Assembly: GCA_012840465.1 (NCBI GenBank)
Contig: DULJ01000040.1
Location: 186,001-250,000, forward strand
Length of the DNA: 64,000 nucleotides
Direction of reading: 5' to 3'
Source of the DNA: Caryophanales bacterium
GTDB taxonomy: Bacteria; Bacillota; Bacilli; Bacillales; Bacillaceae_J
The notes under the pieces are model-generated. The model was not told where the DNA came from and made no database searches. It worked only from the letters and a program-made list of their open reading frames with translations. A program made the position numbers and the translations under genes. The first letter of the stretch is position 1. Every line of letters begins with the position of its first letter. Of this stretch, positions 1-64,000 are shown piece by piece.

Positions 1-827
1 ATTTCGATCCGGCCGCACGTTGGGCAGGAAATAAGCGTCGCAGCATTGGAAGCCAATCCAAATGTTTTTAGAAGTGCTCTCGCTACTTTTACTTCCTCTA
101 CAGGGTCAGCACTTAAAGAAATTCGAATCGTGTTTCCGATCCCTTTACTTAGAATCGCACCTAAACCAGCTGCACTTTTTACAGTACCAGCAAAAAGTGT
201 TCCTGATTCCGTAATACCTAAATGCAGAGGATAATCAAAAGCTTTTGCTGCTTTTTCATACGCCTCGATGGCAAGATTAACATCAGATGCTTTTAGTGAA
301 ACGATTATGTTGTAAAAATCAAGATCTTCAAGAATTTTGATATGGTGTAGTGCACTTTCAACCATACCATCTGCTGTAGGATAGCCGTATTTATCCAAAA
401 TTCGTTTTTCTAATGAACCGGCATTCACACCGATTCGGATGGGTACCCCTTTTTCCTTAGCAGCTTTAACGACAGCTTCTACCTTTTCACGTTTGCCGAT
501 ATTTCCCGGATTGATTCTTATTTTATCCGCGCCACCTTCGATCGCTTTTAAGGCAAGGCGATAATCAAAGTGGATATCTACGACAAGTGGGATATTAATT
601 CTCTTTTTTATTTCAGCAATTGCGTTTGCTGCTCTTTCGTCTGGGCAGGCAACACGAACAATTTGACAGCCGGCCTCTTCTAATTGATTTATTTGTGCAA
701 CCGTTGCATCAACATCGTGGGTTTTTGTTGTCGTCATACTTTGAATAACAACTTCATTATTTCCGCCAATCGTTAAATTACCAACTTTAATTGGGCGGGT
801 TTTTGTACGATGTGTTATTTCACTCAT
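1..827 (-). CDS. ispG: IspG, 4-hydroxy-3-methylbut-2-en-1-yl diphosphate synthase (3' end cut by window edge)
   Basis: This is the Fe-S enzyme of the MEP isoprenoid pathway that turns ME-cPP into HMBPP. Reading the minus strand from ATG at 825-827 gives 275 codons starting [17 protein letters not shown], with the family core [27 protein letters not shown] and the first cluster-binding pair in SCPTCGR right at the window edge. The third Cys and the C-terminus lie outside the window. A GAAGGAG ribosome binding site precedes the ATG. The next gene, the LysM protein, is its usual neighbour in Bacillus (yqfY-yqfZ). Confidence 0.95.
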
Positions 828-918
828 GCGAAAAACGCTCCTTCATAATGGTATACCCATCCATTGTATCAGTGTATCAAAAAAAATGACAACTTTTTTA
901 ATCAAGCTGAAAGGAGCA

Positions 919-1326
919 TTATTGTTTTTCTGTATAAACTGGAAATTTATAAACCTTTCCAATTTGAATCATTTCCGGTTCGATCTTAGGATTTAAAAGT
1001 TGAAAGTCAGTTATTAATTGTGAGATAGAAATAGGTAGAGGACCGCCTTGAATTTGTTCAACGATAGATAGTACAGTTTGCCCAGCGGCTACTTTTACCT
1101 CCTGATAATATAACTGTTTTTCCTTGCCAGTGTTTATGCTTTTTTGTTCTTCTTTTTCAGCCTTTTCTGCTGTTAATTCTTTAGGTGTTGCAGTGTCAAT
1201 TTGTTTACTTTCTTTATTTTGCAGTAAAACGATGGAGGTTGGTTTACTTAAGACACCAGCACTTAAATCATAATAGATTACATAGGTAACAAACAAAGCA
1301 AGCAAAGTAAGAAGTAATTTTCTCAT
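919..1326 (-). CDS. yqfZ: LysM-domain membrane-anchored protein, YqfZ-like
   Basis: Predicted 135-aa protein with an N-terminal hydrophobic anchor (MRKLLLTLLALFVTYVIYY), a charged linker rich in E, K and T, and a C-terminal LysM-like fold (QEVKVAAGQTVLSIVEQIQ ... LLNPKIEPEMIQIGKVYKFP). It probably faces the wall and binds peptidoglycan. A GTG nine bases upstream could also start it, but the ATG at 1326 has the better-placed GGTG ribosome binding site. Same strand as ispG, about 90 bp upstream of it. The exact role of the family is not known to me. Confidence 0.75.
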   Translation of the reverse strand: MRKLLLTLLALFVTYVIYYDLSAGVLSKPTSIVLLQNKESKQIDTATPKELTAEKAEKEEQKSINTGKEKQLYYQEVKVAAGQTVLSIVEQIQGGPLPISISQLITDFQLLNPKIEPEMIQIGKVYKFPVYTEKQ

Positions 1327-1551
1327 AATATTCACCGTCTTAATCGTTTTACTACACTTTATGCTTGGCTTTTAAAAATATGATAGTTTTATACGAAAAT
1401 TTTCGGTGATTCTAGTAATTTTATTGATTCTTTTACCTTTAGATCTTTTCCAGCGATTTGCTTCTCATTTTTCTTTTTGCTATTAATCAATATAGTTGCT
1501 CCTTTTTCGGATAATAGGTTATGTTATATAATTCCCCAAAAAAATAGCTGC

Positions 1552-2358
1552 CTATTCAGGCAGCTGTTCTTCATTACTTGGGGCTTTTGCTTTTGGGATT
1601 TCTTTAGTTATTAAATATAAAACAATAATCGCGGTTGCCCAGTACAATAAAAAGGCAAAGGGGACCGTAATTTTTAACGCATTAGTAATTGCAAAAAAGA
1701 GAGTTGGTATTGTAACTGCATAGGCAGATAGAATCCACAGATTTTGGTAGCGGAGCTTTCTGCTCATTTGTTTTGCAACCATTAATCCTATTAAAGCTAA
1801 AAACGAGATGCCGATAAATTTTAGACTAGATTGGAACAAATAAATGAATAAAAATAGAACTGGAAGAATGACTAAGACAATTGAATCTAACTTATCAGTA
1901 AAACCTACAACATTCTCTTTATTTAATGTTATATCTCCAATTGAAGAATAGGGTAGGCGCTGTGAATCTGTCTCATTTACTAGTACCGCTTCTTTCTTTA
2001 ATAAAGCGACTGCATTGCGATGTTTTAAGACATCGTCTGCGGAGACTTCTCCAGTTGTATCAAATATAAATGTAAAGCCGCTTTCAGTGTCTTCCGTAAT
2101 AATTGGAGAATTAAGTTTAGATGTTAGGACACCATTTTTAAGTTCAAAATTTGGTAGGTCATTTATGATCTTTGTATTTGTGATGGAGGCCCAATTAAGA
2201 ATGTCCATCCCAAGTGAAATACTTGTTATTAAAGTGGAAATGAACATTAACAGAAACACATAGCCAATCGTCTTCCCTATTCCTTGAAAGCGAAAGAGCG
2301 CAACATCTTTTGGAGAATAGATGCTTTTACCAAATTGTTTAAATACATTCATTTTCAT
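1552..2358 (-). CDS. yqgB: DUF1189 integral membrane protein, YqgB-like
   Basis: A 268-aa protein starting MKMNVFKQFGKSIYSPKDVALFRFQGIGKTIGYVF. It has one N-terminal membrane segment, an extracytoplasmic middle domain (about residues 50-150) and a cluster of hydrophobic segments at the C-terminal end, the DUF1189 pattern. The ATG at 2358 is chosen because AAGGGA lies nine bases upstream; the reading frame stays open to an upstream TTG. Its position between ispG/yqfZ and sodA fits yqgB of B. subtilis. Function unknown. Confidence 0.7.
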   Translation of the reverse strand: MKMNVFKQFGKSIYSPKDVALFRFQGIGKTIGYVFLLMFISTLITSISLGMDILNWASITNTKIINDLPNFELKNGVLTSKLNSPIITEDTESGFTFIFDTTGEVSADDVLKHRNAVALLKKEAVLVNETDSQRLPYSSIGDITLNKENVVGFTDKLDSIVLVILPVLFLFIYLFQSSLKFIGISFLALIGLMVAKQMSRKLRYQNLWILSAYAVTIPTLFFAITNALKITVPFAFLLYWATAIIVLYLITKEIPKAKAPSNEEQLPE

Positions 2359-2508
2359 AGGTACACTTCCCTTCAAGGCATATCTTACCTATCTATTTAA
2401 AAAGATACAAGTAAAATTATTATTGAGTTTTAGTCTTTAAAATGTTATATTATTTTGGCAGTCGTTATTCATAGTTTTCATTATTACTATAGTACTTTTT
2501 AAAAAGTA

Positions 2509-2537
2509 TTGACATAATTAAGTTTGTTTGATATATT
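2509..2537 (+). promoter_or_regulatory. Sigma-A promoter of the tRNA cluster
   Basis: TTGACA (2509-2514) and TATATT (2532-2537) are separated by exactly 17 bp, a near-consensus vegetative promoter ending about 20 bp before the first tRNA. It probably drives the whole cluster up to the terminator at 3392. Confidence 0.8.
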
Positions 2538-2558
2538 AAAAAATGTCGCTAATAACAT

Positions 2559-2633
2559 TCCACAGTAGCTCAGTGGTAGAGCTATCGGCTGTTAACCGAT
2601 CGGTCGCAGGTTCGAATCCTGCCTGTGGAGCCA
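2559..2633 (+). tRNA. tRNA-Asn (GTT), CCA encoded
   Basis: 75 nt including CCA. Acceptor TCCACAG/CTGTGGA, anticodon loop CTGTTAA giving GTT, T arm GCAGG-TTCGAAT-CCTGC. First gene of the cluster. Confidence 0.95.
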
Positions 2634-2642
2634 TTTTATTAC

Positions 2643-2716
2643 GGCGGTGTAGCTCAGCTGGCTAGAGCGTACGGTTCATACCCGTAAGGTCGGGGGTTCG
2701 ATCCCCTCCGCCGCTA
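2643..2716 (+). tRNA. tRNA-Met (CAT), elongator
   Basis: 74 nt. Acceptor GGCGGTG/CGCCGCT, anticodon loop TTCATAC, discriminator A; CCA is not encoded. It resembles the Bacillus elongator tRNA-Met and lacks the initiator's GGG/CCC anticodon stem. Confidence 0.9.
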
Positions 2717-2737
2717 TTTTTGAACATCCATAGACAT

Positions 2738-2814
2738 GGCGACTGTGGCGAAGTGGTTAACGCACCGGATTGTGGCTCCGGCACTCGTGGGTTCGATTCC
2801 CATCAGTCGCCCCA
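2738..2814 (+). tRNA. tRNA-His (GTG), CCA encoded
   Basis: Acceptor GCGACTG/CAGTCGC with the extra 5' G (G-1) facing C73 that is typical of tRNA-His; anticodon GTG in loop ATTGTGG; encoded CCA. Confidence 0.93.
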
Positions 2815-2832
2815 TTATACTTTTATTATAAA

Positions 2833-2909
2833 GGACCCTTAGCTCAGCTGGTTAGAGCTATCGGCTCATAACCGATCGGTCGCAGGTTCGAGTCCTGCAG
2901 GGTCCACCA
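2833..2909 (+). tRNA. tRNA with CAT anticodon, probably tRNA-Ile2 (lysidine type), CCA encoded
   Basis: 77 nt. Acceptor GGACCCT/AGGGTCC, anticodon stem ATCGG/CCGAT with loop CTCATAA. The acceptor and the TAGCTCAGCTGGTTAGAGC D arm match the Bacillus CAU tRNA that TilS modifies to read AUA, unlike the elongator (2643) and initiator (3067) tRNAs of this cluster. The Ile2 identity is inferred from memory of that family. Confidence 0.75.
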
Positions 2910-2932
2910 TCATATATGTTATTTTTAAATAC

Positions 2933-3025
2933 GGAGGAATACCCAAGTCTGGCTGAAGGGATCGGTCTTGAAAACCGACAGGCGGGTTAAACCGCGCGGG
3001 GGTTCGAATCCCTCTTCCTCCTCCA
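2933..3025 (+). tRNA. tRNA-Ser (TGA), CCA encoded
   Basis: 93-nt class II tRNA with a long variable arm (CAGGCGGGTTAAACCGCGCG). Anticodon loop CTTGAAA gives TGA; acceptor GGAGGAA/TTCCTCC, then a T at position 73 before CCA. Confidence 0.92.
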
Positions 3026-3066
3026 TAAACTTAAATGGCATTTCCTGATCATTATTTTTTTATCGT

Positions 3067-3143
<77 letters not shown>

Positions 3144-3156
3144 AATACATAACTAT

Positions 3157-3182
3157 GGCTCGATAGCTCAGTCGGTAGAGCA
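3157..3182 (+). pseudogene. 5'-half duplicate of tRNA-Phe (broken tRNA)
   Basis: These 26 bases are identical to the acceptor 5' strand and whole D arm of the intact tRNA-Phe at 3311 (GGCTCGATAG ... GTAGAGCA), and the CTAT just before is shared too. The anticodon arm is replaced by unrelated sequence; about 85 nt later GAGGACT, the start of the Phe anticodon stem, appears once (near 3260) and then diverges. No T arm or acceptor 3' strand follows. It reads as a partial duplication or a tRNA-Phe broken by an insertion. Confidence 0.75.
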
Positions 3183-3310
3183 CGATCGAATAAGCTTCCT
3201 TGAAATAACATCAGCGTACCGGCCGAACCGCTTCATGAATAATCTTTCTGAGGTCGGGACGGAGGACTATCATCTTATATTTGCAAATTTTAAATATTAA
3301 TACTATCTAT

Positions 3311-3383
<73 letters not shown>

Positions 3384-3391
3384 CTCCAAAA

Positions 3392-3420
3392 GCATCCTTT
3401 ATTAGGATGTTTTTTTTTAT
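3392..3420 (+). terminator. Terminator of the tRNA cluster
   Basis: CATCCT-ttatt-AGGATG hairpin followed by nine T. Confidence 0.85.
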
Positions 3421-3488
3421 ATTTGAATAAAAAATGGGATGTTAGGAAAAAATTATTTTGCTGTGTTTGTGTTTTTGAGGTTTCAAAT

Positions 3489-3517
3489 TTGAAAAAGTGT
3501 GGAATAAGTGATAATGT
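3489..3517 (+). promoter_or_regulatory. Probable sodA promoter
   Basis: TTGAAA (3489-3494), 17-bp spacer, TAATGT (3512-3517), about 80 bp upstream of the sodA start codon. Confidence 0.6.
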
Positions 3518-3599
3518 ATGAGCGAGAGATACTTTTAAAACAAAAAAGTATGTAAAATTTAAAAATGAACCTACATATTAATTAGGAGGAGATTTTATT

Positions 3600-4211
3600 A
3601 TGGCTAAATTTGAATTACCACAATTACCTTATGCATACGATGCATTAGAACCACACATTGATGCTAGGACAATGGAAATCCACCATACGAAACATCATAA
3701 CACTTATGTAACAAACTTAAATAATGCTCTTGAAGGAAATGAAGAGTTGTTAAGCAAGTCAGTTGAAGAAGTGGTTGCCAACCTTGATGCAGTTCCTGAA
3801 GCAGTACGTACAGCTGTACGCAACAACGGTGGTGGTCATGCAAACCATACATTATTCTGGACTGTAATGAGCCCAAATGGCGGTGGCGCACCAACTGGTG
3901 AGCTTGCTGATGCGATTACGCAAAAATTTGGCAGCTTTGATGCATTCAAAGAAGAGTTCAATAAAGCAGCTGCAACTCGTTTTGGTTCTGGTTGGGCTTG
4001 GTTAGCAGTTAATAATGGCCAGCTTGAAGTTACAAGTACACCAAACCAAGACACTCCATTAATGGAAGGAAAAACACCAATCCTTGGTTTAGACGTTTGG
4101 GAGCATGCTTATTACTTAAACTATCAAAACCGTCGTCCTGACTACATTGGTGCGTTCTGGAAGGTAATTAACTGGGAAGAAGTTGCAAAACGTTATAACG
4201 CAGCAAAATAA
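3600..4211 (+). CDS. sodA: SodA, manganese superoxide dismutase
   Basis: Cytosolic enzyme that dismutates superoxide to oxygen and hydrogen peroxide. The 203 residues are the normal length. Metal ligands are visible: His28 in [10 protein letters not shown], His in [10 protein letters not shown], and Asp/His in [17 protein letters not shown] is the typical Mn/Fe-SOD core. The ATG has a strong AGGAGG site (ATTAGGAGGAGATTTTATT). Single-gene unit with its own promoter and a strong terminator. Confidence 0.98.
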
Positions 4212-4226
4212 TAATGAAATAATAAA

Positions 4227-4256
4227 GAAGCCAGCAGAATCTGCTGGCTTCTTTAT
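4227..4256 (+). terminator. sodA terminator
   Basis: GAAGCCAGCAG / CTGCTGGCTTC hairpin with a 3-nt loop followed by TTTATTAT. Confidence 0.9.
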
Positions 4257-4266
4257 TATGCGTTTT

Positions 4267-4346
4267 AGAGAGTAGGTGCCAATTTTTCATTTTGGATATT
4301 GTGATAATCATCTGATGTCGAACTGCCTGGCACCTGTCAACTCTCT
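4267..4346 (+). other. 80-nt stem-loop of unknown role between sodA and the MFS gene
   Basis: AGAGAGT-AGGTGCCA (4267-4281) pairs with TGGCACCT-gtca-ACTCTCT (4328-4346), 15 pairs with a 4-nt bulge closing a loop of about 46 nt. There is no T run after it, so it is not a standard terminator. It could be a small RNA, a processing site or part of a dispersed repeat. Confidence 0.5.
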
Positions 4347-4442
4347 TTCGCTACAAATAACTTGTCTGTTTTCCATTAAAAACTGCATATCCTCATCCTA
4401 ACTTAGGAACAATAATTGCTAGTACGTAAAGGGGAGTCAGGA

Positions 4443-5744
4443 ATGAATCGATTTTTACAAAAGATGACAGGACACGAGGAAGTAAATAAGGAAATCGTTT
4501 TTTTGTTATTGATTGGTGGGCTGTATTCATTAAGTATTGCTCTATCCAATACGTTTGTGAATATTTATATATGGAAGCAATCGGGTGAATTTATCGATAT
4601 TGCATTATATAATTTGGCTGTGGTAGTGATGCAGCCACTCACATTTATTCTCGCTGGAAAATGGGCAAAAAAAATGGACCGAATTATCGTATTAAGATTA
4701 GGCGTGATATTTTTGTCAATTTTTTATTTAACTGTCCTTGTAAGTAGAGATAATGCAGCCAACTTTTTGCTTTTACTGGGTGGTCTCTTAGGAATTGGGT
4801 ATGGCTTTTATTGGCTGGCATTTAATGTTCTAACCTTCGAGATTACGGAACCAGAGACGCGGGACTTTTTTAACGGTTTTTTCGGAGTGTTAACATCCTT
4901 AACCGGTATGATTGGACCGATCTTAGCAGGTTGGATTATCTCTAGCTTACAAGCATTCACAGGTTACACGACTATTTTTAGTATTTCATTGGGTTTATTT
5001 GTTGGTGCAGTACTGTTAAGCATGCTTATTAAAAGGCGGCCTGCACATGGTACCTATTCCTTTAAGCGTATATTACAAGAACGAAAAAATAATCATAACT
5101 GGCAACGAATTTTACATGCAAGTTTTTTTCAAGGTTTGCGTGAAGGTTCCTTTTTGTTTGTCATCTCTCTATGGGTCTATATTACGACTAACAGTGAGCT
5201 TGCCCTGGGAACATTTGGACTTGTGAACTCCGGAGTTGCATTTGTTTTTTATTTTCTTGCTACTAAATTTATCAAACCTGCTCATCGATTAAAAACAATT
5301 CTTATGGGAGGTTTGATGTTATATGGTAGTGTATTTCTAATTATTTTTGATCTTTCCTTTCAGCGCTTGATTATATACGCTGTCGTAATTGCTATAGCTT
5401 ATCCGATCTTGTTAGTGCCCTATATGTCCATTACATATGATGTTATTGGTAAGGCATGGGAAGCGGCTGATCGGAGAGTTGAGTATATCGTTGTCCGTGA
5501 ATTATATTTGAATAGTGGAAGAATAGTTTCAATATTACTATTTTTAGCCTTTGTTACATTTATAAATGAGGAAAGTGGAATTCCATTATTGCTCGCAATT
5601 ACAGGGGTAGGACATTTAATCATCTACTTCTTTGTAAAAGGTATAGATGTAAACAATGAAAACCCTAAAGGAATAAAAGAAAAGGCCTACCGGCGAGTAC
5701 CACGAAGAAGATTGGTGGACGGGGAAGAAGGCTCTACCGTTTAA
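4443..5744 (+). CDS. yqgE: Major facilitator superfamily transporter, YqgE-like
   Basis: A 433-aa polytopic membrane protein with about 12 hydrophobic segments in two halves separated by a basic loop near residue 200 (LIKRRPAHGTYSFKRILQERKNN), as in MFS carriers. It ends in a basic cytoplasmic tail (RRVPRRRLV). The ATG at 4443 is preceded by AAAGGGGAG; a TTG at 4416 is in frame but lacks a site. Position after sodA matches yqgE. In B. subtilis pbpA and pstS follow; both are absent here. Substrate unknown. Confidence 0.8.
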   Translation: MNRFLQKMTGHEEVNKEIVFLLLIGGLYSLSIALSNTFVNIYIWKQSGEFIDIALYNLAVVVMQPLTFILAGKWAKKMDRIIVLRLGVIFLSIFYLTVLVSRDNAANFLLLLGGLLGIGYGFYWLAFNVLTFEITEPETRDFFNGFFGVLTSLTGMIGPILAGWIISSLQAFTGYTTIFSISLGLFVGAVLLSMLIKRRPAHGTYSFKRILQERKNNHNWQRILHASFFQGLREGSFLFVISLWVYITTNSELALGTFGLVNSGVAFVFYFLATKFIKPAHRLKTILMGGLMLYGSVFLIIFDLSFQRLIIYAVVIAIAYPILLVPYMSITYDVIGKAWEAADRRVEYIVVRELYLNSGRIVSILLFLAFVTFINEESGIPLLLAITGVGHLIIYFFVKGIDVNNENPKGIKEKAYRRVPRRRLVDGEEGSTV

Positions 5745-5771
5745 GAACACATCTATTTGTGTTCTATTTTT

Positions 5772-5815
5772 GTGCTCCAGTTTATCCGTCGCTGAACGGC
5801 GCTTTCGCTTTTCTA
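5772..5815. repeat. Short copy of a GTGCTCCAG...CGCTTTTC dispersed repeat
   Basis: GTGCTCCAGTTTATCCGTCGCTGAACGG... closely matches the right half of the longer repeat at 63621-63806 (GTGCTCCAGTCCGTACGTCGCTAAACGG...) and resembles the one at 41658. It lies just upstream of the Pho boxes. Confidence 0.55.
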
Positions 5816-5818
5816 GCC

Positions 5819-5877
5819 TTTACATTCTTTAACATTGATTTACAATACCTTAACATTCAGTTTAAACAAGGTTAACA
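5819..5877 (+). promoter_or_regulatory. Pho box: array of PhoP-binding repeats upstream of pstC
   Basis: TTTACA (5819), TTAACA (5829), TTTACA (5839), TTAACA (5850), a degenerate TTTAAA (5861) and TTAACA (5872) form a direct-repeat array with 10-11-bp period, matching the TT(A/T)ACA consensus of the Bacillus phosphate-starvation regulator PhoP. A TATAAA (5885-5890) 8 bp downstream can serve as -10. The pst operon should therefore be induced by phosphate starvation. Confidence 0.8.
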
Positions 5878-5943
5878 CAAAAACTATAAAGTAATTATTG
5901 TATGAGAGATTCACAGGTATTATGTAAGAGAGGAGCAGTTTTC

Positions 5944-6873
5944 ATGCAAAAAACTGTTAATGTTAAAGAATTAATAGAAAACAGCAAAAGTAGGGGGAAA
6001 AATAGGCTGATTGAAAAGTCCGTACCTATTATTTTGTTTTTAATTGCTTCTATTTCCATACTAACGACAATTGGGATTGTGTTTACATTAATTGTCGAAG
6101 CAGTTCTTTTCTTTAAAGAAGTATCTTTAATCGAGTTTTTTACAAGTACAAAATTAGCACCATTGGCTAAAGATCCTTCGTTTGGTATCCTTCCATTAAT
6201 TAATGGAACGCTTATCACAACCGTTATTGCTATGTTAGTTGCTATCCCAATCGGATTAACAGCTGCTATTTATTTAAGTGAGTATGCTTCCGAAAAGGTG
6301 AGAAAGCAGCTTAAACCGTTAATCGAAATATTGGCAGGTATCCCAACTATTGTGTATGGTTTTTTTGCCTTTACATTCGTTACTCCCCTTTTAAGACAAG
6401 TAATTCCCACGTTAGAGCCTGTTAACGCCTTGAGTCCAGGCATTGTCATGGGAATCATGATTATACCGTTAGTTGCTTCTCTTTCCGAAGATGCTATGAG
6501 TGCCGTTCCGAATTCAATGAGAGAAGGGGCACTTGCCTTAGGTGCTACTAAATTTGAGGTAACGATGAAAGTTGTTATTCCGGCGGCTATTTCTGGAATC
6601 ATTGCCTCATTTGTTTTAGGAATTTCACGAGCAATTGGCGAAACAATGATTGTAGCAATTGCAAGTGGATCAAATAAAGTTTTCACATTTGATATTACAC
6701 AACCGATGCAAACAATGACTGCTTATATTGTAGAATTTACAAGCGGTGATGCGGGTAGTGGAACGGTTGGTTATCACAGCTTATATGCTGTCGGAATAAC
6801 TTTGTTTGCCTTTACGTTGGTAATGAATTTATTAGCGCAATTTATTTCCCGTAAGTTTAGGGAGGAATATTAA
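5944..6873 (+). CDS. pstC: PstC, phosphate ABC transporter permease
   Basis: 309-aa membrane permease subunit of the high-affinity phosphate importer, partnering with PstA and PstB. Six hydrophobic segments; the ABC-importer EAA loop reads ALALGATKFEVTMKVVIPAAISGI followed by GISRAIGETM. The start ATG at 5944 has GAGAGGAG upstream; an ATG at 5902 is in frame but has no ribosome site. First gene of the operon, directly behind the Pho boxes. The binding-protein gene pstS, usually first in this operon, is missing. Confidence 0.95.
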   Translation: MQKTVNVKELIENSKSRGKNRLIEKSVPIILFLIASISILTTIGIVFTLIVEAVLFFKEVSLIEFFTSTKLAPLAKDPSFGILPLINGTLITTVIAMLVAIPIGLTAAIYLSEYASEKVRKQLKPLIEILAGIPTIVYGFFAFTFVTPLLRQVIPTLEPVNALSPGIVMGIMIIPLVASLSEDAMSAVPNSMREGALALGATKFEVTMKVVIPAAISGIIASFVLGISRAIGETMIVAIASGSNKVFTFDITQPMQTMTAYIVEFTSGDAGSGTVGYHSLYAVGITLFAFTLVMNLLAQFISRKFREEY

Positions 6874-6874
6874 G

Positions 6875-7759
6875 ATGAAATATATGGATCATGAAGTAGT
6901 TCACAAAAGAATCGAAAATCGAATTTTAAAAAATAAATTGATTAAAAATATCTTTTTACTTTCCACCTTATTTTCTCTACTTGTTCTAGGAATATTAATT
7001 TACCGGGTTGTGGTGGATAGTATTGGCTGGTTGGACTGGCAGTTTCTTACGAGTAAACTATCAATGTCCGCGGAAAAAGCGGGGATTAAAGGGGTTATTG
7101 CAGGGACTTTGTGGTTAATGGCGGTCGTTGCGCCAATCACGATGTTATTAGGAATTGGTACGGCAATCTATCTAGAGGAGTATGCAAAGCGAGGTAAACT
7201 CCAAGCTTTTATTCAAATGAATATTTCTAACTTAGCTGGTGTTCCTTCCGTTATATTCGGTCTTTTAGGTTTAACGGTATTTGGCAGAATGTTTAATTTA
7301 GGGTCAAGCATTTTAGCCGGCGGACTCACCATGTCCCTTTTAGTGCTTCCGATTGTTGTTGTGGCTAGCCAGGAATCCATCCGTGCCGTTCCCGGGTTTT
7401 TACGGGAAGCATCTTACGGGATGGGGGCGACAAAATGGCAAACAACGAAAAATATTGTTTTGCCTGCAGCAATTCCTGGGATATTAACAGGAGTTATCCT
7501 TGCACTTTCACGGGCGATTGGAGAAACAGCTCCATTAGTAGTTTTAGGGATTCCGGCTTTAATTATGCCTGTGCCGAGTAGTATTATGGACGACTTTACA
7601 GCACTTCCAATGCAAATCTATTATTGGACAGTTGATTCAGTGTTAACGGCTGAATATGCGAATCTTGCTGCAGCAACTATCGTTGTTCTTTTACTTATAC
7701 TGTTTGTAATGAATTCAATTGCGATTATAATCCGAAATAAATTTCAAAAAAGATATTAG
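6875..7759 (+). CDS. pstA: PstA, phosphate ABC transporter permease
   Basis: 294-aa second permease of the phosphate importer. EAA loop region [33 protein letters not shown] and [13 protein letters not shown] are typical of PstA. It starts one base after the pstC stop codon, with GGAGG inside the end of pstC, so translation is probably coupled. An ATG three codons on (MDHEV) is an alternative start. Confidence 0.95.
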
Positions 7760-7770
7760 GAGGAGCATCA

Positions 7771-8538
7771 ATGAGTTCTGTAAAAAATCTTGTTTTTGAA
7801 ACAAAGAACTTAAATCTCTGGTATGGTGATGACCATGCTTTAAAAGAAATAAATCTGCCGATCTATGAAAATGAAGTAACTGCGATTATCGGCCCATCAG
7901 GGTGTGGTAAATCAACTTATATAAAAACCTTAAACCGAATGGTCGAAATGATTCCTATTGTGAAAATCTCCGGAGAGATTTTATATCGAGGTAAAAATAT
8001 TTTCGATAAATCCTATGAAGTGGAAGAGCTGCGTACTAGGGTTGGAATGGTGTTCCAAAAGCCAAACCCATTTCCAAAATCGATTTATGACAATATTGCA
8101 TACGGTCCAAGAATCCACGGAATTCGTGATCGCCGAATAATCGATGAAATTGTTGAAAAAAGCTTACGTGGTGCAGCAATATGGGATGAAGTAAAGGATA
8201 GGCTCCATGAAAATGCTTATGGTCTATCGGGCGGACAGCAGCAGCGGATTTGTATTGCGAGATGCTTGGCAATTGAACCAGATGTTATTTTAATGGATGA
8301 ACCAACATCAGCTTTGGACCCGATTTCGACTTTAAAAGTAGAAGAGTTATGTCAGGAATTAAAACAAAATTATAGCATTGTTATTGTTACTCATAATATG
8401 CAACAGGCTGCCCGTATTTCCGATCGGACTGCATTTTTCCTTAGCGGGGAAGTCATTGAATATGAACCAACAGATCAGATTTTCTCCAAACCAAAGGATA
8501 AAAGGACAGAGGATTACATTACGGGTCGTTTTGGCTAA
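7771..8538 (+). CDS. pstB: PstB, phosphate ABC transporter ATPase
   Basis: 255-aa ATPase powering phosphate uptake. Walker [10 protein letters not shown], signature LSGGQQQR, Walker [13 protein letters not shown] and switch His in IVTHNMQQA are all intact. The [26 protein letters not shown] stretch is characteristic of PstB. Only one pstB is present, where B. subtilis has two. AGGAGG site; 11 bp after pstA. Confidence 0.97.
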
Positions 8539-8570
8539 GGCAAAAAGTAAAACAGAAGAGAGGGAAATCT

Positions 8571-9230
8571 ATGTCATTAAGAGAAAATTTCGATTTGAAA
8601 TTAAAGCAACTAAATGAAAAAGTGCTTGAGCTTGGTGGGCTTGCTGAAAATGCATTTGTAAAGTCAATAACTGCTATGGAAAATAAGGATATAGAAAGTG
8701 CCATTGGAGTTATTGATGAAGATTCTTACATTGATCATATTGAAGAGGAAATTAATGACTTAGCTATTTTATTAATTGCGAGGGAAGCACCGGTTGCTGT
8801 TGATTTACGAAGAATTATCGTTGCGATTAAGATTGCCTCAGATTTAGAAAGGGTCGCAGATTATGCCGTAAACATTGCCAAATCAGTCATTAGAATCGGT
8901 GCGACGGAGCATAAAGTACCCGTTGACTCATTGCAAAAAATGGCCAGAATAGCAAAAGAAATGCTGTCTCTGTCATTTAAAGCATTCATCGAAGAGGATG
9001 TTGTACTCGCCAAAAAGATTGCTGATATGGATGACGAAATCGATAAATTATACGGTGAAACAATCAAAACGTTCTTACAATTATCAGACGAAACAAAACA
9101 GGACTTTATGCAAATTACCCAATTATCATTCATCGCTAGATATATCGAGCGCATTGGCGACTATGCAACCAATATATCTGAAGGTGTGTTTTATATCGTA
9201 AAAGGGATTAGATATGAATTGAATAACTAA
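8571..9230 (+). CDS. phoU: PhoU, phosphate signalling protein
   Basis: 219-aa all-helical PhoU. Two three-helix repeats with the metal-binding E/DxxxD motifs are visible (DLERVADYAVNIA near residue 85 and YIERIGDYATNI near residue 190). It links Pst transporter activity to the PhoR/PhoP two-component system and damps phosphate uptake. Last gene of the pst operon, 32 bp after pstB and followed by a terminator. B. subtilis 168 lacks phoU at this place, so this is a variant operon. Confidence 0.95.
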   Translation: MSLRENFDLKLKQLNEKVLELGGLAENAFVKSITAMENKDIESAIGVIDEDSYIDHIEEEINDLAILLIAREAPVAVDLRRIIVAIKIASDLERVADYAVNIAKSVIRIGATEHKVPVDSLQKMARIAKEMLSLSFKAFIEEDVVLAKKIADMDDEIDKLYGETIKTFLQLSDETKQDFMQITQLSFIARYIERIGDYATNISEGVFYIVKGIRYELNN

Positions 9231-9249
9231 AAATTCAATGGTATCGTTA

Positions 9250-9286
9250 AAAGTAGCCAAACGATAAATGGATGGTTACTTTTTAT
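9250..9286 (+). terminator. Terminator after phoU
   Basis: AAAGTAGCC ... GGTTACTTT hairpin with T-rich tail. Confidence 0.75.
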
Positions 9287-9293
9287 TTATCGC

Positions 9294-9323
9294 TTTACAT
9301 ACCAATCGGGGGTATGGTAATAT
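9294..9323 (+). promoter_or_regulatory. csoR promoter with CsoR operator
   Basis: TTTACA (9294-9299), 18-bp spacer and TAATAT (9318-9323) form a promoter. Between them CATACC (9298-9303) and GGTATG (9311-9316) form an inverted repeat around AATCGGG, like the GC-rich centre of CsoR-family operators. Binding here would block polymerase until Cu(I) releases the repressor. Confidence 0.7.
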
Positions 9324-9349
9324 AAAACTAAGTTAGGAGGTTTGAGCTT

Positions 9350-9679
9350 ATGGATGACACAATTAATGAAGAGGCTTGCCATACAGAGGGTGCGTCTTGC
9401 CGGAAAAGCCATCATCCGGAACGTGTTAAAAAAGATTTGACTACACGACTAAATCGGATTGAAGGTCAGATTCGAGGCATTAAAGGAATGATCGAAAAAG
9501 ACGTATATTGTGATGATGTTATTACACAACTTTCTGCCACACAATCTGCCTTAAATAGTGTAGCGAAAATACTATTGGAGGGTCATTTAAAAGGTTGTGT
9601 CGTTGATCGCCTTTCAGAAGGTGATCATGAGGTAATAGATGAATTAGTTGTGACAATACAAAAGCTAATGAAGAAATAA
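9350..9679 (+). CDS. csoR: CsoR, copper-sensing transcriptional repressor
   Basis: 109-aa all-helical DUF156 repressor. The Cu(I) ligands Cys-His-Cys are in place: YCDDVITQ, LEGHLKGC. The N-terminus has extra Cys/His (EACHTEGASC, SHHPERVKKDLTTRLNRIEGQIRGI). It shuts off the downstream copZ and copA genes until copper rises. Starts from ATG with a TAGGAGG site; operator sits in its own promoter, so it is autoregulated. Confidence 0.95.
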   Translation: MDDTINEEACHTEGASCRKSHHPERVKKDLTTRLNRIEGQIRGIKGMIEKDVYCDDVITQLSATQSALNSVAKILLEGHLKGCVVDRLSEGDHEVIDELVVTIQKLMKK

Positions 9680-9715
9680 CTAGTTGATTAAATTCATTTA
9701 AAGGAGAGTATATAT

Positions 9716-9922
9716 ATGCAAAATGTAACATTAAACGTTCAAGGTATGTCATGTGGCCATTGTGTCAAAGCTGTTGAAGGAAGTGTTGGTCAATTAGAAG
9801 GTGTTAGTCAAGTAACTGTTAAATTAGCTGAGAAACAAGTTGAAATAACATTTAATGAATCTCAAGTAACACTTGAGACCATTAAAGAAACAATTGAAGA
9901 CCAAGGATATGACGTCGTATAA
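9716..9922 (+). CDS. copZ: CopZ, copper chaperone
   Basis: 68-aa single heavy-metal-associated domain with the Cu(I) site GMSCGHC. It carries Cu(I) to the metal-binding domains of CopA. AAGGAG site; 37 bp downstream of csoR; followed by its own terminator. Confidence 0.95.
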   Translation: MQNVTLNVQGMSCGHCVKAVEGSVGQLEGVSQVTVKLAEKQVEITFNESQVTLETIKETIEDQGYDVV

Positions 9923-9951
9923 GAGTGCTGTTGTTAGCACTCTCTTATTTT
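9921..9951 (+). terminator. Terminator between copZ and copA
   Basis: AGAGTGCT-gttgtt-AGCACTCT hairpin followed by CTTATTTT. It overlaps the copZ stop codon and separates copZ from copA. Confidence 0.8.
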
Positions 9952-9960
9952 CAGTAAATT

Positions 9961-9977
9961 ATACCCCGCATAGGTAT
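9961..9977 (+). promoter_or_regulatory. Second CsoR-type operator, in front of copA
   Basis: ATACC-ccgcata-GGTAT, an inverted repeat of the same kind as the one in the csoR promoter, directly before the copA ribosome binding site. With the terminator after copZ, it suggests that copA has its own copper-controlled transcription start. Confidence 0.6.
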
Positions 9978-9993
9978 GAGGGAGGAGAACTTC

Positions 9994-12405
9994 ATGGGCT
10001 CAAACGTAAAGGAAGCAAGTATTCAAATTACAGGAATGACTTGTGTAGCTTGTGCAACACGTATTGAAAAAGGCTTAAATAAAATGGAAGGCGTTGAACT
10101 GGCAACTGTTAACTTAGCATTAGAAAAGTCATCGATTAAATATGACCCCTCAAAACTGAGTGAAGTAGATTTTGCGACCAAAATCGAAGCACTCGGTTAT
10201 GGTGTTGTCAAACAAAAGGCAGAGTTTGAGATAACAGGAATGACTTGTGCGGCTTGTGCGGCGCGAATTGAAAAAGGCTTAAATAAAATGGAAGGTATTT
10301 CATTGGCAAACGTCAATTTAGCACTTGAAAAAGCAACTATTGAATTTAATCCCTCTGAAGTAACGATTGCTGATATTATCGCAAAGGTTGAGAAGCTTGG
10401 GTACAGTGCACACCAAAAACAAGACGAGAAAGAACAAGTAGATCATCGTGAAAAAGCAATTAATGAACAGAAACGTAAATTCATTATTTCAGCGATTTTA
10501 TCACTACCTTTATTATGGACGATGGTTGGTCACTTTTCTTTTACATCGTTTCTTTATGTGCCTGATTTTCTAATGAATCCTTGGATCCAATTGATTTTGG
10601 CAACACCAGTACAATTTATTATCGGGAAGCAGTTTTATGTAGGTGCCTATAAGGCACTTCGTAATGGAAGTGCAAACATGGATGTACTCGTTGTCATGGG
10701 TACTTCAGCAGCCTATTTTTATAGTCTGTATCAAGCGATTGTAACAGTGGGAGCACACCACATGCCGCATTTATATTTTGAAACGAGCGCGGTCCTGATC
10801 ACGCTGATTTTGTTAGGTAAATTATTTGAAGCAAAAGCAAAAGGACGTTCGTCTGAGGCAATCAAAAAATTAATGGGGCTTCAGGCTAAAACAGCGATCG
10901 CTCAGCGTGACGGAGTTGAAAAAGAAGTACCGTTAGAAGAAGTCGTTATTGGAGACACCATCTTAGTGAAACCTGGTGAAAAAATTCCGGTTGATGGGGA
11001 GGTAATCGAAGGAACTTCGGCTGTTGATGAATCGATGCTGACAGGTGAAAGTTTACCAGTCGATAAAAAAGCGGGAGACGTACTCTACGGGTCCACGATT
11101 AATAAAAATGGTTTTATCAAAATGACAGCAACAAAAGTTGGCCGTGATACAGCGTTAGCCCAAATCATTAAGGTTGTTGAGGATGCACAAGGGTCAAAGG
11201 CTCCGATCCAACGATTGGCGGATAAAATTTCTGGAGTTTTTGTTCCCATCGTTGTTGGGATTGCGATCATTACATCTTTAGTATGGTTCTTATGGGTGGA
11301 TTCTGGAAATTTCACTCAAGCGCTTGAAGTGTTAATTGCCGTGCTTGTAATTGCTTGTCCATGTGCCCTAGGTTTGGCGACTCCAACTTCAATCATGGCT
11401 GGTTCAGGTCGTGCAGCAGAGTATGGTATTTTATTCAAAGGCGGCGAGCATCTAGAACAAACACAAGGTATTGATACGGTTGTCGTTGATAAAACAGGTA
11501 CGGTTACACATGGTAAGCCTGTATTAACAGATGTTTTACTAGAAAATGGGCAAGACGAAGAGAAACTTTTATCATTAATTGGTGCAGCAGAAAAACAATC
11601 CGAGCATCCATTAGCTCAAGCTATCGTTCAAGGTATTGAAGAGAGAGGCATTGAGCTGGGAGATATCCAATTTTTCGAGGCCATTCCAGGGTATGGGGTT
11701 CAAGCCACAATTTCAGGGCAAGATGTTGTCATTGGCACTCGAAAATTAATGCAGCAATACGGCATTGATATCTCATCAGTTCTCCCAGCAATGGAGAAAT
11801 TGGAGAACGATGGTAAAACAGCGATGCTAGCGGGTGTAAATGGTCAATATGCAGGGCTGGTTGCTGTAGCGGACACAATCAAAGATACATCAAGAGAAGC
11901 TATCGGACGGTTACAAGCAATGGGTATTAAAGTCATTATGATGACAGGCGATAACGAGCGGACAGCGCAGGCTATTGGTACAGAAGTAGGTGTAGACGCC
12001 GTTATAGCGGAAGTCCTCCCAGAAGGTAAAGCAGAAGAAGTGAAAAAATTACAACAACAGGGGAAAAAGGTGGGCATGGTTGGCGATGGTATAAATGACG
12101 CCCCAGCACTTGCCGTAGCTGATATTGGCATGGCGATTGGTACAGGTACAGATGTAGCGATGGAAGCGGCGGATATTACACTGATTCGTGGTGACTTAAA
12201 TAGTATTGCTGATGCGATTTTAATGAGTCGTAAAACAATGCGTAATATTAAACAAAATTTATTTTGGGCATTTGCCTACAACATGATTGGGATTCCAATT
12301 GCTGCAATAGGATTACTTGCACCTTGGGTAGCTGGTGCAGCAATGGCCTTTAGTTCCGTATCGGTTGTGTTGAACGCATTACGTTTACAAAGAGTAAAAT
12401 TGTAA
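9994..12405 (+). CDS. copA: CopA, Cu(I)-exporting P1B-type ATPase
   Basis: 803-aa membrane pump that exports Cu(I). In order: two metal-binding domains (GMTCVAC and GMTCAAC), membrane segments, actuator TGES loop, the CPC ion site in [12 protein letters not shown], phosphorylation motif DKTGT, the SEHPLA nucleotide-site motif, hinge [10 protein letters not shown]. The ATG at 9994 is used because GGAGGAG lies seven bases upstream; the ATG at 9976 lies on top of that site. Terminated by the hairpin at 12420. Confidence 0.97.
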
Positions 12406-12419
12406 AAATAATTAGTTTG

Positions 12420-12466
12420 GGGCAGCGCTAACAGTCGTTAACTGGCTGTTAGCGCTGCCCTTTTAT
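12420..12466 (+). terminator. copA terminator
   Basis: Perfect 15-bp hairpin GGGCAGCGCTAACAG / CTGTTAGCGCTGCCC followed by TTTTATT. Confidence 0.95.
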
Positions 12467-12648
12467 TGGAACTGTAGTATTTGACCGCCCATTCGATCTC
12501 GAACAAATGGAATTTTCATGAAAGATCTTACGGCAAGTTTTCTAATCCATGGTTGCCTCATCATTGTATTCGCTAAATTAGAGCGGTAACGATAAACAAA
12601 AAATGATGCTATCCCTAAAATGATTATTCGCAACAAGAAATTTTGCAT
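12463..12648 (-). CDS. Small membrane protein of unknown function
   Basis: 61 aa: one N-terminal membrane helix (FLLRIIILGIASFFVYRY) followed by a basic amphipathic stretch (IRKLAVRSFMKIPFVRDRMGG). An ATG with a GGAGGGAT site in front supports translation. It lies convergent to copA and just downstream of the E1-like gene on the same strand. I do not recognise the family. Confidence 0.55.
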   Translation of the reverse strand: MQNFLLRIIILGIASFFVYRYRSNLANTMMRQPWIRKLAVRSFMKIPFVRDRMGGQILQFQ

Positions 12649-12682
12649 ATATCATCCCTCCTGCTATTTAGAATTCCAAAAC

Positions 12683-13699
12683 CTATAGGCCGATATACCT
12701 TGAATATAATGTTTTTGCCCTTACCTGGTCTTCTGTGCCTTGAACAAGCGTGCGTCCATCTGGAAATAAAACAAGCCGTTCTCCTTCCGGTAGCTCTACT
12801 TTTAATAAAAAGGGGGTTTTCTGAACGTTTCCGATTGGTTTAAGCCGGTCTGCCCAAATCTCTAAATTAAATCCCTGCTCCGCCTGAATTTGTACGGTCT
12901 CTCTACCGCACAACACCGTTATGATGTCCTTCTCGGCTAAATTTAAGGCAGGATATTCTTTCTTCTGACATGTTGGACAGTCTGTTTTAGGTGTCGAAAA
13001 TGTCATATCGTAACGATAGTTGTTCCAAATATCGAGTGTTAAAAGACTTTTTCTGCGACTTTTCACATCGCCCACTAGGAACTTTATTACCTCAACTACT
13101 TGCAAGGAGGCGACAATATCAACGATGGGTGAAATAACGCCAATCGTATCACAAGTTTGCCCACCTTGATCAGTAGCTGAGATAAAGCAGCGTAAGCATG
13201 GTGTTTCATCTGGTACAAAGATCGCGGACATTCCTCTTGAGCTTACTGCTCCGCCATATACAAAAGGAATCCGATACTTAAAACATGCGTCATTTAATAA
13301 AAATCTTGTTTGAAAATTGTCTGTACCATCTAAGACAATATCGATTCCGTCGATTAATTCATCAATATTTTTAGAGGAAGCATCGCCTACAATGGCTTCA
13401 ACTTTTATGTCAGAGTTTATCTTTGATAGCTTCTTTTTAGCTGCAATTGCTTTTGGGAGCGCACTGGCAACATCATCTTCATCAAACAGCATTTGACGTT
13501 GAAGATTACTTTTTTCCACATAGTCGCGGTCAATAAAGCGTACATGACCAATACCAGCCCTAACTAAATGATTGGCAAGAGCCGTACCAAGCGCCCCCAT
13601 TCCGACTATTAAAACTGAACTGTTAGTAAGTTTTTTTTGTCCTTCTTCACCAATTGGCGAAAATAACATTTGTCTTGAATATCTTGTAAAGTCGGTCAT
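12683..13699 (-). CDS. E1-like adenylyltransferase of the ThiF/MoeB/HesA family
   Basis: 338 aa. Activates the C-terminal glycine of a ubiquitin-like sulfur carrier (ThiS or MoaD). Visible: nucleotide loop GMGALGTALANHLVRAGIG, RYSRQMLF start, DGTDNFQTRFLLND, zinc Cys pairs (PCLRC and CPTC) and the conserved Cys of GGQTCDTIGVISP. ATG at 13699 with GGAG is used; the frame extends 15 codons further up. ThiF and MoeB cannot be separated by eye. No carrier or other thiamine/molybdopterin gene adjoins it; moaA is 20 kb away. Confidence 0.9.
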   Translation of the reverse strand: MTDFTRYSRQMLFSPIGEEGQKKLTNSSVLIVGMGALGTALANHLVRAGIGHVRFIDRDYVEKSNLQRQMLFDEDDVASALPKAIAAKKKLSKINSDIKVEAIVGDASSKNIDELIDGIDIVLDGTDNFQTRFLLNDACFKYRIPFVYGGAVSSRGMSAIFVPDETPCLRCFISATDQGGQTCDTIGVISPIVDIVASLQVVEVIKFLVGDVKSRRKSLLTLDIWNNYRYDMTFSTPKTDCPTCQKKEYPALNLAEKDIITVLCGRETVQIQAEQGFNLEIWADRLKPIGNVQKTPFLLKVELPEGERLVLFPDGRTLVQGTEDQVRAKTLYSRYIGL

Positions 13700-13796
13700 T
13701 ATCAACACTCCATTACATCTTAGAAAAACACGTAATTTGCCCATGATGGCAAATTACGATGTTTTTCTTATACTATAATCCCTAAAATACAAATTT

Positions 13797-14591
13797 TCAT
13801 ATAGTGCTAAAAAGTAGAATAAGTAGTGAACCTAAAACAATGGATAAAAAGTTTACTGTATCATTATTTAAAAAACGATACCCACTTTTATAAATTGTAC
13901 TTTGCCCACAATGGTTCGTTTTTTCCGTAATTAATCCACAATTGGGACAAGTATATGTAACTTGAACGGTTGCTCCTAATATCGTATCGAATAAGTTTCC
14001 AATAAATCCAACCATACCAATAGCTAATCCTACTTGAAATGTTACCTCATTCCATAAATAATCGCTAATGATCCCTATTAAAAATGCGCCACATAATGCT
14101 GAAAATGTTCCTAACAAAGACATCGCACCCGATGTACCGGCGTCAACCCTGTTTAATGATAAAACGTGGATAGGTTTCCTTTTGCTGATTGAACCAATTT
14201 CAGATGCCCATGTATCTGAATTCGCTGTGGCCAATGAAGTAATAAACATATACAATAAGAAATTTTCTTGAAAAAGAAGATACAGCATACTGAATAAAGC
14301 GGAGGCTCCACCGTTAGCAAAAACTTGAACCGCATCCCGCGCACCGCTTTTCTTTATTTTATCCTCCATGGATTTTTTCTTATCCGCTCTATACTTGCTC
14401 CAAAAACTAGAAGTTACGAAAAAAGTACCTATTAAAAATAAACCTTTGGCACCGAACGCTAACAAGATTGCTAGGCCAACGATGATCGTTGCAAAGGTCC
14501 CCGATAATGTCAGCGATCTTACCTTATAACCCGATATTGCTGCAATCACAACAATTATAAATAAAATAATATGATTGGAAATTATCGACAT
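13797..14591 (-). CDS. DUF92 family membrane protein
   Basis: 264 aa with six or more membrane helices; typical DUF92 features are NGGASALFSMLY, SDTWASEIG, and AGTSGAMSLLGTFSALCGA. A CxxC...C motif occurs near residue 220 (YTCPNCGLITEKTNHCG). The family includes TMEM19 and plant phytyl-phosphate kinase VTE6, so a polyprenyl-phosphate kinase role is conceivable but unproven. Its start overlaps the end of the cyclo-ligase gene by 10 nt, suggesting coupling. Confidence 0.8.
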   Translation of the reverse strand: MSIISNHIILFIIVVIAAISGYKVRSLTLSGTFATIIVGLAILLAFGAKGLFLIGTFFVTSSFWSKYRADKKKSMEDKIKKSGARDAVQVFANGGASALFSMLYLLFQENFLLYMFITSLATANSDTWASEIGSISKRKPIHVLSLNRVDAGTSGAMSLLGTFSALCGAFLIGIISDYLWNEVTFQVGLAIGMVGFIGNLFDTILGATVQVTYTCPNCGLITEKTNHCGQSTIYKSGYRFLNNDTVNFLSIVLGSLLILLFSTI

Positions 14592-15148
14592 AGAATAACC
14601 TGTTCATTGGTAACAATCATATTAACTGGAATATCATGTTCCTCAATCAGAAGCTCTTCAACTAATTGAACTTCTTGAAAGGCAAGAGCAGCTGTTCTTC
14701 CGTTGTATTTACTTAAAAAACGGTCATAGTATCCTCCGCCAAAACCTACCCGATATCCTTTATGGTTATAAATGAGTCCAGGAACTACGATTAATTTAAT
14801 TTCACTCGGTGAAACAGCTTTCGTTTCGTTTTCCTTCGGTTCCAAAAGACCGTAGTAAACAATCTCTAATTGATCAAAGTTTTCCAATGCACGAAACGTC
14901 ATCTCTTTAGTGGCTGGTTCACATTTTGGGACGACTATTCGTTTCCCCTCTTTCCAACCCATTTCAATGATTGATTTTGTATCAACCTCTGTACCTCGTG
15001 AAATGGTGAGGGCGATGGTGTTAGCCTGTTTCCAATCATTTGTATTGAATAGATTAGTTGCTATATCTGAAGACCACTTTTTAAAAACATCCTGTGGAAT
15101 GGCTTGTAACTTAGCGATGACATCTTTCCTTACTCTTTCTTTATCCAT
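14582..15148 (-). CDS. yqgN: 5-formyltetrahydrofolate cyclo-ligase, YqgN-like
   Basis: 188-aa soluble enzyme converting 5-formyl-THF to 5,10-methenyl-THF with ATP, salvaging folate. Shows the N-terminal R/K-rich helix, EVDTKSIIE and the family signature GFGGGYYDRFLSKY that binds ATP. Next to rpmG and DUF92 on the same strand. It could complement the glycine cleavage genes at 37.7 kb, whose SHMT partner reaction generates 5-formyl-THF. Confidence 0.93.
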   Translation of the reverse strand: MDKERVRKDVIAKLQAIPQDVFKKWSSDIATNLFNTNDWKQANTIALTISRGTEVDTKSIIEMGWKEGKRIVVPKCEPATKEMTFRALENFDQLEIVYYGLLEPKENETKAVSPSEIKLIVVPGLIYNHKGYRVGFGGGYYDRFLSKYNGRTAALAFQEVQLVEELLIEEHDIPVNMIVTNEQVILCR

Positions 15149-15176
15149 AATATTTCGCCCCTAAACCCTGGATAGT

Positions 15177-15213
15177 ATAAAAAAAACAGTAGGAATAATA
15201 TCCCTACTGTTTT
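15177..15213 (-). terminator. rpmG terminator
   Basis: On the minus strand AACAGTAGGG ... TCCTACTGTT hairpin followed by eight T, overlapping the rpmG stop codon. Confidence 0.85.
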
Positions 15214-15361
15214 ATTTTGTTTCACGGTGAACTGTGTGAGTTTTGCAAGATGGACAATATTTTTTAAGCTCAATACGCTCAGTATTGTTACGCTTGTTTT
15301 TTGTTGTAATATAGTTACGATGTCCGCTTTCTGTGCAAGCTAATGTTACGTTAACACGCAT
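15212..15361 (-). CDS. rpmG: 50S ribosomal protein L33
   Basis: 49 aa, [21 protein letters not shown]..., too short for many gene finders but clear: [29 protein letters not shown] is the L33 core. The C-terminal CPSC half of the zinc ribbon is intact, while the first knuckle has a single Cys (CTES), so zinc binding may be partial or lost. GGAGGGAT lies upstream of the ATG. In B. subtilis rpmGA also neighbours yqgN. Confidence 0.95.
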
Positions 15362-15443
15362 GTATATCCCTCCAAACTTTCATTACATATGACGATTACT
15401 CAGACTCAAATAATATATCAAATTTAAACAAAATATTCAACCC

Positions 15444-16124
15444 TTATTTACTTAAAGGGACAATTCTTTCATCGCTAAAACCATTTTCAATAAATTCCCT
15501 TATGAGCCATTCCGGATTGCTTTTAACGAGATCATTTAGATTGTTGATTTCATTTAAATTTTCTCCAAAGATAATCCAATAATACCCTTGTTTTATTTCA
15601 TAGGGCAACACTGTTGTTTCTAAAGAAAAGGCACTGTTAACTCTGCCTGATGAAATTGGATTATAAAAAAGACTGCCGTTGACGCTATTAACGATGTCTT
15701 TATTTTGAAAATCATTTTTCTGCCATGTTGTATATTGTGAAATGCCTTTATTATCAACAAGACCATTAAACAGCATATAACTTCCATCATGTTCATGATA
15801 AAGAGTCCGGTTGCTTAAGCTAAAAAAAGCAGTTCCGTTCCGATGTTCGTAATCCTGATGGAAAAATAACGTTAAATCCTGTTTTTCTTTCGAATCGTTG
15901 GATAAAATTACTTTCTTTAATAAAATGCTACGGTTTGGATGGATAAAATCCTCGAATTCTATTTGCAATGAATGCTTATTACTTAAAGCATATGCATAAA
16001 ACGGGTTTTGATATTGATTTGTTTCGGAGTTAACGTTCCAAACCAACTCGGTTCCCCACTCGATCCCATTCGCTTTACTCCATATCCCTACATTATTCCT
16101 ATTCATAAAGTTCGTTTTTATCAT
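15444..16124 (-). CDS. Orphan GH15 (glucoamylase-type) N-terminal domain protein
   Basis: 226 aa. The pattern EFEDFIHPNRSILLKKVILSNDS...LTLFFHQDYEHRNGTAFF resembles the N-terminal beta-sandwich of bacterial glycoside hydrolase family 15 proteins, which are normally about 650 aa; the catalytic (alpha/alpha)6 barrel is absent. AAGGGTG lies before the ATG at 16124, so it is probably expressed. It may be a gene remnant or a stand-alone sugar-binding domain. Neither flank has the missing part. Confidence 0.55.
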   Translation of the reverse strand: MIKTNFMNRNNVGIWSKANGIEWGTELVWNVNSETNQYQNPFYAYALSNKHSLQIEFEDFIHPNRSILLKKVILSNDSKEKQDLTLFFHQDYEHRNGTAFFSLSNRTLYHEHDGSYMLFNGLVDNKGISQYTTWQKNDFQNKDIVNSVNGSLFYNPISSGRVNSAFSLETTVLPYEIKQGYYWIIFGENLNEINNLNDLVKSNPEWLIREFIENGFSDERIVPLSK

Positions 16125-16442
16125 ATATAACACCCTTAAGTTTGTTTTTATTTTAAAAAGTCGTTGCTAAATCTTTGAAATCGCTTCCTCATACAATTCA
16201 TAATCTATTTTTTTATTATTACTGTAATGATATCACCGTTGTGACAGCGACTACAACGAGGTGATTTTGTCGAAAACTTCGAACGGTTGATATAACAATA
16301 TAAAAAAATAAAGAAAAATTTTAATTTTGGGGGTTTCGACAATAGCGTTTAATTTTTTTATTGTTTATTTAGCAAATTACAACAAAAAAAGCTATAATGT
16401 AGTAAGTGTGTAGAAGCAATCTTGAATTGGAGTGACCAGTTA
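16125..16442. other. Intergenic region between divergent genes
   Basis: No coding frame found. ATCACC-GTTGT ... ACAAC-ga-GGTGAT (16232-16265) forms an imperfect inverted repeat followed by TTTTGT on the plus strand; it could be a weak terminator or a protein site. TATAAT at 16393-16398 is a likely -10 for the gene starting at 16443, but no good -35 is visible. Confidence 0.5.
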
Positions 16443-16685
16443 ATGATATCTTTAGAGTCGGCCATCATTGGGCTTTTCTCTTTTTCAATTGTTTTATTAG
16501 TCCTGTCTTTTTTCAAAAAGGACAAATATAAAGAGCTCGAAAATCAAGTTGAGAATTTAACAATGATTGTCATGCAGGAAAACTATCAATTAAAGAAAAA
16601 AATGAAAGTGCTAGAGGAAGAATTATTAGGAAATGAAAGCTATACAGTCCCCTTAAGCGAAAGGTATGAAACGAATGGCAAATAA
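16443..16685 (+). CDS. Small membrane-anchored coiled-coil protein
   Basis: 80 aa: one membrane helix (IIGLFSFSIVLLVLSFF) followed by a charged coiled coil (KYKELENQVENLTMIVMQENYQLKKKMKVLEEELL). The ATG is preceded by GGAG at 10 nt. Overlaps the next gene's start by 11 nt, so the two form a unit. Family not recognised. Confidence 0.65.
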   Translation: MISLESAIIGLFSFSIVLLVLSFFKKDKYKELENQVENLTMIVMQENYQLKKKMKVLEEELLGNESYTVPLSERYETNGK

Positions 16686-17184
16686 TTCTTTAAGAAGCTT
16701 TGCTTCAGGAATGATTATCGCTACTTCGATTCTTACAGCAGTCTATTATTTTCAACCATTGAATAAACAGGAACAAAAAATAGTAGAGAACGACACGTTA
16801 ACAGACGAAAAAGTACAAGCATACATGAATAATAGCGGGTATATTTACATTCCAGAGCAAACCTATGACGAATTGGTAGCTAAAAATAAAGAATACGAAG
16901 CAATAAAAAATCAAGCTCAAAAATCGCCTCAACCCAAGGAGCCCGTGGCTAAGCCGCAATCGCAAGAAATAGAAAAGAAAACCTTTACTTTGACAGTGAA
17001 AAGCGGCATGGGCAGTATCCCAATTGCAAATTTGTTGGAGAACGCTGGAATCGTAGATAGCGGTAAGAAATTCGAACAATTTTTAACAAAGAAAGATTGG
17101 ACTAGGTCCATTCAGGTTGGAACATACGAACTTAATAGTTCCATGTCATATGAAGAAATTGGAAGGATCATTACGAAAAGGTAA
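16675..17184 (+). CDS. Membrane-anchored protein with a YceG/MltG-like C-terminal domain
   Basis: 169 aa. N-terminal membrane anchor (SFASGMIIATSILTAVYYF), a Pro/Lys/Gln-rich linker (residues 85-105) and a C-terminal domain TLTVKSGMGSIPIANLLENAGIVDSGKKFEQFL ... GTYELNSSMSYEEIGRIITKR that matches the LysM-like part of MltG endolytic transglycosylases. The catalytic domain of full-length MltG (about 340-380 aa) is missing, so it is probably not itself a lytic enzyme. ATG 16675 has AAAGG nine bases upstream. Confidence 0.65.
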   Translation: MANNSLRSFASGMIIATSILTAVYYFQPLNKQEQKIVENDTLTDEKVQAYMNNSGYIYIPEQTYDELVAKNKEYEAIKNQAQKSPQPKEPVAKPQSQEIEKKTFTLTVKSGMGSIPIANLLENAGIVDSGKKFEQFLTKKDWTRSIQVGTYELNSSMSYEEIGRIITKR

Positions 17185-17288
17185 ATATAAAATGTGAGAT
17201 AAATGGGGTACGAATTATTTTTTCGTATCCCGTTTTTATACTATACTTAGAGTACATTTAATTGAATGAATAGAAAGAAGGTGGGGGA

Positions 17289-18863
17289 TTGCCTACTATT
17301 AACAGTCAAGATTATTTATATTGGCGTTTGGTTTATGAACTTGTCACAAAGCACCGTTTTCGTATTATAAATCTCTACGATCATGGAGAAGTTTGGCTGC
17401 AACGGATCGAGTGGCGGGAAAAGAACATTCTTCGACTGGTCCGGGATGACATTAACTGGGGAAATTATTTAGTGCGGGATATGGCAAATGTAACAAAAGC
17501 GATCGATTTGTATAAACAACAAACCTATAGCAAAAAGGTCGATTTTTATAATATTTTTGTTTCGACCTATTCACCGGTTGATGACTGGGAGTATCAAGTA
17601 GATAACCGAAATAATGTTGAAATTGTTTTAATAGAGCAGGCAAATCAGGAACAAGAAATCGAAAGGCTTTTTAAACTTTTGAATCTGCCTTCTCCAGATG
17701 TTAAAAGCTGGTTTTCAGATATGGAAGACCCGCCCATTTTGATTAACAGATTACGACAAACAGAAAAAGATAGAAAGAAAGCGGAGAACGATCTGTTATT
17801 CGCCAAAAAACCTTTTTTCACCTATATTTTAGTGGCTATTAACTTAATTATGTTTTTGCTTCTTGAATTAGTTGGCTCAGGTAGTACAGATCTTTCTACT
17901 TTAATTAAATTTGGTGCAAAATACAATCCTGCTATTTTAGAAGGGGATTGGTGGCGTTTTATCACTCCAATGTTTTTACATATAGGTTTCCTTCACTTGG
18001 CAATGAATTCGCTTGCGTTATATTATTTAGGAATTTCTGTTGAAAGAATTTATGGGTCGTGGCGCTTTCTAACTATTTATTTTGCAGCAGGCATTACCGG
18101 TGGTGTTGCAAGCTTTGTCTTTACAACACAGGTTTCAGCAGGTGCATCCGGTGCCATATTTGGCTGTTTCGGTGCATTATTATATTTTGGGGTTGCCCAT
18201 CCTTCCCTGTTTCTGCGATCGATGGGATGGAATGTTATTGTAGTGTTGGGCATAAACCTTGCGTTTGGCTTCCTTGTTCCAATGGTCGATAACAGTGCCC
18301 ATATTGGTGGTTTGATTGGTGGATTTTTGGCATCAGCCATCGTTCATTTGCCAAATCATAAAAATTCGCTTCGCCAAGCGATAGCATTCTTACTTTTTTC
18401 GGTAATCATGGGGGCTGCCTTAGTTTATGGATTTTATTATAGCGATCAAAAAGAGGATCCATTGGTTGTTGGTCAATTATCGCAACAGCTTATAGAAGAT
18501 GGGGACTATGAAAAAGCAAATCAATTATTATCTGAAGTTGTCCAAACCAATGGTGAAGTACCGCCGGAAATTCTATTTTTGCTGTCCTACACTGAGATCA
18601 AACTGGGACAGAATGAAAAAGCGATCACTTTATTAGAGACAGTTGTCGAAGAAAAAAGTGATTTTCATGAAGCTTATTATAATCTTGCTTTACTCTATTT
18701 AGACAAGGGAGATTATGAAAAAGCGAAAGTCGCAATCAACAAGGCCTTGGAAATAAGGCCATATGAAGGTGATTATAAGTCTTTGGTAACAGAAATTGAA
18801 AAATTCAACTTCATTCAGCAGAAGTCTCCCACTTCCATAAGTGGTGAGATAATTACGAATTAG
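17289..18863 (+). CDS. gluP: GluP, rhomboid intramembrane serine protease with TPR repeats
   Basis: 524 aa, TTG start behind AAGGTGGGGG. Residues 1-175 form the cytosolic YqgP-type domain; the rhomboid core follows with the catalytic Ser in GASGAIFG and His in NSAHIGGLIGG; the C-terminal third holds TPR repeats (DYEKANQLLSEVV, AYYNLALLYLDKGDYEKAKVAINKALEI). In B. subtilis it cleaves membrane proteins such as the Mg transporter MgtE. The last 20 or so residues (FNFIQQKSPTSISGEIITN) are encoded by a dispersed repeat, so the natural C-terminus has been replaced. Confidence 0.93.
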   Translation: MPTINSQDYLYWRLVYELVTKHRFRIINLYDHGEVWLQRIEWREKNILRLVRDDINWGNYLVRDMANVTKAIDLYKQQTYSKKVDFYNIFVSTYSPVDDWEYQVDNRNNVEIVLIEQANQEQEIERLFKLLNLPSPDVKSWFSDMEDPPILINRLRQTEKDRKKAENDLLFAKKPFFTYILVAINLIMFLLLELVGSGSTDLSTLIKFGAKYNPAILEGDWWRFITPMFLHIGFLHLAMNSLALYYLGISVERIYGSWRFLTIYFAAGITGGVASFVFTTQVSAGASGAIFGCFGALLYFGVAHPSLFLRSMGWNVIVVLGINLAFGFLVPMVDNSAHIGGLIGGFLASAIVHLPNHKNSLRQAIAFLLFSVIMGAALVYGFYYSDQKEDPLVVGQLSQQLIEDGDYEKANQLLSEVVQTNGEVPPEILFLLSYTEIKLGQNEKAITLLETVVEEKSDFHEAYYNLALLYLDKGDYEKAKVAINKALEIRPYEGDYKSLVTEIEKFNFIQQKSPTSISGEIITN

Positions 18864-19001
18864 TATATTAATTCAGTGGGATATCATTAGACCCCTGCTG
18901 AATAAAGTTAAAGCCTCCGGCGGATGCCTCAGATTTTCAGAGGTAGTTTTTTGAGCAAGCTCAAAAAAATCTGGGCACAAATACGCCAAAGCGTATTTGA
19001 T
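18804..19001 (+). repeat. Hairpin-rich dispersed repeat, copy A
   Basis: 198 bp starting TTCAACTTCATTCAGCAG and ending GCGTATTTGAT. It contains the left-end stem (CTTCATTCAG ... CTGAATAAAG), the GCCTCCGGCGGATGCC core and an internal deletion that creates a perfect TTTTTTGAGC-AA-GCTCAAAAAA hairpin able to act as a terminator. The left 60 bp lie inside gluP and provide its stop codon. Five other copies are at 26999, 31717, 36813, 37421 and 50416. Confidence 0.85.
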
Positions 19002-19071
19002 ATAGGTATGTTTCCTCACTATTTGGTTAATGATGGAGTCTAGAAGATTGCCAGTGTGAGGAGGACATCCA

Positions 19072-20538
19072 GTGTCAAAGGATAAAGAAGTAAAGCATCG
19101 CGTCCAGTCAAAAATTGAACCCAATATAGAATATTTAAGAGAACAATTAGGGGTCGAAAAAAGCTTCGATGTGATTCATATTGATCTCGAATATGCTGGA
19201 AGAAAGATGGCAATGTTTCTAATTGATGGTTTTGCAAAGGATGACCTTTTGCATTTATTGCAAAAATTCCTTGCTAAACTAAAGCCAGAAGACCTTGAGC
19301 CAGAGCCATTACATAAACTATTAAAAACGTATATTCCCTATGTAGAAGTAGATAAAAACAAAGATTTGGATGTTGTTGTCGACACTGTATTAGCGGGACC
19401 TACAGCGCTCGTTGTAGATGGTATTGATGAAGCGATCATCATCGATGCTAGAACTTATCCAGTCCGGGGGCCCGAAGAGCCTGATACAGAACGGGTTGTG
19501 CGCGGTTCACGGGACGGTTTTGTTGAAACGATTTTCTCTAATATGACCTTAACTAGGAGAAGAGTTCGTGATCGGTCGTTGAGAATGGAATATATGCAGG
19601 TAGGTAGACGATCAAAAACCGATGTTTGTATATGCTACCTAGAAGACATTGCGGATCCAGATTTAGTTAAAGAGATTAAAGATTCCATATCAAACATAGA
19701 TACAGATGGGTTGCCGATGGCAGAAAAGACGATTGAAGAATTTATTGGTGGGAGACATTGGAATCCATATCCCATTGTTCGCTACACAGAGCGACCTGAC
19801 ACGGCTGCTTCCCATATTTTTGAGGGCCATGTCATTATTATTATTGATGGTTCTCCAAGCGTCATGATCGCACCAACTACTTTTTGGCATCATCTTCAGC
19901 ATGCAGAGGAATATAGACAAAAACCAGTTGTTGGTGCTTATTTACGGTTAATTCGTTTCTTGGCAATATGGTCTTCATTGTTTTTACTGCCATTATGGTA
20001 TTTATTTGCTGTTCATCCTGAATACCTCCCGGATAAATTAAGTTTTATTGGGGTAAAAGAACCGGGAGATATCCCGTTACTCGTTCAAATTTTTCTGGCT
20101 GAGCTTGGAATTGATGTTTTGCGAATGGCGGCTGTTCATACACCAACATCACTTGCAACAGCACTTGGTTTAGTGGCCGCATTAATGATCGGTCAGGTTG
20201 CTGTAGATGTTGGTTTGTTTACTAATGAAACGGTGCTCTATATTTCTATTGCAGCAATTGGAACATTTGCAACACCTAGCTATGAAATGAGTTTAGCTAA
20301 TCGATTAGTACGGATTGTATTTTTGCTAATGGCTGGCTGGTTTGGTGTTATCGGTTTTGTTATCGCTATTGCTGTTTGGATTATCATGATGGTAAGGATG
20401 AAATCATTTCAAACTCCATATTTTTGGCCATTTATCCCTTTCTCACTGCATGCGTTTAAAGATGTATTAATTCGATCACCAATTCCATTAAAAAAACAGA
20501 GACCACCAATCCTGCACCCCCAAGACCCGGACCGTTAA
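19072..20538 (+). CDS. GerA-family spore germination protein, SpoVAF-like
   Basis: 488 aa. N-terminal soluble GerA domain (residues 1-290) with DGIDEAIIIDARTYPVRGPEEPDTERVVRGSRDGF, then about five membrane helices and IRSPIPLKKQRPP at the tail. Such proteins are A subunits of germinant receptors or SpoVAF, which in B. subtilis is in the spoVA operon; here it stands alone, without B or C subunits. GTG start behind GGAGG. Probably made in the forespore and placed in the inner spore membrane. Confidence 0.85.
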   Translation: MSKDKEVKHRVQSKIEPNIEYLREQLGVEKSFDVIHIDLEYAGRKMAMFLIDGFAKDDLLHLLQKFLAKLKPEDLEPEPLHKLLKTYIPYVEVDKNKDLDVVVDTVLAGPTALVVDGIDEAIIIDARTYPVRGPEEPDTERVVRGSRDGFVETIFSNMTLTRRRVRDRSLRMEYMQVGRRSKTDVCICYLEDIADPDLVKEIKDSISNIDTDGLPMAEKTIEEFIGGRHWNPYPIVRYTERPDTAASHIFEGHVIIIIDGSPSVMIAPTTFWHHLQHAEEYRQKPVVGAYLRLIRFLAIWSSLFLLPLWYLFAVHPEYLPDKLSFIGVKEPGDIPLLVQIFLAELGIDVLRMAAVHTPTSLATALGLVAALMIGQVAVDVGLFTNETVLYISIAAIGTFATPSYEMSLANRLVRIVFLLMAGWFGVIGFVIAIAVWIIMMVRMKSFQTPYFWPFIPFSLHAFKDVLIRSPIPLKKQRPPILHPQDPDR

Positions 20539-20572
20539 GGGGCTGTCTCATTTTGAGGCAGCTTCTTTTGTG
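20539..20572 (+). terminator. Terminator after the GerA-family gene
   Basis: GCTGTCTC-atttt-GAGGCAGC hairpin followed by TTCTTTTG. Confidence 0.65.
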
Positions 20573-20643
20573 TTTTCAGGTGGCTAAACACTTCTTTTTT
20601 TAATATACTTAATGCAGTACATAGAATTAGGAGATGCATTATT

Positions 20644-20871
20644 GTGAGGACGATTTATGATATTCAACAGTTATTAAAGCGTTTCGGTGTCTTTATTTAT
20701 GTTGGCGATCGAATTGCAGACTTAGAATTAATGGAAGATGAAGTACGGGAATTATACAAGTCGCAATTTATTGATACAAAAGAGTTTCAAATGGCTTTGC
20801 TTTTACTTCGTCAGGAAATTGAAAGGGAGAAATCGAAAAGACTAAAACAAGTATCAGTAAAGGATGAGTAA
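20644..20871 (+). CDS. yqgQ: YqgQ (DUF910) small cytosolic protein
   Basis: 75 aa, GTG start with AGGAG ten bases before. The sequence MRTIYDIQQLLKRFGVFIYVGDR...ELYKSQFIDTKEFQMALLLLRQEI is the DUF910/YqgQ three-helix bundle. Lies directly upstream of glucokinase, stop codon next to the glcK start, as in B. subtilis. Function unknown; a nucleic-acid-binding role has been proposed for the family. Confidence 0.88.
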   Translation: MRTIYDIQQLLKRFGVFIYVGDRIADLELMEDEVRELYKSQFIDTKEFQMALLLLRQEIEREKSKRLKQVSVKDE

Positions 20872-20872
20872 A

Positions 20873-21832
20873 ATGGGGAAATGGATTGTTGGGGTAGATT
20901 TAGGAGGAACCAATACCAAATTTGCGTTTCTTTCCGATGATGGGAACATTTTGTATCGTTGGTCCATTCCAACAGATGTTTCAAATGGCGGCAAAAATAT
21001 CATCCCTGATATTGCAAGCTCAATTTTACAAAAACTCTATGAAAATAATAAAACAACTGCAGATGTAAAAGGGATCGGTATTGGTGCCCCAGCTTTTATG
21101 AATATGGAAACGGGCTTTATTTATGAAGCCATTAATTTAGGTTGGAAAGATATTGATATCATATCCGAGTTGGAACGAAGGTTAATGCTCCCTGTTGTAA
21201 TAGATAATGATGCCAATGTTGCTGCTATTGGCGAAATGTGGAAGGGAGCTGGAATAGATTCAAAAAATCTGCTTTGTATTACAATCGGAACAGGTATCGG
21301 CGGCGGCATTATTATTAATGGCGAAATAGTTCATGGTACAAACGGAATGGCTGGTGAAATAGGGCATATTACAGTGAATCCGGAGAATGGAATCTTATGT
21401 AACTGCGGTAAACGCGGATGTTTGGAGACAATATCATCAGGAACAGGAATGGTGCGACAGGCTATCACCGAAATCAATAGTTATCCGGAAAGTCTGGTAA
21501 CTACTGCATATAAACAGACTGGTCAACTAACTGCTAAAATAATTGTACAGGCAGCCATTGAAAAAGATCCATACGCCTTAAAAATTATCGACACAACCAG
21601 TTATTACTTAGGGCTCACCGTTGCCAATATTGCCAATACGATTAATCCAAGCAGGATTGTCATTGGTGGTGGAGTGTCAAGAGCGGGTTCCCTCCTATTG
21701 GACTCAATTAGGAAATATTTTAATCAATTTGCACTACCAAGGGTTCAGATGGGAGCAGATTTGGCAATTGCGACCCTTGGAAATGATGCAGGTGTCATTG
21801 GTGCTGCATGGCTCGTGAAAAACAAATTGTAA
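20873..21832 (+). CDS. glcK: GlcK, ROK-family glucokinase
   Basis: 319-aa cytosolic kinase that phosphorylates free glucose with ATP. ATP loop GVDLGGTNTKFAF, sugar site NDANVAAIGEMWKGAG and TIGTGIGGGII, and the ROK zinc motif CNCGKRGCLE are intact. ATG 20873 has AAAGGA upstream; an ATG at 20864 overlaps yqgQ. Forms an operon with yqgQ. Confidence 0.95.
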   Translation: MGKWIVGVDLGGTNTKFAFLSDDGNILYRWSIPTDVSNGGKNIIPDIASSILQKLYENNKTTADVKGIGIGAPAFMNMETGFIYEAINLGWKDIDIISELERRLMLPVVIDNDANVAAIGEMWKGAGIDSKNLLCITIGTGIGGGIIINGEIVHGTNGMAGEIGHITVNPENGILCNCGKRGCLETISSGTGMVRQAITEINSYPESLVTTAYKQTGQLTAKIIVQAAIEKDPYALKIIDTTSYYLGLTVANIANTINPSRIVIGGGVSRAGSLLLDSIRKYFNQFALPRVQMGADLAIATLGNDAGVIGAAWLVKNKL

Positions 21833-21897
21833 CTTCAATTCCGCGATGTACATTTTCCCCGCCTTCTCATACTCTAAATAGAGAGGAGGAGGTAGTG

Positions 21898-23085
21898 ATG
21901 AAAATAAAAGGTCGTGCGGAACATTCACTTTGGTACTATAGCCAGCTCTTTAAAGTGCCACTTTCGTTAATTAGTGATTCCAACATCCATTTACATGTTA
22001 ATGATACACTAGATGATAAAGTGATAAATATTCCGGGATATTTTGTTAAAGAATATGATCTAGCCCAAAATGATTCCTTCGATAGTTTGGCAACCAAGTT
22101 AAACATTAATACTGAAGCCCTTCACTTGGTTAATCATGGTGATCTTACAAACCTTACTGAATATAGTAAAATTAATATTCCAGTTCGTGTCACAGAGCCG
22201 ATCGTTAACGGTGAGCAAAAATACACTTACCTAACGATGAGTGAAGATATAAAGCGGCTAGAGGAAATTTATCCTTTTATGAAAACAAATACGATTGGAC
22301 ATTCCGTTCAAAATAGAGAAATCCTTGAGGTTATTGTCGGGAACGGTCCAAAGCAGGTTCATATGAATGGGTCCTTTCACGCAAATGAATGGATCACCAC
22401 TGCGGTGTTAATGGCATTTTTGAATAATTATTTACTATCGATTACGAATCAAACAAGCCTAGCGGGTCTAAAAACTGAACCTTTATACCATAATGCAACA
22501 TTGTCACTTGTACCGATGGTCAATCCCGACGGTGTGGAATTAGTGTTGAACGGTCTAGCAAATGATGATAAATCCCTTGAGTATGTAATTGCTTTAAACG
22601 AAGGGAGTCCAGATTTTTCAAATTGGAAGGCTAACATGAATGGTGTTGATTTAAATAAACAGTTTCCGGCAAAATGGGAGCTCGAACAGCCGCGAAAACC
22701 ACAGCAACCGGGGCCAAGAGATTTTCCGGGTTATAGGCCGTTATCGGAACCCGAAACGATGGCAATGGCAACATTGACAATGAACAGTAATTTTGATAGA
22801 GTGATTGCCTTTCATACACAATGCAAGGAAATATATTGGGGGTTTGACGATCGGGAACCGCCTTATTCAAAAATAATTGTTAATGAATTTGTGAAGAATA
22901 GTGGTTATAGACCGGTGCAAACATTGGATAGTTATTCAGGCTTTAAAGATTGGTTTATCTATGAATGGAAAAAGCCAGGTTTCACAGTTGAGCTTGGAGA
23001 AGGAGAAAATCCATTACCTATTACACAATTTAAAAATATATATGATGAAAGTATTGGGATCTTTTTAGCTGGATTATATATGTAG
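21898..23085 (+). CDS. yqgT: M14-family peptidoglycan peptidase, YqgT/gamma-D-Glu-diamino-acid endopeptidase-like
   Basis: 395 aa. N-terminal LysM-like repeats (SLWYYSQLFKVPLSLISDSNI and EYDLAQNDSFDSLATKLNINTEALHLVN) bind wall; the C-terminal M14 carboxypeptidase fold shows the zinc site in GSFHANEW, a His in VIAFHTQ and the catalytic Glu in FTVELGEGENP. No signal peptide is seen, as in cytosolic/spore endopeptidase I of L. sphaericus, suggesting recycling of muropeptides or action in the mother cell. ATG 21898 follows GGAGGAGG. Confidence 0.88.
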   Translation: MKIKGRAEHSLWYYSQLFKVPLSLISDSNIHLHVNDTLDDKVINIPGYFVKEYDLAQNDSFDSLATKLNINTEALHLVNHGDLTNLTEYSKINIPVRVTEPIVNGEQKYTYLTMSEDIKRLEEIYPFMKTNTIGHSVQNREILEVIVGNGPKQVHMNGSFHANEWITTAVLMAFLNNYLLSITNQTSLAGLKTEPLYHNATLSLVPMVNPDGVELVLNGLANDDKSLEYVIALNEGSPDFSNWKANMNGVDLNKQFPAKWELEQPRKPQQPGPRDFPGYRPLSEPETMAMATLTMNSNFDRVIAFHTQCKEIYWGFDDREPPYSKIIVNEFVKNSGYRPVQTLDSYSGFKDWFIYEWKKPGFTVELGEGENPLPITQFKNIYDESIGIFLAGLYM

Positions 23086-23154
23086 CAAAGTAGTAATTAA
23101 AGTCATCAGATGGACGATCCCCCATCTGATGCAAACCATTCTCGGGGTGAAGAA

Positions 23155-24279
23155 ATGAGGAATATATTCATAGTCATCATTTGTTTTTTCTTATATGGGT
23201 GTAGTACTCCGAATAGAGTGGTAAATGATGCATCTTACATAGAAAGAAATGGCGAAGAAAAAAGTGTAATTTCAAAACAGTTTTTTTCAAAGAGTTCGAT
23301 TCAGCCCATAACTATGACTGAAAATCAAGACTTTTATTCTATAAACGAATGGTATGACGAAGATACGGTCATCTATTCTGTTGGTGAAAAAAAGATGTCT
23401 TCTCTTTTTTTACATAATTTATTATCGGGAAAACGGAACTTATTTTATCAAACCAATGAATTTATTACTAAAATTCAAGCAAATTCTGACCATTCTTTAT
23501 TCGCCGTTCAAACATTAGAACAAAGTGGAGATAGTCATATTAGGATTCTTGATAAAATAGGAAAAGAAGTTTTTTCCTGGGATAACAAGATTGAGGACCT
23601 TCAATTTATGTGGAATCCATATGAACCTAATGAATTAGTAATTACTGAATTTTTGTCCTATATGGACTTTCAACTTTTGAAGATTAATGTACGTACGAAG
23701 GACGTAACCGAAATTCCTGTCAATAATCCGTTTGTCCAGTGGACAAGTAGGGATGAACTAGGTTTTTTAAATTGGGAGCAAAATGAACCTAGCCTTGATG
23801 CGCCGCTCGTTCTATTTAATTTAAGGACATCGAAGGAAGAGGAATGGCTTAAAAACTGTATTATGCTTTTTACTCAAAAAGATGTAGTGATAACCGTCAC
23901 TCTGGATGACAAGGATTTAAATAAATCCTTATATACTTTTTATGAATCAAAAACGCGAAAGAGGTTAACGAAGACGTATATTCCCATATTAAATACTTTT
24001 TCAGAAGCGTGGTGGATCCCAAGCTTTGATTTTGATGAAGATAAGGAAATATTTTATTATATGAAGCCGAAGCGGGCTGGGGATATTTCAGAATATAACG
24101 AGGGATACGAGCTTACAGCGTTATCGCTCGGCGATCAAAAAGAGGAAGTGCTGATAACCATCCCAAACAACTATCCGATTATGTTATCACCGGATGGAAA
24201 GTTGTGCTTAATCGGTCAACAGCTTGAACAGGTTATTAATATTTCAACCCAGCAACTGACGAACTTAATTTCAAATTAA
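23155..24279 (+). CDS. yqgU: YqgU-like lipoprotein with beta-propeller-type fold
   Basis: 374 aa. A short lipoprotein signal ends in the lipobox FLYGC, so it is anchored outside the membrane. The rest is rich in beta strands with repeated W/D motifs (SINEWYDEDTVIYSVG, VQWTSRDELGFLNW, YPIMLSPDGKLCLIG), compatible with a beta-propeller. It follows yqgT as in B. subtilis. Function unknown. ATG 23155 has GGGGTGAAG upstream. Terminator at 24287. Confidence 0.75.
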   Translation: MRNIFIVIICFFLYGCSTPNRVVNDASYIERNGEEKSVISKQFFSKSSIQPITMTENQDFYSINEWYDEDTVIYSVGEKKMSSLFLHNLLSGKRNLFYQTNEFITKIQANSDHSLFAVQTLEQSGDSHIRILDKIGKEVFSWDNKIEDLQFMWNPYEPNELVITEFLSYMDFQLLKINVRTKDVTEIPVNNPFVQWTSRDELGFLNWEQNEPSLDAPLVLFNLRTSKEEEWLKNCIMLFTQKDVVITVTLDDKDLNKSLYTFYESKTRKRLTKTYIPILNTFSEAWWIPSFDFDEDKEIFYYMKPKRAGDISEYNEGYELTALSLGDQKEEVLITIPNNYPIMLSPDGKLCLIGQQLEQVINISTQQLTNLISN

Positions 24280-24286
24280 TAAGAAT

Positions 24287-24333
24287 AAAAAACATCAACA
24301 ATTGCAAAGAAGCAGTTGTTGATGTTTTTTATT
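24287..24333 (+). terminator. Terminator after yqgU
   Basis: AAAAACATCAACAA ... TTGTTGATGTTTTTT hairpin with T run. Confidence 0.9.
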
Positions 24334-24361
24334 CGAACAATATTTGTTTGACTCACTAAAA

Positions 24362-24547
24362 TTAATGAGCAGTTGGGACACCGTGTCCTTCAAGAATAGC
24401 GATGAAAGTCGCTACAGCAAACCACCCAAAAACTAGCGTTGAAGCTCCTGCAAAGAAAACCGCAAGCATTGCTTTTTGTTTCAAAGAGCGAAATGTACCT
24501 GCTAGACATAATAATGCTACTAATGCGAAGATAATAACTAAGCCCAC
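24362..24547 (-). CDS. yqgW: DUF2759 small membrane protein, YqgW-like
   Basis: 61 aa with two membrane helices (GLVIIFALVALLCLAGTF and AMLAVFFAGASTLVFGWFAVATFIAIL). Matches YqgW by length, start (MGLVIIFALV) and position between yqgU and yqgX. Function unknown. Confidence 0.75.
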   Translation of the reverse strand: MGLVIIFALVALLCLAGTFRSLKQKAMLAVFFAGASTLVFGWFAVATFIAILEGHGVPTAH

Positions 24548-24783
24548 TGTTCTACCCCCTTACAATAAAGTTCTGTCATTAATATACCCATTTTTTTGAA
24601 TAAAAACTAGAAACTATGTATACTAAAAGTGCATCTCTTGTATATTTTAATCTTTTTTTGTAGTTTTGTCGAGGACAAAAATCCATCTGTATGTGTCAAG
24701 ATTATGATTGATCATAGCATTTTATAGATAATAAAGCTAGTCTTCGTGTAAAATTAAGAAAATGTGAAAATGGGGGTTCGTTT

Positions 24784-25425
24784 ATGGAATTAAAATGGAG
24801 GCAGTTTCCTCTTGGTCCACTTCAAACAAACGCGTACATAATTGAGAACGAAAATAAGGAATGTATCATTATCGACCCTGGTAGTGAAGGGAAAAGATTA
24901 GTTAGAAATTTAGAGAAAAAGGGACTTATCCCGTTAGCAATTCTATTAACACATGCTCATTTTGACCATATTGGTGCGGTTGATGAGGTTAGGGGAAAAT
25001 GGAAATGCCCTGTTTATCTGCATGTGAATGAACAAGATTGGTTGATGAATCCAGTCTTAAATGGCTCGAAGTATTTTAAATTTGAAGAAGAGATTACAGT
25101 AAAGGAAGCGGACGAACTGCTAAAGGAAGAAGGAAAGCTGACAATCGGTCCATTTAGTTTTGAGGTCTATGAAACACCGGGCCATTCTCCTGGTAGCGTG
25201 TCTTATTATTTACAAGAACAAGCGATCACGTTTTCAGGTGATGCCCTTTTTGCTAGAAGTATAGGAAGAACGGATTTACCGGGTGGTTCGCATCGACAAT
25301 TGATCCAAAGCATTCATGACAAGCTATTAGTGCTTCCTGAAGAAACGATAGTGGCGCCTGGGCATGGACCAACAACTACGATCGTGAATGAAATGAATGA
25401 AAATCCTTTCTTAAACGGTTTTTAA
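24784..25425 (+). CDS. yqgX: YqgX, metallo-beta-lactamase-fold hydrolase (glyoxalase II-like)
   Basis: 213 aa. Zinc motif THAHFDHIGAVDEV, second ligands in ETPGHSPGSVSYY, FSGDALF and APGHGPTT. YqgX-type proteins hydrolyse thioesters and are linked to bacillithiol-dependent methylglyoxal detoxification. ATG start behind GGGGG. The C-terminal substrate domain of true glyoxalase II is short, as usual for this group. Confidence 0.9.
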   Translation: MELKWRQFPLGPLQTNAYIIENENKECIIIDPGSEGKRLVRNLEKKGLIPLAILLTHAHFDHIGAVDEVRGKWKCPVYLHVNEQDWLMNPVLNGSKYFKFEEEITVKEADELLKEEGKLTIGPFSFEVYETPGHSPGSVSYYLQEQAITFSGDALFARSIGRTDLPGGSHRQLIQSIHDKLLVLPEETIVAPGHGPTTTIVNEMNENPFLNGF

Positions 25426-25460
25426 CTTTATTCAGTATTTGATAAGGGGTGGCGAAATGT

Positions 25461-26585
25461 TTGATTAATAAAATTATAAAGATTATTAGTGATTCGGAAA
25501 AAGGCAGCCTTTCCTATTCGGACTTTATCAGTTTAGCCTTATATGACCAAGATGATGGCTATTATATGAAGGACAGAAAAAAGATTGGAAAAGAAGGGGA
25601 CTTCTACACAAACAGCAATGTTCATAGCGTATTTGGGAAGGTGCTAGCGAGAATTTTTATTCAGCTTGTGCAAAAGGATGTTTTACCGCCAACAATATGC
25701 GAAATTGGCGCTGGAACTGGTCGACTTGCTAGCTTTATTCTTAATGAATGGGAGAAAATCGATCCCGTTACTTTTGCTGAGTTACGCTATCATATCATTG
25801 AAATGAGTCCGTATCATCGAAAGGAACAATTATCAACAATTCAAAAAATCGAGAAAGTATGTCAATATGAATCAATTGAAGAGATGTTCGGTAAGATTGG
25901 TAAATATACAGGCTTTGTTCTTTCCAATGAGCTTTTTGATGCTTTTCCAGTTGATGTGTTGCAAAGAAACGGAAATGAAATTTATGAGGTCAGAGTGACT
26001 GTTGAAGATAATGCTCTAAGAGAGGTATTAATTCCTTGTGAACGGGAAGAACTTTTAAAGTGGCTTAGCGAAAACGATATTACCCTACGGGACGGTCAAA
26101 GAATGGAAATTCCGATAGCGATGAATAAATGGCTTGACGAATCGAGTGATTGGTTTGAAAAAGGGGTCATGTTCACGATTGATTACGGTTATACGAAAGA
26201 GGAATGGATGGAACCAATTCATCGGGAAGGAAGTCTAAGAGGGTTCTATAAACATCAAATGATTCGTGATCCGTTGCTCCACCCTGGGGATATGGATTTA
26301 ACAACCCATATTCATTTAGATACTTTAATTGAAAAAGGGAAGCAAGTTGACTTAACATTATTGGCGATGTTAAAACAATACCAATTCCTATTAAGGGGAG
26401 GAATATTAGAGTATCTGCAAGAGCACTACGATCCGAACCCTTTTTCGGATGTAAGCAAGCAAAATAGAGCCATACGGAATCTTCTACTAGATGATGGGAT
26501 CAGTGCAAGTTTTACTGTGGTAATCCAGAAAAAAGAAGTGCCTAATATAACGATTGATGATGTGTTACAATATGATTTCCAGTAA
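25461..26585 (+). CDS. SAM-dependent methyltransferase, MidA/NDUFAF7 (DUF185) family
   Basis: About 374 aa. N-terminal SYSDFISLALYDQDDGYYMKDR...GDFYTNSNVHSVFGKVLARI and the SAM loop CEIGAGTGRLASFIL define the family, whose mitochondrial member methylates an arginine of complex I. Bacterial role unknown. A GTG at 25449 is in frame, but AAGGGG is best spaced (10 nt) to the TTG at 25461, which I use. Terminator follows at once. Confidence 0.82.
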   Translation: MINKIIKIISDSEKGSLSYSDFISLALYDQDDGYYMKDRKKIGKEGDFYTNSNVHSVFGKVLARIFIQLVQKDVLPPTICEIGAGTGRLASFILNEWEKIDPVTFAELRYHIIEMSPYHRKEQLSTIQKIEKVCQYESIEEMFGKIGKYTGFVLSNELFDAFPVDVLQRNGNEIYEVRVTVEDNALREVLIPCEREELLKWLSENDITLRDGQRMEIPIAMNKWLDESSDWFEKGVMFTIDYGYTKEEWMEPIHREGSLRGFYKHQMIRDPLLHPGDMDLTTHIHLDTLIEKGKQVDLTLLAMLKQYQFLLRGGILEYLQEHYDPNPFSDVSKQNRAIRNLLLDDGISASFTVVIQKKEVPNITIDDVLQYDFQ

Positions 26586-26587
26586 AT

Positions 26588-26618
26588 AAAAAAACGATGC
26601 AGTATGCATCGTTTTTTT
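26588..26618. terminator. Bidirectional terminator
   Basis: AAAAAAACGATGCA-gta-TGCATCGTTTTTTT between convergent genes; T runs on both strands. Confidence 0.92.
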
Positions 26619-26623
26619 ATTTT

Positions 26624-26866
26624 TTAAAGACCGCCACCGAGCGGCATCATAAATGTTGTCCAGTATGTGAAGCCAATAAAGAAAACTGTTAAAAAAGCTG
26701 CAAATATGTAGACACCCATACGCTCAGATAACTGTAAAAATCCTATTGCTAAGAACAATACAGTAATCCCTAAAAATAAAAGGGAAGTTGTATGCATGTG
26801 TCCTAGGTAGAACATGATACTGAAAATTGCAGTCCAAAATGCCATAACTTTATACATATTACCCAT
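26624..26866 (-). CDS. yqgY: DUF2626 small membrane protein, YqgY-like
   Basis: 80 aa, three hydrophobic segments (VMAFWTAIFSIMFYLGHMHTTSLLFLGITVLFLAIGFL ... YIFAAFLTVFFIGFTYWTTF). Matches DUF2626/YqgY in size and place. GGAGG-rich sequence precedes the ATG. Function unknown. Confidence 0.8.
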   Translation of the reverse strand: MGNMYKVMAFWTAIFSIMFYLGHMHTTSLLFLGITVLFLAIGFLQLSERMGVYIFAAFLTVFFIGFTYWTTFMMPLGGGL

Positions 26867-26998
26867 TATGTACTACTCCTCCTTTACAAAAAACTTCACC
26901 ATAGCTAAACATAGATAATAATTACTCTACTTATTATAATGGACAAACTGTGTGGTGTAAATGACTGAAATCTCAAATTTAGTATAAACGTGATACAA

Positions 26999-27145
26999 AT
27001 CAAATATACCTCGGCGTATTTGCACTCAGAGTTTTTAGGCCCACAGGATGTGGGTCACAAAGACGTGACCACAGGACGTGGCGTTCTTGGTCTTTGATCT
27101 TAGCTCGAAAAACTACCTTTGAAAATCTGAGGCATCCTGAATAAG
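26999..27145 (-). repeat. Hairpin-rich dispersed repeat, copy B (left part deleted)
   Basis: Read on the minus strand it runs from CTTATTCAG, through GATGCCTCAGATTTTCAAAGGTAG, the CACGTCCTGTGG and CCCACATCCTGTGGG hairpins, to ATATTTGAT. The first 100 or so bases of a full copy are missing. Its left end supplies the last codons (IQDASDFQR) and stop of the regulator gene. Confidence 0.85.
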
Positions 27146-27832
27146 CGCTAAATAATTGCAGGATTCACAACCTTTGAACATATTATCTTCTTGAACCAGT
27201 TTGGCATTATTAAATAAGCTTGTAAACATTCCTTCAAGAAAGGCAAAGTGCATCTTACAAATGTTCCCAATATCTTGGGCGGCAACTTCTTTAAATGGAC
27301 AATTGAAAATTTTAAAGTAAACCTTTGTTTGCTCTGGATTTGTATCAAACTCTGGGTAAAATCCAAGCAACGAAGCTGCATCTTTAAGCAAATGGAGCTT
27401 GTCATTAAAGGTTAAATCAATTCCAGTCCGTTTACATTCCTTTTGAATAATTTCTTTTCCGTAGCGCTCTCCTGTTTCAAGCAGTGCTTGTTTACCAATA
27501 TCCCCTAGGGATAATAAGGTACTAATTGCTATTTCAGATAGCAGTTGATAATCCCTGAATGGAAAAGTAAGTTGAACCACATCATCAGATAACCGGTAGA
27601 GGCGGCTTGGTCTTCCGCCTTTGCCCGTCTTTTTCGTTTCGGAAATTAACATATTAACATCTTCGAGCTTGGAAAGATGTAGTCTTGCTACGTTTGGATG
27701 AATATTAAAGGAATCAGCAATTTCCTGAACCGTTACCTCATTATGGTGTTTAGTTATATATTGATAAATTGAGAAACGTGTTGGATCTGAGAGTACACTC
27801 GTTATTTTTAATGTCTGTTCCAACTTTTTCAC
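27113..27832 (-). CDS. Winged-helix regulator with Cys-rich C-terminal sensor domain
   Basis: 239 aa. N-terminal ArsR/DeoR-like winged helix (SVLSDPTRFSIYQYITKHHNEVTVQEIADSFNIHPNVARLHLSKLEDVNML). The C-terminal half holds spaced Cys/His (FNCPFKEV, ICKMHFAFLEG, KGCESCNYL), resembling SufR-type and V4R-like sensor domains, so a Fe-S or metal ligand is possible. Coding ends inside repeat copy B, so the last ten residues are repeat-derived. No obvious target gene; the comG operon starts 260 bp away on the other strand. Confidence 0.75.
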   Translation of the reverse strand: MKKLEQTLKITSVLSDPTRFSIYQYITKHHNEVTVQEIADSFNIHPNVARLHLSKLEDVNMLISETKKTGKGGRPSRLYRLSDDVVQLTFPFRDYQLLSEIAISTLLSLGDIGKQALLETGERYGKEIIQKECKRTGIDLTFNDKLHLLKDAASLLGFYPEFDTNPEQTKVYFKIFNCPFKEVAAQDIGNICKMHFAFLEGMFTSLFNNAKLVQEDNMFKGCESCNYLALIQDASDFQR

Positions 27833-28089
27833 CCCTATGCATAATTACTATTAATAATACTGTCATTATAGTATAGTTCGATGGACATTGGAATTGTTTC
27901 TAGCAGGTAAACGGTATTTGTTTGAAAATATTCACAATTAAGTTATACATGTATTGAACGAAGGTACTGCGAATACTGTACAATTGTAGAAAATGTAGTG
28001 ATGACAAAAAAATAAAAGGAATAAGAAGGATTTTGTCTTCTTATGGCGAATAGTAATAAATATGAAAAATAGAAAGAGGGTGTTCATGT

Positions 28090-29145
28090 TTGGGCTTTAT
28101 AGAGGAAAGAGGAGAAGCCTTGCTAAAGGAAGCGCTGCTCTTACATGCTTCAGATATCCATGCAATGCCGCACCAACACGATGCGATCATTCAATTTAGG
28201 ATTCAACACAGACTTGTTTTGAAAGAGAAAATACCAATTCCGATATTTGAAAAGTTAGTATCTCATTTTAAATTTCTCGCAGGTATGGACATTGGAGAGA
28301 AAAGGCGACCGCAAAATGGCTCGATCCAAATAATGGTTGACGAAAGAACAATCAGTCTCCGATTATCTACGCTCCCAACACTTCAACAAGAAAGCTTGGT
28401 AATAAGAATATTACCTCAGAATATTGACTCTCACTTAACGGAGCTCTCACTTTTTCCACATGCAACCAAAATACTATTCTCATTGGCATTGCGTACGACA
28501 GGATTAATAATCTTAACGGGGCCAACCGGCTCAGGCAAAACTACGACTTTATATTCTCTCATTCATGCTGTTCAACAAACATTAGACTGCAACATCATCA
28601 CTCTAGAGGACCCAATCGAAAAAAGAATAGATACCGGCTGCCTTCAGGTTCAAGTGAATGAAAAGGCGGGAATTACGTATGCTACTGGTTTGAAGGCGAT
28701 ATTAAGACATGATCCAGACATCATTATGGTTGGTGAGATCCGCGACGAGGAAACTGCAAAAGCTGCTGTACGGGCAAGTTTGACTGGACATTTAGTACTA
28801 ACAACACTCCATACCAAGAATACAAAAAGTGCCATTAACCGATTGGTTGATTTGGGCGTTTCTATTCAAGATATTGAGCAGACCTTAATTTGTGTTACCT
28901 CACAAAGACTTGTTAATTTAAAGTGCCCCTACTGTAATGGACCTTGCTCAATCCACTGTCTAAAACAACGGAAGGTTAATCGGTTATGTGTTTATGAAAT
29001 TTTGCATGGTGAAAATTTAAAGGAGGTTATAAAAGAAGCTAAGGGAGAGACGGGCAATTACCACTATAAAACGCTAAATGATTTAATAAAAAAAGGAATG
29101 GCATTAGGATACCTTCCTTTTGATTGTCATGGAGTTAAGTTATGA
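28090..29145 (+). CDS. comGA: ComGA, competence pseudopilus assembly ATPase
   Basis: 351-aa GspE/PilB-type secretion ATPase driving assembly of the DNA-uptake pseudopilus. Walker A GPTGSGKTT, Asp box ITLEDPIEK, Walker B DIIMVGEIRDEETAKAA, His box LTTLHTKN. TTG start with GAGGG nine bases before; the ATG at 28086 is out of frame. First gene of the seven-gene comG operon; I could not find a convincing ComK box upstream. Confidence 0.95.
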   Translation: MGFIEERGEALLKEALLLHASDIHAMPHQHDAIIQFRIQHRLVLKEKIPIPIFEKLVSHFKFLAGMDIGEKRRPQNGSIQIMVDERTISLRLSTLPTLQQESLVIRILPQNIDSHLTELSLFPHATKILFSLALRTTGLIILTGPTGSGKTTTLYSLIHAVQQTLDCNIITLEDPIEKRIDTGCLQVQVNEKAGITYATGLKAILRHDPDIIMVGEIRDEETAKAAVRASLTGHLVLTTLHTKNTKSAINRLVDLGVSIQDIEQTLICVTSQRLVNLKCPYCNGPCSIHCLKQRKVNRLCVYEILHGENLKEVIKEAKGETGNYHYKTLNDLIKKGMALGYLPFDCHGVKL

Positions 29146-30176
29146 AAACAAAAAAAAGATGGAAGGTAAAAGATCAAGCAAAATTATTTTGCCGCTTAGG
29201 TCATTTGCTAAGCAGGGGATATTCCCTTGCAACAGCTATTGAGTTTTTAATGCTGTATGTGAATGATGAAAAAAAGAAGGACCTCGAGTTGATCTTATTA
29301 AAACTAAAAGAAGGCAGCCCTTTTTTCAATTCCTTTCATGCACTTCAGTTTTCCAATGATGGTTTAAGTATAATTTACTTTGCTGAAAAGTATGGGGATC
29401 TTGCAAAAGGACTACTAAATGCTGGTAAAATTCTCGAAATGAAAGAGGTTTATAAGAAAAATACGCTAAAGGTAATCCGCTATCCATTATTTTTATTTTT
29501 GATACTAGTCATGCTTATAGTCGCTATGCAAAAGGTTTTGATTCCACAATTCGTTCAACTATATCAATCGATGAATCTTCCACAATCTACTATTATTTCA
29601 TTCATCCTCTATATAAAATCTTCTTTCCCAGTCATCGGATTGATACTTCTCACAATTTGCTTAACAGTAATCCTAACCTATTTTTTTATCTACAGGAAAA
29701 GAACAATTATTGACCAATATATCTTTCTCTGCAGAGTTCCATTCGTTAAATATGTCGTTAAGAAATATAATACTTACTTTTTTTCATTTCACCTAGGAAA
29801 TCTATTGGATAATGGAATGTCTATTAATGAAGCGTTAACGGTGTTTGAGCTTCAAAAGCCATTTTTGTTTTTTCAAGAGGAAGCAAAAAGGTTAAGAGCA
29901 TGTTTACTCGAAGGGGACCAATTGGCAGCCATACTTAAAAATACAACCTATTATGACAAAGAATTAGCTACGGTTATCCTCCATGGTCAGGCAAATGGAA
30001 TCTTGTCTAGTGAACTTATTGAGTATAGCAATATGATTATCGATGAATTCGAAGAAACATTTACATTTTGGCTCCGAATACTACAGCCCACAATCATGAT
30101 ATTGATCGGCCTATTTGTTGTTTTATTGTACATGGCTATCATGCTACCGATTTATGGAATGATTCAAACAATTTAA
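29142..30176 (+). CDS. comGB: ComGB, pseudopilus platform protein (GspF/PilC family)
   Basis: 344-aa inner-membrane protein with two GspF domains, each about 120 residues, and three membrane helices (LFLILVMLIVAM, PVIGLILLTICLTVILTYFFIY, C-terminal LQPTIMILIGLFVVLLYMAIM). The start ATG overlaps the comGA stop (TTATGA), so translation is coupled. Confidence 0.95.
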   Translation: MKTKKRWKVKDQAKLFCRLGHLLSRGYSLATAIEFLMLYVNDEKKKDLELILLKLKEGSPFFNSFHALQFSNDGLSIIYFAEKYGDLAKGLLNAGKILEMKEVYKKNTLKVIRYPLFLFLILVMLIVAMQKVLIPQFVQLYQSMNLPQSTIISFILYIKSSFPVIGLILLTICLTVILTYFFIYRKRTIIDQYIFLCRVPFVKYVVKKYNTYFFSFHLGNLLDNGMSINEALTVFELQKPFLFFQEEAKRLRACLLEGDQLAAILKNTTYYDKELATVILHGQANGILSSELIEYSNMIIDEFEETFTFWLRILQPTIMILIGLFVVLLYMAIMLPIYGMIQTI

Positions 30177-30200
30177 CATCCTACAGGGGAGGAAGTTCAA

Positions 30201-30506
30201 ATGAAAAACGAAAAAGGCTTTACGCTTATTGAAATGATGATTGTTCTTATGATTATTTCCATATTGTTACTTATCACAATTCCAAATGTAACGAAAAATA
30301 ATTCATCCGTTAAAAAGAAAGGCTGTGAGGCCCTTGTCCAGTTAGTAGGGGCCCAGGTGCAAGCTTATGAAATTGAGAAAGGAACAGCTCTACCTGATTT
30401 AAAAACGCTAAAAGAAGAAGGGTATATAAAAACCTACACATGCCCTAGTGGCGGCGATGTTCAATTGGCTGCAGACGGTTCCGTTACTGCACCGGCAGGA
30501 ACGTAG
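30201..30506 (+). CDS. comGC: ComGC, major competence pseudopilin
   Basis: 101-aa prepilin. ComC-type cleavage site KG|FTLIEMMIVLMIISILLLITIPNV followed by the pilin helix; two Cys (KGCEAL and YTCPSGG) that form the intramolecular disulfide of ComGC. Strong GGGGAGGAAG site. Confidence 0.95.
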   Translation: MKNEKGFTLIEMMIVLMIISILLLITIPNVTKNNSSVKKKGCEALVQLVGAQVQAYEIEKGTALPDLKTLKEEGYIKTYTCPSGGDVQLAADGSVTAPAGT

Positions 30507-30528
30507 TAATGGGAAGTGGTAATGAACG

Positions 30529-30984
30529 ATGAAGCAAAATAGGGCAAATAAACAAGCGGGCTTTACTTTAGCTGAAGTTCTAATTGTATTAACGATATTT
30601 TTAACGGTAATTACGATTACGTCTATGTCATTTAAGCCTTTCTTACATCAGCTGGAAATTAAATATTTCTTTAAACAGCTTCAACTAGATATCGCTTATT
30701 CGCAAATGTATGCAATGGGGAATTATAAAGACGCCTTTATAAGGTTTTATCCTGACAAACATCGATATGTAATTTCCCCAAGTGGTTATAACCAAAAAAG
30801 CCTTATAGATAGGACGTATTCTAACAATATAAATATTGAACTGAAAACGTTGCAAACAACGGTTACCTTACGGCGAGATGGGAATATTGAAAAGGCTGGG
30901 GTAATGCATGTATATTACCATAATGCGGCTTACAAATTTGTGTTTTTATTTGGGAAGGGACAAACGTATGTTGAGAAATTGTAA
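30529..30984 (+). CDS. comGD: ComGD, minor competence pseudopilin
   Basis: 151 aa with prepilin site AGFTLAEVLIVLTIFLTVI. Minor pseudopilin thought to prime or cap the pseudopilus. Overlaps comGE by 17 nt. Confidence 0.9.
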   Translation: MKQNRANKQAGFTLAEVLIVLTIFLTVITITSMSFKPFLHQLEIKYFFKQLQLDIAYSQMYAMGNYKDAFIRFYPDKHRYVISPSGYNQKSLIDRTYSNNINIELKTLQTTVTLRRDGNIEKAGVMHVYYHNAAYKFVFLFGKGQTYVEKL

Positions 30985-31303
30985 CGGCTTTTCCATTTTG
31001 GAGGTGCTTGGGGCATTTTCAATTTTTCTAGTGGTGATGTTGCAAATGCTACCGATCATGATAAAAATCTATGAAGAACGAAGCATTCTTGATTATAAAA
31101 GAGAGGCATTGATTTTATTGCATAACGAGACGGAGAACTATTTATATGATAATGAATATGGGGCTGCGACAAAAGAAATTGTAACGGAAAGAAGGCACTA
31201 TTTACTAACTTTTGCTGGAGAGGCTTCTTTAGTAAAGCTCTGCGTCCATTGGGAAGTACCTTGGAATAAGAAAGGAAAAATATGTAGCTATGCCAAAAAA
31301 TAA
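30968..31303 (+). CDS. comGE: ComGE, minor competence pseudopilin
   Basis: 111 aa starting MLRNCNGFSILEVLGAFSIFLVVMLQMLP, a pilin-like N-terminal helix. AAGGG lies before ATG 30968; a longer frame to 30908 lacks a ribosome site. Overlaps both comGD and comGF. Confidence 0.88.
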   Translation: MLRNCNGFSILEVLGAFSIFLVVMLQMLPIMIKIYEERSILDYKREALILLHNETENYLYDNEYGAATKEIVTERRHYLLTFAGEASLVKLCVHWEVPWNKKGKICSYAKK

Positions 31304-31754
31304 TATTGCGGCCAAGCAAGATGGATTTACGATGATAAATATGCTTTTTGCTTTTGCTGTATTTTTATTATTAGTGTCTTTCTTTCCGTTTGCGCTTAAA
31401 GTTATGAAAACTGAGATTTCGACTACATCATACAAAGTGGATTTATTTTTTGAGCATATTCGAAAGGATATTGTGCAAGCGAAGGAATTATCTATTTCAG
31501 ATGGGTCTCTTTATTTAAGAATGGAAAATGGCAATCGTATTCGTTATCAAAAATACAATACGAATATTCGCAGACAAGTAAATGAAGCAGGTAATGAAAT
31601 ACTTTTACAAAATGTTGATAACGTTCAATATGAAATCGTTTCGAATGGTGTTGTCGTTTCAGTAGAGGTTGCGAAAAAGGTCGCAGAAAAAAGAGTATCA
31701 ATGGCGCCAATCATATTTAACTTTATTCAGTGGGGAACAACCCCTACTGAATAA
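31290..31754 (+). CDS. comGF: ComGF, minor competence pseudopilin
   Basis: 154 aa; N-terminal DGFTMINMLFAFAVFLLLVSFFPF is the ComGF pilin-like helix. The final codons (FNFIQWGTTPTE) come from repeat copy C, which starts inside the gene and gives it a new stop codon; the usual B. subtilis protein is shorter by roughly 25 residues as I recall. Confidence 0.88.
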   Translation: MPKNNIAAKQDGFTMINMLFAFAVFLLLVSFFPFALKVMKTEISTTSYKVDLFFEHIRKDIVQAKELSISDGSLYLRMENGNRIRYQKYNTNIRRQVNEAGNEILLQNVDNVQYEIVSNGVVVSVEVAKKVAEKRVSMAPIIFNFIQWGTTPTE

Positions 31755-31908
31755 AGTTAAAGCCTCCGGCGGATGCCTCAGATTTTTTAAAGGTAGTTTT
31801 TCGAGCAGATCAAAGACTAAGAACGCCACATCCTGTGGCAACGTCTTTGTGACCCACGTCCTGCGGGCCTAAAAAATCTGGGCGCAAATGCGCCAAGGCA
31901 CATTTTAT
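31717..31908 (+). repeat. Hairpin-rich dispersed repeat, copy C, inside the comG operon
   Basis: 192 bp from TTAACTTTATTCAG to CACATTTTAT. The left module is shortened to a near-perfect 17-bp hairpin AACTTTATTCAGTGGGG / CCCCTACTGAATAAAGTT. It lies between comGF and comGG, with its left 38 bp coding the ComGF tail, and places several hairpins inside the comG mRNA. Confidence 0.88.
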
Positions 31909-31932
31909 GCACTATACTATAGGGGTGGCTAA

Positions 31933-32322
31933 ATGTATGTAACTTTTAACCAAAAAGGCTTTATCCTGCCGCTAACGCTAATATTTTGTTTTCTTTTTTC
32001 ACTTTTTTTACTTTCAGAAATAGAAATCTACAAAATCGAGCAGCGTCTATACATCGAAGAAGAGGAATTGGAAAAGTTGAAAAGTCTTCTGCAAACCGGA
32101 ATTCAGGACATAAATGATATAGCCCACAGTGACACGCTAAAAGATAAATTATTTGGAATGTTGGAGTATCCAATAGGTTCTGTTCAGTATTCGATAGAAC
32201 CAATGGCAAATAACCTTATACTGATTCAAGGAACCTGTACAACAAATAAGCAAAGGAAGCAACTCTTTAACGCAACTGTTAACATAGAGACAAATGAAAT
32301 TATGAGATGGGTGGATGGATAG
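31933..32322 (+). CDS. comGG: ComGG, competence pseudopilus protein
   Basis: 129 aa: N-terminal hydrophobic helix (GFILPLTLIFCFLFSLFLLSEIEIYKIEQRL) without a consensus prepilin Glu5 context, as in ComGG. Its own GGGGTGG site follows the repeat, so it can be translated after the 178-nt gap from comGF. Stop codon directly abuts the aroK start. Confidence 0.85.
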   Translation: MYVTFNQKGFILPLTLIFCFLFSLFLLSEIEIYKIEQRLYIEEEELEKLKSLLQTGIQDINDIAHSDTLKDKLFGMLEYPIGSVQYSIEPMANNLILIQGTCTTNKQRKQLFNATVNIETNEIMRWVDG

Positions 32323-32817
32323 ATGAAATCGGTATTTTTAACAGGATTTATGGGGTCTGGAAAGACGACAATCGGGAAGTTACTATCAGAAAAATTGTCG
32401 CTTCCGGTTATTGACACAGACCATGTGATCGAAGAAAAGCTAAATAAAACAATTCGGGAAATTTTTGAAACGGAAGGGGAAAATAAGTTCAGAGAATATG
32501 AGCATCAGTTTCTGGAAATGATGCCGACTGAAAATATGATTATAACAACTGGTGGCGGAATTATATTACGAAAAGAAAATCGGGACTGGATGAGAAAAAA
32601 TGGCGTGATCATTTATTTGCATTGTGAACCGGAAGAAATCCTAAATAGGTTAGCTTGTGACCAAACTAGGCCGCTTTTAGATGGCGATAAGCAGAAAAAT
32701 GTTCTTTCTATATTTACAGAACGTTCTCCTTTTTACCATGAAGCAGATTTCAAGGTTGATACAACAACTAAAACTCCTGAAGAAATCGTGTTAGAGATTG
32801 AAAATTTGATTAGATAA
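32323..32817 (+). CDS. aroK: Shikimate kinase
   Basis: 164-aa enzyme phosphorylating shikimate in aromatic amino acid synthesis. P-loop GFMGSGKTTIG, DTDHVIE, FREYEHQFL, TGGGIILR and RPLL motifs are present. Starts at the base after the comGG stop, so it may be cotranscribed with comG. Confidence 0.95.
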   Translation: MKSVFLTGFMGSGKTTIGKLLSEKLSLPVIDTDHVIEEKLNKTIREIFETEGENKFREYEHQFLEMMPTENMIITTGGGIILRKENRDWMRKNGVIIYLHCEPEEILNRLACDQTRPLLDGDKQKNVLSIFTERSPFYHEADFKVDTTTKTPEEIVLEIENLIR

Positions 32818-32863
32818 CATGAATTTGGAGACACTAGTTAGTAGCATAGGGGTGGTGACTAGG

Positions 32864-33067
32864 ATGTCTTCAAATGATTATGTAAAATTTGTAACGGAAC
32901 AATTTGTAAAATTTGTTGATACATCTAAGGAAGAAAGAATAGACAAAAAAAGAAAACGAAAATCTGAACAAGATCCGGTACTTACAAGGATGTTTGGCAT
33001 TCTTCCTTTGGCACTGATGTTCATTGTTAATAACAAACGAAAAGAAAATAAATTTTTGCGAAAATAG
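32864..33067 (+). CDS. yqzE: YqzE-like small protein
   Basis: 67 aa, MSSNDYVKFVTEQFVKFVDTSKEERIDKKRKRKSEQDPVLTRMFGILPLALMF, matching YqzE, which also follows comGG in B. subtilis. Very basic middle, hydrophobic C-terminal part. ATG 32864 lies behind GGGGTGGTG; the frame runs on to 32819 without a site. Function unknown. Confidence 0.75.
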   Translation: MSSNDYVKFVTEQFVKFVDTSKEERIDKKRKRKSEQDPVLTRMFGILPLALMFIVNNKRKENKFLRK

Positions 33068-33100
33068 CCCGAATTTGTTAACTTGGGCTTTTTTCTTTTT
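33066..33100 (+). terminator. Terminator after yqzE
   Basis: AGCCC ... GGGCT hairpin followed by TTTTTTCTTTTT. Confidence 0.75.
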
Positions 33101-33155
33101 ACACATTGTTACTATTATGATAGAGTTTTGGTAAGGAAAAGTAAGGGGTGACAAC

Positions 33156-34187
33156 ATGCAGAAGGATTCTAATCAAATAGTTGATACGTTAAAACGCCCA
33201 TTAAGAGATTTAAGAATCTCAGTTATAGATCAATGCAATTTCAGATGTGCATACTGCATGCCTGAAGAATTATTTGGAGATAATTATCCTTTTCTTCCAC
33301 AAAGTGAACTTCTTACATTTGATGAAATCGTACGGATATCAAAGCTTTTTGCTTCACTTGGTGTGGAGAAAATAAGATTAACCGGTGGAGAACCGTTAGT
33401 TAGAAAAGATGTGCATCTTTTAGTAGAGCGCCTAAATAAAATTGACGGAATTCAAGATATCGCTTTGACAACTAACGGGGTGTATTTGCCAAAGTATGCA
33501 AAAGTACTAAAAGAAGCGGGTTTAAGTCGAGTTAATGTGAGTTTGGATGCGCTGGATGATGAGCTTTTTGGTCAAATAAATGGTAGAAATGTCAAAGTCA
33601 ATGCAGTTTTAAAAGGTATAGATGCAGCGCTTGAAGCGGGATTGCTTGTTAAAGTTAATATGGTTGTCAAAAAAGGCATGAATGACGATCAAATTTTACC
33701 GATGGCTAAATATTTTAAAGAAAAAAATATAAATCTAAGATTTATAGAATTTATGGATGTCGGCAATTCGAATGGCTGGGATTTGTCACAGGTTATTTCC
33801 AAAAAAGAAATCGTTGAAGTGATTTCAAAGGAAATTCCGGTTGAACCATTAGATCCTAATTATTTTGGTGAAGTAGCCAGCCGTTATCGATATGTAGACT
33901 CCACCGCAGAATTTGGAGTTATTTCTTCAGTAACAGATTCATTTTGTTCATCATGTACACGGGTACGATTGTCAGCGGACGGTAAAATATACACCTGTCT
34001 TTTCGCTGAAAAAGGCTTTGATTTAAGAGCATTGGTTAGACAAGAAATAAGCGATGAAAGTCTTTTTCAATCCTTGACCGATATTTGGGAGAATCGAAAA
34101 GATCGTTACTCGGATGAAAGATTGGAAAATGCAAGAAAAGGAAAGAAACGCAAGCATAAAATTGAGATGTCATATATCGGTGGATAA
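33156..34187 (+). CDS. moaA: MoaA, GTP 3',8-cyclase
   Basis: 343-aa radical-SAM enzyme of the first molybdopterin step. N-terminal cluster [15 protein letters not shown], and the C-terminal second cluster [22 protein letters not shown] are intact. The usual C-terminal GG tail is present in altered form (MSYIGG). GGGGTGACAAC before the ATG. Stands alone with its own terminator; no moaB/C/D/E nearby. Confidence 0.95.
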
Positions 34188-34205
34188 ATAATATCCTATT
34201 CTAAT

Positions 34206-34246
34206 AAAAGGTTGGCTTCTATAGAGGGCCGACCTTTTATTTTTTC
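34206..34246 (+). terminator. moaA terminator
   Basis: AAAAGGTTGGC ... GCCGACCTTTT hairpin followed by ATTTTTT; also serves the converging yqhG. Confidence 0.9.
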
Positions 34247-34252
34247 CTTTTC

Positions 34253-35041
34253 TTAAATGGCCTGCTGGGTTAGATAAAACAATCCGCCATTTACAATATC
34301 TACTTTTATTCTTGGTTTGTATTGTTCCTCTAAGGCTGTTTTCTCAACGTGATAGCTTTCCGGTTTTTCTTCAAGATCTTCATAAAAATGGTCTAATAGC
34401 TCCAAGTCTTGTTCCCAACGCATTTTTGCTTCTTTTGCCCATGTATGGTCATCACTATTAATCATTTGTGCAATAATATTTTCAATTCTTTTTACACCGC
34501 TTCTTGGTTTGATTAGTGGGGAAAGGGTAAAGCAATAATCAGGAATCCTAGGTGTTAGTTGCTTTTTTAATAACTTTTTTTGGATTTGATCAATCACCAT
34601 GCCGTTTATTAAGTTTAGCCCAAGGGAAAGAAACAAATCCTTTTTACGGTCACACAAGTAGGATATCTTTGCATTTAAAACTAGCCAAGGCTGTAGGGCT
34701 ACTTTTTGAGTGCTGCTTATCTGTTCATACATGCGGATATTAGCTGCCATTTTATTAGTTGCTTGAAAAATTTGGTGTAATCTAGGTGAGCCAAAATGGA
34801 TCGTCTCACCACGTATGCCTTCCGGTGTTTTACTATGGTCAGTAATAAATGTTAATCTCATAGGATTAGGCGCTCCACCTGTTTTCTCTACATAATGCCA
34901 ATAAAAAGGGCGATTCATCAATAATTTGTCCATTTCAATAGTTAGTTGAACTACGATGTGACCACTAGAGTTTTCTATAATAGTGCATCCATTGGAAATA
35001 AAGAAACGATGTAAAAAATTATGAATATCTTGCTGCTGCAT
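34253..35041 (-). CDS. yqhG: YqhG family protein
   Basis: 262 aa starting MQQQDIHNFLHRFFISNGCTIIENSSGHIVVQLTIEMDK; matches YqhG in length and in being paired with the SNF2 helicase YqhH. Ends with KVDIVNGGLFYLTQQAI. GAGG lies 10 nt before ATG 35041. Overlaps the yqhH end by 23 nt. No known function. Confidence 0.82.
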   Translation of the reverse strand: MQQQDIHNFLHRFFISNGCTIIENSSGHIVVQLTIEMDKLLMNRPFYWHYVEKTGGAPNPMRLTFITDHSKTPEGIRGETIHFGSPRLHQIFQATNKMAANIRMYEQISSTQKVALQPWLVLNAKISYLCDRKKDLFLSLGLNLINGMVIDQIQKKLLKKQLTPRIPDYCFTLSPLIKPRSGVKRIENIIAQMINSDDHTWAKEAKMRWEQDLELLDHFYEDLEEKPESYHVEKTALEEQYKPRIKVDIVNGGLFYLTQQAI

Positions 35042-36704
35042 TTGTGTGGACCTCACTTTCGTTTCCAGAACTGTAATTAATAATAGACGCAAGATTGTCC
35101 ATTTTGATCCTTACTTCTCCTTCACTGTCCGAATGGAAAAGAATATCCTCAATGTGGCTTTCAATATTCGTGATTTCAAGTTTTGTAAGGATCTCATCCA
35201 GCTCGCCAATCACTTTCTCAAAAAGATTAATTTTTTCATAAAGCAGGTGCAAAATATGTTCTTCCACAGTCCCCTTTGTTGCAAAGTTATAGATAAGTAC
35301 ATCCCGTTCTTGTCCTAAACGATGAATCCTACCGATTCTTTGTTCAATTCTCATTGGATTCCATGGCAGGTCATAATTAATGATGCGGTTGCAAAATTGA
35401 AGGTTGATCCCTTCACCTCCTGCTTCTGTAGCAATCAATACTTGGGTATTATTCTTAAATAAATCTCTCATCCAGTCCTTTTTACTTCTTTTAAATCCAC
35501 CTCGATAGGGAACTGAAGAGATCCCGTGCTGTTGTAAAAACCATTGTAAATAAACTTGCGTCGCCCTGTATTCTGTGAATATAATAAATTTTTCCGAGGA
35601 GCCTTTAATGAGTGCAAGAACATTTTCGGCCTTCGAATTTGTTTGAACAAGACTTGCCTTTTGCATTAAGTCACGGATGATTGTGAGCATTTGCATGCTG
35701 TCTTGTTCTTTTTGAAGCATATTTTTAAGTGTTAAGAAGGCCGCTTCCCGGCTTGAACATACTTCCTTTTGCAGGGTGATTAATGAAAATTGACTCTTAT
35801 TAATAGTTGGATCAGATTTTAAAGCGCAAACGGCATCATAAAGATCCTTCTCTTCCTTTGACAACACAATGGGTATAGTTTTAATATGACGTTTCGTCCA
35901 CTCCATTCCTGTATCGCCACGTCGATTTCTAATCATGACTTTATTAATTAGTTCTTTTAAGTAGTCATTGTTTTCAACTGAGCGCTCTTTTGCTGAAAAG
36001 GATTGTGTGAAATTAGATTGACTGCCTAAATGCCCCGGTTTAAGCAGTGATACAAGATTAAAGATTTCCTCCACTTTATTTTGAACAGGTGTTGCTGTTA
36101 AAAGAAGACAAAACTTTTTCTTAAGGTTTTGAATAAATTCATAGTTTTTAGTTTTATTGTTTTTTAATTTATGGGCCTCATCGATAATAACCATGTCATA
36201 ATCCTGACGATAGATAATCTCTCGATGGGGTTCCCGCTTTGCGGTGTCAATGGATGAAATGACAACATCGCATTGTTCCCAAACATAGCTTTTTTTCTGA
36301 GCAACAGCGGGAATATAAAACTTTTGGTTTAATTCACTTTCCCACTGAGTAACGAGAGAAGCTGGAACAAGAATGAGTACTTTTTTGACCAGCCCTCTAA
36401 TCATATATTCTTTTAAAATAAGCCCCGCTTCAATTGTTTTTCCAAGTCCAACCTCATCAGCGAGAATGGCTTTTCCATTCATTTGTTCCAATACAGTTTG
36501 GGTTGCTTCAATTTGGTGATGAAGCGGCGTAAGATTTGGCAAAAAGTTTGGTGCAATCACCCCTTCGAATTCAGGGATGATCATATGTTCTTCGATCTCA
36601 TAAGCTAACTTAAACAGATCCCAGTTTGCCCAAGGGCCATCATGATCTATTTTTCTTATAAATTCGTCCTGCCATGTTTGATCAAATTCAATGTCGATAT
36701 GCAT
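35019..36704 (-). CDS. yqhH: YqhH, SNF2-type DEAD/DEAH helicase-like ATPase
   Basis: 561 aa. Walker A LADEVGLGKTIEAGL, DEAH box IIDEAHKLKN, motif III LLTATPVQN, and C-terminal helicase motifs FTEYRATQVYLQWF, GGEGINLQFCNRIINYD, RIEQRIGRIHRLGQ. Such RapA-like translocases remodel protein-nucleic acid complexes, perhaps RNA polymerase. Starts behind AAAGGATC. Two-gene unit with yqhG, divergent from gcv. Confidence 0.92.
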   Translation of the reverse strand: MHIDIEFDQTWQDEFIRKIDHDGPWANWDLFKLAYEIEEHMIIPEFEGVIAPNFLPNLTPLHHQIEATQTVLEQMNGKAILADEVGLGKTIEAGLILKEYMIRGLVKKVLILVPASLVTQWESELNQKFYIPAVAQKKSYVWEQCDVVISSIDTAKREPHREIIYRQDYDMVIIDEAHKLKNNKTKNYEFIQNLKKKFCLLLTATPVQNKVEEIFNLVSLLKPGHLGSQSNFTQSFSAKERSVENNDYLKELINKVMIRNRRGDTGMEWTKRHIKTIPIVLSKEEKDLYDAVCALKSDPTINKSQFSLITLQKEVCSSREAAFLTLKNMLQKEQDSMQMLTIIRDLMQKASLVQTNSKAENVLALIKGSSEKFIIFTEYRATQVYLQWFLQQHGISSVPYRGGFKRSKKDWMRDLFKNNTQVLIATEAGGEGINLQFCNRIINYDLPWNPMRIEQRIGRIHRLGQERDVLIYNFATKGTVEEHILHLLYEKINLFEKVIGELDEILTKLEITNIESHIEDILFHSDSEGEVRIKMDNLASIINYSSGNESEVHTNAAARYS

Positions 36705-36812
36705 AGAATCGATCCTTTCTTTTGGAAGATAAGAAAGTACAGATAATTCCGTGTTTGATAATTCAAAAAGTATTTGCCGAACACACCTATTTATTGTAGG
36801 ATAATAGTAGAT

Positions 36813-37034
36813 TTAACTTCATTCAGCAGAAGTCTCCCCCTTCCATAAGTGGTGAGATGAATGCAAGTTAGTATTTTAAATTCAGTGGGGTACAAACCCT
36901 GCTGAATAAAGTTAAAGCCTCCAGCGAGCCTTGCGATTTTCAAAGGTAATTTTTCGAGCAGATCAAAGACTAAAAACCCCACATCCTGTGGGTCTAAAAA
37001 ATCTGGGCGCAAATACGCCAAGGCGAATTTGATC
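36813..37034 (+). repeat. Hairpin-rich dispersed repeat, copy D
   Basis: 222 bp from TTAACTTCATTCAGCAG to GCGAATTTGAT. Intact left module (imperfect inverted repeat CTTCATTCAGCAG ... CTGCTGAATAAAG), altered core (GCCTCCAGCGAGCC), one CCACATCCTGTGGG hairpin and right hairpin CAAATACGCC-AA-GGCGAATTTG. Intergenic between yqhH and the glycine riboswitch. Confidence 0.9.
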
Positions 37035-37060
37035 TTTATTGTGTAGTATATCCAAATTTT

Positions 37061-37090
37061 TGATAAAAATTATATATTTGCGAATGATAA
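37061..37090 (+). promoter_or_regulatory. Possible promoter of the gcv riboswitch leader
   Basis: TTGATA (37061-37066), 18-bp spacer, TGATAA (37085-37090) just before the GGGGAGAG that begins the aptamer. The -10 match is poor, so this is tentative. Confidence 0.4.
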
Positions 37091-37093
37091 CAT

Positions 37094-37385
37094 GGGGAGA
37101 GACCACAGCTTTCAATTTTATACTATCAGTATTTTTTTATTTCTCGTCGATAGTATAAGAAAGAACATCGACTTCCGCCATTATGGGCGGCAAGTCGTGT
37201 CTTTCTAAACGACGTGTCATGTGGCGCCGAAGGAGCAAGCAACAAGGAGTTGTGAATCTCTCAGGCAAAAAGACTCTTGTTGGACGCAACTCTGGAGAGA
37301 GCTTGTATAAGCCACCCACGAGGAAGTAAACCATTTTAAAACCATGTATGGAGCTGGTTGAAAACTTTCTGGTAACAGGACAGAG
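37094..37385 (+). ncRNA. Tandem glycine riboswitch
   Basis: Aptamer 1 starts GGGGAGAGACC and contains GCGCCGAAGGAGCAAGC, GTGAATCTCTCAGGCAAAAAGAC, and GGACGCAACTCTGGAGAG; aptamer 2 follows with CCCACGAGGAAGTAAAC ... AAACTTTCTGGTAACAGGACAGAG. This is the two-aptamer Bacillus gcvT layout. The first side arm of aptamer 1 (about 37101-37223) is much longer than the roughly 25 nt in B. subtilis, with two extra stems TTATACTATC/GATAGTATAA and CGACTTCCGCC/GGGCGGCAAGTCG. Glycine binding should turn on the downstream gcv genes. Confidence 0.93.
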
Positions 37386-37422
37386 AAATGTACGCTTATT
37401 TGTGCATTTCTCTGTCCTTTTT
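37377..37422 (+). terminator. Riboswitch expression-platform terminator
   Basis: AGGACAGAGAAATG ... CATTTCTCTGTCCT hairpin followed by TTTTT. The 5' arm AGGACAGAG is also the closing strand of aptamer 2, so glycine binding and termination exclude each other. The T run merges with the left end of repeat copy E. Confidence 0.92.
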
Positions 37423-37673
37423 AACTTCATTCAGCAGAAGTCTCCCCCTTCTATAAGTGGTGAGATGAAAGCAAATTAGTATTTTAAATTCAGCGGGGTA
37501 CAAACCCCTGCTGAATAAAGTTAAAGCCTCCGGCGGATGCCACAGATTTTAAAAGGTAGCTTTTCGAGCTAAGATCAAAGACTAAGAACGCCACGTCCTG
37601 TGGCCACGTCTTTGTGACCCACATCCTGTGGGCCTAAAAAGTCTGGGCGCAAATACGCCAAGGCGAATTTGAT
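37421..37673 (+). repeat. Hairpin-rich dispersed repeat, copy E, in the gcvT leader
   Basis: Full-length 253-bp copy from TTAACTTCATTCAGCAG to GCGAATTTGAT. Inserted at the T run of the riboswitch terminator, it lengthens the gcvT leader so that read-through transcripts carry the whole repeat before the gcvT ribosome site. Confidence 0.92.
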
Positions 37674-37705
37674 GTCTTATAAATAAAAAAGCAAGGAGGG
37701 GTCTT

Positions 37706-38809
37706 ATGGCTGACCTTAAGCGTACACCGTTATTTCCTTTATATGAGGACCATGGTGCAAAAACGATTGATTTTGGAGGATGGGATTTGCCTGTTCAATT
37801 TTCCTCTATTAAGGAGGAACATGAGGCGGTTCGTACAAAAGCAGGATTGTTTGACGTTTCCCACATGGGTGAAATTGAAGTGAAGGGTGCAGGTAGTCTG
37901 CCTTTTCTACAAAAAGTTATGACAAATGATATCGCCTTGTTACAGGATAGCGATATATTGTACACTGCCATGTGTTATGAAAATGGCGGAACGGTTGACG
38001 ACCTTTTGATATATAAACGCAAAGACAATGATTATTTGTTAGTTGTTAATGCAGCGAATACAGATAAGGATTTTGACTGGTTAATGGAGCATGTTTTTGG
38101 TGATGTTGAAGTTACTAATACTTCTCCAGAAGTTGCCCAATTAGCACTTCAAGGACCGTTAGCAGAGGAAACACTTCAAAAATTAACAACTACAGATTTA
38201 AATGAAATAAAAAATTTCAAATTTAAAGAAGATATTGATCTGAACGGGATTAAGGCACTTGTTTCCCGTACTGGCTATACCGGTGAAGATGGGTTTGAAA
38301 TCTATTGCAAGGCATCTGAAGCACAAAAGTTATGGAAAATGATCTTAGAAGTAGGCGCGGGGCTTGGGGTTCAGCCGATCGGTTTAGGGGCCCGTGATAC
38401 ATTGCGGTTTGAAGCAAGACTTGCGTTGTATGGTCAGGAATTAGATGCAGATATTTCACCATTAGAGGCAGGAATTGGCTTTGCAGTTAAAGTAAATAAA
38501 GCAGCTGATTTCATCGGTAAAGAGGCATTGAAAAAACAAAAAGAGAAAGGCTTAATCCGCAAAATAGTTGGAATTGAAATGGTTGAGCGTGGGATTCCTC
38601 GCCATGGCTATAAGGTTTACAACGGAAGTGAGGAAATTGGCCATATTACATCTGGAACTCAATCTCCAACGTTAAATAAATCAATCGGCCTGGCCATTTT
38701 AAAGAGTGAATTTACTAGCAATGGAACAGAAGTCAGGATTGAGGTACGACCTGGTAAATTTGCAAAAGCAAAGGTTGTAGCCACGCCATTCTATAAACGC
38801 CAAAAGTAA
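37706..38809 (+). CDS. gcvT: GcvT, aminomethyltransferase (glycine cleavage T-protein)
   Basis: 367 aa. Transfers the methylene group from H-protein-bound glycine to THF. Folate-binding core [43 protein letters not shown] (with the catalytic Asp region) visible. AGGAGGGG site. First gene of gcvT-gcvPA-gcvPB under the glycine riboswitch. Confidence 0.97.
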
Positions 38810-38820
38810 GGGGGAGCAGA

Positions 38821-40167
38821 ATGAATTATCGTTATTTGCCAATGACAGAGCAGGATAAAAAAGGAATGTTAGAAGCAATCGGGGTCAATTCTATTGATGA
38901 ATTATTTTCGAATATTCCGGAAGAGGTCCGCTTTAAGGGATCATTAAATTTAAAAGCGCCTTTAGCAGAGCACGAATTAATGAAGGAATTTTCAAGATTA
39001 GCTGGATTAAACAAGGATCTTAAAGCAAATGTTTCATTTTTAGGAGCAGGCGTCTATGACCACTATATTCCGGTTATCGTTGATCATGTTATTTCTAGGT
39101 CTGAGTTTTATACAGCCTATACACCATACCAGCCGGAAATCTCCCAAGGTGAGCTGCAAGCCATTTTTGAATTCCAAACGATGGTTTGTGAATTAACGGG
39201 AATGGATGTTGCTAACTCATCGATGTATGATGGCGGTACTGCACTTGCTGAGGCGGCTACCTTGAGTGCTGGTCAAACCAATCGCAACAAAGTATTAATT
39301 TCTAAGGCTGTTCATCCTGAATATCGCACAGTTCTTAAAACCTATGCCCGCGGACAGCATCTAGAGGTCATTGAAATTGATATTGAAAATGGAAAAACAG
39401 ATTTGAATGATTTGAAAAATAAAATGTCTGAGGATGTAGCTTGTTTTGTTGCTCAATATCCAAATTTCTTGGGTCAAGTTGAAGCTCTAAAGGAGATTGA
39501 GGAGATTGTCCATGAAAATAAAGCGCTGTTCGTCGTATCAAGTAATCCTTTGGCTCTTGGATTATTAACACCTCCTAGGGCGTTTGGGGCAGATATCGTT
39601 ATTGGTGATGTGCAAGTTTTTGGAATTCCTGCTCAGTTTGGAGGCCCACATTGCGGCTATTTTGCTGTAACGAAAAAGTTAATGAGAAAAGTACCTGGTC
39701 GTTTAATAGGACGGACTGTAGATGAGGACGGAAAACGTGGCTTTGTATTAACCCTTCAAGCGCGTGAGCAGCATATCCGCCGTGAAAAAGCGACTTCAAA
39801 TATTTGTTCCAATCAGGCCTTGAACGCATTAGCTGCAGCTGTGGCGATGACGGCCTTAGGTAAAAAAGGTTTGAAGGAAATGGCATTACAAAATGTTGCC
39901 AAAGCCCAATATGCTAAGAAAAAGCTAGAAAAGGCTGGGTTGAAATCTCCTTATACTGGTGCATTCTTTAATGAATTTGTTATTGATTGTGGAAAATCAG
40001 TGAAGGAAATTAACGAGAATTTACTTCAAAAAGGAATTATTGGTGGATATGATCTAGGCAATGATTATGCCGAGCTTAGCGGCCATATGCTTGTAGCTAT
40101 AACAGAATTAAGAACAAAAGAAGAAATCGATTTGTTTGCTAGGGAAATGGAGGGGTACCATGCTTAA
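38821..40167 (+). CDS. gcvPA: GcvPA, glycine decarboxylase subunit 1
   Basis: 448 aa, N-terminal half of P-protein. Typical [37 protein letters not shown] and GGPHCGYFA. Works with GcvPB to decarboxylate glycine. 11 bp after gcvT, overlaps gcvPB by 8 nt. Confidence 0.97.
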
Positions 40168-41617
40168 GCAAGATCAGCCATTAATTTTTGAAATTACGAA
40201 AGAAGGAAGGGTTGGTTACAGTCTTCCAGAATTGGATGTTCCTGAAATCAATGTGGAGGATCTGTTTGGTGGGGACTACATTCGTAAAACTGAACCTGAA
40301 TTACCACAAGTGTCAGAACTAGATATTATGCGCCATTATACAGCATTATCTAGAAGAAACCATGGTGTTGACACTGGTTTTTACCCACTTGGCTCTTGTA
40401 CGATGAAATATAATCCTAAAGTCAATGAGACTATCGTTCGTTTACCTGGATTTAGCCATATCCATCCGTATCAAAGTGAAAGCTCTGTTCAAGGGGCTTT
40501 AGAATTAATGTATGAGTTACAAACTGACCTTGCAGAGATTACTGGAATGGATCAAGTAACATTACAGCCGGCAGCGGGTGCCCATGGTGAATGGACGGGG
40601 TTGATGCTCATTAGAGCCTATCACGAAGCAAACGGTGACTTTGGCCGAACAAAAGTAATTGTACCTGACTCCGCACATGGAACCAATCCAGCTTCTGCAG
40701 CAGTAGCTGGATTTGAGGCAATTACAGTTAAATCGGATGAAAACGGTCTTGTTGATTTGGAAGACTTAAAGCAGGTAGTCGGTGCCGATACAGCGGCATT
40801 AATGCTTACCAATCCTAATACATTGGGCTTATTCGAAAAACATATTGTTGAGATCGCCAAAATCGTTCATGAAGCGGGTGGTAAGGTATACTATGATGGT
40901 GCTAATTTAAATGCCATTTTGGGGAAAGCACGCCCAGGGGATATGGGATTTGACGTAGTTCACTTAAACCTTCATAAAACATTTACGGGTCCACACGGCG
41001 GCGGTGGTCCAGGTTCAGGTCCTGTTGGAGTTAAAGCAGATTTAATACCATATTTACCAGTACCATTAGCAGCCAAAAATGAAGCAGGTTTTTATTTAGA
41101 CTATAATAAGCCACAAACGATCGGTCGTGTAAAACCATTCCATGGTAATTTCGGCATTTATGTTCGTGCCTACGCTTATATTCGTACAATGGGTCCGGAA
41201 GGCTTAAGGCTTGTTTCAGAATATGCTGTTTTAAATGCCAACTATATGATGAGAAGACTCGCTCCATATTTTGAATTACCACATGATACTCATTGTATGC
41301 ATGAGTTCGTATTATCAGGTAGCCGCCAGAAAAAGCTTGGTGTCCGTACATTGGATATTGCGAAGCGATTATTAGATTTCAGTTACCATCCACCAACAAT
41401 ATACTTCCCGCTTATTGTTGAGGAATGTATGATGATTGAACCAACGGAAACGGAATCTAAGGAAACGCTTGATGAATTTATTGATGTCATGATTCAAATT
41501 GCCAAGGAAGTTGAGGAAACACCAGAGGTTGTTCAAGCAGCGCCTCATCATACGGTCGTGAAACGCCTTGACGAAACGTTGGCAGCGAGAAAACCTGTAT
41601 TACGTTATGAAAAATAA
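40160..41617 (+). CDS. gcvPB: GcvPB, glycine decarboxylase subunit 2
   Basis: 485 aa, carries the PLP-binding Lys in [21 protein letters not shown] 40160 has GGAGGGG upstream and lies within the end of gcvPA. C-terminal [26 protein letters not shown] typical. Terminator follows at 41628. The H-protein and lipoamide dehydrogenase are elsewhere; lipM, needed for lipoylating H-protein, is close by at 42324. Confidence 0.97.
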
Positions 41618-41627
41618 ATGGAATAAT

Positions 41628-41654
41628 AAAGGAGCTGAGATTCAGCTCCTTTTA
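41628..41654 (+). terminator. gcvPB terminator
   Basis: AAAGGAGCTGA-gat-TCAGCTCCTTTT. Confidence 0.9.
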
Positions 41655-41657
41655 CCT

Positions 41658-41732
41658 GTCTAGCTTCAGCGCCTATCGCCTAGCAAACTTCAGGTCTCCT
41701 CCCTACGATAAGCAAGGCGCTTCCGCTTTTCT
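41658..41732. repeat. Dispersed repeat, CTAGC...CCTCCCTACGATAAG...GGCGCTT type
   Basis: TGTCTAGCTTCAGCGCCTA ... CTCCCTACGATAAGCAAGGCGCTTCCGCTTTTCTT between convergent gcvPB and yqhL. Shares CTCCCTACGATAAG and GCTTCCGC with the repeat at 63621-63806. Similar sequences are, as I recall, common in Bacillaceae intergenic regions. Confidence 0.65.
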
Positions 41733-41734
41733 TA

Positions 41735-42115
41735 TTATTTCTTTTTAACTTTCCCTGTCCAAGTTTTAAAACCACCTTTAAGGTGATTAATGTCTTTATG
41801 TCCTAATTTTTTCAAAATACCTGCAGCCTGTGCACTGCGCATTCCACTTTGGCAATATAAGTAAACCGGCATATCTTGACGTATTTCACTTTTTCTCATT
41901 CGAAGTTGACTAAGTGGAATATTTCGGGCACCTAATATATGTCCGTTATTAAATTCATTCGGCTCGCGTACATCGATGATCTGTGCTTTACGATAACCAG
42001 CTATGAATTCTTCTTCTGTTAACGTTTTTAAGTAGCGTTTTTGGTAAAGCTTTGTACCAACAAAATAAACGATAATTGCTACGATCGTTATAATTAATAA
42101 AGTTAATGAATTCAT
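41735..42115 (-). CDS. yqhL: YqhL, membrane-anchored rhodanese
   Basis: 126 aa. N-terminal membrane helix (SLTLLIITIVAIIVYFVG), then a rhodanese domain with IDVREPNEFNNGHILGARNIP and active-site loop YCQSGMRS. Possibly a sulfurtransferase at the membrane. GGAGG before ATG 42115; the frame extends 13 codons upstream. Confidence 0.9.
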   Translation of the reverse strand: MNSLTLLIITIVAIIVYFVGTKLYQKRYLKTLTEEEFIAGYRKAQIIDVREPNEFNNGHILGARNIPLSQLRMRKSEIRQDMPVYLYCQSGMRSAQAAGILKKLGHKDINHLKGGFKTWTGKVKKK

Positions 42116-42323
42116 TGTAAAAACTCCTCCCCCATTTTTCGCGAAAACGTCCACCTATAATTATATAAAGGTTTGTTTCAATAGGCAAAGAAAATAAGAA
42201 AAATAATTATCTGGAACAAGTTAGTAAATGTGTTTTGGTAATTAGCTTCATTTTGGTAGACTAAATAATAGTTTCATTATAAATATATTCAAAGTGTGTT
42301 TGATAAAAAGGAGTCAAGATCAA

Positions 42324-43160
42324 ATGAAAAAGGAAGTATGGAACTTTATAGATTCAGGGAACTGTTCTCCAAGCTTTAATATGGCTTGTGATGAAGCACT
42401 GTTAACCTGGCATAGTGAAGGGAAAATTGGTCCAACGATTCGATTTTATGGATGGAATCCTCCAACACTTTCAATCGGCTATTTTCAAACAGTAGAAACG
42501 GAAATTAATATGGATGCTGTGAGAGAGCAGAAATTAGGATTCGTTCGAAGACCTACGGGTGGCAGGGCAGTTTTGCACGATAAGGAATTAACATACAGCG
42601 TTATTGTTTCAGAGGAACATCCGAAAATGCCCCAATCCGTAACAGAAGCATATCGGGTTATTTCGGAAGGAATTTTAGAAGGCTTTAAGGAGCTGGGGCT
42701 TGATGCTTATTTTGCCATACCATCAACATCTAGGGAGCAGAAGGAATTGAAAAATCCAAGATCCTCTGTTTGTTTTGATGCACCATCATGGTATGAATTA
42801 GTTGTCGAGGGGAGAAAAGTTGCTGGTAGTGCCCAAACTAGACAAAAGGGTGTGATTTTACAGCATGGCTCCATACTACTAGATATAGATGAAGAGCAGC
42901 TTTTTAGTTTATTTAAATTTAATAATGAGCGGATCAAGGAGCGGATGCAATCCGCATTTAGCAAAAAAGCTGTTGCGATAAATAGGCTTGCTCAGAAACC
43001 AGTATCATTAGAACAAGCAAAACGGGCATTCAAAGATGGTTTCGAAAAAGGTCTTGAAATTGAGCTTGAACCATATATACTAAGTGAGGGAGAATTAAAA
43101 ATTATAAAGAATATTGAAGTCGAAAAATATTTAAATGATGTGTGGAATTTTCGAAAATAG
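42324..43160 (+). CDS. lipM: LipM, octanoyl-[ACP]:GcvH octanoyltransferase
   Basis: 278 aa. Transfers octanoate from ACP to glycine cleavage H-protein, the first step of lipoate synthesis in Bacillus. Family core [34 protein letters not shown], and [25 protein letters not shown] with the catalytic Cys. AAGGAG ten bases before ATG 42324. Its placement near gcv makes biochemical sense. Confidence 0.95.
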
Positions 43161-43182
43161 ATAATGGAGTCGAAATTTACAT

Positions 43183-43213
43183 AAAAAATGTGGTACTAAA
43201 GCCACATTTTTTT
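43183..43213 (+). terminator. lipM terminator
   Basis: AAAAAATGTGG ... CCACATTTTTTT. Confidence 0.88.
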
Positions 43214-43375
43214 GTTTGTTTTTCCAAAGATGTTGATAAATCGTCGATTAAATTTTGCAAACAAGAAATTTTTCCATATTTCGTTATTTTAATCGAAAAT
43301 AGCACTAAAATCTTTATTTTTCTCTTATTTTTAATGAATTACTAGTTTGACAAAAAGTGTCCTTTTTAGTTGTTA

Positions 43376-43424
43376 GCACAACATGTAGTGGGTATCCAAA
43401 TATTACCGACACTATATATTGATT
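43376..43424 (+). promoter_or_regulatory. Pair of NrdR boxes upstream of nrdJ
   Basis: GCACAACATGTAGTGG (43376-43391) and ACACTATATATTGATT (43409-43424) both fit the NrdR consensus acaCwAtATaTwgtgt, 33 bp apart start to start, close to three helical turns, as in known tandem NrdR sites. NrdR represses ribonucleotide reductase genes when dATP is high. TTGACA at 43347 and TATATT inside box 2 may belong to the promoter. The rest of 43214-43534 shows nothing else. Confidence 0.7.
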
Positions 43425-43534
43425 CCAAGACGATGTTATGGTACGGTATGTATATTGAAATAAACAACAAGAATACCTACTAGAATTTAAAACTAACTTA
43501 AACTTTATTAATAGTTTTAAGGGGAGATGGAGTA

Positions 43535-44980
43535 ATGGTGACGGCTGCTGCCGAAAAAATGATGGTTGATGTAGAAAGATTAAATAAGGACATTGCATTG
43601 TTCCCACAGGTCCACGAAATTACAGAAGATATGAAACTTACCCATAAAGGTGTATCACGCCTGGTAATGCTTGACAGATATGCGTTTAAGGATACTGAAA
43701 AGATCACGCTAGCAACGGGGGATTTTGTTGTTCTTACTATTAAAGAGGACCCTAAGTTTCCTGCCCGTGGTACGGGTTTTATACAAGATATTGATTGGGA
43801 AAATAATAAAGCCGTCGTATTAGTCGAGGAAGAGTTTCGCGGGGTGTTTGATACAGAAAAGGAAGTTAAGACAGGCCTTATTACCCGCTCACTTGATGTA
43901 ATCGAAAAACCACTTGAAATTTATTATGAGCAAGTTGCAAAGCGTGTTGCGACAGGCCTTGCTGAAGTAGAAGAAACAGAAGAAAAACGTCAAGAATGGT
44001 TCAAAAAGTTCTATGAAGAGCTTTCCGACTTGAACTTTATCCCAGCTGGTCGTGTACTTTACGGTGCAGGCTCAGGTACAGCCGTGACCTTCTTTAATTG
44101 TTACGTTATGCCGTTTGTTCAGGACTCAAGAGGCGGAATTTCTGAACACCGCACACAAGTAATGGAAATTATGAGCCGTGGCGGCGGCGTTGGTACGAAC
44201 GGTTCAACACTGCGTCCTCGTAACACATTAGCACGCGGGGTAAACGGAAAATCCTCTGGCTCCGTTTCTTGGTTAGATGACATTGCGAAACTGACACATT
44301 TGGTTGAGCAGGGTGGTTCCCGCCGCGGAGCGCAGATGATAATGTTGGCGGACTGGCATCCTGATGTTGTTGAATTTATTATTTCAAAAATGCAAAATCC
44401 AAGAATACTTCGCTTTTTAATTGATAACACAAAAGATGAACATATTAAAAAGCTTGCTAAAGATAAATTAAAATTTACACCGTTATCGGAAACTGAAAAA
44501 GCAATGTATCAAGGTATTGTAAATTATAAAACAATCACTGGAACAGGTGGTTTCCCTGATAAAGTAATCCGTGAAGCTGAAGATAAGCTTGAAACGGGTG
44601 GACATTATAGCGTTCATAATCCTGAGTTTCTAACTGGTGCTAATATCTCAGTATGTTTAACTAAAGATTTTATGGATGCCGTTGAAAAAGACGAATATTA
44701 CGAATTAAAATTCCCTGATGTAGAAAATTACAATCAAGAGGAAATGAAAGTATACAATGAAGAATGGTACAAAGTTGGTGATGTCCGTGAATGGGAAAAA
44801 CGTGGGCATAGAGTACGTGTTTACAGAAAAATTCGTGCGAAGGAGCTTTGGAACCTAATCAATATTTGTGCAACATACTCAGCGGAACCAGGTATTTTCT
44901 TCATCGATAATGCCAATGACATGACAAATGCACGTGCCTATGGTCATCAAGTAGTTGCAACGAATCCGTGTGGGGAACAA
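43535..44980 (+). CDS. nrdJ: NrdJ, B12-type class II ribonucleotide reductase, exon 1
   Basis: 482 codons, MVTAAAEKMMVDVERLNKDIALFPQ to ATNPCGEQ. Reduces ribonucleotides to deoxyribonucleotides with an adenosylcobalamin-generated radical. First redox Cys in TFFNCYVMPFVQDSRGG; substrate loop GTNGSTLRPRN; NPCGE carries the catalytic Asn, radical Cys and Glu. The frame would hit a stop five codons into the intron. GGGGAG site before the ATG. Spliced with exon 2 it gives an 853-aa protein, the usual NrdJ size. Confidence 0.93.
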
Positions 44981-45638
44981 GTGCGAAAGGTAGCATAATA
45001 ATCATTACCTAAAGAGGTGAGAGATTAGGATATAACATCTCTCTGGACAGTCGACTTACTTGGATGGAGAAATACCACCGGGGACAATAGCATGTCGGAA
45101 AAGCGGAAGAAGGAAGTAAACTGCGAGAAGCCTTCGTTCTGCGAGTCCAAGTTCTATATGGCTAAAGCTAAACTGCCTTAATCCTAGATTCTTCGCTCGA
45201 ACCGCAGAGAGTCTCATACTTCGCAGTTAAAATGAGATTGTGCTTGAGTTACCATGATTGGTTGTTCGTCAAGGTAAATATCCTCCTAAGCACCGAAGCA
45301 CGATAAGTGTGATAAGAATCGAACGGGAAGCCTAAGTAGAACCAGTGATTATTATTGTGAACCTTTGATTCTTCGCTAGGAACGTCGAAAGACTATGGAA
45401 TACATGTTACACCCTAAAAGTGAAACCTCTGTGATTCCTGAATATCTATTAGCGGAGAACGGAGCTGTCATAGTAGTCCGAGGAACCTGAAATAACAGGT
45501 ATAGCCGTAAATCGGAAGCGGGAAAGCCGCCCACACATATATGGAAGCATATATGACACCCGACCTAATCAGTCATTATGGGTGCTGGCGAAGGACAGCA
45601 GGTTAAAATAGATACAAAACATTGAGGAGGTATGCGAA

Positions 45639-47471
45639 ATGCAAAAAGCTGAAACAGTGTTAGGTATCGTCGAGAGTAAATCAAAATCTGACAAACATTA
45701 TAAATTCGATAGACTATACCGAAACTTATTTAACCCAGACTTTTACCTTCAAGCATATGGAAAGATGTATGCAAAAGAAGGGAATATGACTAAAGGCACT
45801 GACGAAGAAACAATAGATGGTTTTGGATTGAAGAAAGTCAATGAAGTTATTGAACTCATGAAAAACGAACAATATCATTTCAAACCAGTAAGACGAGTTT
45901 ACATTCCTAAAAAGGATGGTTCAAAACGACCTCTAGGAATTCCTAGCTTTTATGACAAATTGATTCAAGAAATTAGCCGAAGTATTCTCGAAGCCATTTA
46001 TGAACCGAAATTTAGTAAAAACTCACATGGATTTAGACCTAACAGAAGTTATCACACAGCTTTAAAACAGGTGAAAAGAGAGTGGACAGGTATCAAATGG
46101 GTCATCGAAGGAGACATCAAAAGATTTTTCGATAACATCAACCACGAAACCTTACTAAATATCCTAAATGAGAATATACATGATGGACGGTTCTTAGAAC
46201 TAATTAAACGTATGTTAGAAGCAGGGTATATGGAAGATTGGGTATTTCAGAAAACATACTCAGGAACGCCCCGAGGCGGAATAATAAGCCCTATACTGGC
46301 TAACATTTATTTAAATAAACTGGATGAGTTTGTAGAGAATGTTTTGATTCCTAAATACGAAACGAACAAAAAGAAGCGAAAAGTGAATCCAATATACAAT
46401 CGCATTAACGGAAAAATGGTAAGACTTTCGAAGAAAATAGATGACCTCAAAAGTTCCGATCCTATAAGGCAAGAACTTATCAATGAGTATCAGCTATTAG
46501 AAATCGAAAGACGAAACCATAAAGTTCTAGATGAAATGGATTCCGATTTCGTTAGAGTAAAATATGTTCGTTACGCCGATGACTTTATCATAGGGATTAT
46601 AGGAAGCAAGGAATTAACAGAGCAAATAAAAAAGGAAGTTGCGGAATTCCTAACAGCCGAACTAAAGCTCACCTTAAGCGAAGAAAAAACGCTTATCACA
46701 AACTTCAAAAATCCAGTAAAATTCCTTGGGTATGAAATGTATATACATGACTCCAACAAATACCTTGTCAAGAAATCAAATGGACGCATCTCGAGAGCGG
46801 TAAATGGAATACCAAGGCTAATGGTACCGAGAGAAGCAATAACGAAAAAGCTAGAGAAATTTACTCGAAATGGCGAAGCTGTTCATCGGAAAGAATTAAC
46901 CAACCTAGACATAGCGGAAATCATTAGTATTTACGCTTCAGAAGTAAGAGGGTTATATAATTACTACCGAATGGCAGATAATGTTGCTAACCAAATGAAT
47001 CGATTCAAACATTATCACCGAACCAGCTTAGCCAAAACAATTGCAGTTAAAATGCGAACGTCAGTCGCTAAAGTCAGACAAAAATACGAGGTTGATGGAA
47101 CAATCGGAACTGTCATCAAACGCGAAGCACCTAAAGAAGACTTAATCTATAAATACTATAACGATGGTTTCAGTAAAAACGATTATGTCGGAAACGCCAA
47201 TGATTCAGACGACCAACTTCCAAATGTAAACAAATATAGCGGAAGAAATGGTATCGTCAAAAGGCTAATGGCTAATAAGTGTGAAGTTTGCGGAACTGAT
47301 GATACAAACAAAAGTTACGAAGTCCATCACGTAAGAAAACTAAAAGACCTTAAAAAGAAGTACAAAGATAAAAAACCTCCATTCTGGGTGGAGATGATGA
47401 TATCAAGAAATCGTAAAACGCTTGTTTTGTGTGAAGAATGCCATATTAAACTACACAAAAACAAGCTGTAA
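45639..47471 (+). CDS. Intron-encoded protein: reverse transcriptase-maturase-HNH endonuclease (LtrA type)
   Basis: 610 aa in intron domain IV. Very similar in layout to LtrA: RT domain with PLGIPSFYDKLIQE, SHGFRPNRSYHTAL, TYSGTPRGGIISPILANIYL and catalytic YADD in VRYADDFIIG; maturase X region around RGLYNYYRMADN; C-terminal HNH endonuclease CEVCGTDD...YEVHHVRKLKDLKKK...KTLVLCEECHIKLHKN. Helps splicing and retrohoming. AGGAGG site. No frameshift or stop. Confidence 0.96.
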   Translation: MQKAETVLGIVESKSKSDKHYKFDRLYRNLFNPDFYLQAYGKMYAKEGNMTKGTDEETIDGFGLKKVNEVIELMKNEQYHFKPVRRVYIPKKDGSKRPLGIPSFYDKLIQEISRSILEAIYEPKFSKNSHGFRPNRSYHTALKQVKREWTGIKWVIEGDIKRFFDNINHETLLNILNENIHDGRFLELIKRMLEAGYMEDWVFQKTYSGTPRGGIISPILANIYLNKLDEFVENVLIPKYETNKKKRKVNPIYNRINGKMVRLSKKIDDLKSSDPIRQELINEYQLLEIERRNHKVLDEMDSDFVRVKYVRYADDFIIGIIGSKELTEQIKKEVAEFLTAELKLTLSEEKTLITNFKNPVKFLGYEMYIHDSNKYLVKKSNGRISRAVNGIPRLMVPREAITKKLEKFTRNGEAVHRKELTNLDIAEIISIYASEVRGLYNYYRMADNVANQMNRFKHYHRTSLAKTIAVKMRTSVAKVRQKYEVDGTIGTVIKREAPKEDLIYKYYNDGFSKNDYVGNANDSDDQLPNVNKYSGRNGIVKRLMANKCEVCGTDDTNKSYEVHHVRKLKDLKKKYKDKKPPFWVEMMISRNRKTLVLCEECHIKLHKNKL

Positions 47472-47511
47472 AGTTAGGGGTTTGTCAGAACTCGATGAAA
47501 TTTAACTGAGA

Positions 47512-47545
47512 GAGCCGTATGCGGGGAAACTTGCACGTACGGTTC
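47512..47545 (+). ncRNA. Group II intron domain V
   Basis: 34-nt catalytic hairpin GAGCCGTAT-GCGGGGAAACTTGCACG-TACGGTTC, a textbook domain V including the GAAA tetraloop and catalytic triad region. Confidence 0.95.
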
Positions 47546-47606
47546 GCAGGGGGAGGTCGGAAAAAGTGGTAGATTATACTACTAACTCGTCCGTCTTCTA
47601 CCCGAC

Positions 47607-48722
47607 CCTCTCGCACCTTATAGTGTTTGTAACTTGGCTGCAGTTAACCTTGGTCAAATGGCTGATAAGAAAAAAAAGCGCGTTGATTTTGATAAACTTA
47701 GAAAAACAGTCCGCACTGGCGTTAGAATGCAGGACAATGTTATTAATGCAACACCTTATTTCTTAGAACAAAATAAGAAACAAGCTTTAGGTGAACGCCG
47801 TGTTGGTCTAGGTGTAATGGGCTTGCATGACCTCTTAATTTATTGTGAAACAGAATACGGTTCACAAGAAGGTAACGAGCTAGTTGATAAAATATTTGAG
47901 ACGATTGCAACTGAAGCATATCAAGCATCAATAGAACTTGCAAAAGAAAAAGGAAGTTTCCCATTCCTAGTTGGCGAAACTGAGGCAGATACAAATCGTC
48001 TAAGAAAAGCATTTACGGAAACAGGTTATATGCAGAAAATGCCTGAAGCAATCCGTCAACAAATCTTAGAACATGGTATTAGAAATTCTCATTTACTAAC
48101 TGTTGCTCCTACGGGCAGCACTGGGACAATGGTTGGAGTTTCCACAGGCCTGGAACCTTACTTCTCATTCTCATACTACCGAAGCGGTCGCTTAGGTAAG
48201 TTTATTGAAGTAAAAGCTGATATTCTTCAAGAATATTTAAATAATAACCCAAATGCAGATCCAGAAAACCTTCCAAAATGGTTTATCTCTGCAATGGATT
48301 TAAAAGCTGAAGCACATGCCGATGTACAATGCGTAATTCAGCGTTGGGTAGATAGTTCAATAAGTAAAACGGTGAATGCCCCTAAAGGCTACTCTGTCGA
48401 GCAAGTTGAAAAAGTTTACGAAAGATTATATAAAGGCGGAGCTAAAGGTGGAACAGTTTATGTTGATGGAAGCCGTGACGCTCAAGTATTAACCCTTAAA
48501 GCTGAAGAAAACAGTATGGATGATGTTGAATTTGATAAAGTGCCACATCAACAACCACGTGTTGTATTAGTTGATACAATCAGTGACCTTCGCTCTACAG
48601 ATGTAACAATTGGAAATGAAGTAGGAAATACTTGTCCGGTCTGTCGCAAAGGTAAAGTAAAAGAAATCGGCGGATGCAACACATGTACAAACTGTGGTGC
48701 ACAGCTTAAATGTGGTTTATAA
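47607..48722 (+). CDS. nrdJ: NrdJ, exon 2
   Basis: 371 codons starting PLAPYSVCNLAAVNLGQMADK, which continue NPCGEQ of exon 1 into the unbroken NrdJ core. The Cys of SVCNL is the second redox Cys of the active site. Nucleotide loop APTGSTGTMVG present; C-terminal zinc-ribbon and redox tail CPVCRKGKVKEIGGCNTCTNCGAQLKCGL. No start codon or ribosome site of its own, so splicing is needed to make the enzyme. Confidence 0.93.
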   Translation, partial: PLAPYSVCNLAAVNLGQMADKKKKRVDFDKLRKTVRTGVRMQDNVINATPYFLEQNKKQALGERRVGLGVMGLHDLLIYCETEYGSQEGNELVDKIFETIATEAYQASIELAKEKGSFPFLVGETEADTNRLRKAFTETGYMQKMPEAIRQQILEHGIRNSHLLTVAPTGSTGTMVGVSTGLEPYFSFSYYRSGRLGKFIEVKADILQEYLNNNPNADPENLPKWFISAMDLKAEAHADVQCVIQRWVDSSISKTVNAPKGYSVEQVEKVYERLYKGGAKGGTVYVDGSRDAQVLTLKAEENSMDDVEFDKVPHQQPRVVLVDTISDLRSTDVTIGNEVGNTCPVCRKGKVKEIGGCNTCTNCGAQLKCGL

Positions 48723-48734
48723 AAATACGAACGG

Positions 48735-48804
48735 AATTTTAAATGTGGCTTTGAAATAAAGTTATACCGTTTATAAAAAAGATGTACCGTTACACCTCTT
48801 TGGA
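48735..48804 (+). repeat. Direct repeat of about 70 bp, copy 1
   Basis: AATTTTAAATGTGGCTTTGAAATAAAG...GTTTATAAAAAAG...ACCTCTTTGGA is about three-quarters identical to 50123-50191. The two copies flank the tnpB remnant and the chitosanase gene in the same orientation. Confidence 0.7.
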
Positions 48805-48899
48805 TAGGATAACTGGATTGAATACAAATGCTACTATAACTCAATCATGGCAAGCAGCATATTTTATTGATTTATCAGATGACTTTGAAGTTGAAAATG

Positions 48900-48944
48900 A
48901 ATCCATTTTGATCAATCTTTTGTCAAAATGGATTCTTCTTATTT
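48900..48944 (+). terminator. nrdJ terminator
   Basis: AATCCATTTTGA ... TCAAAATGGATT hairpin followed by CTTCTTATTT. Confidence 0.75.
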
Positions 48945-49046
48945 ATCGTAAAATATGGGTTTTCGAGGTATTTTTGATTAAACTTTATTTCAAAGCTACA
49001 TATTTGAGAAATAGTGTACACCCATTTCGTCATTTGCTTTTACTCG

Positions 49047-49202
49047 GGTGTAACGTCAATAGGCGAAAGTTTTATCATTGACGGATCTAAATTGAAATCC
49101 ATTAATCAAGGATTTAACAAGAAAAGTGCGCATCTTCAACGTATGAAAGACAAGCAGCATTTTGGTAAACGGACGACGCATCTCCTACCTAATACGTTTT
49201 GA
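49047..49202 (+). pseudogene. TnpB (IS200/IS605-family) fragment
   Basis: About 50 codons ([37 protein letters not shown]) resemble the RuvC-proximal part of TnpB proteins, which read S.GKSFIIDGRKLKSINQYYNKK.A.LQS.KDKQ. The rest of the roughly 370-aa protein, including the catalytic residues, is missing; no tnpA is nearby. Residue of an old insertion. Confidence 0.6.
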
Positions 49203-49251
49203 GAAAGAGTTCAACTATCTATCTTACTACTAATATACGAGGAGAACGCAA

Positions 49252-50088
49252 ATGAAAAATAAAAATAAAGTGATTATTGGTGGCGTTATTGCTGTATTAG
49301 TAATTTTGGGGTTGTTTTTATTTTTTAGTTTTGATGCCTTATCAAATAATTATAATATTCGAGATAATAGTACATTAAGAAAAACAACTTTTTCACTAGT
49401 ATCAAGTGCAGAAAATTCAACAATAAATTATAAAAAGAATTATGGCTATATAGAGGATATTGGCGATGGTAGAGGGTATACAGCTGGTATTATAGGCTTT
49501 ACAACTGGAACTGGAGATTTATTGGATGTTGTACATATCTATACGCAAAAGGTTCCCAATAATGATTTGAAAAAGTATATTCCTGCATTGAAATCTGTTA
49601 ACGGTACTGATTCACATAAAGGATTAGGGCAAAAATTTGTTTTGGCATGGAAAACCTCTGCAAATGATTCTAAATTTATTCAATCACAAAATGAATTGTT
49701 GACAAGAATGTATTTGAATCCCGCTGTTAATTATGCTAAAAAAGATGGTTTATCTCCTTTGGGTCAGTATATGTATTATGATGCTTTGGTAGTTCATGGC
49801 CCAGGAACAAAAGATGATCATTCAAGTTTTCAGTCAATACGTTTTAACGCAATGAAACGTGCAAAAACACCTGCTCAAGGTGGTAATGAAGCATATTATT
49901 TAAAACAATTTCTAAAAGCACGTACCACAGTGATGAAACAGGAAGAAGCACATAGCGATTTATCAAGACTGAAAGCTCAGTTACATTTTATTAATCAACA
50001 TAATTTTAACTTAACTTTACCGTTATCATGGAAAATGTATGGAGACCGTTATAGACTAACAAAACAAGATGTTAATGAACTTCCGTGA
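49252..50088 (+). CDS. GH46 chitosanase, membrane-anchored or secreted
   Basis: 278 aa. N-terminal membrane helix (VIIGGVIAVLVILGLFLFFSF) without a clear cleavage site. The catalytic part YGYIEDIGDGRGYTAGIIGFTTGTGD is the GH46 signature with the catalytic Glu68 and likely Asp89; YTQKVPNNDLKKYIPAL and YDALVVHGPG fit as well. It hydrolyses chitosan. The signature resembles actinobacterial chitosanases more than B. subtilis Csn, and it sits among mobile-element remnants, which suggests transfer. GAGGAG site; terminator at 50179. Confidence 0.9.
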   Translation: MKNKNKVIIGGVIAVLVILGLFLFFSFDALSNNYNIRDNSTLRKTTFSLVSSAENSTINYKKNYGYIEDIGDGRGYTAGIIGFTTGTGDLLDVVHIYTQKVPNNDLKKYIPALKSVNGTDSHKGLGQKFVLAWKTSANDSKFIQSQNELLTRMYLNPAVNYAKKDGLSPLGQYMYYDALVVHGPGTKDDHSSFQSIRFNAMKRAKTPAQGGNEAYYLKQFLKARTTVMKQEEAHSDLSRLKAQLHFINQHNFNLTLPLSWKMYGDRYRLTKQDVNELP

Positions 50089-50122
50089 TTTACAATATGA
50101 TAAGTGGTTGTGAAATTTTGCT

Positions 50123-50191
50123 AATTTAAATGAGGCTTTGAAATAAAGTCACGATGTTTATAAAAAAGTTGCGAGGAAATACCTCTTTGAA
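50123..50191 (+). repeat. Direct repeat of about 70 bp, copy 2
   Basis: AATTTAAATGAGGCTTTGAAATAAAG...GTTTATAAAAAAG...ACCTCTTTGAA; partner of 48735-48804. Its end forms the left arm of the following terminator. Confidence 0.7.
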
Positions 50192-50221
50192 TTTTTTGGT
50201 CCAAAGGGGTGTTTTTTTTTA
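50179..50221 (+). terminator. Terminator downstream of the chitosanase gene
   Basis: ACCTCTTTG ... CAAAGGGGT hairpin followed by nine T. Confidence 0.8.
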
Positions 50222-50795
50222 TATCTAAAAGAACGAGAACAACTAAAATTGACAAATGGATTAAAGAAGATCGTGGGTCTGGGATTGGCTCGGATTATAA
50301 ACCTTGGTTGAATATTCAAGATGTCTCTTCGTTAGGTCGCTCTATTCGATTGAAATGAATCAAAACAGGAAGGTAGCACGAATTCTTATCCGATTTGGAA
50401 CGAAATTACTTTTATTTAACTTCATTCAGCAGAAGTCTCCCCCTTCCATAAGTGGTGAGATGAATACAAGTTAGTATTTTAAATTCAGTGTGGGTACAAA
50501 CCCCTGCTGAATAAAGTTAAAGCCTCCGGCGGATGCCACAGATTTTAAAAGGTAACTTTTCGAGCAGATCAAAGACTAAGAACGCCACATCCTGTGGCAA
50601 TGTCGTTGTGACCCACATCCTGTGGGCCTAAAAATTTGGGCGCAAATACTCCAAGGCGAATTTGATCTGAATACTTGGATTTCGTTATTGATACAAGAGA
50701 ACAATTTCCTTTATTTCCGTTGGTAGAAATAACTTTTTTATTTCAGTATCCTTAAAAGCCAATCAAACCCACCCATCCAAGTAAAGTCCTATCAT
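50221..50795 (+). pseudogene. tnsA pseudogene (Tn7-type transposition endonuclease), split by repeat copy F
   Basis: 50221-50415 encodes SKRTRTTKIDKWIKEDRGSG..DYKPWLNIQDVSSLGRSIRLK-stop-IKTGR-stop-HEFLSDLERNYFYL, and 50667-50795 continues EYLDFVIDTREQFPLFPLVE ... KPTHPSK. Both halves line up with the N-terminal catalytic region of Tn7-like TnsA. Two in-frame stops (TGA, TAG), later degeneration, and the 251-bp repeat make it dead. No tnsB, tnsC or tniQ remains in the window. Confidence 0.75.
50416..50666 (+). repeat. Hairpin-rich dispersed repeat, copy F, inserted in tnsA
   Basis: Full-length 251-bp copy from TTAACTTCATTCAGCAG to GCGAATTTGAT. Because the tnsA coding sequence resumes on the far side, both ends of the element are defined to within a few bases. 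No clear target-site duplication is seen. Confidence 0.92.
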
Positions 50796-51213
50796 TGTTT
50801 AGTTGAAAACTATGGTATTCTAAGTATTTTTACCTACGTTAAATAGGGTGGGAAATGATAATGCAGATCATCATGTTATTAGGTCAATTGATTCTAATAT
50901 AATACTTGATCTTTCTCGTACGGGAGTTACAGCTATGTCCATTGACGATTAATATGCTCTGAGTATAAAAGGTAATGGAACTAAGGGTTAATATAAAATT
51001 AGTTTACAAGAACAGACCTTTATGAACTAATAATTCGAGTACTTTACTAGGGGAAGTCTTAGTGGTGTGAGAGGTAGGGGGTTAATCCCCCCCTCCTACT
51101 CGATTTAATGTAGCTATATAAAATACATTGATCATTTAAAATAAAATTTGATAATTTGTAACAACATTTTAACGAGATAAATTCCGTTAATTTAAGTACA
51201 GTGATTCACAAAC
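50796..51213. other. Degenerate region; possible group II intron domain VI remnant at its end
   Basis: No gene. A decayed frame near 50850-51020 (GNDNADHHVIRSIDSNIILDLSRTGVTAMSIDD then stops) suggests a lost coding sequence I cannot identify. GTGTGAGAGGTAGGGGGTTAATCCCCCCCTCCTACTCGATT (51067-51107) resembles the domain VI hairpin and 3' end of some bacterial group II introns, but no domain V precedes it. Confidence 0.35.
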
Positions 51214-51609
51214 TTATTCAATTTTTCCTTCTCCAGTCAATTGTGTTCCATCAACCAAACCTAATTGACCAAATGTATATGTATAGTCAGATTGATTGCT
51301 CTTTTTTACTCCTTGAATATTTACAAAGTATTCGTTACCTTCTTCTAATAAATTATATATTCTTGAGTCCTCAATCATTACCTTATATCTCTCTTTATTT
51401 GGACTGTTATCGTTAGCATTAGAGCCTATGACCCACATTTTTATATATTTTCCTGATTCAATGTGATGTTCTTTCTTTTCAATTTCAAAAATCATTGAAC
51501 TACTTTTATAAGATTTCCCTCCCTCAAAATACCAATAAAATAAAAAAACTACTATTAAGAATAAGATAATTAACAAAACTACCCATTTTTTACGAGAAAT
51601 CTTAAACAA
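51214..51609 (-). CDS. Hypothetical membrane-anchored protein
   Basis: 131 aa, TTG start behind AGGGAG at eight bases. N-terminal membrane helix (WVVLLIILFLIVVFLFYWYF), then an extracytoplasmic beta-rich domain (IFEIEKKEHHIESGKYIKMWVIG ... YFVNIQGVKKSNQSDYTYTFGQL). Family not recognised. Isolated in the accessory region; codon use is very AT-rich. Confidence 0.6.
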   Translation of the reverse strand: MFKISRKKWVVLLIILFLIVVFLFYWYFEGGKSYKSSSMIFEIEKKEHHIESGKYIKMWVIGSNANDNSPNKERYKVMIEDSRIYNLLEEGNEYFVNIQGVKKSNQSDYTYTFGQLGLVDGTQLTGEGKIE

Positions 51610-51925
51610 AATTTCATCTCCCTAATCAAAGTTCTTTTTCGCAAAACTGCTTCTTTGGAAAAAAAGACCACAAACTGGTCGATCTCCCGTTATTCCGTTA
51701 TTGTATATAGATCATATTTATTTTGGTTTGGGAAAGTTTCATTTGTTCGTAATTTACTAGAACTACCTATTCTAAAGAGGAACTTTGCAACGTTCTTAGG
51801 TGTATGAATAAATACATTTCATCCTCTAATTTTCATATTATCGCGTTACCTTCAAAAGGCAAGTTGTATTTAGTTATAATTAATAGGGGCATAAAATGCT
51901 ACATTTCAAAAAATGGGTGATAATT
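51610..51925. other. Intergenic region upstream of the two-component/ABC module
   Basis: No coding frame. TATAAT at 51875-51880 is a likely -10 for the response regulator, but the -35 is weak. Nothing else recognised. Confidence 0.4.
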
Positions 51926-52606
51926 ATGTATGAAGGTAAAAGAACCTTAATTATTGAAGACGATCAAGAGATCAGTATGTTGCTAAGTGTAATTATAGCA
52001 AAATCACATATGGAACCGGTTGCTGCCTATTCTGGTACAGAAGGTTTGTTGCAGCTACAAAATAATACGTTTGATTTAATATTATTGGATCTGATGCTCC
52101 CGGGAAAAAGCGGGGAGGAACTTATAAAAGAGATTCGAGAAAAGAGTTCTATTCCCATCATTGTCATTTCAGCCAAAAGCGATATTGAGAACAAAGTGCA
52201 AGTATTGAAAATGGGTGCGGACGATTATATAACCAAACCGTTTCATCAGGAAGAAGTGATGGCCCGAGTAGAAGTTCAATTACGAAAAGCAAGTTTTTTC
52301 CCCATGCAGTCAGCAGAAATGGGATGGCGCGGACTTAAAATCAATATGGAAAAACGGTCTGTAACTTTAAACGAGAAAGAGCTGCAGTTGACGAATGCTG
52401 AGTTTGATATTTTAACATTTTTCATGAATAATCCCGAACGTGCACTTTCTAAAAAAGAGATTTATGAAAGTATCTGGAAAGGAACTTATTATGGTGATGA
52501 TAATACAATCAGTGTTCATGTCTCCAATCTCCGTAAGAAAATTTCCGAAATTACAACCGAAGAATATATAAAGACCATTTGGGGAGTAGGTTTCATGCTT
52601 GTATGA
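51926..52606 (+). CDS. OmpR/PhoB-family response regulator
   Basis: 226 aa. Receiver domain with IIEDDQE acidic pocket, phospho-acceptor Asp in LILLDLMLPGKSGEE, Lys in DDYITKPF; C-terminal winged helix LTNAEFDILTFFMNNPERALSKKEIYESIW ... HVSNLRKKI. Starts at ATG 51926 (GGGTG upstream); ATG 51896 is also possible. First gene of the regulator-ABC-kinase module, and probably binds the direct repeats at its own 3' end. Confidence 0.92.
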   Translation: MYEGKRTLIIEDDQEISMLLSVIIAKSHMEPVAAYSGTEGLLQLQNNTFDLILLDLMLPGKSGEELIKEIREKSSIPIIVISAKSDIENKVQVLKMGADDYITKPFHQEEVMARVEVQLRKASFFPMQSAEMGWRGLKINMEKRSVTLNEKELQLTNAEFDILTFFMNNPERALSKKEIYESIWKGTYYGDDNTISVHVSNLRKKISEITTEEYIKTIWGVGFMLV

Positions 52607-52607
52607 C

Positions 52608-52627
52608 TTCTTTATGAATTCTTTATG
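52608..52627 (+). promoter_or_regulatory. 11-bp direct repeats upstream of the ABC operon (candidate response-regulator site)
   Basis: TTCTTTATG occurs twice (52608-52616 and 52619-52627), exactly 11 bp apart, the spacing at which OmpR-family dimers bind head to tail. It begins at the response regulator's stop codon and lies about 75 bp upstream of the ABC ATPase start. Confidence 0.6.
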
Positions 52628-52701
52628 TTTTGCTTAAAGGATTTTAAAGACTTCTAGGCTAAACTGAAAATAACAAGAAATTTAGTGAAGGAGTCAAAAA
52701 G

Positions 52702-53619
52702 ATGGATACCATTATACAGACCTATCAATTGACGAAAAAGTTTAAGGAAGAAGAGGTCATTAAACCTCTTGACTTCTCATTAAAAAAAAGGGAAATCTGT
52801 GCACTAATTGGAAAAAATGGTGCAGGAAAATCAACGTTTTTAAAACTTCTTGCCGGACAACTAATGCCGACAACTGGGGAGATTCAGCTATTTGGCAAAT
52901 CCGGTAAAGAGATAGACAATGCGAAAAAAAGAATGGGCTTTATGATAGAAGTCCCTACATTTTTCCCGGATTTTACTGCAATTCAAAATCTGGAGTATTT
53001 TCGTATTCAACGGGGGATCGTTGACAAAAAACGCATTTATGAAGTTCTGGAGATTGTGGGTCTGGCAAATGAAAAGAAAAAGCGGTTTAAAGACTATTCC
53101 ATGGGGATGAAGCAGCGATTAGGCATAGCCCTTTGTCTCTTAAGCAGCCCTGATTGTTTAGTGCTTGATGAGCCAATCAATGGTTTGGATGTGGAGGGGA
53201 TTATGGAAATCCGCAAATTATTGATGAAGCTCAATCAGGAAAAACAAATAACAATATTAATTTCTAGTCATATTTTAACGGAATTGAAATTGCTAGCCAC
53301 ACGTTTTGTATTTATCAAAAATGGTGTAGTCGTCGATGATTTAAGTAAAGAGTCTCTGGAAGAGAAGAGTAGGAAACAAATTCTGATAATAGTTGATGAT
53401 TCAGCGAAAGCAGTACGATTTTTAGAACAGGCATATGCAGATATTCAGTTTAAAGTTCTTCCTAATCAAGTAATCATCGTCCAAAATCATGTAGAGAACG
53501 GTGGAGATATCAATCGCATCTTAGTTGATAATGGAGTGATGGTGAAGGAGTTTCGCATCGAAGCACTAAATCTAGAGGAATACTTCTTAGGATTAGTGGA
53601 GGGGAATAAAAATGATTAA
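52702..53619 (+). CDS. ABC transporter ATPase (BcrA/lantibiotic-immunity type)
   Basis: 305 aa. Walker A GKNGAGKST, signature YSMGMKQRLGIALCL, Walker B CLVLDEPINGLD, His in SSHILTEL, plus the extended C-terminal domain seen in BcrA-type drug and peptide exporters. GAAGGAG site. Overlaps the permease gene by 8 nt. Confidence 0.92.
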   Translation: MDTIIQTYQLTKKFKEEEVIKPLDFSLKKREICALIGKNGAGKSTFLKLLAGQLMPTTGEIQLFGKSGKEIDNAKKRMGFMIEVPTFFPDFTAIQNLEYFRIQRGIVDKKRIYEVLEIVGLANEKKKRFKDYSMGMKQRLGIALCLLSSPDCLVLDEPINGLDVEGIMEIRKLLMKLNQEKQITILISSHILTELKLLATRFVFIKNGVVVDDLSKESLEEKSRKQILIIVDDSAKAVRFLEQAYADIQFKVLPNQVIIVQNHVENGGDINRILVDNGVMVKEFRIEALNLEEYFLGLVEGNKND

Positions 53620-54361
53620 TTATATGAAAAGCGAATATTATCGTCTACTGCGTAAAAAAGGCCTGCATTTTACAAGTTTGATATGTTTTTTGCTGATCGC
53701 CGCTGCTGCTGCCGTCCTTTATTATTTTGGACAGCATGACCCGAATTTCCCTTACGGTACTAGTGAATTTTTCTATTCAAATGTAATTAGCGGTGGATTA
53801 CTCATTATAATCGTAGGGGTACTCTTTAATTCAGCTCTCACTGGCAAAGATATGTCTTTGATTAAACAATCTATTTCTTTTGGCATTTCTAGGAATATAA
53901 TCTTCTGGTCTAAACTAATCCTAACTTTAAGTTATTTTCTGTTAATTTGTGTTGTTGGCATGTTATTAATGATTGCGCTAGGTGAAAACTTGCTGAACAG
54001 TGATAATCAGTCAGTCAGACATTTTCTAATAGCGAGTGTAAATATGGCTCCGCTTGTTCTTAGTGGATTCTTTCTAACCCATACGTTAAAAATGCTGAAA
54101 GTTGGAGAAGTTTATATCATTATCGTGCTGATATTTATTTTTGGACTCTCTAGTAACTTGCTACGGATTTTGTTCCGTCCGTTTACAGGCTTAAACGAGT
54201 TATACAAATATGTGCCCAATACATTATTAAATGATAATTTAATAAGCTTTATGGATGGTACAGTTCAATTCGGTTATCAATATTGGGTTGTAGGCATAGT
54301 AATTTCCCTGATTGCTTTGCTGATTGGAGCGAAAAGGTTCGCAAATCGAAACATCAATTGA
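53612..54361 (+). CDS. ABC-2 type permease
   Basis: 249 aa with six hydrophobic segments (FTSLICFLLIAAAAAVLYYF; GGLLIIIVGVLFNSAL; SKLILTLSYFLLICVVGMLLMIAL; MAPLVLSGFFLT; YIIIVLIFIFGLSSN; YWVVGIVISLIALLIGA). Partner of the ATPase; the pair probably expels or detoxifies a membrane-active antibiotic. Coupled to both neighbours. Confidence 0.85.
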   Translation: MINYMKSEYYRLLRKKGLHFTSLICFLLIAAAAAVLYYFGQHDPNFPYGTSEFFYSNVISGGLLIIIVGVLFNSALTGKDMSLIKQSISFGISRNIIFWSKLILTLSYFLLICVVGMLLMIALGENLLNSDNQSVRHFLIASVNMAPLVLSGFFLTHTLKMLKVGEVYIIIVLIFIFGLSSNLLRILFRPFTGLNELYKYVPNTLLNDNLISFMDGTVQFGYQYWVVGIVISLIALLIGAKRFANRNIN

Positions 54362-54374
54362 TGGAGAAGGATGG

Positions 54375-55289
54375 ATGAAAGTGAATAGCTGGTTGATTAT
54401 AATGATCTTGGTTTTCCTTCTGATTGTTTTAGTCTCGCTGCTTCTGTTGTTCCATTGGGATGTCAGAATGATGACGAAACAATTAGAGGAAATTAGTGAA
54501 AATTTCGGGACCAATGAATTAGTTCGTACAAATACACATAATAAAAACTTGGCCCGATTTGCCGCGAAAATCAATCAGCTCACTCAATTATTCAAACGGA
54601 ATCAGCAGTCCATCGAAAGAAGAGAAATGGAACTAAAGCAAGAAATCACAAATATCTCCCATGATTTACGAACACCGTTAACATCAATCAAAGGATTTTC
54701 AGAGTTATTAACAGATCCGTCTACATCTGAAGCAGAAAGGAAAGAGTTTTTAAGCATTATTCAAAAGAAGATTGATAATCTTACCATGATTGTTGATTTA
54801 TTCTATGAACTTTCACAGCTTGATTCCTCGGACAAGAAATTGACCATGGAAAAGCAGTTTCTAGATCAAATGGTCGTGGAAACAATGCTTATGTTCTATG
54901 ATGATTTTGAGAAAAGGCAATTAAAGGTGAAGCTGGATGAGGGGACTGTATGCCCTGTTCTGGCTGACAATAAAGCGATCGTCCGGATTGTAATTAACAT
55001 TATTCAGAATGCCTTAACTTATGCTAAAAGTTATTTGAAAATTAGCTTTGTAGAGGATGAAAAATATATTTGGTTAAGGGCAGTAAATGATGTTGATAAG
55101 ATTAATGTTACGAAACTTCAACAGATTTTTAATAGAACATTTAGGTTGGATCCTAGTCGAACTGGTACCCAGCTTGGATTAGGGCTTCATATTGTTCAGC
55201 AACTTGTTAACAAACAAGGGGGAAAAGCAGTTGCTGATGTCCGTGAAAATGAATTTATAATTGAGGTGTCGTTTAGAAAATGGGATTAG
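54375..55289 (+). CDS. Sensor histidine kinase
   Basis: 304 aa. One N-terminal membrane helix (WLIIMILVFLLIVLVSLLLLFHW) and no sizeable external sensor domain, a HAMP-like linker, H box ISHDLRTPLTSIKGFSELL, N box VINIIQNALTYAKS and G box GTQLGLGLHIVQQL. With almost no sensor part it may take its signal from the ABC permease, as in Bce-like systems. ATG 54375 has GGAG eight bases before it. Confidence 0.9.
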   Translation: MKVNSWLIIMILVFLLIVLVSLLLLFHWDVRMMTKQLEEISENFGTNELVRTNTHNKNLARFAAKINQLTQLFKRNQQSIERREMELKQEITNISHDLRTPLTSIKGFSELLTDPSTSEAERKEFLSIIQKKIDNLTMIVDLFYELSQLDSSDKKLTMEKQFLDQMVVETMLMFYDDFEKRQLKVKLDEGTVCPVLADNKAIVRIVINIIQNALTYAKSYLKISFVEDEKYIWLRAVNDVDKINVTKLQQIFNRTFRLDPSRTGTQLGLGLHIVQQLVNKQGGKAVADVRENEFIIEVSFRKWD

Positions 55290-55408
55290 GCTGGGAATAC
55301 TATGAACATTTCGGAGCACTTGCCTCTTCTTTTTACAAAAAATACGTTTGTGAAATTATGTTAGCATTTATATAGAGAGTTTGAGCTAAAAGGTTTAAGG
55401 GGATAAAA

Positions 55409-56674
55409 ATGATATTTTCTAAAAAATGTTTTTTATTATGTACAGTTATTTTTCTATTTGTTTTATTATCAGGGTGTGGGAGTGTTGAACCAGTTGACGA
55501 AGCAGATCAATATATTTCAGTCATTGAAGAAATCAATATTCCAGATGATGTAAAGGTAATCGGCTTGGGAGAGGCAACACATGGGAACGTCGAATTTCAA
55601 GAATTGAAAAAAGATGTATTTGAACGGTTAATTAAAAATGAAAATGTTCGTGTATTTATCTTGGAAGGGGATTTTGGGGGCGGACAGCAAATCAATCAGT
55701 TCATTTTGAATGGAAATGGTACCGTAGAAGATGCAGTGAATGCTCTTGATTATGATATTTACAGGACAGAACAAATGATTAGTCTTGTTCAATGGATGCA
55801 TGATTATAACGTTACGGCGAATGAGAATGAGAAAGTATACTTTTATGGCAACGATATGCAGCGTTATGACTTTAACAAAAAAGGAGTTCTTGACTATTAT
55901 GACGTTGTTAACACAAATGCTAAGGAAAAATATGAAAATCAGCTGAAGCATCTTTCAAATGATACAATGCGTGAATTAACAACAAAGCAACTGGAAGAAA
56001 TTGATCATACTATCGATACCATCATCTTGGACATGCAAGCTAACGAGGGGACATATGTGAAACACTCATCTCATGATGCCTTTTCCTTCGCTTTACAACA
56101 CGCACAAATTATGAGGCAGCGTACACAGCTATTTTTAAATGAGGGGAACTATACAAAGCTTCGCGACCGATATTTAGCAGATAACTTACAATGGATTGTA
56201 GAATTTGAAGCAGCACATGGTCATGACAAAGTATTTGTTTCTGGACATAATGGACATATTAAAAAAACGTCTGCATCATTAGCTGGTTACAAATCAATGG
56301 GAAATTATTTAGATGAGTTATATGGATCGGAGTATTTCGCAATTGGTACTGACCTAATTAATGGCGAATTTCAAGCCTTAAACCGAAGCTCTGCTGAAAG
56401 ACAGATTCATATTATAGAGAATCATAATAATTTAGTTGCTGTATTTAATGAAGTAGGGCCAAATGTTTTTTACGTTGGATTTGATAAAGCGAGTGAGTCA
56501 GAGAAATTACTAGAAATTATAAGCAGCGATCAAAAAATGGTGAATATAGGTGATGATTTTCGTCCTTGGTACAAATTGTTGAAGATGTTTTACACGATTA
56601 AAATGGTACCAAAGCATGCATATGACGGCATTATTATTATAAAGGAAGCAACACCAACAACTGTAATGGAGTAA
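55409..56674 (+). CDS. Erythromycin-esterase-like lipoprotein
   Basis: 421 aa. Lipoprotein signal with lipobox LLSGC, then the erythromycin esterase (EreA/B-like, Pfam PF05139) fold: LGEATHGNVEFQELK, FILEGDFGGGQQINQFI, WMHDYN, FYGNDMQ, VFVSGHNGHIKK. Members hydrolyse macrolides or other esters; secreted forms are uncharacterised. Follows the kinase after 120 bp with a weak GGGG site, so it may belong to the same resistance locus. Confidence 0.82.
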   Translation: MIFSKKCFLLCTVIFLFVLLSGCGSVEPVDEADQYISVIEEINIPDDVKVIGLGEATHGNVEFQELKKDVFERLIKNENVRVFILEGDFGGGQQINQFILNGNGTVEDAVNALDYDIYRTEQMISLVQWMHDYNVTANENEKVYFYGNDMQRYDFNKKGVLDYYDVVNTNAKEKYENQLKHLSNDTMRELTTKQLEEIDHTIDTIILDMQANEGTYVKHSSHDAFSFALQHAQIMRQRTQLFLNEGNYTKLRDRYLADNLQWIVEFEAAHGHDKVFVSGHNGHIKKTSASLAGYKSMGNYLDELYGSEYFAIGTDLINGEFQALNRSSAERQIHIIENHNNLVAVFNEVGPNVFYVGFDKASESEKLLEIISSDQKMVNIGDDFRPWYKLLKMFYTIKMVPKHAYDGIIIIKEATPTTVME

Positions 56675-56787
56675 AGCAGCACCAAAATGATTAAACTTTT
56701 TTATAAAAATTGTACAACGCTTCACAAAGAAGGAATCCGTTTTGATTAAATCTTAAAGCCACACTAAAAAATAAATATCAAATAGAT

Positions 56788-56823
56788 AGCTCAAATCGTA
56801 TATTGATTTGGGCTAGTTTTTAA
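56788..56823 (+). terminator. Terminator after the esterase-like gene
   Basis: AGCTCAAATC ... GATTTGGGCT hairpin followed by AGTTTTT. Confidence 0.8.
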
Positions 56824-56925
56824 CGGTTACAAAATCGTACTTTTTCTAAATGAGACAGTTAAAATAGGTTCAATTATTTTGTTTAAAATGCTGAAATTTG
56901 GTATGTGGTGTTTAGGTGGAATTAG

Positions 56926-57261
56926 ATACGGAGGGATTATTTTGAACATAGGGAGTTAACTATTGTTTGGGAAAAAGGCTGGAAAGTCCTAATTGATACA
57001 TTAGCTGATTTAAATGAACAGGATTTATTACAATATATACACATTCGTGGAGAAAGGCATTCAGTTTTAGAGGCTATTGAAAGACAAATGGCGCATTATG
57101 CTTATCATGTGGGACAAATGGTTTTCATTGGGAAACAAGTGAAAAATAATAAATGGGAGAGTCTTAGTATTCCAAAAGGAAAATCGGAGGAATATTTAAA
57201 ACAAATGCTTGATAAACACCAAAATATAAACACATTAGAACGCTTAATGAAATTGGAATGA
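56926..57261 (+). pseudogene. 5'-truncated DinB/DUF1572-family gene
   Basis: 112 codons (RRDYFEHRELTIVWEKGWKVLIDTLADL...ERQMAHYAYHVGQMVFIGKQVKNNKWESLSIPKGKSEEY) match the C-terminal two-thirds of DUF1572 DinB-like proteins, including metal-ligand His residues. The N-terminal part and a start codon are missing: a stop (TAG) lies directly before. A further 60-bp decayed frame (NGSYLPNPASLDGILIEFDNK) follows at 57262. Confidence 0.7.
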
Positions 57262-57377
57262 ATGGATCCTATTTACCGAATCCTGCAAGCCTTGATGGAA
57301 TTTTAATTGAGTTTGATAATAAATAGTTAGTCAACTAAAAGCCGGTTAGTTCAACAAAGAAAAATAACATTAAAAAT

Positions 57378-57406
57378 AAAAAAGCAGACGCTTAACCGTC
57401 TGCTAA
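57378..57406 (-). terminator. Terminator of the DUF2892 gene
   Basis: On the minus strand AGCAGACG-gttaag-CGTCTGCT followed by TTTTTTATTTTT. Confidence 0.85.
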
Positions 57407-57458
57407 ACCTACTTTATTTCTCACTTTTCCTTCATGAACAGAATTACTTAGCATCAGC

Positions 57459-57656
57459 CTATTTTTTTGTTTTACAAGTACTTACACCAAAAAGCACATA
57501 TAGTGGACAGAATTTAATAAACGCAGTTACTAGTGGAATGATGCCGATTAGTGCTAAGTATTTTAAATTGCCTTCTAAAAAGAAGAATAATGAAAATAAC
57601 ACAAGTGCTAAAATGATACGAATGACGCGGTCTGACTGTCCAACATTGGTTTTCAT
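57459..57656 (-). CDS. DUF2892 small membrane protein
   Basis: 65 aa, MKTNVGQSDRVIRIILALVLFSLFFFLEG then LIGIIPLVTAFIKFCPLYVLFGVSTCK: two membrane helices and the family's DR..R and CP(L/I)Y motifs. Related to the C-terminal part of YgaP-type sulfurtransferases; the two Cys suggest a link to sulfur or redox chemistry, unproven. Confidence 0.85.
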   Translation of the reverse strand: MKTNVGQSDRVIRIILALVLFSLFFFLEGNLKYLALIGIIPLVTAFIKFCPLYVLFGVSTCKTKK

Positions 57657-57879
57657 AATACCCCATACCCCATTTCCTTTTTTTATAGTATAGCTTATTT
57701 CATCTTAAGTAGAGTTCAAGAGATGTTACAAAAATCCGAAATTTTTTTATGGATAGTACTGATCCAGAATGTTTCGAAGAATTATCTCCCCATTAATAAT
57801 AGTAGACATTTGATAAAGCCATGAAAATTGTTGCCAAATGATAGGAAGCACCGCTTCAGTGGTTACTAGAGCGGTGTCT

Positions 57880-58047
57880 TTATTTGCTTATCATTTTACG
57901 GTAAATATTTAATTTTTTATCAAGTTTGGTACTTATTTTAACTGTATCAACATGGGCTAAACCTTTTTTAGTACCAATTTCGATCATTGATTTTCTAAGT
58001 TCATCTATTTGTTTTTCCAACTTGGCTAAACTAGTAATAGTATTCAC
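57880..58047 (-). CDS. Spo0E-family aspartyl-phosphate phosphatase (short)
   Basis: 55 aa, GTG start with AAGGAG eight bases before. The sequence has the Spo0E layout: LEKQIDELRKSMIEIGTKKGLAHVDTVKISTKLDKKLNIYRKM, two helices with the SxxLD motif (STKLD) and the L(N)xY end. Such proteins dephosphorylate Spo0A and delay sporulation. Confidence 0.8.
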   Translation of the reverse strand: MNTITSLAKLEKQIDELRKSMIEIGTKKGLAHVDTVKISTKLDKKLNIYRKMISK

Positions 58048-58370
58048 GATTTTTACTCCTTAATAGAAACTGTTAATAAAATACCATTTGGAGGATATAA
58101 TTGGAAGATAGTTTTTGTGACCAATATGACCAAAACTAGGTTGAAGGCTTGATTTGATTTCGAGAGATAGAGTAATGGTTTTCTTTTTGCTTTAAAGTAT
58201 GGAAATCATCCTGAATATGTTGCGTAAGCTGCTTTATTGAATAACGGGAAAAATTTCATCGTCGCATCGAAGACAAGCCCGTTATCTATATATTTATTTA
58301 TGATCTGAAACGTTCCAAGATTTGACACAATTACTCTGAAAAAATAGGTGAGGAACGTGGTATATTATAG
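58048..58370. other. Intergenic region before the large RNA candidate
   Basis: No coding frame. ATAACGGG (58241-58248) and CCCGTTAT (58278-58285) form a perfect 8-bp stem around a 29-nt loop, role unknown. TG-g-TATATT (58358-58366) is a possible extended -10 for the RNA that follows; no matching -35. Confidence 0.4.
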
Positions 58371-59115
58371 ATGTAAGGAAGAAACAAACAAAACATTACC
58401 CAATTGACATTGGAGGCGGCTCAACCATCCTAGTTAGTTCCGTTAACTAGGTAGTATTCGGAATTATTGTTGGAAAAAGGAAAGTAGATGAATCCACTAG
58501 GAGCTTTCTGATTTACAAGGTAATAACATGAAATGATAGGAGTCCACAGAAAAAGTCTATAAACTTCAAAAGTAATTGAAGGATCATCAAACAGTAGGAT
58601 ACCTAGTAAAATAGGAAACTGAAATTAACGAAAGCTGTTCGAAAAGAAGGGAATTGATTAAAGCTCCAACCGAAAGGAGGAAGAACTAAAATCAAAACCC
58701 GGATTAATGAACAAAAGCAATCGTTAAGAAAAGCAACCTATTGAACAAAGTAAAATACATGGAGGATGACAATTTAAATTACTTTGGAGCAAATGGAAAT
58801 GAGTAAGTGAAAACTCAAGTTAAGTTTCAGACCGATTTAATTGAATATGAGCGTTAAAAGCTTTTGGATGTACCCAATCTTTACAAGATTGTAAATGAAA
58901 TAGCCGCGGAGCTAATGAAAACATCCTTAAAAAACACTTCCATTGGCAGTCCCGAGAGACTGTAATTTGAAAATGAATTTAGAAGTGTTTACGAACCCAT
59001 CCAGGGTTGAAAATGTGAACTGAAAGGTAAGCTTTTCGATTAGGATGAAGAATGGTTGGGTCACCTGCAATGTCAAACAAAAAGAGTTCGATTCATAATC
59101 GAACTCTTTTTGTTT
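58371..59115 (+). ncRNA. Large structured non-coding RNA candidate
   Basis: About 0.7 kb with no ORF of note. Its ends pair: 58404-58428 (TTGACATTGGAGGCGGCTCAACCAT) with 59052-59076 (ATGGTTGGGTCACCTGCAATGTCAA), 25 positions with two mismatches and two G-U pairs. Inside are many local hairpins: CCTAGTTA/TAACTAGG, CTTCAA/TTGAAG, CC-GAAA-GG, CAATCTT/AAGATTG, TAGC/GCTA, AAACACTTC/GAAGTGTTT enclosing GCAGTC/GACTGT, AACCC/GGGTT; loops are A-rich. The transcript would end at the 19-bp terminator. It recalls the OLE/GOLLD/ROOL class of large RNAs, but I cannot assign it. Confidence 0.7.
59075..59115. terminator. Perfect bidirectional terminator
   Basis: AAACAAAAAGAGTTCGATT-cat-AATCGAACTCTTTTTGTTT, 19 of 19 pairs, directly after the closing helix of the RNA candidate. 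Confidence 0.93.
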
Positions 59116-59204
59116 GGTCTAAAGTTTTAATTTTGTTCTATTTCCATTACCTGCCGCTTAGGATTTAATGATACGAACAAAGTCATAACCTAAGGAGGAC
59201 GTAT

Positions 59205-60086
59205 ATGGAAATTGATGGCGTCTTTTCTGGCGGAGGTATGAAGGCTATTGCGTTTGTCGGTGCTCTCGAAGTGATGGAACGAGAGGGTTTCGTATTTAAA
59301 AAAGTTGCCGGTACAAGTGCTGGTGCAATCATTAGCGCTTTATTAATAGCAGGGTATAAAGCAAATGAAATCAATCGAATTTTAACAGAGGTGAATTTTA
59401 AAAAGTTTTTAGATCGCCCCAACTCAAGGCTCCCTATCCCATTTCTAAAATGGGCAGGTTTTTATTGGGGGATGGGGATGTATAAAGGCGATGCACTACA
59501 AAACTGGATGGAGAAATTATTAAAAGAAAAAGGTATTCAAACTTTTGCTGATATTGAAGATGGTTCGCTCAAAATCATTGCATCGGATCTTTCAAGAGGA
59601 AGAATTATGATTTTACCGGATGATTTACAAAACTATGGAATTAACAAAGGCTCATTTTCAATTGCAAAGGCCGTAAGAATGAGCGCAAGTATCCCTTATT
59701 TTTTTAAACCGATTAAGGTATACAACAGCCTGGGGATTAAGTCTGTTGTTGTTGATGGTGCCGTCTTAAGCAACTTTCCAATTTGGCTGTTTGAAGGGAC
59801 ATTAGAACGACCGGTTGTTGGGTTTCGTTTAACTCCAAGATTAGAAAACATTCCACCCAAAATTATCAATAATGCTTTTGATATGTTCCCGGCATTAATT
59901 GAAACGATGCTCCATGCCCATGATTCAAGATATATTTCAAAAAATGTTGCCGAGCAAATCATTTTTATCCCAATTGAATCGGTAAAAACGACTGATTTTC
60001 ATCTTTCGGAAAAGATAACAAAAGAACTTGTCGCAACGGGTAAGCAAAGGGCCGAAGAATTCATTAAAAAATTGAAAAATCAATAA
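59205..60086 (+). CDS. yqhO: YqhO, patatin-like phospholipase
   Basis: 293-aa esterase of the patatin family. Oxyanion loop SGGGMKAIAF, nucleophile GTSAG, catalytic Asp in VVDGAVLSNFP. AGGAGG site. Restart of the conserved B. subtilis yqhO-yqhP-yqhR order after the accessory region. Confidence 0.93.
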   Translation: MEIDGVFSGGGMKAIAFVGALEVMEREGFVFKKVAGTSAGAIISALLIAGYKANEINRILTEVNFKKFLDRPNSRLPIPFLKWAGFYWGMGMYKGDALQNWMEKLLKEKGIQTFADIEDGSLKIIASDLSRGRIMILPDDLQNYGINKGSFSIAKAVRMSASIPYFFKPIKVYNSLGIKSVVVDGAVLSNFPIWLFEGTLERPVVGFRLTPRLENIPPKIINNAFDMFPALIETMLHAHDSRYISKNVAEQIIFIPIESVKTTDFHLSEKITKELVATGKQRAEEFIKKLKNQ

Positions 60087-60119
60087 AGTAATTTGTTAAA
60101 ATCAAAAAAGAATCAAGCA

Positions 60120-60536
60120 TCAAAAATGTGCTCGATTCTTTTTCTTGCCTTTCTTGCCTTCAATCACAGTAAAGTTATGATCTTTTCTTTTCGCGGTTTG
60201 CAAAGTGCGCATCGGTTTCTTACTATTTGGGTGTTTTTGTGATGATCCTCTTACTTTACTTGTTAAATGATTCGATGTTTCGCTGTACAAGCGTTTTTTT
60301 GATTGTTGGGCCGCTTTTCGATACTTTGCATTTGCTTGACTATTTCCACCTACACGTTTTTGCATTACATATTTATAAACTGCAAAAATAATCCCAACCA
60401 CCACAACAGCGATAAATATTTCCTTAAATAACCCCAAAGGATTTGCTATTAACCGATACAATAATCCAATTCCCGCCAAACCTATAATGATGAGTACAAT
60501 CGGATGAATAGTAGATCGTTTAAACAAGAGGTTCAC
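60120..60536 (-). CDS. yqhP: YqhP-like (SA1362 family) membrane protein
   Basis: 138 aa, two membrane helices (HPIVLIIIGLAGIGLLY and EIFIAVVVVGIIFAVYKYVM) and a strongly basic C-terminal tail (KKPMRTLQTAKRKDHNFTVIEGKKGKKKNRAHF). GTG start overlapping an AAAGGGAG site. Position fits yqhP. Function unknown. Confidence 0.78.
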   Translation of the reverse strand: MNLLFKRSTIHPIVLIIIGLAGIGLLYRLIANPLGLFKEIFIAVVVVGIIFAVYKYVMQKRVGGNSQANAKYRKAAQQSKKRLYSETSNHLTSKVRGSSQKHPNSKKPMRTLQTAKRKDHNFTVIEGKKGKKKNRAHF

Positions 60537-60820
60537 CTCCCTTTAGATTATTAATCAAATATTCAGCAACTTTAGATTGTGTTATTGCTTTATCATATTC
60601 AAGCATGCTCTTAAAAGATGCTATTGAAACCTCAACTCGGGTCTTTGTCAGTTCTTCAGATAATTCTTTCTCTATATTATATTCTACAAGAAAAACACTG
60701 AAACCTCTATATAAATGCTATAAAATAGTATGTCCATTTTGGGAATTATTAACACGCACAAAACTTCGACATGACTTAAAAATAATTCGGACATAATGAA
60801 TAATGGAGGTGTTGGTAAAC

Positions 60821-61333
60821 ATGACAGATAGTAATGATAAAAATACAGAAAAAAACAATCCAAATTATGAACAGAACAAGAAAGACGAATCGTTATCACA
60901 TCTGGCAAAGGTCATGATTATTGGATTTTTTGGAGGAGTGTTCTGGAGCTTAATTGGTTATATCGCCCATTTCTTTAATTTTACAGAACTTGGTCCCTCC
61001 CTCATCTTACAACCATGGGCTGCAGGCAATTGGAAAAATGAGACCATTGGAGAGTGGATTGGAATGATCATTATTGGTCTACTTTCAGTTGGTGTTGCTC
61101 TTATTTATAATGTATTTTTGAAAAATACGCAAAAGATTTTGCCGGGTATGTTATTTGGAATTGCTCTTTGGGCTATCGTCTTTTATATATTAAACCCAAT
61201 TTTCCCAAATTTGGAGTCGGTAAAGGAATTTAGCAAAAACACGATTATTACTACGATTTGTTTATATATTCTTTATGGAGTATTTGTCGGATATTCAATT
61301 TCATATGATGCCGAACAAACGAAGCAGTCATAA
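60821..61333 (+). CDS. yqhR: YqhR-like membrane protein
   Basis: 170 aa; polar N-terminus then four membrane helices (VMIIGFFGGVFWSLIGYIAHFF; IGMIIIGLLSVGVALIYNVF; LPGMLFGIALWAIVFYIL; TIITTICLYILYGVFVGYSIS). ATG 60821 has GGAGGTG upstream. Conserved position before aroQ. Function unknown. Confidence 0.8.
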   Translation: MTDSNDKNTEKNNPNYEQNKKDESLSHLAKVMIIGFFGGVFWSLIGYIAHFFNFTELGPSLILQPWAAGNWKNETIGEWIGMIIIGLLSVGVALIYNVFLKNTQKILPGMLFGIALWAIVFYILNPIFPNLESVKEFSKNTIITTICLYILYGVFVGYSISYDAEQTKQS

Positions 61334-61414
61334 TTTTCTATTCAAATGAGGAGTGGCTATGGTAAAATAGATTGGCTGTAAAAAATCGATTATTTTTGGT
61401 AAAGGGGTTTTATC

Positions 61415-61852
61415 ATGTCTAAGTTACTCCTCATAAATGGACCTAATTTAAATTTACTGGGGACACGTGAACCTGATATTTATGGAAATACAACTTTAAA
61501 AGATATTGAAGATCAAATGATCGAGTTTGCCAATGAGAACGGAATCGAATTGTCTACTTTCCAATCCAACCATGAAGGGTATATAATTGATGCAATTCAT
61601 GATTCTCGAACGAAATACGCAGGTATTATTTTAAATCCTGGAGCTTTTACTCATTATAGTTATGCTATTCGTGACGCAATTGCCAGTGTTGATGTACCAG
61701 TGATCGAAGTCCATATCTCTAACGTACATAAGCGGGAAGAATTTAGGCATACCTCCGTCATAGCGCCTGTATGCGAAGGTCAAATCGTAGGTCTAGGAAT
61801 AATGGGATATAAGTTGGCTGTTATTGCTTTTAAGGAACGATTATCTTTATAA
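61415..61852 (+). CDS. aroQ: AroQ, type II 3-dehydroquinate dehydratase
   Basis: 145-aa enzyme of the shikimate pathway. [16 protein letters not shown] with the active Tyr, [20 protein letters not shown] and [15 protein letters not shown] with the active His. With aroK at 32.3 kb this gives two shikimate-pathway genes in the window. Confidence 0.96.
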
Positions 61853-61876
61853 AAAAGACGAAGGGATGATGAAAGA

Positions 61877-62938
61877 ATGGATCGTCTTAAAAAAGTAAGA
61901 GATAAGTTCAATGGGTTAGGCATTGATGGACTTCTAATTACAAATAGTAAAAATCGCAGGTATATGACTGGATTTACTGGTAGCGCCGGAATTGTCATAA
62001 TCTCATCAACAAAAGCTGTGTTTATTACTGACTTTCGTTATGTAGAACAAGCGAAAAATCAAGTTCAAAACTACGAGATTGTTCACCATAAAGGCCCAAT
62101 CCATGAAGAAGTTGCGAAGCTTGTAAAGGACCTTGGTATTAAACATTTAGGTTTTGAACAGGATGAAATGACTTTTGGTACCTTTAAAATCTTTGAAAAT
62201 GCAGTTTCCGCAAAAATGGTTCCAATTTCAGGTGTCATTGAAAAGCTTCGCTTAATAAAAACGGATGAAGAACTGCAAATCTTAAAAGAAGCCGCAGCGA
62301 TAGCCGACCAGGCCTTTGAACATATAATTAAAGTGATTAAACCGGGTGTTAATGAACTTGATGTTTCAAATGAGCTTGAGTTTTTTATGAGAAAAAAAGG
62401 GGCAACATCTTCTTCATTTGATACGATTGTCGCATCGGGTTTTCGATCAGCATTGCCGCACGGGGTAGCGTCTGATAAAGTTATTCAGGCCGGCGAGTTA
62501 GTAACGCTGGACTTTGGTGCCTATTATAAAGGATACTGTTCTGATATTACAAGGACTGTTGGAGTAGGGGAAATTAGTGATGTGCTTAAAAATATCTATG
62601 GTATTGTCCTCCAAGCACAACTCCTTGGAATGAATGGAATAAAGGCAGGTATGATCGGTAAAAAAGCCGATGCGTTAACTAGGGATTATATAATAGCTAA
62701 AGGTTACGGCGACTATTTTGGACATTCAACGGGACATGGAATTGGTCTTGATATCCATGAAGGACCTGCCTTGTCAGTTAAATCTGATACAATATTAGAG
62801 CCCGGAATGGTCGTGACAGTGGAGCCTGGCATTTATCTCGAAGGAGTAGGTGGAGTGCGCATCGAAGATGACATTGTCATTACGAAGGATGGGAATGTTG
62901 CTTTAACACATTCAGAAAAAGAATTATTACTTTTATAA
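61877..62938 (+). CDS. yqhT: YqhT, M24-family Xaa-Pro peptidase
   Basis: 353 aa. N-terminal creatinase-like domain, C-terminal pita-bread fold with the dinuclear metal ligands: [18 protein letters not shown] (two Asp), [16 protein letters not shown] (His), VEPGIYL (Glu), [10 protein letters not shown] (Glu). Upstream of efp, as in B. subtilis; it may process Pro-containing peptides. Confidence 0.94.
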
Positions 62939-62996
62939 ATATGCATTTATCATATTTCATACAGCTATAATCATTTTATTTTAGGAGGATTCATTA

Positions 62997-63554
62997 ATGG
63001 TCTCAGTAAACGATTTTAGAACTGGTTTAACAATTGAAGTTGATGGTGGAATTTGGCAGGTTATCGAATTCCAACATGTAAAGCCTGGTAAAGGAGCAGC
63101 TTTTGTTCGCTCAAAATTAAGAAATCTTCGTACGGGTGCTGTTCAAGAAAAGACGTTCCGTGCTGGTGAAAAAGTAGCCAAAGCTCGTATCGAAAACCGC
63201 AGAATGCAATATTTATATGCAAGTGGCGATGTTCATACATTTATGGATAATGAAACATATGAGCAATTAGAGTTAAATGCAAATCAAATTGAGCATGAAC
63301 TTAAATTTTTAAAAGAAAACATGGAAGTGCATATCATGACATTCCAAGGGGAAACTCTAGGAGTAGAGCTTCCAAATACGGTTGAATTAAAGGTTACTGA
63401 AACGGAACCTGGTATTAAAGGGGATACAGCTTCTAACGTAACAAAGTCAGCAACATTAGAAACTGGTTTAGTGACACAAGTTCCATTATTCGTTAACGAA
63501 GGTGACATGCTAATCATCAATACTGATGATGGTAAATATGTATCAAGAGCATAA
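62997..63554 (+). CDS. efp: Elongation factor P
   Basis: 185 aa; three beta-barrel domains. The tip loop of domain [10 protein letters not shown], carries the Lys that is 5-aminopentanol-modified in B. subtilis. Relieves ribosome stalling at polyproline. Strong TAGGAGG site; terminator at 63574. Confidence 0.97.
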
Positions 63555-63573
63555 TTAGAATATCGAATGATTC

Positions 63574-63607
63574 AAACAGAGGAGATTTTTTTCCTCTGTT
63601 TTTTTTT
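63574..63607 (+). terminator. efp terminator
   Basis: AAACAGAGGA ... TCCTCTGTTT followed by T run. Confidence 0.92.
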
Positions 63608-63620
63608 GCCTTTTTTTATG

Positions 63621-63806
63621 TTGCTGAGACGGTCACTTCCGCATTTCGATTGTTCAGCTTCAGCTCCCAGCGACTAGCGGACTTCGCTCACCTCCCTACG
63701 ATAAGTCAACATCGATTCGCAAGGCTCATCGTGTTTCCTTTATCTCGAGACCAATGTGCTCCAGTCCGTACGTCGCTAAACGGTCGCTTCCGCATTTCGT
63801 TGGTCT
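63621..63806. repeat. Dispersed repeat between efp and yqhV
   Basis: Starts GCTGAGACGGTCACTTCCGCATTTCG and ends GCTAAACGGTCGCTTCCGCATTTCG, a direct repeat about 145 bp apart; between them GACTAGCGGACTTCGCTCACCTCCCTACGATAAGTC resembles 41658-41732, and GTGCTCCAG... resembles 5772-5815. Non-coding. Confidence 0.7.
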
Positions 63807-63864
63807 ATTTTTCCATACTTATCATAATATTTAGCAGATGGACAAACAAATGGGGGGAACATTT

Positions 63865-64000
63865 TTGAGACGCTGGTTTGCACTCCTTGACACTGCAGTA
63901 ATATCAATGGCTGGGTTACGAATAATATCTGGATTAATAGAGGTATCAGCAGCCATCTTAATGCTTATATTCAATGATGTTAGAAAGGCAATGGCAGTTA
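63865..64000 (+). CDS. yqhV: YqhV-like small membrane protein (cut by window edge)
   Basis: TTG start behind GGGGGG at about eight bases; MRRWFALLDTAVISMAGLRIISGLIEVSAAILMLIFNDVRKAMAV and onward. The first 45 codons, up to the edge, match the start of YqhV (DUF2619), which follows efp and precedes spoIIIAA in B. subtilis. Confidence 0.8.
   Translation, partial: MRRWFALLDTAVISMAGLRIISGLIEVSAAILMLIFNDVRKAMAV

Follow-up and report, generated by a model that had tools for sequence, protein, structure and literature searches.

The window, a 64,000-nucleotide stretch of DNA from a Caryophanales bacterium, contains at positions 58371 to 59115 a region free of plus-strand open reading frames (ORFs) of at least 50 amino acids, in keeping with a preliminary description that had found no gene there. 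Its neighbors are a Spo0E-like gene and genes for a YgaP-like membrane protein, a yqhO-type patatin-like phospholipase, YqhR, dehydroquinase II and an M24 peptidase; the yqhO-type gene lies on the same strand, 89 nt past the terminator-like stem that ends the region. The long helix that had been proposed to join the two ends of the region was recovered exactly, with 58404 to 58428 facing 59052 to 59076, 23 of the 25 positions paired, two mismatches and two G-U pairs. The interior is predicted to fold into local hairpins, as had been described. The terminator, previously given as 19 bp, is a perfect 18-bp stem with a 3-nt loop at 59076 to 59114 and reaches 19 bp when 59075 and 59115 are added. 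The features of the locus are collected in Table 1, where P1 denotes the closing helix, P2 and P3 further helices of the core and H1 a local hairpin.

Table 1. Features of the RNA locus and other RNAs in the window
Feature	Position	Strand	Basis or remark
Extended -10 promoter element, TG-G-TATATT	58358-58366	+	Sequence; just before 58371
Predicted transcript start and 5' leader (ATGTAAGGAAGA...)	58371-58403	+	Similar in relatives (alignment, 19 members); start predicted from the -10
P1 closing helix, 5' strand	58404-58428	+	94.7% of cells paired; both-side changes in 13/25 pairs
H1 local hairpin (CCTAGTTAG/TTAACTAGG)	58429-58451	+	Overlaps P2
P2 long-range helix, 5' strand (GTTAGTTCCG)	58433-58442	+	86.1% of cells paired; both-side changes in 5/10 pairs
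Variable interior domain: local hairpins, A-rich linkers	58452-58906	+	Fold; length very different among members
P2 long-range helix, 3' strand (CGGAGCTAAT)	58907-58916	+	Covariation, fold
P3 helix, 5' strand (CATCCTTA)	58922-58929	+	Pairing on A1; strand-swap test
Hairpin ACACTTC/GAAGTGT nested in P3	58934-58940 with 58982-58988	+	89% of cells paired, A1 (nearer relatives)
Hairpin GGCAGTC/GACTGT nested in P3	58945-58951 with 58958-58963	+	91% of cells paired, A1 (nearer relatives)
Hairpin AACCC/GGGTT inside P3	58993-59009	+	69% of cells paired: weak
P3 helix, 3' strand (TTAGGATG)	59040-59047	+	Pairing on A1; strand-swap test
P1 closing helix, 3' strand	59052-59076	+	Covariation, pairing
Terminator-like stem after P1	59075-59115	+	Sequence, fold; the stem at 59076-59114 begins on the last base of P1
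Bacillaceae-1 RNA (RF01690)	27040-27106	-	Rfam 15
Bacillaceae-1 RNA (RF01690)	31801-31867, 37566-37632, 50560-50626	+	Rfam 15
Glycine riboswitch (RF00504)	37084-37286	+	Rfam 15
Group II intron 3' end (RF00029)	47510-47606	+	Rfam 15

The plus strand of 58371 to 59115 had a predicted folding energy of -200.6 kcal/mol, compared with -144.5 ± 7.3 kcal/mol for 20 dinucleotide shuffles (z = -7.6), and none of the shuffles equaled it. Since the minus strand of the region also folds well (z = -9.0), folding energy alone cannot pick the strand; we chose the plus strand because a -10-like element precedes the helix and because G-U pairs are kept within the helix. A two-hexamer promoter and terminator scan flagged neither this -10 element nor the terminator at 59076 to 59114, the former because no -35 stands at the usual spacing and the latter because its Ts sit inside the stem. 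Promoter-like matches were no more frequent in the region than in shuffled sequence (8 versus 10.2).

Homologs in the order and known RNA families

Related genomes, in which the preliminary description had proposed to look for homologs, yielded them both within the genus and across the order, by blastn and with covariance models. Within the genus, relatives of nearly full length (91% and 89%) were present in two of three congeners. In a congener without a match to the RNA (G002), homology to the window sets in again at 59129, that is, 14 nt past the terminator, and the upstream side is unrelated. Among 397 genomes of the order, blastn gave a match in 18, many of them at the two ends only; in several of the 18, both ends were found in the right order with a few hundred bases between them. 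Some of the 18 are short interior matches, which were not accepted as members. A sequence pattern for the 5' end recovered 16 stretches in named genomes, 14 of them from Bacillales-type genera: Heyndrickxia acidiproducens, Salirhabdus euzebyi, Schinkia azotoformans, Bacillus coahuilensis and Pseudalkalibacillus caeni (in the last two, the 3' end lies outside the named pattern locus), two Oceanobacillus, four Aquibacillus, a metagenome-assembled genome named Alkalihalobacillus macyae, Caldibacillus thermoamylovorans and Alkalihalobacterium elongatum. Two pattern matches were not accepted, one in Planctomycetaceae (L039), where no 3' motif follows downstream, and one in Deltaproteobacteria (L047), where the sequence ends too early to judge.

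We used two covariance models, R1 covering the 3' domain and R2 built from shorter, divergent members. R1 found the RNA in 46 and R2 in 55 of the 397 sampled species of the order, with a union of 63. In a sample of the class, R1 found it in 4 of 200 genomes, 2 of which lie outside the order, and the only R2 hit among 199 genomes of a phylum sample was the window's own genome. From P1 to P1, 67 members measure 319 to 755 nt (median, 516 nt). Some genomes have two members, and two (G329 and G267) have three in tandem. Tandem triplets were seen at L166 (5' motifs at 4045, 4618 and 5967) and L167 (4069, 4661 and 6024), each member with its own 3' end. At L119, a weak third match between two full copies (7997 to 8138, plus strand, E = 0.005) is perhaps a decayed copy. 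The architecture counts below rest on 53 loci, after L130, an antisense match of a palindromic arm, was dropped from 54, or on 67 after 14 had been added; L166c, L167c and L119c were excluded from the 67 for a misassigned 5' partner or a weak match. The core alignment A2 has 46 rows, L125 (motif out of register) and six identical rows having been removed from the 53. L132 to L134 and further near-identical members are not in alignment A4.

Against the 4227 models of Rfam 15, the window gave 13 matches above gathering, none of them on the RNA. Four copies of Bacillaceae-1 RNA lie inside the window, within a span of 24 kb. Like the new RNA, Bacillaceae-1 RNA is a function-unassigned RNA of the same group; it differs in its length of 67 nt and its unrelated sequence.

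The preliminary description had left the choice between a new class and a divergent OLE, GOLLD or ROOL RNA. These families have in common with the region a similar size, the long end-to-end helix and the interior hairpins, and OLE is common in the order. When 58250 to 59180 was searched against Rfam 15 at E values of up to 10, eight matches appeared, all far under gathering and mostly on the terminator, and the OLE, GOLLD and ROOL models that had been suggested for this search matched nowhere in the region; 20 other member loci (E of up to 0.5) gave one chance-level match, again to none of the three. Identity with OLE is refuted, as RF01071 is absent from the region and present elsewhere in the same genome, outside the window (G000:C58:72583-73212, minus strand, E = 2.0e-147). 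As a positive control, the search recovered OLE from 217 of 382 genomes of the order. If the genomes searched are taken to be G000 to G381, it occurs in 44 of the 61 carriers of the new RNA versus 173 of 321 noncarriers (382 genomes; P = 0.011, uncorrected for ancestry), and 17 of the 61 carriers lack it. The two RNAs are alike in being about 0.6 kb long, highly structured and chromosomal, in the same order and often in the same genome, whereas the new RNA has no sequence or model similarity to OLE, a separate locus, a very variable size, varying neighbors and CcpA- and Rex-type sites upstream.

ROOL and GOLLD are likewise large RNAs with end-to-end closure and many hairpins, which, according to one study, occur in phages and in prophages close to tRNA islands (PMC12286853). 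No tRNA island or phage context was seen at the loci of the new RNA, and the setting is chromosomal. In contrast to ROOL and GOLLD, the new RNA had no genuine counterpart in viral contigs, phages or plasmids with the queries used here: blastn of phages and plasmids found none, neither of two patterns occurred in any viral contig, and a looser pattern fitted 62 viral stretches, by our own estimate about the chance level for such a short pattern, in none of which R2 recognized the 3' domain (best E = 0.65). A phage or plasmid origin is thus unsupported. Membership of GOLLD or ROOL was rejected on the missing model matches, in the region and at the 20 other loci, together with the nonphage context. 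Of the two options first offered, the divergent member therefore has next to nothing left to recommend it, and the new class is favored. As a kind of molecule, the new RNA joins OLE, GOLLD and ROOL; as a family, we found no known relative. No description of it turned up in the literature consulted (including PMC11109978, PMC8632094, PMC2864571 and PMC12286853); a 2017 survey of 224 candidate RNAs lay outside this coverage, and an earlier appearance in print is possible.

Conserved core and competing pairings

In the 46 core rows, 92.2% of the cells of P1 and P2 are paired, compared with at most 44.0% when the strands are slid against each other. Both sides had changed in 136 cells, versus 38.0 ± 6.3 in shuffles, which do not correct for shared ancestry, and at most 28 in slid alignments, and 18 pairs had both-side changes, versus 12.0 ± 1.7 in the shuffles. 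A strand-swap test on 46 sequence clusters of the 67 members gave z values of 11.0 for P1, 16.3 for its outer 15 bp, 5.2 for P2 and 13.0 for P3, and in none of these three helices did any of 2000 permutations match the native pairing. For the 54 loci and for 17 later ones, pairing energy had been part of the choice of the 5' partner, which favors P1; in another set, the motif alone decided. Single positions deviate: column 14/57 of P1 and column 29/42 of P2 are each unpaired in 22 of 46 rows. On the 46 core sequences, with shared ancestry uncorrected in the shuffles, P1 and P2 covary as aligned, so that compensatory changes, on which the preliminary description had made its RNA reading of the closing helix depend, are present among the homologs. 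Results for P3 were more mixed. On A4, five of its pairs showed both-side changes versus 4.6 in shuffles, and a slide of -1 gave more such cells (17 versus 13). In A1, an alignment of 18 nearer relatives, P3 and its nested hairpins are 89 to 94% paired, both-side changes occur in 13 cells versus 6.3 ± 2.1, and a slide of +2 gave more such pairs (9 versus 7). The covariation term of RNAalifold lent no support in an eight-member alignment of the genus. Taken as aligned sequences, the members form an RNA family whose core is under constraint.

P2 is nested directly within P1, and P3 occupies the 3' side between the two, so that both ends meet in a three-way junction. By comparison among members, the core consists of the 25-bp P1, the long-range P2 and P3 beside the 3' strand of P1, with a peripheral domain very variable in size.

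A miniature inverted-repeat transposable element (MITE), whose inverted ends would mimic an RNA helix, could also offer near-perfect 25-bp arms, different chromosomal places and a patchy spread, and transposases adjoin two members (L092 on both sides and L169 downstream). Many identical copies, which with target duplications were the mark by which the preliminary description would have recognized a MITE, are not what we found: the window's genome holds a single full-length copy, and other genomes hold at most two or three, divergent or in tandem. Column 18/53 of P1 is U-G in 35 of 46 rows and U-A in 11, in line with the earlier argument that G-U pairs in the closing helix speak for RNA. The internal helices also covary, and the promoter and terminator are located outside the arms. 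We regard the MITE explanation as barely credible.

The bases before and in a TTCC motif can pair either locally, as H1, or with the 3' domain, as P2, so that H1 at the 5' end draws on some of the bases of P2. Over the 67 members, the mean H1 score was 16.0, compared with 13.15 (standard deviation of the mean, 0.32) when the downstream sequence was shuffled, and a score of at least 13 was reached by 61 of 67 members versus 36.5 of 67 in shuffles. H1 and P2, both of at least 5 bp, share at least 2 nt in 56 of the 67. Constrained folds of the window's copy gave -178.8 kcal/mol when free, -177.4 with P2 and -175.9 with H1, a difference of 1.5 kcal/mol between H1 and P2. The competition may reflect a folding intermediate or a switch: H1 would form first and be replaced by P2 once the 3' end has been made, or both would exchange upon binding of a partner. 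Whether this exchange matters seems to us evenly balanced. A ribozyme could likewise combine competing folds and the long-range P2 with large size and with the strict, single-stranded-looking core residues found by the junction. The RNA matches no known ribozyme family, however, and its context hints at no substrate or product, and we consider a ribozyme improbable.

Predicted transcription unit and candidate upstream operators

Most of the 53 loci carry a TG-TATAAT-like element 22 to 60 nt upstream of P1; it is poor or misplaced in L092, L105, L123 and L131. Of the 67 members, 66 have a terminator-like stem no more than 75 nt downstream of P1, compared with 26 of 67 single-base shuffles. The neighbors of the RNA cluster within genera only, its chromosomal place differs between genera, and Pfam searches of 60 of the 83 nearest neighbors found no family in common. 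With a promoter-like element, a terminator and no fixed neighbor, the RNA has the predicted makeup of a free-standing unit. Protein coding was rejected, as the window's copy has no long plus-strand ORF and the short ORFs of other members are not conserved across genera. Genes with EAL, GGDEF or HD domains adjoin L086, L089, L132 and L109, from four genera, among the 60 neighbors scanned; these are too few for us to claim a link to c-di-GMP. A GAGTC motif stands 16 to 96 nt before the 3' strand of P2 in 24 of 53 loci (4.8 expected); it is lineage-bound, and in one genus it could pair with GACTC or GGCTC in the 5' strand of P1.

The terminator directly after the RNA, the competing pairings and the closely following, co-oriented yqhO-type gene would also suit a cis-regulatory leader, that is, a riboswitch or attenuator of the downstream gene with H1 and P2 as its switch. 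Across 38 loci, however, the first downstream ORF lies on the same strand as the RNA in only 19 (the nearest upstream ORF does so in 21), the neighbors vary among genera, no antiterminator was seen, and size varies twofold. Cis-regulation was rejected on the orientation of the downstream ORFs and the differing neighbors, and a leader is in our view very unlikely.

The binding site consensus of CcpA (cre) is TGWAANCGNTNWCA, and that of Rex-type regulators is TTGTGAANNNNTTCACAA, which includes the Fnr-type TGTGA-N6-TCACA. We searched the 53 upstream regions, of about 115 nt each, for both at zero to one mismatch, with single-base shuffles as a control. A cre-type site was present in 26 of the 53 (11 of them perfect), where 0.5 was expected, and a Rex-type site in 8, where none was expected. 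Nine of the 26 cre sites, all in a single genus, have GG in place of the central CG, and the two consensus sequences overlap, so that L088, L111 and L125 score as both; since many of the 53 loci are related, the independent cases are fewer. Neither the window's own promoter nor the one in L083, its close relative, contained a cre or Rex site at zero to one mismatch. The cre centers lie 48.5 to 51.5 nt (13 sites), 60.5 to 62.5 nt (4 sites) or, in one genus, 33.5 to 35.5 nt (9 sites) before the predicted start, and the Rex-type centers lie 52.5 nt (3 sites) or 61.5 nt (5 sites) before it. These distances are approximate, as they are counted from a predicted start and as different -10 elements were assigned to L101 and L103, whose promoters are nearly identical. 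The centers are about one DNA turn apart, as expected if the predicted regulators sit in a fixed phase with the polymerase. Judging from these sites, many members are probably under carbon or redox control.

A candidate trans-acting RNA

That the family is a real RNA class is close to certain in our estimation, and the RNA very probably acts in trans and not in cis, to judge by its genomic arrangement. It would be transcribed from its own promoter, which in many species would be under CcpA and/or a Rex- or Fnr-type regulator and so respond to sugar supply and to NADH or oxygen. The folded core could then act in trans, either by scaffolding an RNA-protein particle or by adjusting carbon and redox metabolism as a regulatory RNA. 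We lean slightly toward the proposal as a whole, in which the order of the window's species has a new class of large, structured RNA that is encoded in trans and would be tied to carbon and redox state. To our knowledge, there are few large bacterial RNAs of conserved architecture, and those that have been studied well are ribozymes, ribosome-linked RNAs or RNA particles.

For the mode of action, one comparison is with RoxS of Bacillus subtilis, a small RNA under redox control that acts via C-rich antisense loops. The new RNA resembles RoxS in being a free-standing RNA gene linked to redox control; it differs in being about six times longer and in having no homology to it. A larger base-pairing regulator of this type, with a loop or linker that binds carbon and redox mRNAs, would fit the CcpA- and Rex-type sites upstream and the A-rich linkers. 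What is conserved, however, is the paired core and not an unpaired seed, and antisense pairing needs no long structured core. We therefore rank a particle or scaffold, which we advance tentatively, above plain antisense pairing, and a RoxS-type regulator appears rather unlikely. Conceivably, though here our doubts outweigh our confidence, the RNA is a widespread unnamed class whose core has two competing folds (H1 or P2), a trans-acting RNA machine for changes in carbon and redox state and a second OLE-like particle, kept besides OLE by most OLE-carrying hosts. Present in about one-sixth of the sampled species of the order (63 of 397), absent from Rfam 15 and equipped with two competing conserved pairings, the class is a tractable new object, and the upstream operators point to the conditions in which to look for the RNA. 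Upstream of many members, for example at L087, L094 and L095, a (G)TCACA or ACACA box recurs between operator and -10, with TTTTCC after it.
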